Positions 1 to 34,591 of a stretch of DNA of 34,591 nucleotides are shown here, in pieces. A model generated the notes under the pieces. The model saw only the letters and a list, made by a program, of their open reading frames with translations. It was not told where the DNA came from and made no database searches. Source of the DNA: Desulfuromonas sp. (GTDB taxonomy: Bacteria; Desulfobacterota; Desulfuromonadia; Desulfuromonadales; Desulfuromonadaceae); the NCBI GenBank assembly GCA_021162745.1, contig JAGGYC010000062.1:1-34591 (forward strand), given 5' to 3'. Position 1 is the stretch's first letter; each line of letters begins with the position of its first letter. The translations under genes were made by a program, and so were the position numbers.

Positions 1-120
1 ACTGGTGGCGTGACTGGTGGCGTGACTGGTGGCGTGACTGGTGGCGTGACTGGTGGCGTGACTGGTGGCGTGACTGGTGGCGTGACTGGTGGCGTGACTG
101 GTGGCGTGACTGGTGGCATC
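1..120 (-). repeat. 12-bp tandem array, 10 units, encoding TPPV repeats
   Basis: Nine perfect copies of ACTGGTGGCGTG plus one variant ending in ATC run from the first base, so the array may extend beyond the window. On the minus strand, in frame with the decayed AlbA_2-type protein, each unit encodes Thr-Pro-Pro-Val. The unit length is a multiple of three, so copy-number change alters linker length without shifting frame. Confidence 0.9.
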
Positions 121-123
121 GCC

Positions 124-231
124 CCTGCTACTTCACCTGCTACTTCACCTGCTACTTCACCTGCTACTTCACCTGCTACTTCACCTGTTACTTCACCTGT
201 TACTTCACCTGTTACTTCACCTGCTACTTGG
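124..231 (-). repeat. Second 12-bp tandem array, 9 units, encoding GEV(A/T) repeats
   Basis: Five copies of CCTGCTACTTCA, three of CCTGTTACTTCA and one degenerate copy follow the first array after a 3-bp junction. On the minus strand, in the same frame as the TPPV array, they encode Gly-Glu-Val-Ala or Gly-Glu-Val-Thr. Two unrelated unit sequences with the same 12-bp period side by side suggest independent expansions in one linker. Confidence 0.9.
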
Positions 232-689
232 GGGGTTACTGGGGGGGGTACTTGGTCCCGACCTAATCCCAACTTGGTTCCGACTGGTGGTGTCGCCCCC
301 TCATCAACCTCCAACGCTGCCGGATGCACAGGCAAGCGAACCATGAAATAGCTATGATCTTCGTCAAAATCAAACTCCGGCACAGGTGAACCGTTGGCCT
401 CCATGGCCCGAAAAATTTTGGGGATACCGGTAAACGACCTTCAGTAAATTCCAGTTCCTTTAAGAATTCACCGATCCGGCGGTTGCGGTAGCGGCGCGAC
501 TGAACCCGGCCCGAATGAAACTGCTCAAGCCGAACCGAACGATCCGGGCCGGGCCGGGATAGCTGAGAACCACGATTTCATCATGCATGATACGGATTTC
601 CACCGGCTCGCGGACATCATAACCGCGATGGTAGACGGCATTAACCACGGCCTCTTCAATAGCGGTGTAGGGAACATTTTCCACGCGGG

Positions 690-973
690 ATGATTGACCA
701 AACCGACTCTTCACTGTCATCCGGCACCAGCGGCAGATAAAAACGCACCAGTTTTTTGTCGGCTTTCACCAGTTGGAACGCCTTGTTGCGCGAACCGACT
801 TCCACAGCAATGCGGTTCACTTCATCATCAAACACATCACACAGACGTTTGGTGAAAATCAGCGGCAGTATATAGTCTTTGTATTTGGGGGCATCCTTCG
901 CGCCACGGATCGAACAGGCGGCGTCCCAGATCCAGGATTCGAGAGATTTGTTTTTTGTATTTGTGTCGTTCAT
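690..973 (-). pseudogene. hsdM: 5' fragment of type I restriction methylase gene hsdM
   Basis: From an ATG at 973 the frame gives about 94 residues matching the N-terminal helical domain (HsdM_N) of type I N6-adenine methyltransferases. Recognisable pieces are LESWIWDAACSIRGAKDAPK, YKDYILPLIFTKRLCDVFDD and FYLPLVPDDSEESVWSII. Intact HsdM is about 500 residues with an NPPY catalytic motif; that whole part is absent. The similarity stops near 690-700, and within a few bases another frame begins the AlbA_2/HATPase gene described to the left. This is a deletion junction that removed most of hsdM and the front of the next gene. The fragment cannot methylate DNA. No hsdS or hsdR is in the window. 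Confidence 0.85.
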
Positions 974-1083
974 AATTGTCTCAGTTATCGATATCGGATA
1001 GAAAAACCTCAAACAAACAGAGCATGTCGTAACGGGTGACGACTTGAGGCCTGCCTACACTTTACGTCGATATGTTTTGCGAT

Positions 1084-2601
1084 TTAACGCTCCCACTCAT
1101 TAAGGTCTTTAAGCCGCAGGTCAATACTCCAGTCATCACAATCCGTGGCCTGTTCCTGCGCCTGTTGCAGCAATTGCCGGGCTCGATTGACATCGGGTTT
1201 CAGATTGAAATCAGCAGCATCAAGACTGAGTACCGTAGCCAACACGGCATATCCCTGAGCCGAGTGCGGGTGTTGCTTAATCATCTGCTCCAGCAAGGCA
1301 AATGCTTCATCTTTTTGCCCGAGGGCCAACAACAGCAACGCCGTTGTTTCAGTGAAATTATTCACCAATACAGTATCCATTGCAGGAAACCGCTCCAAAA
1401 CCTGGCGACAGAATTGCAAGTTATCCCGATCTACGTCTGGATCGCCCTGCATAAGCTGTTCGATCAGCTCCTGGTACTCCTGCAACCAGTTGCTGAAAAA
1501 GTCAAAGCCATTAAAAAAGTCGTTGCACTTTTTCTCCGCGGGATCCTGAATACTGTCGGGAAGGACAACCCGGACCTCCTGCCAGCCCCGATACCAGCAT
1601 AACCGAGCCTTGTGCGACCACTCCTGATCAAGATAATAATATCCGGCGGCTATCCATTCATCAGCAAGATTCAACAGATCTGTCTCATTCGATACGCTCG
1701 TTACGAAAGAGGGGATCAATTTATCAATACAGCATTTTTTGTATTTCTTGCCACTGCCGCAGGGACAGGGATCGTTGCGACCGATTTTGCCGAATGTCGC
1801 CCGTGTTTTTTCGGTGGCTCGTTGTGTCCAGACAGCGCGTGGTTCCGACAACAAGTCCTCATCTTCCGCGAAGTTCTTCCAGTTTTTCACAAACCAGACC
1901 ATCTCGCGACCGGTATTAAAGTCTTCCGTGTCCCGCCGACGTGACTCTGCTATCTCCTCCGCCGAACTGTTTAAATCGCCGATAACTTCTTCATACGATT
2001 GCGCCTCCGGATTTGCCAGCTCCTGTTGATAAGCCATCTGAATCAGCGGCAAAGCCTCCTGGACGCGCAATTCCCCCGCTATGGAAACAGCAACGTCCCA
2101 GACATAAGAATGACGCCGTTCCAGGCGTTGGCTCATCAATTCAAGACAATAATGCGCTATCTCTTCACGGGCAATCTCCCCACGGATAACCATATTCTGC
2201 AGTGCCAACAATGATTCCGAGCGGGAATATTCATAGACGGTTTCATCTTCGATCAGTTTTTTCAGGGTGTCTATCCGTCCGGCACAGGTTCGTGACAACA
2301 TGACAAGCATGTCTTGTGTCAGAATATCACCGAGCAGTATATCAATCTGTACATTCGGCAAACGGAGAATCCGGATGTAGCGTTCAAAAGCAGCCTCGCA
2401 GCGCATTTCGGCGCACAGGTAAAGGGCGTAATGAAACAGCGCCGTACGTTCTTTCTCCAGCGGCTGGTTGATACGTCTGTCCAACTCCGCCAGCAGCAGC
2501 GGTTCAGCGGCCAGCCAGTTGTTGCGTATGACATCCAGAGCTTCATCCGGAACCTCGGGTTCAAAGGGTTTGAGTTTGTCGAAGGCTTGCTCCAGTGTCA
2601 T
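1084..2601 (-). CDS. SEC-C motif protein with DUF1186-like N-terminus
   Basis: This is a 505-residue soluble protein. The N-terminal 220 residues are helical and resemble DUF1186/HEAT-like repeats (ALFHYALYLCAEM, ILLGDILTQDMLVMLSRT). A classic SEC-C zinc-binding motif lies at residues 274-291 (GRNDPCPCGSGKKYKKCC, with Cys279, Cys281, Cys290 and Cys291). The C-terminal 200 residues look like TPR-type helices (NFTETTALLLLALGQKDEAFALLEQMI). In SecA and similar proteins SEC-C binds zinc and helps contact SecB or ribosomes; here the partner is unknown. The gene stands alone between restriction remnants and an ATPase gene, so accessory DNA is likely. I cannot assign a biochemical role. Confidence 0.8.
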   Translation of the reverse strand: MTLEQAFDKLKPFEPEVPDEALDVIRNNWLAAEPLLLAELDRRINQPLEKERTALFHYALYLCAEMRCEAAFERYIRILRLPNVQIDILLGDILTQDMLVMLSRTCAGRIDTLKKLIEDETVYEYSRSESLLALQNMVIRGEIAREEIAHYCLELMSQRLERRHSYVWDVAVSIAGELRVQEALPLIQMAYQQELANPEAQSYEEVIGDLNSSAEEIAESRRRDTEDFNTGREMVWFVKNWKNFAEDEDLLSEPRAVWTQRATEKTRATFGKIGRNDPCPCGSGKKYKKCCIDKLIPSFVTSVSNETDLLNLADEWIAAGYYYLDQEWSHKARLCWYRGWQEVRVVLPDSIQDPAEKKCNDFFNGFDFFSNWLQEYQELIEQLMQGDPDVDRDNLQFCRQVLERFPAMDTVLVNNFTETTALLLLALGQKDEAFALLEQMIKQHPHSAQGYAVLATVLSLDAADFNLKPDVNRARQLLQQAQEQATDCDDWSIDLRLKDLNEWER

Positions 2602-2878
2602 ATCTCTGTCTCCGTTAAGTGATATTTTTATCCCGCATATTCAAGGACGAACGAATGTCCTCCCACAATAAAGGTATCGTAACATCCGGGAAAGACCAAC
2701 TGGTCAAAAATTGGAGTAGCTGTGACCTCAATCGCGACTCGATCAATACAAATCCAAGGGCTTCGCGGCTAAAGCCGTTACAGTTAAGTTATCGTAAAAA
2801 TTCGCCAGAAGAAGGTGGGACCGCGATAATAGCGTAGAAACAGGTATGTAACTAAATGGTTAAAATTGGTGGTGAAGC

Positions 2879-4132
2879 TCATTCTGCCCACAAAGTTGAA
2901 ATTGGTGCTGCCCACAGTGAATCACCAAGCGGTAATGTTTCTGTGCCATCGTATAATACAATGCCAAGCTTAAATTTATCTCCAGCGGTGTTTTGTAATC
3001 GTTTTAAGCCACGCAAGTCGTTTTGCTTTACTGTTGCAGCCCCTTTTAGTTCAACACCAACGATTTCTCCGGCAAAATTTTCGATTACAAAATCAACTTC
3101 ATATTGGTCATGATCTCGATAATATAATATTTGGTATTCATCATCTGCAATGGTGGTGAATTTGAGCAATTCACTAAAAACAAAACTTTCAAGAATATTG
3201 CCGAAGCGGGTGCGATCTTGTCGAACAATATCCGGCGTAATCTTTGCCAGTGCCGAAAGTAAGCCAGAATCAATAAATTGTATTTTGGGTGTTTTTACGA
3301 CTCGCTTGAGCTGGTTATTTGACCAGACACTGACCCTGCGAATCAGGTACATCTGTTCGAAAATTCCAATATATTTAGCTGCTGTCTTATGATCTAACCC
3401 TACCTGCCCCCCCAACTTGGAGTAGTTACACATCTGTCCAGCAATTTGAGTCAGAGCACTTAAAAGCCGGGGTAATTGGTCCAGCTTCTCTATGGAAGCA
3501 ATATCGAGAACATCGCGTTGTATAATGGCATCAACGTATTGTTGACACCAGATTGCTCTGCGTCTCAAGGTTGCGCGGGTTATTGCTTCAGGGTAGCCAC
3601 CACGTAGTACCATTTCAACGAGATCATCACCAACAACAGGGGTTGATGTTGTCGGTGGCTCTCCAGCAAAAACGAAATCAAGCCAATTGGTTGAACAGTG
3701 GTGCAATTCACTTTGAGAGAGTGGAAACAATTTAAGCGTTTCCATACGTCCGGCCAAAGAATCAGCAACGGTTGGCAGTGTCATCAAATTCGCAGATCCG
3801 GTAAGAAGAAACCTTCCTGGTCGACGATCTTCATCTATTGATTTTTTAATGGCAAGAAGTAGCTGTGGGGCTCTCTGTATTTCATCAATAACCGCACGAT
3901 CTAAATTACGGATAAAGCCAACAGGATCATTGGCTGCTGCCAGCAATGTAACTTCATCGTCAAGGGTAAGGTAGCGCATCTCTTGATTGGCTATGCGTAA
4001 AACCAATGTGGTTTTACCCGACTGACGGGGACCGGCAATAAGCACAACAGGAGTGTCATCCAGTGCTTCAGTAATGCGTTTATTTAAGAATCTCGGATAG
4101 TATCTCGGATAGTGTTCAGGTGTTGTTTTCAT
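2879..4132 (-). CDS. AAA_14/DUF4143 family ATPase
   Basis: The protein has 417 residues from the ATG at 4132; an in-frame TTG three codons upstream is less likely. It has the usual two-part layout: an AAA_14 ATPase domain with Walker A GPRQSGKTTL near residues 33-42 and Walker B RAVIDEIQRAP, a sensor-like LLTGSANLM, and a C-terminal DUF4143 domain ending in a restriction-endonuclease-like segment (YYRDHDQYEVDFVIEN then GVELKGA). The DxE-x-K pattern in that last part is as in PD-(D/E)XK-like folds, so nuclease-like ancestry is possible. The family is common in accessory DNA and its function is poorly defined. A palindrome lies just upstream of the start. No operon partner is visible. Confidence 0.85.
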   Translation of the reverse strand: MKTTPEHYPRYYPRFLNKRITEALDDTPVVLIAGPRQSGKTTLVLRIANQEMRYLTLDDEVTLLAAANDPVGFIRNLDRAVIDEIQRAPQLLLAIKKSIDEDRRPGRFLLTGSANLMTLPTVADSLAGRMETLKLFPLSQSELHHCSTNWLDFVFAGEPPTTSTPVVGDDLVEMVLRGGYPEAITRATLRRRAIWCQQYVDAIIQRDVLDIASIEKLDQLPRLLSALTQIAGQMCNYSKLGGQVGLDHKTAAKYIGIFEQMYLIRRVSVWSNNQLKRVVKTPKIQFIDSGLLSALAKITPDIVRQDRTRFGNILESFVFSELLKFTTIADDEYQILYYRDHDQYEVDFVIENFAGEIVGVELKGAATVKQNDLRGLKRLQNTAGDKFKLGIVLYDGTETLPLGDSLWAAPISTLWAE

Positions 4133-4139
4133 GCCTGAC

Positions 4140-4161
4140 AAATACCGTGCGTTTGGTATTT
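4140..4161. promoter_or_regulatory. Palindrome directly upstream of the AAA_14/DUF4143 gene
   Basis: AAATACC and GGTATTT form a perfect 7-bp inverted repeat with an 8-bp spacer, about 8 bp before the ATG. Its position suits an operator or an mRNA hairpin that limits initiation. No ribosome binding site is obvious there, so translational control is possible. Confidence 0.4.
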
Positions 4162-4257
4162 AGTCAACCGAAATCTGGGAAAGTCATGTCTTGAATTTGG
4201 GAAAGTATCGCGTGGTATAGATACTTTTTGTGTTTTCAATTCGCGGCGATTCAGATT

Positions 4258-6135
4258 CTACCCCTCATCATCACCATGAAAATACTCATACACCGCCGTC
4301 GCCGCAGCCTCCGGCAAGCTAGGCACCTGGCGTAACTCATCCAGCGCTGCCTGCTTGATCTTATTCACGCTGCCGCAATGCTTGAGTAACGCCTTGCGCC
4401 GCCCCGGCCCGATACCGGGAATCTTTTCCAGCTCCGATTCCAGACCGGCTTTGTTGCGGATTTTACGATGATGGGTGATGGCAAAACGGTGCGCCTCATC
4501 GCGCAGTCGCTCCAACATGAACAGCGCCGGTGAACCCTGACGCAACACCACCGGATTCTTGCGTCCTGGGCGGAAAAAGCGTTCCTCGCTACGTTCCACC
4601 GCCTGACCGCGCACGTTGCGCTTAACCCGGCTCTTGGCGATGGAGACCAGATCGAGCCTGGAAGCCAGGCCCAGTTGGTCGATAACATCCTCTACCATGG
4701 CCAGCTGCCCCTTGCCGCCGTCGATCAGCACCATGTCGGGCAGATCGCCCTCCGCCATGCCACGGCTCAGGCGACGGCTGAGCACCTCATGCAACGAGGC
4801 GTAGTCGTCCGAACCTTCGACGGTCTTGATGCGGAAATGGCGATAGGCGGCCTTGTCCGGCTCGCCGTCGGTGGCCACCACCATACTGCCGACACTGTGC
4901 TCGCCCTGCACGTGGGAGATATCGTAACACTCCATGCGTCGTGGCAACCGCTGCAAACCGAGGGCGTTACGAATATCTTCGAGCACGGCACTGCGTGCCT
5001 CCCGGCGGTCACCGCGTTCGCGATAACTTTCAGCGGCATTCTTAATCGCCAGCGCCAGCAGCTCGGCCCGTGCGCCGCGTTGCGGCACCTGTAGAGTGAC
5101 CTTTTTACCGCGCCGGTCGCTGAGCCATTGTTGCAGGGTTTCATCGCTGCTCGGTGTCAACGGCAACAATATCGTGGGCGGGATAAGGGTATCTTTACCG
5201 TAATATTGCTGGAGAAATCCAGCCAGCAGTTCATCCTCATCCAGCGACCAACGCACGGCGTAGCTGCGCCGCCCCACCAGACGTCCGCCGCGCACGAACA
5301 GCAGGCAGACCTCCACTTCACCCCCTTCACGATGAAGACCAACGACATCGAGATCAGCACCATCGCTACTGACCACCTTCTGGTGCTCAATGGTCTGCTC
5401 GACAGCACGGATCTGATCACGCAAGCGCGCCGCCTCCTCGAAGCGCATCTCGCTGGCAGCTTCGCTCATACGCTGGCGCAGCAAATTAAGCACCTCATCA
5501 TGACGACCGGACAGGAAGGCGATGACGGTATTGATCAGTTGACGATAGCCATCGCGGCTAATTTTACCGTGACAGGGTGCGCTGCACTGGCCGATCTGAT
5601 AGAACAAGCAAGGCCGTTCGCGCCGCTTGCACTGACTCCAACGGTGATGACGCAACGGAAAGATACGGTACAGTTCCTTGAGAGTCTCCTTCAGTGCTCC
5701 AGCCGAGGCGTAGGGGCCGAAATAGAGAGCGCCGTCGCGGCGCACCCGGCGGACGATCTGGATACCGGGGAACTCCTCCTGCGTATCAATCCGCAACGAG
5801 ACATAGGTTTTATCGTCACGCAGGTTGATATTGTAACGGGGCTTATATTTCTTGATCAGGGTGTTTTCAAGAATCAGGGCCTCTTTTTCGGTATCAGTGA
5901 CAATGGTTTCAACCCGCACTACCTTACACAGCAAAAACTGGACATGGGCACGACTGTCCTCACCGCGCACGTAGTTGCGCAACCGGGCACGCAGGTTACG
6001 CGCCTTGCCAACGTAAAGTACCCGCTCATCGCTGCCGGATATCCCATACATCAGATAGACGCCGCTGGCTGTGGCGATGGTAGTTAGATCGAGATCCTGA
6101 ATACTGTCCATAGTCTGTTCCCAGATGTTTTCCAT
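4258..6135 (-). CDS. uvrC: Excinuclease ABC subunit C
   Basis: UvrC makes both incisions around a DNA lesion in UvrB-loaded complexes during nucleotide excision repair. The 625-residue protein is full length. It has the N-terminal GIY-YIG nuclease (GVY at 25-27, YVGKARNL from 41), the four-cysteine cluster (Cys169, 176, 184, 188), a UvrB-interacting UVR motif (MRFEEAARLRDQIRAVEQ), and an RNase H-like nuclease with YDISHVQG, VLIDGGKGQL and RDEAHRFAITHHR. Tandem helix-hairpin-helix motifs close the protein (KIPGIGPGRRKALL). The first ATG (6135) has AGGGA four bases upstream; a second ATG at 6111 is possible and fits the usual family start better. It diverges from the cyclic-nucleotide-binding operon. 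Confidence 0.97.
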   Translation of the reverse strand: MENIWEQTMDSIQDLDLTTIATASGVYLMYGISGSDERVLYVGKARNLRARLRNYVRGEDSRAHVQFLLCKVVRVETIVTDTEKEALILENTLIKKYKPRYNINLRDDKTYVSLRIDTQEEFPGIQIVRRVRRDGALYFGPYASAGALKETLKELYRIFPLRHHRWSQCKRRERPCLFYQIGQCSAPCHGKISRDGYRQLINTVIAFLSGRHDEVLNLLRQRMSEAASEMRFEEAARLRDQIRAVEQTIEHQKVVSSDGADLDVVGLHREGGEVEVCLLFVRGGRLVGRRSYAVRWSLDEDELLAGFLQQYYGKDTLIPPTILLPLTPSSDETLQQWLSDRRGKKVTLQVPQRGARAELLALAIKNAAESYRERGDRREARSAVLEDIRNALGLQRLPRRMECYDISHVQGEHSVGSMVVATDGEPDKAAYRHFRIKTVEGSDDYASLHEVLSRRLSRGMAEGDLPDMVLIDGGKGQLAMVEDVIDQLGLASRLDLVSIAKSRVKRNVRGQAVERSEERFFRPGRKNPVVLRQGSPALFMLERLRDEAHRFAITHHRKIRNKAGLESELEKIPGIGPGRRKALLKHCGSVNKIKQAALDELRQVPSLPEAAATAVYEYFHGDDEG

Positions 6136-6199
6136 CGTCCCTGATGGGCCTGTGCACTGAATGGGTCTATCGGTGACGTTAGCAACGGCCAGCGCCGCT

Positions 6200-6252
6200 G
6201 TAAACAGTTTTTACTGGTCTTGCCTTGTCATACTGGTATAATCACTGTTTAC
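6200..6252 (+). promoter_or_regulatory. Extended -10 promoter flanked by an inverted repeat
   Basis: TGGTATAAT at 6234-6242 is a perfect extended -10 element facing the cNMP-binding gene, about 70 bp before its start. It sits between the arms GTAAACAGT (6200-6208) and ACTGTTTAC (6244-6252), a perfect 9-bp inverted repeat with a 35-bp spacer. The left arm also overlaps a smaller palindrome (GTAAA-N5-TTTAC). A dimeric or looping regulator could bind here. No -35 element is clear. Confidence 0.5.
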
Positions 6253-6310
6253 GCCAATTGTGTCCAGCAAGCTCGTATCCATCGGGCATGGGAAATACGG
6301 GAGATGTTCA

Positions 6311-6826
6311 ATGAACACGTTGTGGAACAATATTTTCCGCTCGAAATTAGATGAAGAAACCTTGGGCGGTTTTCTCGCCAAGGTGCCGGTGTTTACCGAA
6401 CTGGAGAAACGCGATCTCGGCTATCTGGAAAACCTCATCCATGTCCGGAACTACCGCCCCCAGGAGACAGTGTTCGAACAGGGTGATCCCGGTTCGGGGA
6501 TGTATATCATCCGCAGTGGCCGGGTGGTAATCTTTACCCGTGATGACCATGACCGTGAGGAGGAACTGGCGATTCTCGCTCCCGGCGATTTTTTTGGCGA
6601 AACAACCCTGGCCTCTCCCGCACCGCGCACCGTTTCAGCCCGCACCGCAGAAAATACCGAACTGCTGGGGCTGTTTCGTTCCGACCTGCTGGCAACAGCA
6701 ACCAAACATCCCGACATCGCCACCCGTATCCTGCTCGGTCTGACCAAGATGATCAGTGAACGGTTGCAGGCGGCAACCCTGGAGATTCGACGTCTGCAAC
6801 AGCACAGCGACGACCAGGAATCATAG
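6311..6826 (+). CDS. Cyclic nucleotide-binding (cNMP/Crp cap) domain protein
   Basis: The 171-residue protein is almost entirely one cap-family beta-roll (residues about 25-125: ENLIHVRNYRPQETVFEQGD, GMYIIRSGRV, then FFGETTLASPAPRTVSA as the phosphate-binding cassette). It has no DNA-binding helix-turn-helix, only a helical tail. It therefore probably senses a nucleotide, or is a degenerate cap domain, and acts through a partner. The start was set at 6311 because GGGAG lies about eight bases upstream; an open frame extends back to 6260. It is the first gene of an apparent operon with a PerM-type permease, a sensor kinase and an NtrC-type regulator. The ligand is unknown. Confidence 0.85.
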   Translation: MNTLWNNIFRSKLDEETLGGFLAKVPVFTELEKRDLGYLENLIHVRNYRPQETVFEQGDPGSGMYIIRSGRVVIFTRDDHDREEELAILAPGDFFGETTLASPAPRTVSARTAENTELLGLFRSDLLATATKHPDIATRILLGLTKMISERLQAATLEIRRLQQHSDDQES

Positions 6827-6872
6827 GAGATAATGCCGAAGTGACGACACTTACGCCTATGGGTGACGGCCA

Positions 6873-8000
6873 ATGAATCTGAATAAAGCGCATTTTCTGC
6901 TGTTCTATCTGACCATGACGGCTGCCATTGCCAGTGGTCTGGCGATCTTTTCTTCCGCCTCGACCATCACGGTGCTGCTCCGTTCGGCGGCCTCGGGACT
7001 GTTTGTCCCGCTGCTGCTGGCGCTGGTGACAGCGTTTCTTCTCGACCCACTGGTCAGTTCACTGGAAAAACGTCACATTCCGCGCACCCGCGCCATCTTC
7101 TGTATGTTCTTCCTGGTAGCTGCGCTGTTTTTGTTCACCGGCAACTGGTTGATCTCCTACGCCCAGAACATGTGGGATTCGCTGTTGAGCGATTTTCCCC
7201 GCTACACCTCACAACTGGTGAACTATCTGCGCGAAGCTCAGCTGTCGTGGCAAAGCCGACTGCCGTTTATCGAACAGTACGATTTGACCGGTACGGTACG
7301 CAGTACCGCCGAACAGGCGTTATCATTCGCATTGGTTGAAACACCAAAATCCGCCCTCAAGCTCGGCAGCCTGATGGTTCTGGTACCAATCTTCTCATTT
7401 TTCTTTTTGCGCGACGGCAACAACATCATGCGCGGCTTGGTGTCACTGGCACCGAATCGCTACTTTGAGATGGCCCATGACCTGTCATTTCTCGTCAGTC
7501 GGCAGATGGCTCAATTCATCCGTGGCCGGATTATCGAAGCCGCCATCATTGGCGCTGTGGTGACCATCGGCCTCAGCCTCACCGACATCCGCTATGCCCC
7601 GCTGCTCGGCCTGTTTGCCGGCATTACCAATCTGATCCCCTACGTCGGCCCCATTGTCGGCATGGTACCCGGCATCCTCATCGCCGCTGTCGACCTCGGC
7701 ATCGGCGGTCAGTTATGGTGGATCGTGCTGCTGTATATTGTCATCGCCCAGGTCATTCTCGACAACTTTATCCTCATCCCGGTGCTGATCTCGCGCGTCG
7801 CCAATCTCCACCCGTTACTGGTAATTCTAGCCATTGTCATGGGCGGTAGACTCTATGGGGTAATCGGCATGATCATCGGCGTCCCCATCGCCAGCGCCTT
7901 TAAAATTGCCTTTATTGAAATTCGCCATTATCGACGAGCATTTGCGTTGCCGGATACCGGCAACGACCACCACGGCCAAACGGGCCACACGCCCCTGTAA
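6873..8000 (+). CDS. AI-2E/PerM family membrane permease
   Basis: The 375-residue polytopic inner-membrane protein belongs to the AI-2E family transporters (PerM, YdiK, TqsA). Hydrophobic helices occur near both ends. The family signatures are GLFVPLLLALVTAFLLDPLV near the start, the central VPIFSFFFLRDG, and the C-terminal block LGLFAGITNLIPYVGPIVG followed by QVILDNFILIPVLIS and GVIGMIIGVPIAS. Family members include AI-2 exporters and Na+/H+ antiporters, so the substrate cannot be read from sequence. It lies 46 bp after the cNMP-binding gene and 24 bp before the kinase, consistent with cotranscription. The ribosome binding site is weak. Confidence 0.92.
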   Translation: MNLNKAHFLLFYLTMTAAIASGLAIFSSASTITVLLRSAASGLFVPLLLALVTAFLLDPLVSSLEKRHIPRTRAIFCMFFLVAALFLFTGNWLISYAQNMWDSLLSDFPRYTSQLVNYLREAQLSWQSRLPFIEQYDLTGTVRSTAEQALSFALVETPKSALKLGSLMVLVPIFSFFFLRDGNNIMRGLVSLAPNRYFEMAHDLSFLVSRQMAQFIRGRIIEAAIIGAVVTIGLSLTDIRYAPLLGLFAGITNLIPYVGPIVGMVPGILIAAVDLGIGGQLWWIVLLYIVIAQVILDNFILIPVLISRVANLHPLLVILAIVMGGRLYGVIGMIIGVPIASAFKIAFIEIRHYRRAFALPDTGNDHHGQTGHTPL

Positions 8001-8024
8001 TGGAATATTAAGGCATTGATCAAC

Positions 8025-9968
8025 ATGTTTAATAATATGCGCCTGCGTTGGAAAATGCTGGTCGTCGTCCTGCCCTTGGTGCTGATCCCGCTGATCATCG
8101 TCGGTGGCATCGTCAGTTACACCTCAGTGGATCTGGCACGCCAGGGGATCAACCAGGCCAGCATGGACGATCTGGAGCACATGGCCACCTTTACCCGCCA
8201 CCTGCTCGAATCGCACCACCGCCAGTTTCAGGTTTATCAGCAGGAACGCAAGGACAATTTTATCACCGAGCTGAAAACCCTGGCTAAAATTGCCGAAAAT
8301 ATGGTCACCGCCCAACAGCACTTGGTTAAAAAGGGGGAGATCTCCCTTAAAACCGCCCAGCGCCGGGCGCGCAAGCAGCTTAAGCAGGTCAACATTGGCG
8401 AAAGCGGCTACCTGTACGCCCTGACCAGCGATGGCACATTGCAGGTCCACGTCGCCCGTGAGCAGGAAAATATCCTCAACGAACAGGACGGCAACGGCCG
8501 CTTCTTTATCCAGCAGATGCTGCAGCAAGCCAAACAATCCACACCCGGCACCCTGCACCTGATCCGCTATCCATGGCGCAACGCACCACTGGGCGATACG
8601 ATCTTCCGCGAGAAACAGGCAGCCTATCTCTATTTTCCCGAATGGGATTGGATTATCGCTGCCGCTGGTTATATCTCTGAAAGCTATTCCGACATGCTGT
8701 TTGAACAGCGGGCGCTTAACGACCTGAAAACAAAAATCAAAGAGAAAAAGGTCGGCAAAACGGGCTACATCTTCTGCATGAACAGCAAAGGCACCTTCAC
8801 CATCCATCCGAAGGATGAAGGAAAAACCTTTTACGACATCCGCGATCGTGACGGCAATGCTTTCATCAAGGAGATGTGCGACAAAAAACAGGGTTGGATT
8901 CGCTACCCGTGGGGAAACGGTTCCAATACCGAGATGAAGATTGTCCGTTATGATTACTTTGCCCCCTGGGACTGGATCGTCGCCGTTGGCTGCTACGAAG
9001 ATGAGTTCTTCGAGACAGCTGACACCATCAGCGGGAACAGCGCCAGAATCACGCTGATTATCACCCTGATCGCCTGTCTTATTTCGGTGCTGATGGTAAC
9101 CTACGTCTCCAAGGTGCTTACCGATCCGATTCGTCACATGATCCGTGTCATCCGCCGGGTCAAGCAGGGCCATCTCAATGAGCAGATGCAGATTCATACC
9201 AGCGATGAACTCGGCGAACTGGCCCTGACCTTCAACCGCATGACGGAGATTATCACCCAGAACAAGGAGATGGAGGCCAGCCTGGCTCAGCACGGCAAGA
9301 TGGCCTCGCTGGGCATTCTATCCTCGGGGGTAGCCCACGAGATCAACAACCCGCTGGGGGTAATCCTCGGCTATTCCGGCTATCTGGAAAACAAGATCGG
9401 TGAAGAAGATCCCAACTACCGTTACATCCACGAGATCAAACGGGAGAGCAAGCGCTGCCGTAAGATCGTTCAAGACCTGCTCAGTTATGCCCGCACCCCG
9501 AAGTCGGTGATGGAAAAAACCGATATCAATGTACTGCTGGAGCAGATTATCGACTTTGCCGCCAACCACACCGACATGCACCACGTTACCATTGTCAAAA
9601 ATCTCAGACCGAACCTGCCGGAGCTGAACATCGACGGCGACCAGATGCGCCAGGTAGCCATCAACTTGATCCTTAATGCCGGAGGAGCGATTCAGGGTCG
9701 TGGTCGACTGGAGGTGGAAACCAAGCGCGAGGACGATAATATTCTGATGATCTTCCGCGACAGCGGTGACGGTATCGATCAGGAGATCCTCGACAAAATC
9801 TTCGAACCGTTTTTCACCACCAAGGAGAAGGGGACCGGACTCGGACTCGCTATCTCCAAACAGATTATTGAACAACATCACGGCAGCATTCACATGACCA
9901 GCACCCCCGGTGCCGGCACGACGGTAACCGTCCGACTGCCGCTGGATTTTAAGGAGTACGCGCTATGA
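8025..9968 (+). CDS. Double-Cache membrane sensor histidine kinase
   Basis: This is a 647-residue sensor. A first membrane helix (residues about 12-32) precedes an extracytoplasmic region with two single-Cache-type modules of similar sequence (GESGYLYALTSDGTLQVH and VGKTGYIFCMNSKGTFTIHP; each ends in a W-DWI-A-G motif). A second membrane helix (ITLIITLIACLISVLMVTYV), a HAMP linker, a HisKA domain with phospho-accepting His438 (GVAHEINNPLG) and a HATPase domain (DSGDGIDQEILDKIFEPFF, GTGLGLAISKQI) follow. The ATG at 8025 was preferred because AGG lies 11 bases upstream; a TTG at 8016 is too close. Cache domains usually bind small organic acids or amino acids. The gene overlaps the regulator by ATGA, so the two are a cognate pair. 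Confidence 0.93.
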   Translation: MFNNMRLRWKMLVVVLPLVLIPLIIVGGIVSYTSVDLARQGINQASMDDLEHMATFTRHLLESHHRQFQVYQQERKDNFITELKTLAKIAENMVTAQQHLVKKGEISLKTAQRRARKQLKQVNIGESGYLYALTSDGTLQVHVAREQENILNEQDGNGRFFIQQMLQQAKQSTPGTLHLIRYPWRNAPLGDTIFREKQAAYLYFPEWDWIIAAAGYISESYSDMLFEQRALNDLKTKIKEKKVGKTGYIFCMNSKGTFTIHPKDEGKTFYDIRDRDGNAFIKEMCDKKQGWIRYPWGNGSNTEMKIVRYDYFAPWDWIVAVGCYEDEFFETADTISGNSARITLIITLIACLISVLMVTYVSKVLTDPIRHMIRVIRRVKQGHLNEQMQIHTSDELGELALTFNRMTEIITQNKEMEASLAQHGKMASLGILSSGVAHEINNPLGVILGYSGYLENKIGEEDPNYRYIHEIKRESKRCRKIVQDLLSYARTPKSVMEKTDINVLLEQIIDFAANHTDMHHVTIVKNLRPNLPELNIDGDQMRQVAINLILNAGGAIQGRGRLEVETKREDDNILMIFRDSGDGIDQEILDKIFEPFFTTKEKGTGLGLAISKQIIEQHHGSIHMTSTPGAGTTVTVRLPLDFKEYAL

Positions 9969-11347
9969 GCGGAGAACGCATCCTGCTGATCGACAATGAA
10001 GAGGGGCTGTGCCGCATGATGGAAGCGGTTCTGTCCGACAGCGGCTACAAGATTAAATCCTACACCCGCTCCTTTGAAGCGGTGGAAGATTTCAACGCCG
10101 GCGATTACGATCTGGTGATCAGCGATATCAAGATGCCGGGGATGGACGGGCTTGAGGTATTACAGCGTATCCGCAGCAAGGACCACGCTGTACAGGTGAT
10201 CATGATCACCGCCTACGCCACCGTTGAAACCTCCATCCAGGCGCTACGCAAAGGGGCCTACGACATGTTGACCAAGCCCTTCGAGCCCGAAGAGCTGCTG
10301 TACCGGGTCAAAAATGCCCTCAACCACACTCAGCTGATGGAGGAAAACCGCGAACTGAAAAAAGAACTGGCAGGCCAGTTTTCCTTCGACAACATTATCG
10401 GTTCATCGTCAGGACTTAAAACGGTGCTGGAAACGGTCAAAAAGGTGGCGGTGCGCGACACCTCAGTGTTGATTACCGGTGAGTCAGGCACCGGCAAGGA
10501 GTTGATCGCCCAGGCCATTCACCACAATTCTCCGCGTAAAGATCAACGTTTTATGGCCATCAACTGCGGCGCCCTGCCCGAATCGGTGCTGGAAAGTGAG
10601 CTGTTCGGCTACAAAAAAGGGGCTTTTACCGGTGCCGCTGGCAACCGCAAGGGACTTCTCGAAACCGCCGACGGTGGCACACTGTTCCTCGATGAGATCG
10701 GCAACCTGCCGCTGACGGTGCAGAAAACCCTACTGCGTTTCTTACAAGAACAGGAATTCATGCGCATCGGCGATACCCAGCCGATCAAAGTAGACGTGCG
10801 GGTGGTCTCAGCCACCAATGCCGACCTGCAACTGGAGATGGATGAGGGCCGCTATCGTGAAGATCTCTACTACCGCCTCAATGTCGTCAACATCCACCTG
10901 CCGGCCCTGCGTGAACGCCGTTCAGACCTGCCGCTGCTGGCCACCCACTTCATCCATCATCAGAATAAAAAATTCGGCACCAGCGTCCAAGGACTAACCC
11001 CCGAAGCGATGAAACTGCTGAGCGCCTATGACTGGCCCGGCAACATCCGTCAGATGGAAAATGTCATTGAGGCCTGTATGACGCTGGAAAGTGCCGACCT
11101 CATTAGCCTGTCGGTATTGTCCCAGTTTATCACCGCCGATGCCGACAGCAATACCACCCCAGCCAACATCGCATCGGAGGATTACACCCAGGCCTTGGGA
11201 GAATTTGAAACCCGCTATCTGCTCAATCTCCTCAATTCCACTGGCGGCAACGTCGAAGAAGCCGCTCGCCAGGCGGGGATGAATATGGCCACCATCTATC
11301 GCAAACTGAAGAAATACAACATCCGCAAGGAAGATTACAATTCTTAA
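9965..11347 (+). CDS. NtrC-family sigma-54-dependent response regulator
   Basis: The 460-residue enhancer-binding protein has a receiver domain with phospho-acceptor Asp54 (LVISDIKMPGMDG) and switch residues in ITAYAT and TKPFEP. An AAA+ sigma-54 activation domain carries Walker A GESGTGKE at 172-179, the sigma-54 contact loop GAFTGA at 219-224 and GGTLFLDEIGNLPL. A C-terminal Fis-type helix-turn-helix follows (NVEEAARQAGMNMATIYRKL). It overlaps the Cache kinase by four bases, which marks it as that kinase's partner. The likely targets include the sigma-54 promoter and palindromes in the downstream intergenic region; that link is inferred from position and motif type. Confidence 0.95.
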   Translation: MSGERILLIDNEEGLCRMMEAVLSDSGYKIKSYTRSFEAVEDFNAGDYDLVISDIKMPGMDGLEVLQRIRSKDHAVQVIMITAYATVETSIQALRKGAYDMLTKPFEPEELLYRVKNALNHTQLMEENRELKKELAGQFSFDNIIGSSSGLKTVLETVKKVAVRDTSVLITGESGTGKELIAQAIHHNSPRKDQRFMAINCGALPESVLESELFGYKKGAFTGAAGNRKGLLETADGGTLFLDEIGNLPLTVQKTLLRFLQEQEFMRIGDTQPIKVDVRVVSATNADLQLEMDEGRYREDLYYRLNVVNIHLPALRERRSDLPLLATHFIHHQNKKFGTSVQGLTPEAMKLLSAYDWPGNIRQMENVIEACMTLESADLISLSVLSQFITADADSNTTPANIASEDYTQALGEFETRYLLNLLNSTGGNVEEAARQAGMNMATIYRKLKKYNIRKEDYNS

Positions 11348-11362
11348 AAATATCGCCGCCAT

Positions 11363-11402
11363 CTTGCATTTTTGCGAATTTGTGATTTTGCATTTTTGCG
11401 AA
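11363..11402. promoter_or_regulatory. Two tandem copies of a putative enhancer palindrome
   Basis: CTTGCA-TTTT-TGCGAA (11363-11378) and TTTGCA-TTTT-TGCGAA (11387-11402) are two copies of TTTGCA-N4-TGCRAA with centres 24 bp apart, starting 16 bp after the regulator stop codon. A third, perfect copy lies at 11692-11707. The form fits a dimeric Fis-type helix-turn-helix protein, so the adjacent NtrC-type regulator is the obvious candidate. Confidence 0.55.
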
Positions 11403-11691
11403 ACATTATCAATACTTCAAAGCCCCTGATAGCAACGCTATCGTCTCAAGAATACATAGATTGGTCACAAGAAATTTACATTCAAAAGAAACATCCCCCG
11501 TGACCAACAACTGAACATGACCTGCGGCAAAGAGTCGTCTCCACCCATGAATGCCTCATGTAATTCAGCATGTTACACTCGAACCACACCATAAACGAAA
11601 ACGTAAGACATATAAGTTTAACAAGTTACATGTGGTGTGGAGTTTTTCAACGGCATATTTTGTTCGAAACAGGACCAATCTGTATCATTTT

Positions 11692-11707
11692 TTTGCATCA
11701 TTGCAAA
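11692..11707. promoter_or_regulatory. Perfect palindrome TTTGCA-TCAT-TGCAAA, putative enhancer site
   Basis: This is the best copy of the motif seen twice at 11363-11402. Its centre lies about 131 bp upstream of the predicted start of the sigma-54 transcript at 11831, the usual distance for an NtrC-type upstream activating sequence. Confidence 0.6.
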
Positions 11708-11803
11708 TTCCCGGCAAAACACCTAAAGCACCACACACCTGCACCACACAATAAATCCTTACACTTCCAGCACCTTAGAGATTTGTTCGTTTCACGACAG
11801 TAT

Positions 11804-11820
11804 TTGGCACAACCTCTGCA
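11804..11820 (+). promoter_or_regulatory. Sigma-54 (-24/-12) promoter
   Basis: TTGGCAC-AACCTC-TGCA matches the RpoN consensus: a perfect TTGGCAC -24 element and TGCA at -12, with the diagnostic GG-N10-GC spacing. A start near 11831 is predicted. There is no protein-coding frame of any quality downstream before the terminator at 11998-12030, so the product should be an RNA. Only 0-1 such matches are expected by chance in a window this size. Confidence 0.7.
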
Positions 11821-11830
11821 TTGTATTCGA

Positions 11831-12030
11831 TACAAATATCGCGGTTATTCGTAATCAAACCTCACTGACCCAGCTGCAACCCACACCAAGCGCAGCCGTC
11901 AGTGTTACGAATCAGCTGTTACACCACAACAGCAGAAAACCCGTTAGGCGTTATCCTAATACCCATACCCATACCAAACCACATAACGCCAAAGAACAAA
12001 AAGCCACCCCTGAACGGGTGGCTTTTTGTT
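11831..12030 (+). ncRNA. Candidate sigma-54-dependent structured small RNA
   Basis: About 200 nt between a -24/-12 promoter and an intrinsic terminator form consecutive hairpins by eye. The first has an 8-bp outer stem (11847-11854 with 11905-11912), a 7-bp stem (CACTGAC 11863-11869 with GTCAGTG 11898-11904) and a 5-bp inner stem (GCTGC 11873-11877 with GCAGC 11892-11896) closing a 14-nt loop. The second pairs GCTGTT (11915-11920) with AACAGC (11928-11933). The third pairs GGCGTTAT (11947-11954) with ATAACGCC (11983-11990) around a 28-nt loop. The fourth is the terminator. All three loops lack G almost completely and are rich in ACC/CCC/CAC. I see no ORF with a ribosome binding site. The layout resembles CrcZ/CrcY RNAs next to CbrAB, but no sequence similarity is claimed. 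No transcription evidence is available. Confidence 0.6.
11998..12030 (+). terminator. Strong intrinsic terminator ending the candidate small RNA
   Basis: GCCACCC (12003-12009) pairs with GGGTGGC (12016-12022) around a 6-nt loop, extended by AAAAA/TTTTT. The run TTTTTGTTTGTT follows. No coding gene ends just upstream, which implies that an untranslated transcript is being terminated. Confidence 0.85.
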
Positions 12031-12240
12031 TGTTAGATCGTCAGCTATAAACACTGCTTTAAGTCAAAGCGCTTTTTCCCATGACAATCTGCACCCTGTG
12101 TGCTTAAATTATGCCGTTTTACGTTTTAATAAACCTGAAGCCGTGGACCAGCCATGCACTAAACAACGCAAGTGGCTTAATCGCCATAGGCACACGGAAT
12201 CAGGATAAAGTACTGCACCCAGAAAAGGAGTACCTCATCC

Positions 12241-12804
12241 ATGTATAGCTGTTCCGACCTGAAAAAAGGTCTTAAATTAATGATCGATGACGAGCCTCAT
12301 GTCATCGTCGGTTTTGACTTTACCAAACCCGGCAAGGGCCAGGCACTTTATAAATGCAAACTGCGCAACATGATCACCGGATCACTGTTCGACCGCACCT
12401 ACCGCAGCGGCGAGAGCTTTAAGCCCGCCCCTCTGGAAGAACGTGACATGCAGTACCTCTACCAAGACGACACCGGCTATGTGTTCATGGATACCAAGAC
12501 CTATGACCAGATCTCGTTGAGCGAAGAAACTCTGGCCGACGACAAGTACTTCTTGGTCGACAACATGGAAGTGAAGATTCTGATGTTCGGCGAACTGGGC
12601 ATCGGTATCACCCTGCCTATCTTTGTCAACCTGCGCGTCACTCAATCTGACCCCTGGGTTAAAGGCGACACCGCAGCGGGCAACAACAAGCCCGCCACCG
12701 TTGAAACCGGCTACACCCTGCAAGTGCCCTCCTTTGTCGACGAGGGGGTACTGATCCAGATCGACACCCGCACCGGCGATTATGTGACACGCGTCAAGGA
12801 ATAA
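12241..12804 (+). CDS. efp: Elongation factor P
   Basis: EF-P enters the ribosomal E site and rescues ribosomes stalled at polyproline stretches. The 187-residue protein is the usual length, with the N-terminal KOW-like domain and two OB-type domains, including the family signature PWVKGDTAAGNNKPATVETG. The loop that carries the modification reads KPGKGQA, with Lys32 in the place of the beta-lysylated Lys34 of E. coli EF-P. AAAAGGAG precedes the ATG at a good distance. The ligase gene epmA follows 4 bp later, so the factor and its modifying enzyme are coupled. The KamA-type aminomutase gene lies 5 kb further on. Confidence 0.97.
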   Translation: MYSCSDLKKGLKLMIDDEPHVIVGFDFTKPGKGQALYKCKLRNMITGSLFDRTYRSGESFKPAPLEERDMQYLYQDDTGYVFMDTKTYDQISLSEETLADDKYFLVDNMEVKILMFGELGIGITLPIFVNLRVTQSDPWVKGDTAAGNNKPATVETGYTLQVPSFVDEGVLIQIDTRTGDYVTRVKE

Positions 12805-12808
12805 ATCT

Positions 12809-13723
12809 ATGGCCGACCCGAACCAGGGGCTTGCGGCAAAGCAGCAACGACTAACGAGCAGGGCCCGGATTTTGACTGAAATCCGGGCCTTTTTCGGCGC
12901 CGCTGGCTTTCTGGAGGTGGAAACACCCTACCGTATCCCCTGTAACGCCCCTGAACTGTATATCGATCCCCTGCCGAGCGACAGTAGCGTCCTCCACACC
13001 TCGCCTGAGCTGTGTATGAAGCGACTGCTGGCGGCGGGATATCCGCAGATTTACCAACTCTGCCACTGCTGGCGGGCCGAAGAGCACGGCAGCAGACATC
13101 TGCCAGAATTCACCATGTTGGAATGGTACCGTGCCAACAGCGACTACCGTCAACTGATGGACGACTGCGAACAACTGCTGGCCAAGCTACTACCCAGTGG
13201 GAAACTGATCTATCAGGGGCAACAGGTTGACGTGCGCCCCCCCTTCGAACGCCTGACCCTGGTCGAAGCATTCAACCGCTACGCACCCGTCAGCCTTGAT
13301 CAGGCCATGGTTGAAGAGAAGTTCGAAGAACACTACAGTGACTATGTCGAGCCACAGCTTGGCCGCTGCAAACCAACCATCCTCTACGACTTTCCAGCCG
13401 GTATGGCTGCATTGGCCCGAACCAGGCCCGACAAGCCACAACTGGCGGAACGCTTTGAACTCTACATCGCCGGACTGGAACTGGCCAATGCCTTCAGCGA
13501 GTTGACCGACGCCAGCGAGCAACGACAACGGTTTGAGGCTGCAGAGCGACAACGGCAAGAACTGGGAAAACCCGCTTATCCATTGCCGGAACGTTTTTTA
13601 CAGGAACTGGAGCAGATGCCGGAGGCGGCAGGGATTGCCTTGGGGATCGATCGACTGGTGATGTTATTGACCGATGCCGACAGCATTGGTCAGGTGGTGG
13701 CGTTTACGCCGGAGGAGTTGTAG
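12809..13723 (+). CDS. epmA: EF-P (R)-beta-lysine ligase
   Basis: EpmA (also PoxA, GenX or YjeA) is a class II lysyl-tRNA synthetase paralogue that adenylates (R)-beta-lysine and attaches it to the conserved lysine of EF-P. The 304-residue length matches the family and lacks the anticodon-binding domain of LysRS. Visible catalytic elements are LEVETPYRIP with HTSPELCMKRLLAAGYPQIY, the motif 2 region HCWRAEEHGSRHLPEFTMLE, ELANAFSELTDASEQRQRF, and motif 3 GIALGIDRLVMLL. It begins 4 bp after the efp stop. This pairing strongly predicts a lysylation-type EF-P modification. Confidence 0.96.
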   Translation: MADPNQGLAAKQQRLTSRARILTEIRAFFGAAGFLEVETPYRIPCNAPELYIDPLPSDSSVLHTSPELCMKRLLAAGYPQIYQLCHCWRAEEHGSRHLPEFTMLEWYRANSDYRQLMDDCEQLLAKLLPSGKLIYQGQQVDVRPPFERLTLVEAFNRYAPVSLDQAMVEEKFEEHYSDYVEPQLGRCKPTILYDFPAGMAALARTRPDKPQLAERFELYIAGLELANAFSELTDASEQRQRFEAAERQRQELGKPAYPLPERFLQELEQMPEAAGIALGIDRLVMLLTDADSIGQVVAFTPEEL

Positions 13724-13944
13724 TTGACATTCCTATCGGCATAAAGGGGATGCAAGGGATAACAGCGAAATATAGAGAGTGTCCCGGCGCCTGACTAAAT
13801 TGAACCGTAGAATTTGTTGCGGCTATGAAGTTTGTGGATTTGCAAAGAAGGTCCCGCCAGTCTACATGGCTGAAGCTAGTTAATCAGTTTGTCAAACCTG
13901 ACCCCGTTGAGTTACACCGTCACCTCATCAATCTCACAGTCATG

Positions 13945-16239
13945 CTATTCAGCAGCAGTCTCAACATCCATCATCTCCACCCAGAAGGTACTGCCGCCCC
14001 CTTCCGTTTCTTCCAACCAGGCCAGCCCGCCATAGGTCTGGGCAATCTTCTGTACCGTAGCGAGGCCAACTCCGGTTCCCTTGATATTTTTCGCCGCCTT
14101 GCCGCGGAAAAAAACATCGAACAGATGCCCTAGATCCTCTTTCGAAATCCCGGGACCATGATCACGGACAAACAACAACACCCGGTTCTCCCGGCGCTCA
14201 CCACCCACTTCGATGGTGCCACCTTTTTTGACCCCATAACGGACGGCATTGCCGATCAGGTTGGCAAAGATCTGGGTCAGCAGGGTTTCAGGCACACGCA
14301 GCATAGGTAAAGACGTGGTTTGGACGACAGTGTCAACACTAACGATCACACTACCCAAATCCTCGATCACCTTGCGAACCACTTTGGCACAGTCGACCAA
14401 CTCGGCGGGCCGCTCCACCTGTCCAACCTTGGCCAAGGTGAGCAGATCTTCCATCAGCGCCATCATCCTGTTGCCTGAGGCACTGATTTCGGCCAGACAA
14501 TCGAGGGCTTGGCCATCCAGCTGTCCCCGGCAGCTCTCAGGGAGAAAATCGGCGTAACCGATAATCGCCGTCAACGGCGAGCGCAGATCATGAGAGACGG
14601 TATAGGCAAAGGCTTCCAATTCCCGGTTGGCGGCTGTCAACCTTTCCTCCATCAACTTACGCTCGGTGATATCCTGCACCAACCCCACGTAATACATCAG
14701 TTTCAGATCCACTCCCGGCACCGAGGCCACCGAGGCATGCCCCCAGATAAGGCTGCCATCCTGACGCAGGAAACGTTTTTCGTAGTCGATACTCTGACAC
14801 AGCCCACCGAGCAAGTTGCGGTAATTTTCAGAGGTTCTTTTTCGGTCGTCAGGGTGGGTGATATCGTCAACGGTGAGATCTAACAATGTGTTTTCGGAAT
14901 AGCCGAGAAAGTCACAAAAGGCCTTGTTCACCTTCAAAAACCGGCCCTCGGGGGAGATGGTGAACATGCTGGCAGCAGCGGCTTCAAAAAGTGAACGAAA
15001 ACGGGTTTCGCTCTCACGCAAGACTTCTTCGACCTGCTTGCGTTTGGTGATATCCTCGTAGGTGCCGAGAATACCGACAACGTTTCCTTCACTATCATGT
15101 AAGGGAACTTTGTTGGTATCCACCCAAACCTGTTTATCATCGGTCTGCAACTGCCCCTCGATAATATGGAATTCAGGCGTGTCCGATTCCATTATCCTGT
15201 TGTCACATTGACGGTAAAAATCGGACTCCTCTTTTTTCCAGGGCAGGTCATAGTCCGTCTTGCCGACAATGTCTTCTGGATTGTCCATGCCAGCAGCACG
15301 GGCAAAGTTCTGATTGCAGCCCAGGTAAACAAAGCTCCGGTCCTTCCAGAAAACGTACTGCGGAATGTTATCAATCACCAACTGGAGCTTTTGTTGAGAT
15401 TCCCGCAGCAAATTGACCGCCTGCTTGCGTTCAGTGATGTCCTTGACATTCGCTGCGTAGTAGAGCTGATCCTTATTGGGGCCGAACACCCCAGCCACCG
15501 TCGCCCGCCCCCATATGGTCGAGCCATCTTTTTGCAGATAGCGTTTTTCGTAATCAATGACCTTGCGCCGACCGGCCCGCAGTTCATCATACAGGAACTG
15601 GGTTTTCTGCCGATCTTCGGGATGCGTCACCTCCAAAACATTTTTGGCCAACAACTCGACCTCGCTATAATCGGAAAGCCGGCAAAATGTCGAGTTAACC
15701 TTCAGGATCTTGCCTTCGAGGCTAATAATGGCCATGCCCGAAGCGGCTGATTGAAAAAAGGAACGAAACTGTTCCTCTCTCTCGCGTAGCGCCAACTCCG
15801 CTCGTCTGCGCGCTACGATCTGCTGCCATTCGCGCAGGCTTCTCTCGACGATACGGGTGATGTCAACCAGGGTTGCTGCGGACTTGACCACGTAATCCAA
15901 GGCTCCAGCCTTCATGGCCTCAACCGCCAGCTGTTCATCCCCGCGACTGGTCATAATCACAGTAGGATAGAACGCTTCACTCTGCTCTGCCGACAAAAGT
16001 TCTGTTCCTCGGCCATCGGGCAAAAATAAGGCCGTGAGTGCCAGGGCAGGGATAAACTCTGCTAAACTGGCCCGCGCCTCAGCGAGACTTCGGGCGACGG
16101 TTAACTTCATCGCCTTAGACGCAGAATTCAGTTGCTCGCGGATTATTGCCACATGAGTCTCTGAGTCTTCGACCAGAAGAATATGAATCGTTTTCTCGCT
16201 TACAGATTCCAACATAAGTAAGATATCTCCATCATGCAC
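13945..16239 (-). CDS. Receiver-PAS-PAS-PAS soluble histidine kinase
   Basis: This 764-residue cytoplasmic kinase has no membrane helix. A receiver-like domain (residues about 18-135, LLVEDSETH with VIMTSRGDE and YVVKSA) is followed by three PAS domains with PAC tails (about 160-275, 285-405 and 412-535), HisKA with His550 ([17 protein letters not shown]) and HATPase ([43 protein letters not shown]). PAS1 and PAS3 are close in sequence and look like an internal duplication. The receiver position that should be the phospho-acceptor Asp is Ala70 ([14 protein letters not shown]), so it is probably not phosphorylated. The start may instead be ATG 16215, which has GGAG upstream. It stands alone with no regulator beside it. 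Confidence 0.9.
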
Positions 16240-16571
16240 ACCCGCCCTATTGGTAATTAAAAGAATATTCGTCCCATAACTCCGGTAGTCTGCCCATCAT
16301 CATTCCAAGCCACTACGGGTAGCGACTTTTCAATCGAACAAGCTTGAAAACTCCCTCCCAAACGCTTTGCACCATACCATAAAACGCAACATAGACCAAA
16401 TTTGGCCACTATAGGCTGATTTTGGCCACACGGAAAAGGACAACATTCCGTCAAGCTTTTATTTCCGTAGGGCAGGGGACATTTTAGGGCAGTAGGGCAG
16501 GGGACGTTGTTGACAAACCGGAACAACATCCCTATATTAAGGCTACACACTGTCCCATAAGGAAGAATTAC
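16240..16571. other. Intergenic region with REP-like repeats before the transposase
   Basis: The stretch separates the divergent PAS kinase and the transposase-like gene. The part near the kinase shows no gene. The part from 16467 has two copies of the transposase-associated repeat GTAGGGCAGGGGAC, described separately. Confidence 0.6.
16467..16514. repeat. REP-like repeat, left flank of the RAYT gene
   Basis: GTAGGGCAGGGGAC occurs at 16467-16480 and 16492-16505; the second copy continues as GTTGTTGAC. The reverse complement of the right flank contains AGTAGGGGACGTTGCTGAC, so the two flanks are imperfect inverted repeats around the transposase gene, as usual for REP-associated elements. Confidence 0.75.
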
Positions 16572-17531
16572 ATGCCTCGTCAACCAAGACTCGACAGCCC
16601 GGGATTACTGCATCATGTTATTTTTCGCGGCATTGAGCGCTGTAATATCGTTAAAGATGACAGTGATCGGCTCAATTTTGTCTCCCGTTTGGATCGCTTA
16701 TCGGGGGAGTGCAATATTGCGGTTTACGCTTGGGCTTTGCTCGACAACCATGTTCATCTTCTGGTTCGTAGCAGCGATTATGGTTTACCGCGTTTTATGC
16801 GTCGCTTGCTGACGGGGCACGCCATCACGTTTAATCTGCGTTACAAGCGGCATGGGCATTTGTTTCAGAATCGATATAAGTCGATCGTGTGTGATGAGGA
16901 GTGTTATTTTTTAGAATTGGTGCGTTACATTCATCTCAACCCGATCAGGGCCGGAATCGTTAAAACCATTGAGGAGTTAAAGTCTTACCCCTGGTGCGGT
17001 CACGCAGCATTGGTGAATAAAAAACAGAAAAGCTGGCAGAATCGTGATGAGGTGTTGCTTTACTTCGGTAACAAAAAGAAGCAAGCCATAGAAGGTTATG
17101 AACTGTTTATCGCCGATGGATTAAACCAAGGAGAACGGTCTGAGTTGGTCGGTGGCGGCTTGCACCGCTCACAACAAAACGTGCCCGGAATTAACGATCA
17201 GCCAGAAGCATATGATGATCGGATATTGGGTGGTGGTGATTTTGTTGAACAAATTCTACAGCGGAATGAAGTAAGCTCTGGTCTTGTTAATCCACACGAA
17301 CGACAACAGCTCGGAGAAGAGTTCGTAAAGCGCACCTGTATGGAAAAATCTATAGCACTACAGGAAATACAATCGGGAAGTCGCCGCCACGCAGTTTCAA
17401 AGGCAAGAAATCTTATGGCGACAGAACTTATGCGTGAGTATGGATGGTCATCGACTGCGGTGGCGCGATACTTGGGTGTTTCAACATCAGCAATTTGTAA
17501 GATTTTGGCTCGTGCAAAGTTACTAAAATAA
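16572..17531 (+). mobile_element. REP-associated tyrosine transposase (RAYT, TnpA_REP type)
   Basis: RAYTs are single-copy Y1 HUH transposase relatives that are thought to mobilise REP palindromes. The 319-residue protein begins MPRQPRLDSPGLLHHVIFRG, as family members do. It has the metal-binding HUH-type pair His60-Val-His62 (DNHVHLLV) and the nucleophile Tyr119 in LVRYIHLNPIRAG. The C-terminal 60 residues form a DnaA/Tn-type helix-turn-helix (MREYGWSSTAVARYLGVSTSAICKIL). AAGGAAG lies upstream of the ATG. The frame is intact and both flanks keep REP-like repeats, so it could be active on them in trans. It separates the efp-epmA pair and PAS kinase from the aminomutase operon. Confidence 0.9.
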
Positions 17532-17559
17532 TCAGCGTTCCAGGGTTTTATTCCAGTTA

Positions 17560-17598
17560 GTCAGCAACGTCCCCTACTCTTCCTTCCCCTACTCTTCC
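17560..17598. repeat. REP-like repeat, right flank of the RAYT gene
   Basis: GTCAGCAACGTCCCCTACTC at 17560-17579 is followed by a second CCCCTACTCTTCC at 17586-17598. Reverse-complemented, the core AGGGGACGTTG-TGAC is the same as in the left flank at 16492-16514. Confidence 0.7.
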
Positions 17599-17694
17599 AC
17601 GAAAAAAGTACCTGACCGATGCGGTTCGTTGCACTCACCACATCCTACAAAAAACAAAAGTATTCAGGTTTGAAAAACGTATCTACTGTACCGT

Positions 17695-18747
17695 TCACAC
17701 CCCATTGGGATACTCCACCACCGTGCCGTCCGCCGCTCGCAGCCGCGCCTGCGCCCCCAACTGCTGAACATAATCAGGCGTCACCGGCACCTTGCCGTGA
17801 CCACCGGGCAGATCGACAATGTAGGTCGGTACCGCCAGCCCGGACAGCGGGCCGCGTAGCTGATCCATGATCTTGATGCCGGTTTCGAGCCGGGTGCGGA
17901 AATGACCAGTACCGCAGGTCAGATCCATCTGATGCAGGTAGTAGGGGCGGATGCACAGCCGATGCAGAGAGTGGAACAGCTGGTGCAGTACCGCCGCATC
18001 GTCATTGATGTCGCGCAGCAACACCGTCTGGTTGACCAGTGGCACTCCGGCACGAACCAACCGTTGACAGGCATCAATCGTCTCCTCGGTCAGTTCGCTG
18101 GGATGATTGAAATGGGTCAAAAAATAGAGTGGCCCATGGAATTGTTGGCGCTGCAACAGCTCGCACAACGCCGGGGTTATCCGCTGCGGTAATACCACCG
18201 GCACGCGACTGCCGATGCGGATCACCTCCACATGGGGGATGCGGCGCAAGCGGGCCAGAATATCGCCCAACAGCCGATCCGACATGGTGAGCGGATCGCC
18301 GCCGGACAGAATCACCTCATTGACCTCTGGATGGGCGGCGATGTAGTCGATCCCCTTGAGAACATCGCCAAAGGAAACCGCCATCTCGCGGCACCCCACC
18401 TTGCGCTTGCGAGTACAAAAACGGCAGTAGCTGAAACAACTACCCGCCACCAGCAACAGCACCCGGCAGGGATAACGATGCACCAGATGGGGCACCGGCG
18501 ACAGCGCCTCCTCGTTGAGGGGGTCGGTAAACGGCGTGGTATCGTCGGTCAACTCGACCGCATCGGGAAAGAACTGACGCGCCAGGGGATCGTCCAGCTG
18601 CTGGATCAGATTCAGAGTATGGGGCGTGATCCGCAACGGATAGCGTTCAGCCACCCGGCGGATCACCTCGGCGTCGAGCCCAAACTTCTCGGCCAGCTGG
18701 CGGGGATCGGTAATTGAAGCCTTATGTTGCTGCTGCCACAGTTCCAC
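17695..18747 (-). CDS. KamA-family lysine 2,3-aminomutase (probable EF-P beta-lysine supplier)
   Basis: This radical SAM, PLP-dependent enzyme converts L-lysine to beta-lysine. The 350-residue protein has the cluster motif CFSYCRFC (Cys104, Cys108, Cys111), the SAM-contact GGDPL (149-153), and the probable PLP lysine Lys319 in LPGGHGKVP. The last motif is of the KamA type rather than the form I remember for E. coli EpmB, while the length is closer to EpmB (about 340) than to clostridial KamA (about 416). With efp and epmA 5 kb away, a role in EF-P modification is the best reading, but lysine catabolism or osmolyte synthesis is not excluded. It is the last gene of an operon after a rhodanese and a MauE-like protein. 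Confidence 0.88.
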   Translation of the reverse strand: MELWQQQHKASITDPRQLAEKFGLDAEVIRRVAERYPLRITPHTLNLIQQLDDPLARQFFPDAVELTDDTTPFTDPLNEEALSPVPHLVHRYPCRVLLLVAGSCFSYCRFCTRKRKVGCREMAVSFGDVLKGIDYIAAHPEVNEVILSGGDPLTMSDRLLGDILARLRRIPHVEVIRIGSRVPVVLPQRITPALCELLQRQQFHGPLYFLTHFNHPSELTEETIDACQRLVRAGVPLVNQTVLLRDINDDAAVLHQLFHSLHRLCIRPYYLHQMDLTCGTGHFRTRLETGIKIMDQLRGPLSGLAVPTYIVDLPGGHGKVPVTPDYVQQLGAQARLRAADGTVVEYPNGV

Positions 18748-18750
18748 GCC

Positions 18751-19173
18751 TTACTCCTTTGCCGATGGCGGTTGAACAAATAATAGATAGAGAGACAATC
18801 CGAGCAGCCCCAATGCCCGAAGCAGTGCGATTTCGACCGACGACCAGGCCCCGGCTTCGCTGCCGAAACAGCCACAGTCGATGGATAAGCCGCGCACGAC
18901 TGCCGACAGCAGGGCGATACAGAACATGCTGTTCAAGACGCTACTGATCAAGGCGGCAGCTCGCCACCACAGGCCGGACAACAGGGCCAACGCCGTTACG
19001 ATTTCCACGCTAGGCAAAACACTGGCAATCAGCAGATTGCCGAACTCCGGCAACAGCTGGTAATGACCGATGGCAGCGGCAAAGGCTTCAACAGCAAACA
19101 GTTTTTGACTGCCGGCGTACAGATAAACCGCCGCCAACAGCCAGCGCACAGCGCGAATCTGCCAGGGGCTCAT
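18751..19173 (-). CDS. MauE/DoxX-like redox-associated membrane protein
   Basis: This 140-residue protein has four predicted membrane helices and fits the MauE/DoxX-like family. An initial helix reads RWLLAAVYLYAGSQKLF. A conserved pair in CGCFG (Cys100 and Cys102) lies after the third helix (SSVLNSMFCIALLSAVV). MauE is needed for disulfide formation in methylamine dehydrogenase, and relatives often pair with thioredoxin-like or rhodanese proteins. The start overlaps the rhodanese stop by four bases and the stop lies 3 bp before the aminomutase, so the three genes are translationally coupled. A thiol-redox role is inferred; the partner is unknown. Confidence 0.8.
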   Translation of the reverse strand: MSPWQIRAVRWLLAAVYLYAGSQKLFAVEAFAAAIGHYQLLPEFGNLLIASVLPSVEIVTALALLSGLWWRAAALISSVLNSMFCIALLSAVVRGLSIDCGCFGSEAGAWSSVEIALLRALGLLGLSLYLLFVQPPSAKE

Positions 19174-19622
19174 GGCGCGCTCCGTTCAATGACGAGACCG
19201 GCCTGCTGCCAACCGGCAAAGCCCTCTTCGTATAGAAAAATCGTTGTGAAACCCGCGTCAAACAACTGTTGACCAACGATAAAGGAATCCTCGCAATCCA
19301 ACCCGCTGCAATAAACCACCAGCTGGGCCTGCGCCACGCAACAGTCCACCAGCGCCTGCAATGCGGTCGAATCTCCGCGTGGCACCGAGTGGGCGCCTGG
19401 GATATGACCCTGTTCAAAAGCCGAGGCCGGACGGGCATCGACGATCAACTGTTGATTGCGCTGCCAGGGCTGAACGTCATCAAGCCACATGGGAAGCGGA
19501 GCGTAATCACTTTCGAGCTGTTGGACGGAGAAGAAACTAACCAGCTGCGCACTGTTCAACGCCAGTCCCATCAAAATGGCAACGGTGCTGAGGATAACAG
19601 CTTGTAACAGTAATTTTTTCAT
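19170..19622 (-). CDS. Membrane-anchored rhodanese-like protein
   Basis: The 150-residue protein starts with a membrane anchor or signal helix (residues about 4-25, LLLQAVILSTVAILMGLAL) and continues as one rhodanese domain (LIVDARPASAFEQGHIPGAHSVP). The active-site loop is YCSGLDCEDS, with catalytic Cys105, and the end is FLYEEGFAGWQQAG. The start at 19622 has GAGGGGAAG directly upstream; a longer frame back to 19784 has no support. It probably carries persulfide or works in thiol redox on the periplasmic face. It is the first gene of the operon with the MauE-like protein and the aminomutase, and diverges from the ACT-domain gene. Confidence 0.85.
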   Translation of the reverse strand: MKKLLLQAVILSTVAILMGLALNSAQLVSFFSVQQLESDYAPLPMWLDDVQPWQRNQQLIVDARPASAFEQGHIPGAHSVPRGDSTALQALVDCCVAQAQLVVYCSGLDCEDSFIVGQQLFDAGFTTIFLYEEGFAGWQQAGLVIERSAP

Positions 19623-19775
19623 CTTCCCCTCTTTGTTCACCGCAACCATCCAGATACAACGAGGCATGGTAGCAAACCGCCCCGCCCTTGACCACTGCAA
19701 TCCTGTGTGGTTTCCCAAACGCAGCCATGCTATATTTTTGTTTTTATAATGATTCTTTATTGACTCGGAGGAGCC

Positions 19776-20315
19776 ATGCAACATTTTGCCTTAACCATTA
19801 TTGGCCGTGACCGCCCCGGCATCGTCTCCAGCACCGCTGAGATCCTTTTCCAGCTCGGCTGCAATGTCGCCGATTCGAGCAGCACCATTCTCGGTGGTCA
19901 ATTTGCGATGATTCTGATCCTTTCCCACCCTGAGATCTCTGATATCGAACAAATGGAGCAGGCATTTCACGGCTTGGAAGAACAGGGGCTGTCCGTTTTT
20001 GTCCGCGCCCTGAAACCCGGCGGTGAGCAACGTCCTGACCTGCCCGGTGAACTGTGCATGATCTCGGTCTACGGCTCGGACAAGCCGGGGATTGTCTATC
20101 AGGTCACCAAAGTATTGAGTGAAAACAACATCAACATTGTTGATTTGAACACCAAGCTGATCGGCAGCGCCGAGCGACCGGTGTATGTGATGATGTGTGA
20201 AACTGTTCTGCCGGAAAATCTGGATGATGACGACCTGAAAGCGCTGATGGACGAGCTGAAACAGCAACTTAACGTCGATATCTCGGTACGAACCGTGACC
20301 CCTGTGGAGTTGTAA
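19776..20315 (+). CDS. Double ACT-domain protein, GcvR-like
   Basis: The 179-residue protein consists of two ACT domains (HFALTIIGRDRPGIVSSTAE and LCMISVYGSDKPGIVYQVTK), the plan of GcvR, the amino-acid-responsive partner of the glycine-cleavage regulator GcvA. ACT domains bind amino acids at dimer interfaces. Many delta-proteobacterial relatives exist without GcvA, and no gcv gene is in the window, so the true ligand and partner are open. GGAGGAG lies upstream of the ATG. It is followed 3 bp later by the deformylase gene, so the two are coexpressed. Confidence 0.88.
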   Translation: MQHFALTIIGRDRPGIVSSTAEILFQLGCNVADSSSTILGGQFAMILILSHPEISDIEQMEQAFHGLEEQGLSVFVRALKPGGEQRPDLPGELCMISVYGSDKPGIVYQVTKVLSENNINIVDLNTKLIGSAERPVYVMMCETVLPENLDDDDLKALMDELKQQLNVDISVRTVTPVEL

Positions 20316-20318
20316 ATT

Positions 20319-20819
20319 ATGGCAGAACGGGAAGTACTGGTTTATCCCGACCCACGCTTGAAGGAGATCTGTTCCCCGGCTGAGATCGGCAGCGAAGCGA
20401 CCAACAACCTGGTTCAGGATCTGATCGACAGCATGTATGGCTCCGGCCACTCTGTCGGCATCGCCGCTCCACAGATCGGTGTATGTCGCCGGGTCGCCAT
20501 TGTCGATGTTTCGCATAACAAGTTGGGCAAAAAACACAATCACGGTCTGGTGGTGTTGATCAACCCGGAAATCGTTGAATCCAGCGGCAGCAAATCGATG
20601 CGCGAGGGTTGCATGAGTGTTCCAGACTATACCGGCAATGTGGAACGGGCCCGCGAAATCGTGGTTCAGTTTACCGATGGTGACGGCAACGATCAGGTGA
20701 TCCGCTGTAAAGGCTTTGAAGCCGTCGCCATTCAACATGAACTCGACCATCTGGACGGTCTGCTGTTCCTTGATCGGGTAACCAATCCAAAAACGGATAT
20801 TTTCAAACGTAAGGGCTAA
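20319..20819 (+). CDS. def: Peptide deformylase
   Basis: This metalloenzyme removes the formyl group from the N-terminal methionine of nascent proteins. The 166-residue protein has all three family motifs: GIAAPQIG (47-54), EGCMS with metal ligand Cys98, and the HELDH motif (140-144) with two His ligands and the catalytic Glu. It starts 3 bp after the GcvR-like gene and is followed 28 bp later by a cytochrome gene. The common partner fmt is not here. Confidence 0.97.
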   Translation: MAEREVLVYPDPRLKEICSPAEIGSEATNNLVQDLIDSMYGSGHSVGIAAPQIGVCRRVAIVDVSHNKLGKKHNHGLVVLINPEIVESSGSKSMREGCMSVPDYTGNVERAREIVVQFTDGDGNDQVIRCKGFEAVAIQHELDHLDGLLFLDRVTNPKTDIFKRKG

Positions 20820-20847
20820 ATATTTAAAGACTGAAAAGGGGCAAAAT

Positions 20848-21165
20848 ATGCGACAACAAAGCCTGTTGTTCCTGGCGCTGTTCCTGCTGTCTTACACACC
20901 GGCAGTCGCTCTTAGACTGCACAGTTCCTCCGGCGATGTGGACTTCAACCATGAAGAGCACAAGATGTATGTCCAGTGCCAGACCTGTCATCATGCCGAG
21001 AAGGAGGACTGCTCCTCCTGTCACCCCAAAACCAACGCTTTCAGCCGGTCAAAGATCTTTCACCTGTTGTGCCGCAGCTGTCATAAACGGGAAAAAACCG
21101 GCCCCACCGACTGTCGGCACTGCCACCAATCCTCTTCCCACAGCGAACCGCTGCTGGGAGAATAA
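20848..21165 (+). CDS. Small exported tetraheme c-type cytochrome (cytochrome c3/c7 family)
   Basis: The 105-residue precursor has a Sec signal peptide (residues 1-21, SLLFLALFLLSYTPAVA) and four heme-binding CxxCH motifs: CQTCH 44-48, CSSCH 55-59, CRSCH 75-79 and CRHCH 89-93. His residues at 35, 38 and 49 (FNHEEHK, CHHA) can be distal ligands. Proteins of this plan are periplasmic electron carriers in sulfur- and metal-reducing delta-proteobacteria. It is shorter than classic tetraheme c3 (about 110-120 mature residues), so heme packing should resemble c7 with an extra heme. A terminator follows directly, so it ends the gcvR-like/def transcript or has its own promoter. Confidence 0.92.
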   Translation: MRQQSLLFLALFLLSYTPAVALRLHSSSGDVDFNHEEHKMYVQCQTCHHAEKEDCSSCHPKTNAFSRSKIFHLLCRSCHKREKTGPTDCRHCHQSSSHSEPLLGE

Positions 21166-21184
21166 CATCTGCAGCAGACAAAAC

Positions 21185-21220
21185 GGGGTTCAGCCTACTA
21201 TGGCTGAACCCCATTTTCTT
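21185..21220. terminator. Intrinsic terminator between the cytochrome gene and pepA
   Basis: GGGGTTCAGCC (21185-21195) pairs perfectly with GGCTGAACCCC (21202-21212) around a 6-nt loop, followed by TTTTCTTT. It lies between convergent genes. On the minus strand the stem is followed by a short T run (GTTTTGT), so it may serve both. Confidence 0.9.
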
Positions 21221-21240
21221 TACCTTGCTGAACCGTTCAA

Positions 21241-22743
21241 TTACTTTTTCAGCTCACTACGCTGGCGCAGAAAGTCGATCAACAACCGCACGCCTACCCC
21301 GGTGCCACCATTCGGCTGCCCCGGTTTCCCTTTATCCTGCCAGGCGGTGCCGGCAATATCGAGATGCGCCCACGGCAGATCCTCGACAAATTTCTGCAAA
21401 AAGGCCGCAGCTGTGATGGTCCCCGCCGGTCTACCGCCAATATTCTTTACATCCGCCACCTCGCTTTTGATCTGCTCGCTGTATTCATCGAACAATGGCA
21501 GCGGCCATACCCGTTCACCAACCTGGTCGCCGGAACGACGCAGATCAGCGATCAACGCCTCGTCATTACCGAGGACGGCACTGCTTTGGTGCCCCAGCGC
21601 TATAATACAGGCCCCGGTCAACGTAGCCAGATCCACTACCAACTGCGGTTTACGCCGGGCAACCCAGGTTAAAGCATCGGCAAGAATCAAGCGCCCCTCG
21701 GCATCGGTATTGAGAATTTCGATGGTCTTGCCGGACAGTGAGGTGACGATATCTCCGGGACGGGTCGCCCGATCGGACGGCATGTTTTCGACCGCCGGAA
21801 CTACGCCGACAATATTGAGCGGCAACTTGAGCTGAGCGGCAACCGCCAGCGTCGCCAGTACCGCAGCACCACCGGCCATATCCATCTTCATCTGATCCAT
21901 CCCCTCGCCGGGCTTGAGGGAGATGCCACCACTGTCAAAGGTCACCCCTTTACCCACCAGGGCAATAGGAGGAACGTCCTCGCTCGCGCCCTGATAGTCG
22001 AGGACAATCAAACGTGGCTCACAGATACTGCCTTTGGCCACCGCCAGCAGCGCACCAAAACCCTGACGCTGCAACTCCTCTGGCCCAAGCAGCGTACAGG
22101 TCAAGCCATACAGCTCGGCTAACGCCCAGGCCTGCTCAGCGAGATAAACCGGCGTTTTTACGTTACCCGGCTCATTGACTAGGTTACGACACAGCCAAAC
22201 CCCTTCGCTGATAATCCGGCGCTGGGCGATCCGCTGCTCCACCTCGGCCAACACGGACTCATCAATGGCGCCGAGCACACACTGCATCGCCTTGTTATTA
22301 CCATTATCCTCTTTTTTGTAATGGTCAAAACGGTACGCTTCGAGCAAAACACCATCGGCTAACGCATCAGCCAATGCTGCGACATCATCAGAGCAGAAGG
22401 TGTCGCAATCAATCAGCCAACGTGTCAATTTTTTCTGCCGCAGCGACGACACCGCTAATGCCGCCGCCTGACGATACACTTCGGCACTGAGCTTTGCCGC
22501 CGCCCCAAGGCCGACAACCAACAGCCGCGGTGCCAGATCGGTACCACAATGCAACAACAGCGTTTCTTGGCTTTTAGCACTGAATTCACCATCTTCTCTG
22601 GCGCGCAACAACAGGTCATGTTCCGGCGTCGCAGTCGGAACCACCGGCAGTGACTGCCAGCACTCTTCGGTCATAGCGACAATGCGGCAATCAACCGCCT
22701 CGGTCCAGGTTGTTGCACAATGCAGGGTTATTTTATTTTTCAT
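21241..22743 (-). CDS. pepA: Leucyl aminopeptidase (M17)
   Basis: This is a cytosolic zinc/manganese aminopeptidase that forms hexamers. The 500-residue protein has the M17 metal-site motifs GKGVTFDSGGISLKP and the signature NTDAEGRLILADAL, plus MDMAGGAA and GTAWQDKGKPGQPNGGTGVG near the end. The start at 22743 was chosen because GGAGGAG lies at 22751-22757; an upstream ATG at 22761 has no ribosome binding site. Some PepA proteins also bind DNA (XerCD accessory, carAB repression), which cannot be judged here. Monocistronic, ending at the shared terminator. Confidence 0.96.
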   Translation of the reverse strand: MKNKITLHCATTWTEAVDCRIVAMTEECWQSLPVVPTATPEHDLLLRAREDGEFSAKSQETLLLHCGTDLAPRLLVVGLGAAAKLSAEVYRQAAALAVSSLRQKKLTRWLIDCDTFCSDDVAALADALADGVLLEAYRFDHYKKEDNGNNKAMQCVLGAIDESVLAEVEQRIAQRRIISEGVWLCRNLVNEPGNVKTPVYLAEQAWALAELYGLTCTLLGPEELQRQGFGALLAVAKGSICEPRLIVLDYQGASEDVPPIALVGKGVTFDSGGISLKPGEGMDQMKMDMAGGAAVLATLAVAAQLKLPLNIVGVVPAVENMPSDRATRPGDIVTSLSGKTIEILNTDAEGRLILADALTWVARRKPQLVVDLATLTGACIIALGHQSSAVLGNDEALIADLRRSGDQVGERVWPLPLFDEYSEQIKSEVADVKNIGGRPAGTITAAAFLQKFVEDLPWAHLDIAGTAWQDKGKPGQPNGGTGVGVRLLIDFLRQRSELKK

Positions 22744-22931
22744 TTCCACTCCTCCACACATCCCGGCACCTCAATGGTTGACCAGGTCATTAAATGTTAT
22801 TGAGACGAATAGTCCTCTAACGATAATCGCCCAACAGAAGAAATCCGCTGTTGCCGTTTAGCAACGAAAAAATATAGATCAAGATGCCATGAACCAAGAT
22901 CAAATTCGCGGGTTTCGTCCCGCAGCCGACA

Positions 22932-22960
22932 CACTTTCTTTGCAAAGCCCAAAGAAAGTG
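22932..22960. repeat. 11-bp perfect inverted repeat CACTTTCTTTG / CAAAGAAAGTG
   Basis: The arms 22932-22942 and 22950-22960 pair perfectly around a 7-nt loop. Near-identical text (cactttctttg followed by ccaaagaaagt and agcaaagaaa) is, to my memory, a dispersed motif in many proteobacterial genomes. No T-run follows, so it is not a terminator. Confidence 0.5.
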
Positions 22961-23176
22961 AGCAAAGAAATGGCTTTTAAAACCTGCCCTCCGGGGGTCG
23001 CAAACCCACCGACGATGAGTCGTTTTCCGTTATGCTTCACCTTGGCGGCAAGTCGCCCTTTAGCTCGACTGAGTTTTCTATTTTTATGGGCTACGGCATT
23101 GAGTAACTTGTTCGTTTATTGCTCTCTACTTTTTCCGTGGCACCGTTATGCAGAACCTTGTTGGTGCAACACCATT

Positions 23177-23240
23177 GTTCGTCTGTTCGTCTGTTCGTCT
23201 GTTCGTCTGTTCGTCTGTTCGTCTGTTCGTCTGTTCGTCT
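23177..23240. repeat. Eight perfect copies of the octamer GTTCGTCT
   Basis: The 64-bp array is exact. It lies about 190 bp upstream of the start chosen for the following kinase, outside any supported gene. The 8-bp unit is not a multiple of three, so it could change promoter spacing if copy number varies. Confidence 0.9.
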
Positions 23241-23430
23241 AACTAAGGTCTGCGTATACAATTCCGAGTAAACAGTTACCCGTTGATGGTGGACAATACT
23301 TTATTACTAGGACAGATTCCTAGCCTACTGATTTTATAGATTATAACAGACCGGCACCCTCAAGCGGCAGTTGCATTTTCATCACAAAATGATACTGTTG
23401 AAACATTATCCACACCCTAATGAGCCAAAC

Positions 23431-25497
23431 ATGCAGACCTTCGACACCACACATTTTCGCAATCGGCTGACCACCTACGTCGTACTGAGTCTATTGTTGA
23501 TTTGCGCAATTATATCGGGGCTCACCATTGCTTCGCAATACAGCATACTGAAAGAAAACTCGAAAGCAAACCTTCTGCTTCAGGTCGAAAGCAAACGACT
23601 CATCCTCAACAGCTACCTGCTCCAGATATTGGGACTGACACGACAGCTAGGCAACCACCGTTACATCCGCAACCAACTCGACGCCTACAACCTCGGGAAA
23701 ATCACCCTTGAGCAGCTTCGTCAGAACACTGAACCCCACCTGCAAGAAGAGATCGATCTGATACCAGAGGTGATCAGCATCAACCGCTTCAGTGTCGACG
23801 GTCACTTGACGTTAACCATCGGCCGCGCCCTCCCCGAACGCTACCGCCCACTATCGCCTTCCGGCCCCGCTCCCCGGTTAATGCCAGTGTTTATTGACGG
23901 CAAGCTCCTTTTGAAGATCAACGCCCCGATTGTCGACAATGGCCGTCTGCTGGGAACTGATATCATCTTATTTTCGCCGCCTGACATCAGTCAGATCTTT
24001 ACCGGCGACCCCAAACAGAGCCAAGGAGCCACTTTTTTGTGGGATCGATCACAGACGCCTCGCCTCCTCATCTCCCCGCCTAATCTGGCTCAAGCCGACC
24101 GCATTCAGATTGAGAATTGCCAACCACTTAAACGCGTTCTCGCCAGCCTGACGGCGAACAGTGGAATGGTAGAATATAATAACATTCGCCCCCGAACCAT
24201 TGCCCATGCCCAGTTAACTGAAGGCAACTGGATACTGACGACCATCGTCGATCAGGACACCTTCTACGCCACCATGCATCAACAACTGCGTCCCATTCTG
24301 GTCATTGCCCTTGGCTTGACACTACTTGGCGGCGGTGGAATGTTTATCATGTTGCGACCGATGACACGTCAGGTACTGATACATTCGGACGAATTAGCTC
24401 AGGTGAATCAAACGTTGCAGCAGGAGATCAGCGAACGGCAACAAGCCGAAGCCGAGCTCATCGCCACGGAACACGAATGGGCCAACACTTTTGAATCGAT
24501 CGCCGATGCGATTACCATCCTCGACAGTGGTGGCAATATCCGCAAGCAAAATCTGGCTGCCCGACGTATCAGCAGCAGTTACGGATCAGCCCTCAAGGAA
24601 AAACCTCAGCGCAAAAATCTGGTACCGGTATCCGGTTACCCCTCGCCATTGCTGGAACAGGCTCTCATGGAACAACAGCAGGTACAGCAGATCTATCCAG
24701 ATGAGGGAACAAACTCCTATTTTCGCATTATTCTCACGCCGCTCTACGACAATGGCCAACTACTCGGTGCGGTTCAACTGGTACAAGACATCACCGAACC
24801 AACGCGTATCGAGAAGATGAAAAGCGAAACCATCGCGGCCGTCAGCCACGAGATACGCACCCCCCTGACGGCGATCATGGGCTTTGTGGATTTCATGCAA
24901 AACCACGACACAACACAGCAGGAGCGGAAAAGCTATTTCGCAACAATCCAACGTGAGATGACACGGCTTCACGAGCTCATGAACGATTTTCTCGATCTGC
25001 AGCGCCTACAATCAGCCATGATTCCTTACCATTTTGAGACATTGGATATTGGGATGATCGTTCAGGAAGCCGTCAATTTATTCAAGATGGCCTCACCCGA
25101 GCATCAACTGATTTATCAAGCCAGCGGATCCATACCTGCGATTCTCGGTGACAACAAACGGCTGCTGCAGGTCTTAAAAAACATCCTCTCTAATGCGATG
25201 AAATATTCCCCCGACGGTGGAACCATTACCGTCACCCTGCGCGGTAGCCGGGACCGGGTTTTTATCTGGATCAAGGATGAGGGGATCGGCATCCCCCCCC
25301 AAGACCAGGAAAAGATTTTCAATCGTTTCTACCGCGTTAATGACAGCGATGGTCGTATCCCCGGCGGGCTGGGCCTGGGACTGACCCTGGTTCAGGAAAT
25401 TGTCAACGCTCATCACGGTCGAATCTGGGTTGAGAGTTCTCTCGGCAAGGGCAGTACGTTTTTTATCGAACTACCCGACGAGAGCTCATCGGCATAA
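23431..25497 (+). CDS. Membrane PAS sensor histidine kinase
   Basis: This is a 688-residue sensor from the ATG at 23431; earlier starts at 23371 or 23389 cannot be excluded because no ribosome binding site is clear. One membrane helix (RLTTYVVLSLLLICAIISGL) is followed by a periplasmic domain of about 240 residues, a second helix (ILVIALGLTLLGGGGMFIML), a short coiled coil (QTLQQEISERQQAEAELIAT), a PAS domain, HisKA with His473 (AAVSHEIRTPLTAIMGF) and HATPase (LKNILSNAMKYSPDGG, DEGIGIPPQDQEKIFNRFYR, GGLGLGLTLVQEI). No response regulator lies beside it, so it is an orphan. The signal is unknown. A strong terminator follows. Confidence 0.9.
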   Translation: MQTFDTTHFRNRLTTYVVLSLLLICAIISGLTIASQYSILKENSKANLLLQVESKRLILNSYLLQILGLTRQLGNHRYIRNQLDAYNLGKITLEQLRQNTEPHLQEEIDLIPEVISINRFSVDGHLTLTIGRALPERYRPLSPSGPAPRLMPVFIDGKLLLKINAPIVDNGRLLGTDIILFSPPDISQIFTGDPKQSQGATFLWDRSQTPRLLISPPNLAQADRIQIENCQPLKRVLASLTANSGMVEYNNIRPRTIAHAQLTEGNWILTTIVDQDTFYATMHQQLRPILVIALGLTLLGGGGMFIMLRPMTRQVLIHSDELAQVNQTLQQEISERQQAEAELIATEHEWANTFESIADAITILDSGGNIRKQNLAARRISSSYGSALKEKPQRKNLVPVSGYPSPLLEQALMEQQQVQQIYPDEGTNSYFRIILTPLYDNGQLLGAVQLVQDITEPTRIEKMKSETIAAVSHEIRTPLTAIMGFVDFMQNHDTTQQERKSYFATIQREMTRLHELMNDFLDLQRLQSAMIPYHFETLDIGMIVQEAVNLFKMASPEHQLIYQASGSIPAILGDNKRLLQVLKNILSNAMKYSPDGGTITVTLRGSRDRVFIWIKDEGIGIPPQDQEKIFNRFYRVNDSDGRIPGGLGLGLTLVQEIVNAHHGRIWVESSLGKGSTFFIELPDESSSA

Positions 25498-25508
25498 TCA
25501 GAACGGGC

Positions 25509-25554
25509 AATCAATAAAAAAGCCAGCTGAAACCAGCTGGCTTTTTTATTGATT
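25509..25554. terminator. Bidirectional intrinsic terminator between the PAS kinase gene and prfC
   Basis: AAAAAAGCCAGCTG and CAGCTGGCTTTTTT form a long perfect stem around AAAC, extended by TCAAT/ATTGA. Both strands have a T run after the GC stem, so it serves the convergent genes on either side. Confidence 0.95.
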
Positions 25555-25568
25555 CATCGCTGTGCTAT

Positions 25569-27155
25569 TTAACAGTGCTCGCGGGTCTTATGGAACACCA
25601 CCTCGGGCCACTGCTCAATGGTATGTTGTAATCGCCATTCGCTGGAAGCCAGAAAGGCCAGATTCCCTTCAGCGTCCAGGGCCAGTTGAATACGATTTTT
25701 CTTTTCAAACTCTTCCATCTTTTTCTTATCATCGCAGCTCACCCAACGAGCGGTAGCGTAGTTAACCCCTTCATACACAGCATCGACATTGTACTCATCT
25801 TTTAAGCGCGACATGATGACATCAAACTGCAACACTCCGACCGCACCGAGAATGTAATCACTGCCGCTCACGGGGCGAAACAACTGTACCGCACCCTCTT
25901 CGGCCAACTGAGTCAATCCCTTATCCAACTGCTTTGTTTTGAGGGGATTCTTCAGCCGGACCCGCCGGAAGTGTTCCGGGGCAAAACTGGGGATACCGAC
26001 AAACTTCAACGGTTCCTTGGTGGTGAAGGTGTCACCGATCTTGATGGTGCCGTGATTATGGATGCCGATAATATCACCGGCATAAGCATCTTCGACGTGG
26101 CTGCGATCCTGAGCCATAAAAATGGTGGCATTGGCGATGGTGACATCCTTGCCGATACGGTGATGACGCAACTTCATGCCGCGCTGAAAATGCCCGGAGC
26201 AGATGCGTAAAAAGGCGATGCGGTCACGGTGGGCCGGATCCATATTGGCCTGGATTTTAAACACGAAGCCGCTGAACGGCTCTTCATAGGGCGACACTTC
26301 GCGGGTGGTGGTCTGGCGAGAGATCGGCGTCGGGGCCAGCTCGACAAAGGCATCAAGCATCTCCTGCACACCGAAGTTATTAACGGCACTGCCGAAAAAG
26401 ACCGGCGTCTGACTGCCCTTCAGATAGTCTTCAAGACTGAATGGATTGGCCGCCCCTTCCAACAGTTCAATATCTTCACGCAACTCGTCGGCCTGGCTGC
26501 CGAGCAATTCATCCAACCTCGGATCATTCAAATCGTCGATAATGATGCCGCTGCTGATCCGCTCGTTGTCCTGCGATGAAAAAAGATGCAACTGCTTTTT
26601 ATACAGGCTGTAGGTGCCCTTGAAGCGTTTGCCCATACCGATGGGCCAACTTAAGGGAGCACATTCAATCTGCAGGGTCTCCTCGATATCGGTCAGAATA
26701 TCGAGGGGCGACAACCCCTCGCGGTCCAACTTGTTGACGAAGGTCAGAATCGGGGTATTGCGCATCCGACATACCTCCATCAACTTGCGCGTCTGGGTCT
26801 CGACCCCTTTGGCACTGTCGATCACCATCAACGCACTGTCAACGGCGGTCAACACCCGGTAGGTGTCCTCAGAAAAATCCTGGTGACCGGGAGTATCGAG
26901 GAGGTTGATCTCAAAATCGCGGTAATTAAATTTCATCACCGATGAGGTCACCGAGATCCCACGCTCCTGTTCCATGGACATCCAGTCACTGGTGGCATGA
27001 CGGGATGCCTTACGTGCCTTGACGGCACCAGCCATCTGAATCGCCCCACCATAGAGCAGCAATTTTTCCGTCAAGGTCGTCTTACCGGCATCCGGGTGAC
27101 TGATAATGCCAAATGTACGCCGTTTATCCACTTCGGACTGATAATATTTTTTCAT
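25569..27155 (-). CDS. prfC: Peptide chain release factor 3
   Basis: This GTPase recycles RF1 and RF2 from the ribosome after termination. The 528-residue length is typical. The G motifs are HPDAGKTT (20-27), DTPGHQDF and NKLDREG, and the early text [20 protein letters not shown] is diagnostic for RF3 rather than EF-G. The C-terminal part has [20 protein letters not shown] and the end [21 protein letters not shown] weak AGG lies upstream of the ATG. It is monocistronic, sharing a terminator with the kinase gene. Confidence 0.97.
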
Positions 27156-27249
27156 AGATAGTACCTGTTAGCTGTTTATGTTTTGCAACTTATTTATTCA
27201 GCCCAAAATGCTTATGACAAAAACGAAATCATTTGCATTCAGGCAATGT

Positions 27250-27400
27250 CAAAACCTATTCTCACGCCCGTTCACTACGTTCACTCAAGAACGCTGGGAT
27301 CGGTGAGGTAAAACCACATATCCATGGTTAAGGTCTAAATCAAAAACAAGATTTTAACTTTGATCTTCTCTGCGTGCCCTGCGTTCTCTGCGCGAAATTG
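27250..27400. other. Intergenic text resembling dispersed genomic repeats
   Basis: The spacer between hemG/hemY and prfC contains CGTTCACTACGTTCACTC and the imperfect triplet CTTCTCTGCGTGCCCTGCG then TTCTCTGCG. Text of this kind turns up in spacers of many bacterial genomes. No gene or terminator is seen. Confidence 0.35.
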
Positions 27401-27402
27401 TT

Positions 27403-28800
27403 TTACACCAATGAGTCCATCACCTGTTCAGCCGTCTTGTTGGCATTGGCCACGCAGTCGTTAAGCCCAACCCCCTCGAAGGAGTTTCCGGTCAAAAACA
27501 AGCCCGGCAGTGTCGACAGTTCCTTGCGGATCTGTTTAACCAGAGACGCATGACCTGACACATATTGCGGTATGGCCTGCTGATGGCGAAAAATCCGCAC
27601 AAAATCAGGCGCAACCTTGATCCCCATGATCCGTTCCAGATCGGCCTGAACCAGAATCTGCACCTGCTCATCACTGAGATCGGCAGCCTGAGGACGGGTG
27701 GCCCCTCCCATCATGGAACGGAGCAACACCTTCCCGTCTGGCGCACGCTGCGGAAAAATGCTCGAATCCCACAGGGTGCCGAGAACGGAACAGCCCTCTT
27801 TTTTCGGAATCAGGTAACCAAAACCATCGAGGTTACAATCGAGTTGCTCTCGATCATAACCACAACAGACAATATTCATCGGCGCATAAGGTATTTTTGC
27901 CAACAGTGCAGAAGCATCATTGTCCAACTTGCGGACAATGCCCGACAGGGCATGGGCCGGGGCGGCACTGACGACCACATCAACATCGAGCTGGCTGCCA
28001 TCACTGAGTTCGAGCAGATAGTTGTCAAAATGTTCCATACTCTCAACACCAACGCCCAACTTCACCTCGGCCTTAACGGTTTGCATCAGCGCATCGGTCA
28101 GCTGTTGAATGCCGCCATTGAAGGAGGTCAGCACTCCACCGGGGCCTGCGGCGCTGCCAACCTGCTTACCGGCCTTACGCTCCCGTCTTTTCTGGCGTGC
28201 CATCTTGATCATCGCCTTGAGTAAACCACCGTACTCCCGTTCCAGTTCGGCGATACGCGGAAAACAGCTCTGCAAACTCATGGTTTCCGGATCACCGGCA
28301 AAAATACCGCCGGCCATCGGTGCAATCAACTTGTCAAGAGCTTCGGCCCCCAGACGACGGCGACCAAATTCAGCGAGGGTCTCATCACCATCATCTTTTT
28401 TTGCCGGCACCGCCAGTTCCCCCACCAAGCGCAACTTACCCGGCCAGGTCAATAGCTTTGAAGAAAAAAACATTGGGCCGTTTTCCGGCAATCGATGCAA
28501 GGTATTGTCACTAAAAATAAAGCGCTTGCGGGCGTTGTCATTGGAGCGCAGCAGCGTATTTTCAATCTGCAAGGCCCGACACAATTCCAGAGTAACCGGT
28601 TTATTATCGAGGAAACCGTTCGGTCCCCATTCGCACAGATAACCCTCTTCCTGACGGCTCCAGATCTTCCCTCCACAGCGTGTCTGCTTTTCGATCACCG
28701 TAACCTGTAACTCACGATTTTCCGCCGCTGCACGTTGTTGCAATGCATAAGCGGTTGCCAGCCCGGAGACCCCGGCGCCAATAATAGCCACTCGCGTCAT
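27403..28800 (-). CDS. hemG: Protoporphyrinogen oxidase, HemY/PPO-type flavoprotein
   Basis: It oxidises protoporphyrinogen IX to protoporphyrin IX in heme biosynthesis, using FAD. The 465-residue protein has an N-terminal dinucleotide-binding motif (VAIIGAGVSGLATAYAL), EKQTRCGGKIWS and WGPNGFLDNKP, then APMAGGIFAGDPETMSL and the C-terminal FAD contact LFLTGNSFEGVGLNDCVANA. This is the eukaryotic-like oxygen-type family, named HemG or HemY depending on the author; in anaerobes it must use another electron acceptor. AAAGGAG precedes the ATG. Heme demand fits the cytochrome in the window. No other hem gene adjoins it. Confidence 0.95.
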   Translation of the reverse strand: MTRVAIIGAGVSGLATAYALQQRAAAENRELQVTVIEKQTRCGGKIWSRQEEGYLCEWGPNGFLDNKPVTLELCRALQIENTLLRSNDNARKRFIFSDNTLHRLPENGPMFFSSKLLTWPGKLRLVGELAVPAKKDDGDETLAEFGRRRLGAEALDKLIAPMAGGIFAGDPETMSLQSCFPRIAELEREYGGLLKAMIKMARQKRRERKAGKQVGSAAGPGGVLTSFNGGIQQLTDALMQTVKAEVKLGVGVESMEHFDNYLLELSDGSQLDVDVVVSAAPAHALSGIVRKLDNDASALLAKIPYAPMNIVCCGYDREQLDCNLDGFGYLIPKKEGCSVLGTLWDSSIFPQRAPDGKVLLRSMMGGATRPQAADLSDEQVQILVQADLERIMGIKVAPDFVRIFRHQQAIPQYVSGHASLVKQIRKELSTLPGLFLTGNSFEGVGLNDCVANANKTAEQVMDSLV

Positions 28801-28977
28801 GATACTCGCTACTCCTTTATATTCAACATCCTGTTAGAAGTAAAAAAACATATAACTGTAACACGACACCCTTTCCGGGAACAGTGAAATGGTTCACCCT
28901 TGACGCCACCGGATGGCGGACTTATATTACATTCGCTGGCAAATGTGCTGGTTTTTATCAGAAGAACAGGAGTTTTC

Positions 28978-29880
28978 ATGGCGACAGATTACTACGCAAC
29001 CCTCGGTGTAAATAAAACAGCTTCGGAGCAGGAGATCAAAAAAGCCTATCGCAAACTGGCGGTCAAATACCACCCGGACAAAAATGCCGGTGATAAAAAA
29101 GCGGAAGAAAAATTCAAGGAGATCAGTGAAGCCTACGCGGTTCTCAGTGATGCCGAAAAGAAACGCCAATACGATCAGTTTGGTGACAGCGATTTTCATC
29201 AGCGCTATTCGCAGGAAGATATCTTCCGCGGTGCCGACTTTGGTGACATCTTCCGTGAGTTCGGCATGGGGGACGACATTTTCGGCCAGGTTTTTGGTAA
29301 CACGGGAGGACGTAGACGCCCAGGTCAGTCACCGTTCCACCAGCAACGACCACGAGCAGTCAAGGGGCAGGATTATGTCATGCGCCTCAACCTGCCGCTG
29401 CGCCAAGCGGTCAGCGGTGGCGAACGGATGATCAACTACAGCTACCATGGCCAGAGTGAGCAGATCCAGGTACGAATCCCGGCGGGCATTGAAAGCGGCC
29501 AGAAACTGCGTGTCGCCGGCAAAGGCGGTCCCAGTCCATCCGGCGGCAAAGCGGGGGATCTGCTGCTGGAGATTACCGTTGATAACGATCCTGTCTTCAG
29601 CCGTGACGGCAACAACCTGCAGGTACAGGTCAATGTCTCTTTCAGCGGCATCTGCCTCGGCACCAGCGCCACCGTACCCACCCTCGACGGCGAAAAACGG
29701 ATTAAAATTCCTGCCGGCACCAGCAATGGCAGTAAAATCCGCCTCAAAGGTCACGGTGTTCCCGCCCACGGTAAACACCCAAAGGGCGATCTATATGCTC
29801 AGGTGATGGTACAGGTGCCGAAGAAATTGAGCGAAGAACAGCAGCAAGCTCTCAAAAGTCTCAACCAGCTTGGATTATAG
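28978..29880 (+). CDS. DnaJ-family co-chaperone, CbpA type
   Basis: The 300-residue protein has an N-terminal J-domain with His32-Pro33-Asp34 (KYHPDKNAG), a Gly/Phe-rich linker ([20 protein letters not shown]) and two DnaJ C-terminal beta domains ([33 protein letters not shown], then [18 protein letters not shown]). The cysteine-rich zinc finger of true DnaJ is absent, so it is of the CbpA/DnaJ class B type. It stimulates the ATPase of DnaK-type chaperones. The start at 28978 has AGGAG eight bases upstream; an earlier in-frame start at 28900 is not supported. It is monocistronic and ends at a bidirectional terminator. Confidence 0.94.
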
Positions 29881-29886
29881 CAAGAT

Positions 29887-29923
29887 AAAAAAGGGGGGAC
29901 GCTACTCAGCGCGTCCCCCTTTT
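29887..29923. terminator. Bidirectional terminator that overlaps the end of the GIY-YIG gene
   Basis: GGGGGACGC (29894-29902) pairs with GCGTCCCCC (29911-29919), with an A run before and TTTT after. It serves the DnaJ-type gene on the plus strand and, followed by TTTTTTATC, the minus-strand defence-like operon. The stop codon and last codons of the GIY-YIG gene lie inside the hairpin. Confidence 0.9.
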
Positions 29924-31077
29924 GAGTAAATCAGCTTATTTTGATGATCATAGGCAAAATCCACAATCTCACCAGAGATAATCAATTCAAGAGCCTCCGC
30001 TATAACAGGTAGCGGAACAATGAACCATTCGCGCGGTGTATAGCGCTTTCCTCCCGTGTCAAAAACATCGACCTCCAAACATACCTTACCGAAAAATTTA
30101 TGGAGCAGTAACTCCAGCTTCTGCGGATTCAGGTTGAAGCATTCAAAGATTTCGACAAGATGCACGGGAGCCATCAGATACGTCGGATCATCTTCCGCGT
30201 TTTTGATCCGTTCTTCAACCGGCAACGTGCTGAAACCAATTTTGTAGAGATCGCGGATTAATGCAATATCGGGATTCGTGCTTAACGATCTAAGCACGTA
30301 GATATGACCGGTTTGCGAATCTTCTCCAAAAACATTATTCGGATCATCCATCAGGCGATCTTCACTTTCCGTAACACGACGACCATCTTTATAGAGTTCA
30401 CGAGCCAAGGAACGAAGAAGCATATCTGACTCGGTGCCGTTTTCAAAAATACAACGCAACCGGGCGTTCGTTTTCCCTCCAGTTTTTTCCTTTTCTCCAA
30501 CATTCGCGATATAGGTCAAAACACCTTTAAGGGCAAAGAACTGTCCCTGCTTAATCTGTTGTTCTTTGGCAAATGGCCGCAGGGTTCGTTTCCCAGCTTG
30601 CAGGTCTGCATGGCACTGAAAGAATAAATCTTCAAATTGATCAAAATCGTCGCAAGGTTTCCGTCTGGCCACATAATCGGGCATGTCGATGGTTTGCGGA
30701 ACATGCTTCAGGTTGAAAATGCTGTCGGCATCAGCCCCGACAAGGATATCCAGATCGTCATCCGCGAAAATTTCATCAATAGATTCAGGCTTCTTGGCCG
30801 GACGCAACAGGTTGAATTCATCCAGATCGACGAGTTCCTTTGCTTTTCCTGCATCCTCCCTGAGCGCGGAAAGGCGCATGGCCAACTTCGCCTCCTGAAT
30901 ATTGGTCATGTCCTTTTCCGGCTCACGACCATATTGCCGCCGGAACAACTCATTGACCTCAAAAAAAGATTCAGCCAGCCGTTCATCCTCGGACATGTAA
31001 CCGCTCTGCTTCGGCTTGACGCTCAACAGGCCCAGATCATCGTCCTCAATCAATTCACGCAGTTTATCCGCATCCAT
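29902..31077 (-). CDS. GIY-YIG (T5orf172-type) nuclease family protein
   Basis: The 391-residue protein has an acidic, helical N-terminal 250 residues of unknown role and a C-terminal GIY-YIG domain (about 256-355): HIYVLRS at 258-264, LYKIGFS at 278-284, Arg290 (VEERIKNAE), Glu322 (LELLLHKFF) and YTPREWFIVP. These cover the usual catalytic Tyr/Tyr/Arg/Glu set. GIY-YIG enzymes cut DNA. In the operon it is the last gene, 3 bp after the helicase remnant, with AAGGG before its ATG. I infer that it is the effector nuclease of a modification-linked defence system, but no substrate can be read from the sequence. Its end lies inside a terminator. Confidence 0.85.
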   Translation of the reverse strand: MDADKLRELIEDDDLGLLSVKPKQSGYMSEDERLAESFFEVNELFRRQYGREPEKDMTNIQEAKLAMRLSALREDAGKAKELVDLDEFNLLRPAKKPESIDEIFADDDLDILVGADADSIFNLKHVPQTIDMPDYVARRKPCDDFDQFEDLFFQCHADLQAGKRTLRPFAKEQQIKQGQFFALKGVLTYIANVGEKEKTGGKTNARLRCIFENGTESDMLLRSLARELYKDGRRVTESEDRLMDDPNNVFGEDSQTGHIYVLRSLSTNPDIALIRDLYKIGFSTLPVEERIKNAEDDPTYLMAPVHLVEIFECFNLNPQKLELLLHKFFGKVCLEVDVFDTGGKRYTPREWFIVPLPVIAEALELIISGEIVDFAYDHQNKLIYSKGGRAE

Positions 31078-31080
31078 GAA

Positions 31081-31716
31081 TCAAAGCCCTTTTTCACGGC
31101 GCTGGTGCTTCAAGTAAACCAGCGCTTCAGCCATGCGGTGCTCAAGAGGATCAACGGCATTCAGAGTCGGTTCCCGATTGAAGGTCTTTACAAATTGCTT
31201 GATTTTCGGCCACAGCAAAATCGCCTCCTCATCGGTCATTTGTAAACGAGTTGACGCAATGCAATCCATAATTGATTTCAGAACATTGGCATTGACAGTC
31301 TTGGAGAGAATCTCAAAAGCCTTCTGAAACGGATTAATACTGTCGATCAGGTCAATGTGCAGTTCATCAATGTTCACAAACTGATTGGCCATACGAATAA
31401 AACGCTTGTCTCCCGACTGCTCAATGGTTGCGCCCTTCATTACCGCATCCACCACTACGTGCTGGCGAAGTTCTTCATATTCCTTTTCGGAAAGATCAGG
31501 ATATTTGGTGCGAATAATTTTCGGGATCAGAATTTTATTGATCACCTCAGGATCAACATTGCCCGGCATCGCCTTCTGCATCATGTCGTCGTTCAGGATT
31601 GTGGCCTTCAAATCATCCAGATCCGACTCGACAATCTCCTGCACCCGCTTGGAACTCGGCTCCTTGAATCCACGGATTTTCAGCTCTGCCCCCGTGCTTT
31701 CGTCATCATCGGACAT
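31081..31716 (-). CDS. C-terminal part of the split DEAD/DEAH helicase
   Basis: The 211 residues (SDDDESTGAELKIRGFKEPS onwards) lie in exactly the same frame as the helicase upstream. The two are separated by one TAG at 31744-31746 and nine sense codons (APSFKFKTK) before the ATG at 31716. No ribosome binding site precedes that ATG, so independent translation would be weak. From memory, homologous helicases continue without a break through an equivalent of MEQV-LAP-FKFK, so this is the tail of the same protein. The tail is helical and of unknown function. It ends 3 bp before the GIY-YIG gene. The reading frame has no other damage. Confidence 0.8.
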   Translation of the reverse strand: MSDDDESTGAELKIRGFKEPSSKRVQEIVESDLDDLKATILNDDMMQKAMPGNVDPEVINKILIPKIIRTKYPDLSEKEYEELRQHVVVDAVMKGATIEQSGDKRFIRMANQFVNIDELHIDLIDSINPFQKAFEILSKTVNANVLKSIMDCIASTRLQMTDEEAILLWPKIKQFVKTFNREPTLNAVDPLEHRMAEALVYLKHQRREKGL

Positions 31717-31743
31717 CTTTGTCTTAAACTTGAAACTCGGGGC

Positions 31744-33000
31744 CTACACCTGTTCCATCAGCAACGAGGCGGTAATGGCTTTCAGCATATTGTTGACCGA
31801 AAGCTTTACCGTGTCGCCCGTAGCATCCGGCTCCGCAATCAGGTTGGTATACTGGGCATGTTCCTTGTTTTCGCTGTCACGGGTCGCGCGACCAATAATC
31901 TGCACCACTTCCGTCAATGAACCGCGATACCCCACCGTCAGCGCATGTTCGCAGAACACCCAGTCAAAACCTTCCTTGGCCATGCCCAAGGCAATGATCA
32001 GGTCCATATCTTCCGGCTTTTCAATATTCCGCAGATAGTTGATCACCCTGTCGCGATCCTGTGGAGCATCCCAAACCAGATCAGCCACCTTCAACAGCTT
32101 ACCGTCGCCATGGCGCTTTATCGTCATGACCCCGGTTTCCGGGTCTTGATACTGCATTTCACCAATAGAATCGATGATGAAACCCACCTCGTCATGCTTC
32201 TGTTTCGTCGATTCCCCCGAGTTGACATTGGGGATATGCAGAATCGTTTTTTTGTCTGTATCCAGAATCTCTGAGATCGCCGTCGTATATTTGCCCTGAT
32301 AAAAATGGTAGCCGATACCCAGCGACTTCAAATGCTCGTAGCCGTTCAGCTGCTCATAATAATTGTAGACCACATGGGTAAACCGCGCCTCATCCTCCGG
32401 CAGCAGTACCGGTACGCTGTCGCCCCGAAAATAGGAACCCGTCATGGCGATAATATGTGCCGACGACTGGTGCAATATGTCGCGCAATACCTCCCCCAGC
32501 CGATTGTCTGCATCTGCCGAAACATGGTGAAACTCATCAATTGCCAGCAGAATATTGTCGAAAGTCGACGTTTCCAAAGCCTCAAAGGCAAAGCGCAACG
32601 TGGCATGGGTGCAAATCAAAATTTGATCGTTACTCTGTAAAAAATCTTGAAACTGACGAACCTTGCCTTGCTCACCGCCCGGTGTACAGAGGTTCCACTT
32701 CGGGTTCACCTCCCAATCGGCAAAAAAGCCATGCTCCGAAAGGTTAGTCGAAGCAAAAGAGGAACCAATCGACCGTTCCGGCACCGCCACAATGGTTTTG
32801 GCAACGCCCTGATGGTGCATTTTGTCCAAGGCCAAAAACATCAACGCCCGTGATTTCCCCGATGCTGGCGGTGCTTTTATCAGTAAATGTTGAGCATCGC
32901 GTGACGCATAGGCCCGTGCCTGCATCTCCCGCATCCCTAACGCATCGGTGTTAGTACTGTTGCCTGTCTGTTCGTAATTAACTTCCACCAAATTTGGCAT
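31744..33000 (-). CDS. DEAD/DEAH-box (SF2, type III Res-like) helicase, truncated by an amber codon
   Basis: The 418 residues contain the two RecA-like domains of an SF2 helicase: a first conserved segment MQARAYASRDAQHLLIKAPP, Walker A APPASGKS (43-50), motif II IDEFHH (154-159, DEFH in place of DEAD), motif III TGSYF, and motif VI QIIGRATR (367-374). ATP-driven translocation is expected. The frame stops at TAG after LMEQV, while the same frame continues as an open C-terminal part. The start shares one base with the AlbA_2 stop (TAATG), so the genes are coupled. It is the probable motor of the methylase/AlbA_2/helicase/GIY-YIG operon. The truncated form keeps all helicase motifs and may still fold. 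Confidence 0.88.
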   Translation of the reverse strand: MPNLVEVNYEQTGNSTNTDALGMREMQARAYASRDAQHLLIKAPPASGKSRALMFLALDKMHHQGVAKTIVAVPERSIGSSFASTNLSEHGFFADWEVNPKWNLCTPGGEQGKVRQFQDFLQSNDQILICTHATLRFAFEALETSTFDNILLAIDEFHHVSADADNRLGEVLRDILHQSSAHIIAMTGSYFRGDSVPVLLPEDEARFTHVVYNYYEQLNGYEHLKSLGIGYHFYQGKYTTAISEILDTDKKTILHIPNVNSGESTKQKHDEVGFIIDSIGEMQYQDPETGVMTIKRHGDGKLLKVADLVWDAPQDRDRVINYLRNIEKPEDMDLIIALGMAKEGFDWVFCEHALTVGYRGSLTEVVQIIGRATRDSENKEHAQYTNLIAEPDATGDTVKLSVNNMLKAITASLLMEQV

Positions 33001-34352
33001 TATAACTTCTCCAATAAGTCGTAACCTTTTTCAGACAGGCAATATTTTTGCAACCTACTTGTTGGCTTATCTGGCAACGTGTACTCAATTAGTGATTTAT
33101 CCAGTAGTTCATTAATTGTCCGTTTAAATGATCCAGTTTTACTCCGTAACCCCAGCTCTTTAACGATTTCATTGGCCGAAAGGGGTTTCTCCTGAAGTAT
33201 CAATAACACACTTATTGACTGGGCCCCTGACTGGGCCCCTGACTGGGCCCCTGACTGGGCCTCAACTGAGGACTCAATGACATTCGTATAAGGAAACACA
33301 ACGCGCAGAAAGTTCGGATAAATTTGAAAGACACAACGGTCATAGTGTTCCAAAATACGGGGAACGCCCGAGCCTAAATGTTCAACAATTTCCAAATCAC
33401 GAAAAACACGCATAATCTCTTTATTACGCGGTGATGAATAACCGTTGAAAAAGTCATCTTCACTCACGCCATAAGGTAAACCTCCTGCCGAAGTAATTTC
33501 GAGGCGATCAGAAAAGAACTCAAATTTGGGGCATGATCCATTCGAGTAATCGTTGTGGACAATGGCATTAATCACCGCCTCACGCATGGCACGACCGTGA
33601 ATCATCTCTCGCTCTTCGCGCAACGGATAACCTATTTTGGTGTAAATAGTGTTTTCTACATCCATCCGCTCCAGCACACTTTTAAGTGCTTTCACCAGTG
33701 AGCAATGTCCATACTCACGGTTTTCAATCAGATCAACCCGCGTGGTATCGGCATATTTTGCCACCTGAACAGACACCCCATTTTCATCGGCCAGTAAATA
33801 GGCGGCATAGTTAGGCTTACCCTCGGGCGTTAGCAGCTCAAGGTTTTGCATAAAAGATGTATTCAGGTGAAGATTTCGAGCTTCGTAATAGATTTTCAAC
33901 TGCTCAAAGGTCAGATCAAGGCGAGTCGATTCCATACGGCCAATGGTATTACGCACTCGCCTACTAAAGAGCGATTCGATCATCTCCTGTGGCATCGGTT
34001 CTGCTGCGCTACCAACACGGATAAAACAGCCTTTTTCGGTCATACCGTATTTTTTGAGACAGTACGGCTTTTCTAAGCCACCCGCAATGGTGATACGAAC
34101 AATATCTTTACCGTCATGCTCTTCATGGATAATATCGAAAAGCCCCATAATTGATGGCTGGATGTTGTTTTTCAAACGATCCTTAACGGCCAGTTGAACG
34201 GCATCGCAATCACCCAATCCCACTGCGTTACCGTTGGCATCAATCCCAAGATAAATGACCCCGCCATCCTGGTAGTTCAGAAAGGCAACGACCTCTTTTT
34301 CAAGGCTATCGGTGAGTTGTCGTTTGTATTCAATACGGTTGGATTCGGTCAT
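33000..34352 (-). CDS. AlbA_2 (Schlafen-like)/HATPase_c_4 regulator with repeat linker
   Basis: The 450-residue protein, often annotated as putative transcriptional regulator or RecG-like, has an N-terminal AlbA_2 domain (IEYKRQLTDSLEKEVVAFLN then GGVIYLGIDANG, residues 1-125). An HATPase_c_4-type domain follows (MREAVINAIVHNDYS 256-270, LEITSAGGLPYGV, HLGSGVPRI to about 340), then a linker EAQSGAQSGAQSGAQS (364-379) and a winged-helix C-terminus (PLSANEIVKELGLRSKTGSF). The ATGA overlap with the methylase stop and one-base overlap with the helicase tie it into the operon. A role as sensor or repressor of the cassette is inferred. It is a full-length relative of the decayed gene at the left edge. 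Confidence 0.88.
   Translation of the reverse strand: MTESNRIEYKRQLTDSLEKEVVAFLNYQDGGVIYLGIDANGNAVGLGDCDAVQLAVKDRLKNNIQPSIMGLFDIIHEEHDGKDIVRITIAGGLEKPYCLKKYGMTEKGCFIRVGSAAEPMPQEMIESLFSRRVRNTIGRMESTRLDLTFEQLKIYYEARNLHLNTSFMQNLELLTPEGKPNYAAYLLADENGVSVQVAKYADTTRVDLIENREYGHCSLVKALKSVLERMDVENTIYTKIGYPLREEREMIHGRAMREAVINAIVHNDYSNGSCPKFEFFSDRLEITSAGGLPYGVSEDDFFNGYSSPRNKEIMRVFRDLEIVEHLGSGVPRILEHYDRCVFQIYPNFLRVVFPYTNVIESSVEAQSGAQSGAQSGAQSISVLLILQEKPLSANEIVKELGLRSKTGSFKRTINELLDKSLIEYTLPDKPTSRLQKYCLSEKGYDLLEKL
33217..33264 (-). repeat. 12-bp tandem array in the AlbA_2 gene (GACTGGGCCCCT, 3 perfect plus 1 partial)
   Basis: The units encode Ala-Gln-Ser-Gly on the minus strand and lie between the ATPase domain and the winged helix. 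The period and position match the arrays in the decayed left-edge homologue, although the encoded tetrapeptide is different. Confidence 0.9.
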
Positions 34353-34591
34353 GAGCCTGACTTCTCCTTCTCAATCATCACTTCATACAACTTAAACAAA
34401 TGCTCCAGCCGCTCCTCGTCAGAAGCAAAAGGTTTGCTTCGATAAAGCCGATCAACAGCAAGGTCAAGCTGGTGATGCGCTTCACGAAGACCATCAGGCA
34501 TTTTGTCGGGATCGTACAGCTGCGCCATCGTTTTTTCAGAGTTCTTTTCCCGCTCTTCCAGCACTTCAAAAACGTGCATTGTGATGGTTTG
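34349..34591 (-). CDS. C-terminus of a class I SAM-dependent DNA methyltransferase (MmeI/type IIL-like), cut by the window
   Basis: About 80 residues are visible. The frame stays open to the window edge, so the ATG at 34579 is internal. The text ends a typical MmeI-like or DISARM-type adenine methylase: MAQLYDPDKMPDGLREAHHQ, LDLAVDRLYRSKPF, then SDEERLEHLFKLYEVM. In this family it is the last helical segment after the target-recognition domain; the catalytic NPPY and SAM motifs must be outside the window. The stop overlaps the AlbA_2 start by ATGA, so it heads or precedes a coupled operon. Whether it carries its own nuclease domain cannot be seen. Confidence 0.85.
   Translation of the reverse strand, partial: QTITMHVFEVLEEREKNSEKTMAQLYDPDKMPDGLREAHHQLDLAVDRLYRSKPFASDEERLEHLFKLYEVMIEKEKSGS

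Follow-up and report, generated by a model that had tools for sequence, protein, structure and literature searches.

The question raised by this locus is what occupies the DNA that follows an NtrC-type two-component system in a Desulfuromonas genome (G000), where no protein-coding gene is apparent, and on what its product might act. The window (the whole stretch of DNA that was analysed, 34,591 nucleotides) carries a sensor histidine kinase gene and a response regulator gene followed, ~0.9 kb beyond the regulator stop codon (position 11347), by efp (position 12241; Table 1) and then by epmA/genX, which starts at 12809. Inspection of the open reading frames between the regulator and efp indicated no convincing gene; a 94-codon frame at 11570-11854 overlaps the promoter described below. 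A first-pass annotation of the same DNA had proposed a transcription unit without a protein 3' of the kinase/regulator pair, comprising palindromic enhancer-like sites, a promoter, a structured RNA and a terminator, all of which were confirmed as features of the sequence. Its statement that no gene follows the regulator holds for the window genome and fails for its relatives, where satP occupies that spot. Each of 13 relatives has a best homologue that shares 71-90% identity with the regulator (some copies being truncated at contig ends), and efp is the next gene 3' of the RNA in 12 of the 13, lying more distant in the remaining one (G030).

Two further features of the window were recorded. 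Inverted repeats at 11461-11507 (TTGGTCAC/GTGACCAA) and 11583-11648 (ACCACACCAT/ATGTGGTGTGG, then TTTTT) are located in the interval from the regulator to the RNA promoter; they may represent the kinase-regulator operon's terminator or what is left of a lost satP stretch. A frame at 16572-17531 resembles, by eye, a REP-associated (Y1-type) transposase; a similar frame follows satP on another contig of the same genome (C151).

Table 1. Positions of features at the RNA locus and in its immediate surroundings, numbered from the first letter of the window.
Feature	Position	Strand	Basis or remark
Sensor histidine kinase (dCache_2 - HAMP - HisKA - HATPase_c)	8016..9968	+	domain matches
NtrC-type response regulator (receiver, sigma-54 AAA+, Fis-type HTH_8)	9965..11347	+	domain matches
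Enhancer-like palindrome, weak copy (3 mismatches to TTTTGCA-N4-TGCAAAA)	11362..11379	.	palindrome scan
Enhancer-like palindrome, 1 mismatch to TTTTGCA-N4-TGCAAAA	11386..11403	.	palindrome scan
Enhancer-like palindrome, 1 mismatch	11691..11708	.	starts 113 bases 5' of the -24/-12 element
Sigma-54-type -24/-12 promoter, TTGGCAC-AACCTC-TGCA	11804..11820	+	consensus match; predicted +1 at 11831
Small RNA (predicted), ~200 nt	11831..12033	+	start inferred from promoter, end from terminator
5' domain, closing helix P1 (about 11840-11844 with 11941-11946) enclosing two hairpins	11840..11946	+	covariation in relatives
Hairpin P2, apical loop ACCCACACCAA	11863..11904	+	fold, alignment
Hairpin P3, loop ACACCAC	11915..11933	+	fold, alignment
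Hairpin P4, stem GGCGTTAT / ATAACGCC, 28-nt loop	11947..11990	+	common to all 14 family genomes
Seed 1, CCATACCCATACC	11963..11975	+	complementary to symporter small-subunit Shine-Dalgarno/start, G000:C102:9700-9712
Seed 2, CAAACCACATAA (loop end and part of P4 3' arm)	11975..11986	+	complementary to upstream leader site, G000:C102:9653-9664
Intrinsic terminator, perfect 15-bp inverted repeat 11995-12009/12016-12030	11995..12030	+	repeat search
efp (elongation factor P)	12241..12804	+	outside the RNA unit

Promoter and structure of a candidate small RNA

Matches to a -24/-12 element with at most two mismatches number 18 in the 34-kb window (21.9 expected), and that at 11804-11820 is the only one with a single mismatch. 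A match of this kind is, taken alone, within chance in the window, so the case for the promoter rests on comparison with relatives. The element is present in all eight same-genus RNAs compared, reading TTGGCA-N7-TGC in seven and a weaker CGGCAT form in G030 (where the enhancer-like site is also weak, with 3 mismatches). In each of the eight an enhancer-like site begins 113-127 bases 5' of the element, the distance being 114-127 bases in the seven same-genus relatives. Both the element and its spacing therefore bear out the promoter proposed in the first-pass annotation, and its enhancer-like sites were found at 11362, 11386 and 11691. The weak copy at 11362 occupies the position of the satP enhancer in most relatives.

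The predicted transcript folds with an energy of -66.6 kcal/mol, versus -34.3 +/- 3.9 in 200 shuffled sequences (z -8.3). Its description as a series of consecutive perfect hairpins is slightly overstated, since the 5' half is a branched domain with internal loops. The strong intrinsic terminator is present as a perfect 15-bp stem, which a simple terminator scan had missed. In the orthologous intergenic regions the helices covary: among eight same-genus units, 14 of 41 pairs carry two-sided changes (27 cells). None of 500 shuffles scored as high, a count that is not a probability, given the relatedness of the sequences and their use in deriving the structure; slid controls gave 0-4 pairs. The P3 helix is paired in all eight sequences, with two-sided changes at three of its six pairs. 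This alignment (A3) comprises eight of the ten same-genus sequences; G029 was left out because it has only a minimal GG-N10-GC as promoter and a 5' half that could not be aligned, and G032 because its RNA is of the 3' UTR form described below. Within the P4 loop, 15 of 28 columns are invariant across 14 sequences. Rfam gave no gathering-level match to CrcZ over the whole window, and the 15 matches obtained for 11340-12240 at E values of up to 5 included neither CrcZ nor CrcY; the best sub-threshold match by bits, STnc230 (27.8, cut-off 50), was taken as chance.

The probability that the locus instead specifies a small protein on either strand appears close to negligible. The best candidate, an antisense frame beginning MWFGMGMG..., runs for 47-77 codons from a conserved ATG in five of 14 genomes. 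Across all 14, its length varies from 6 to 77 codons and three genomes start it elsewhere than at the conserved ATG; furthermore, no Shine-Dalgarno sequence was seen before that ATG, and the helices of the RNA covary. Frames on either strand are not conserved across the 14 genomes, and this candidate was rejected.

Two forms of the RNA and a shared set of regulatory sites

A BLASTN search with 11790-12040 matched the RNA locus (its 3' module) in all 14 genomes of the family, the weakest match being that of G032 (E 1.4e-4). The gene immediately 5' of the RNA is satP (GPR1/FUN34/YaaH) in all 13 relatives, where it intervenes between the RNA and the regulator (on the same contig in 11 of the 13; on separate contigs in G038 and G032); the RNA gene of the window genome directly adjoins the regulator. 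The sole PF01184 match (satP) of that genome is found on contig C151, away from the RNA locus, where it is preceded by an enhancer palindrome plus a -24/-12 match and followed by a transposase-like frame (by eye), from which we infer that satP was relocated.

The RNA occurs in two forms. In five of the 14 genomes (G032 and G036-G039) it comprises P4 and the terminator only, located at or across the satP stop codon and hence in the satP 3' UTR (a position that the window genome, with its satP elsewhere, does not share), and no -24/-12 match was found within 400 bases 5' of the P4 hairpin in these five. The free-standing unit, made up of the palindrome, the -24/-12 element, P1-P3, P4 and the terminator, is present in eight genomes of the window's genus, G000 included. 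G029 has P3, P4 and the terminator, and a clear promoter is absent. Just after satP, the enhancer palindrome lies within a longer inverted repeat (L059 ~2665-2705, + strand, with equivalents in L058 and L060-L064; e.g. GCCCGTTTTGCAAATTTGCAAAACGGGC), such that a single piece of DNA appears to make up both the terminator-like satP hairpin and the enhancer site.

A model of P4 plus terminator (R1), built from the 14 family loci, scores 56-100 bits at those loci; its recovery of all 14 is by construction, because those are the loci from which it was built, and the independent count is that of BLASTN. Searched with strict filters, at which weak matches are lost, the other 263 of 277 genomes of the class gave nothing convincing (17 weak matches, best 31.9 bits). 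Sixteen of the 17 were inspected and dismissed as terminators or unrelated DNA, and a contig pattern scan gave 14 stretches, five of which match family contigs in length; in the other nine, from other taxa, the match lacks both an ACC-rich loop and a terminator. The regulator is far more widely distributed, with close homologues (E <= 1e-140) in 94 of 134 genomes of the order, 81 of which lie outside the family. A lack of promoter or stem conservation in relatives with the regulator would have counted against the first-pass annotation; inside the family the outcome was the opposite, and outside it the RNA was not found. At 15 of 20 loci outside the family, loose patterns matched an enhancer-like palindrome and a -24/-12-like element after the regulator, several of them before a satP-like frame. 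Since the regulator and enhancer layout extends more widely than the RNA, the RNA seems to have been added later to a transporter-regulating system of greater age. In G126 (L225) the regulator is followed by two tandem satP-like genes; enhancer palindromes and a -24/-12 match lie 5' of each, and no ACC-loop hairpin was seen 3' of the second.

The palindrome also marks the candidate regulon. A genome-wide scan for TTTTGCA-N4-TGCAAAA with at most one mismatch gave five places in the window genome versus none for a reversed control: two at the RNA locus, two flanking satP and one before a gene for a major facilitator superfamily (MFS) transporter (C23:3856). The last of these precedes a -24/-12 match and a gene that matches the NCBIfam model SfMCT, an L-lactate transporter (388.8 bits, cut-off 320); satP matches AceTr_1, an acetate uptake transporter (287.8 bits, cut-off 50). 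Over the 14 genomes the palindrome was counted 50 times versus 13 for the reversed control, the excess being absent in G029 (1 and 1) and G030 (2 and 3) and slight in G037 (4 and 3). The shared palindrome, the conserved enhancer-promoter spacing and the covarying helices, all of them features of sequence, make regulation of the RNA by the adjacent NtrC-type system very probable, as had been proposed. The signal perceived by the dCache_2 sensor domain of the kinase may be a carboxylate (acetate, for example).

A short cysteine-rich segment (C-P-F/Y-F-x-K/R-x-E-D-x-C-D-V-G-C) was also observed to precede, or to read in frame with, satP and the MFS monocarboxylate transporter gene (L073 on G000:C151, L163:4040-4200 and L058-L070).

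Complementarity between the P4 loop and a symporter leader

A family-wide search for the complement of the P4 loop (14-mer) returned 34 matches, 13 of them at RNA loci. Overall the search was not enriched, with 21 matches outside RNA loci versus 29 for the control. Four of those 21 represent the same site in four genomes (AAGGAGGUAUGGGUAUGG), which is the Shine-Dalgarno sequence and start of one gene; the others inspected (18 of the 21 were inspected in all) resemble coding or unrelated DNA by eye. The gene encodes the small subunit of a sodium/substrate symporter (DUF4212; 38.1 bits, cut-off 26.05) and is followed by one for a VC_2705-family sodium/solute symporter (488.6 bits, cut-off 320.75). 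The small-subunit gene was detected in 13 of the 14 family genomes and not in G036, which has the RNA.

In all 13 genomes with the gene, the site at the Shine-Dalgarno sequence and start codon (site B) forms an uninterrupted helix of 11-13 pairs with that genome's own P4 loop, including one G-U pair in G028 and G029. A second site, ~35 nt further upstream (site A, UUAUGUGGUUUG), is complementary over 12 nt to CAAACCACAUAA of P4 in all ten same-genus genomes and in 11 of the 13 overall, with G039 matching via a different register (GCGUUAUGUGGU) and the match being weak in G037 (7) and G038 (6). The two sites are ordered as required for pairing with one loop, and a leader hairpin is predicted between them. 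When 158 other frame starts of the window genome were compared (frames of at least 100 codons, from the window and eleven other G000 loci), the symporter start ranked first, at -33.8 versus a mean of -10.8 (sd 4.1, lowest -24.7), and a dinucleotide-shuffled leader reached the observed energy in 4 of 2000 cases.

Changes in the target are matched by changes in the RNA in two genomes. The G030 target, GGUAUAGGUAUGG, forms 13 bp with its own RNA (CCAUACCUAUACC) and 7-8 with ten other RNAs. It also forms 13 bp with the RNAs of G028 and G029, which carry the same RNA change; these two genomes represent the expected intermediate, because they have retained the older target and pair with it through the G-U. 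Likewise, the G032 target, AGGGUAUGGAG, forms 11 bp with its own RNA (CUCCAUACCCU) and 8 with the other twelve. Comparison of summed duplex energies between true and permuted pairs gave P 0.002 (0.013 for site B alone and 0.025 for site A alone), values that ignore relatedness. At site A no advantage of the own RNA is seen in G037, G038 and G039, where RNAs of other genomes pair as well or better (the best of 13 RNAs gives 9 in G037, versus 7 for its own, and 8 in G038, versus 6). Site B overlaps a Shine-Dalgarno sequence and a start codon, which would be conserved in any case.

A rival explanation is that P4 is a mere stability or termination element of the satP mRNA and that its complementarity to the symporter is coincidental or a by-product of Shine-Dalgarno conservation. 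The location of P4 at the satP 3' end in five genomes fits such a role, as does the conservation of the symporter start in three genomes where no convincing match to the RNA was obtained. We nevertheless regard this explanation as unlikely: the invariant loop columns would be unneeded for stability, a second, 12-nt match lies upstream (noticed only after the first), RNA and target changes are matched in G030 and G032, and in one genus the RNA has gained its own promoter and extra hairpins.

The three genomes just mentioned lie outside the family and gave no convincing match to R1; site B is exact in G080 and G076 and has one change in G126, and G080 and G076, members of another family, retain site A too (a comparison made without the start regions of G026, G107 and G108). 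In a small protein tree of 15 rows, built without the symporter genes of G029, G030 and G032 (3 of the 13 family genes) and of G126, the G080 and G076 genes (L219 and L220) fall among those of the window's family with modest support. This nesting makes it likely that the target gene was transferred horizontally, with no RNA detected in these two genomes. Possible reasons for the sites in these two leaders are an undetected RNA or another cause of conservation.

As regards the consequence of pairing, base-pairing of a small RNA over a Shine-Dalgarno sequence and start codon normally blocks ribosomes. The reverse effect, in which pairing would unfold a weak structure of the leader near the start site and so activate the symporter, draws on structure predicted for the leader, namely a hairpin and, in a number of genomes, a weak helix next to the start; with site B covering the Shine-Dalgarno sequence, the spacer and the start codon, we judge activation to be decidedly improbable and favor repression.

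Proposed mechanism and comparison with known RNAs

We conclude that 11831-12030 quite probably corresponds to a trans-acting base-pairing sRNA, co-produced with satP and the MCT-type transporter, that silences a Na+/solute symporter operon. We propose that the activated dCache kinase and its NtrC-type regulator would bind the TTTTGCA-N4-TGCAAAA enhancers and drive sigma-54-dependent transcription of satP, the SfMCT-like MFS transporter gene and the sRNA. The exposed P4 loop would then pair at the two leader sites of the VC_2705-family symporter mRNA (DUF4212 small subunit, then large subunit), one spanning the Shine-Dalgarno sequence to the start codon and the other ~35 nt upstream, with the intervening leader hairpin excluded from the duplex; Hfq, which is encoded in all 14 family genomes, may assist. 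Such pairing should block translation of the symporter operon, so that the same signal that turns on one group of carboxylate importers would turn off another.

The RNA may have arisen as the 3' UTR of satP and later gained its own sigma-54 promoter in one genus; in the window genome satP would have moved elsewhere, with the RNA remaining. On balance, the RNA seems reasonably likely to represent a new sRNA family, found so far in one bacterial family only, with an origin in the satP 3' UTR, independence gained under the same sigma-54 regulator, and a two-site grip that swaps importer classes. It would be part of that reading, and to the same degree credible, that all stages survive in living relatives (the 3' UTR form, the form with its own promoter and the form without an adjacent parent gene). 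If so, Desulfuromonas-like bacteria, for which carboxylate uptake is central to life, would possess an sRNA with a regulator, a regulon and a specific target, and the case would catch stepwise how a 3' UTR may become a free-standing regulatory RNA. Among the matches listed for literature on Desulfuromonas and sRNA or small RNA, no base-pairing sRNA of the group was found.

The first-pass annotation had compared the locus to cbrAB-crcZ of Pseudomonas. The parallel stands for the layout, a sigma-54-type RNA gene beside an NtrC-type system, and finds no support as regards the titration of a translational regulator. A decoy of the CrcZ or CsrB kind, in which repeated ACC loops would titrate an RNA-binding protein and so relieve the repression of many mRNAs, is rather improbable here. 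It would accord with that layout, with the presence of hfq, and with the occurrence of YACCA at three apical-loop positions in each of the eight same-genus RNAs, 25 of the 26 pentamers being predicted as unpaired in single-sequence folds. The frequency of YACCA is, however, not above that in dinucleotide shuffles (P 0.04-0.20), and the argument from a repeated loop motif is therefore not relied upon. The CA motif of CrcZ-type RNAs is AAYAAYAA; it is absent from each of the eight RNAs (a looser AANAANAA occurs in two), and GGA is found 0-2 times per RNA. A-R-N runs of at least four, which would favor a decoy, number two in the window RNA and one in G030 and are lacking in the other six of the eight. 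The P4 loop instead matches a single mRNA start, with covariation in two genomes, and the single P4 hairpin that is all five of the 14 genomes carry would make a poor decoy. These features, together with the Rfam result given above, argue against CrcZ-type titration.

CrcZ itself sequesters Hfq via six A-R-N repeats, and CrcZ and CrcY of pseudomonads are transcribed from RpoN promoters that the two-component system CbrAB activates (PMC4063720). The RNA described here resembles them in its sigma-54 promoter, its predicted two-component control and the theme of carbon-source use, and differs in that six of the eight RNAs lack the A-R-N repeats and a base-pairing target was found instead. GlmY is likewise a sigma-54-dependent small RNA that lies beside two-component genes (QseE/QseF) and is activated through upstream sites, with the enhancer motif TGT-N12-ACA (PMC6075780); it acts as a decoy in the RapZ/GlmZ system (PMC7073468). 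The enhancer motif here is a different one, and a decoy role is not our best reading. Two further reports touch on the same genes or group. Acetate-oxidation genes of Geobacter show RpoN-linked expression, in an account that does not use the term 'small RNA' (PMC2725144), and the structured motif that Enterobacteriaceae carry in the dnaK-satP interval (PMC11109978) differs from the present RNA in position and bacterial group.

The layout is closer to ntrC-nrsZ than to cbrAB-crcZ; NrsZ is the closer known case in position, GlnZ in origin. NrsZ of Pseudomonas aeruginosa has a single stem-loop as its functional unit, which acts on mRNA post-transcriptionally, and it activates rhlA (PMC9308961); what is predicted here is repression of a Na+/solute symporter, the two sequences having been compared through Rfam only. 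GlnZ derives from the 3' UTR of glnA, an mRNA induced by an NtrC-type regulator via sigma-54, requires release by RNase E, and silences sucA (PMC9731577). The RNA described here may similarly derive from the 3' end of an mRNA of the sigma-54/NtrC-induced type and is predicted to silence a metabolic mRNA; unlike GlnZ, it has a sigma-54-type promoter of its own in one genus, and in the window genome its parent gene lies elsewhere.
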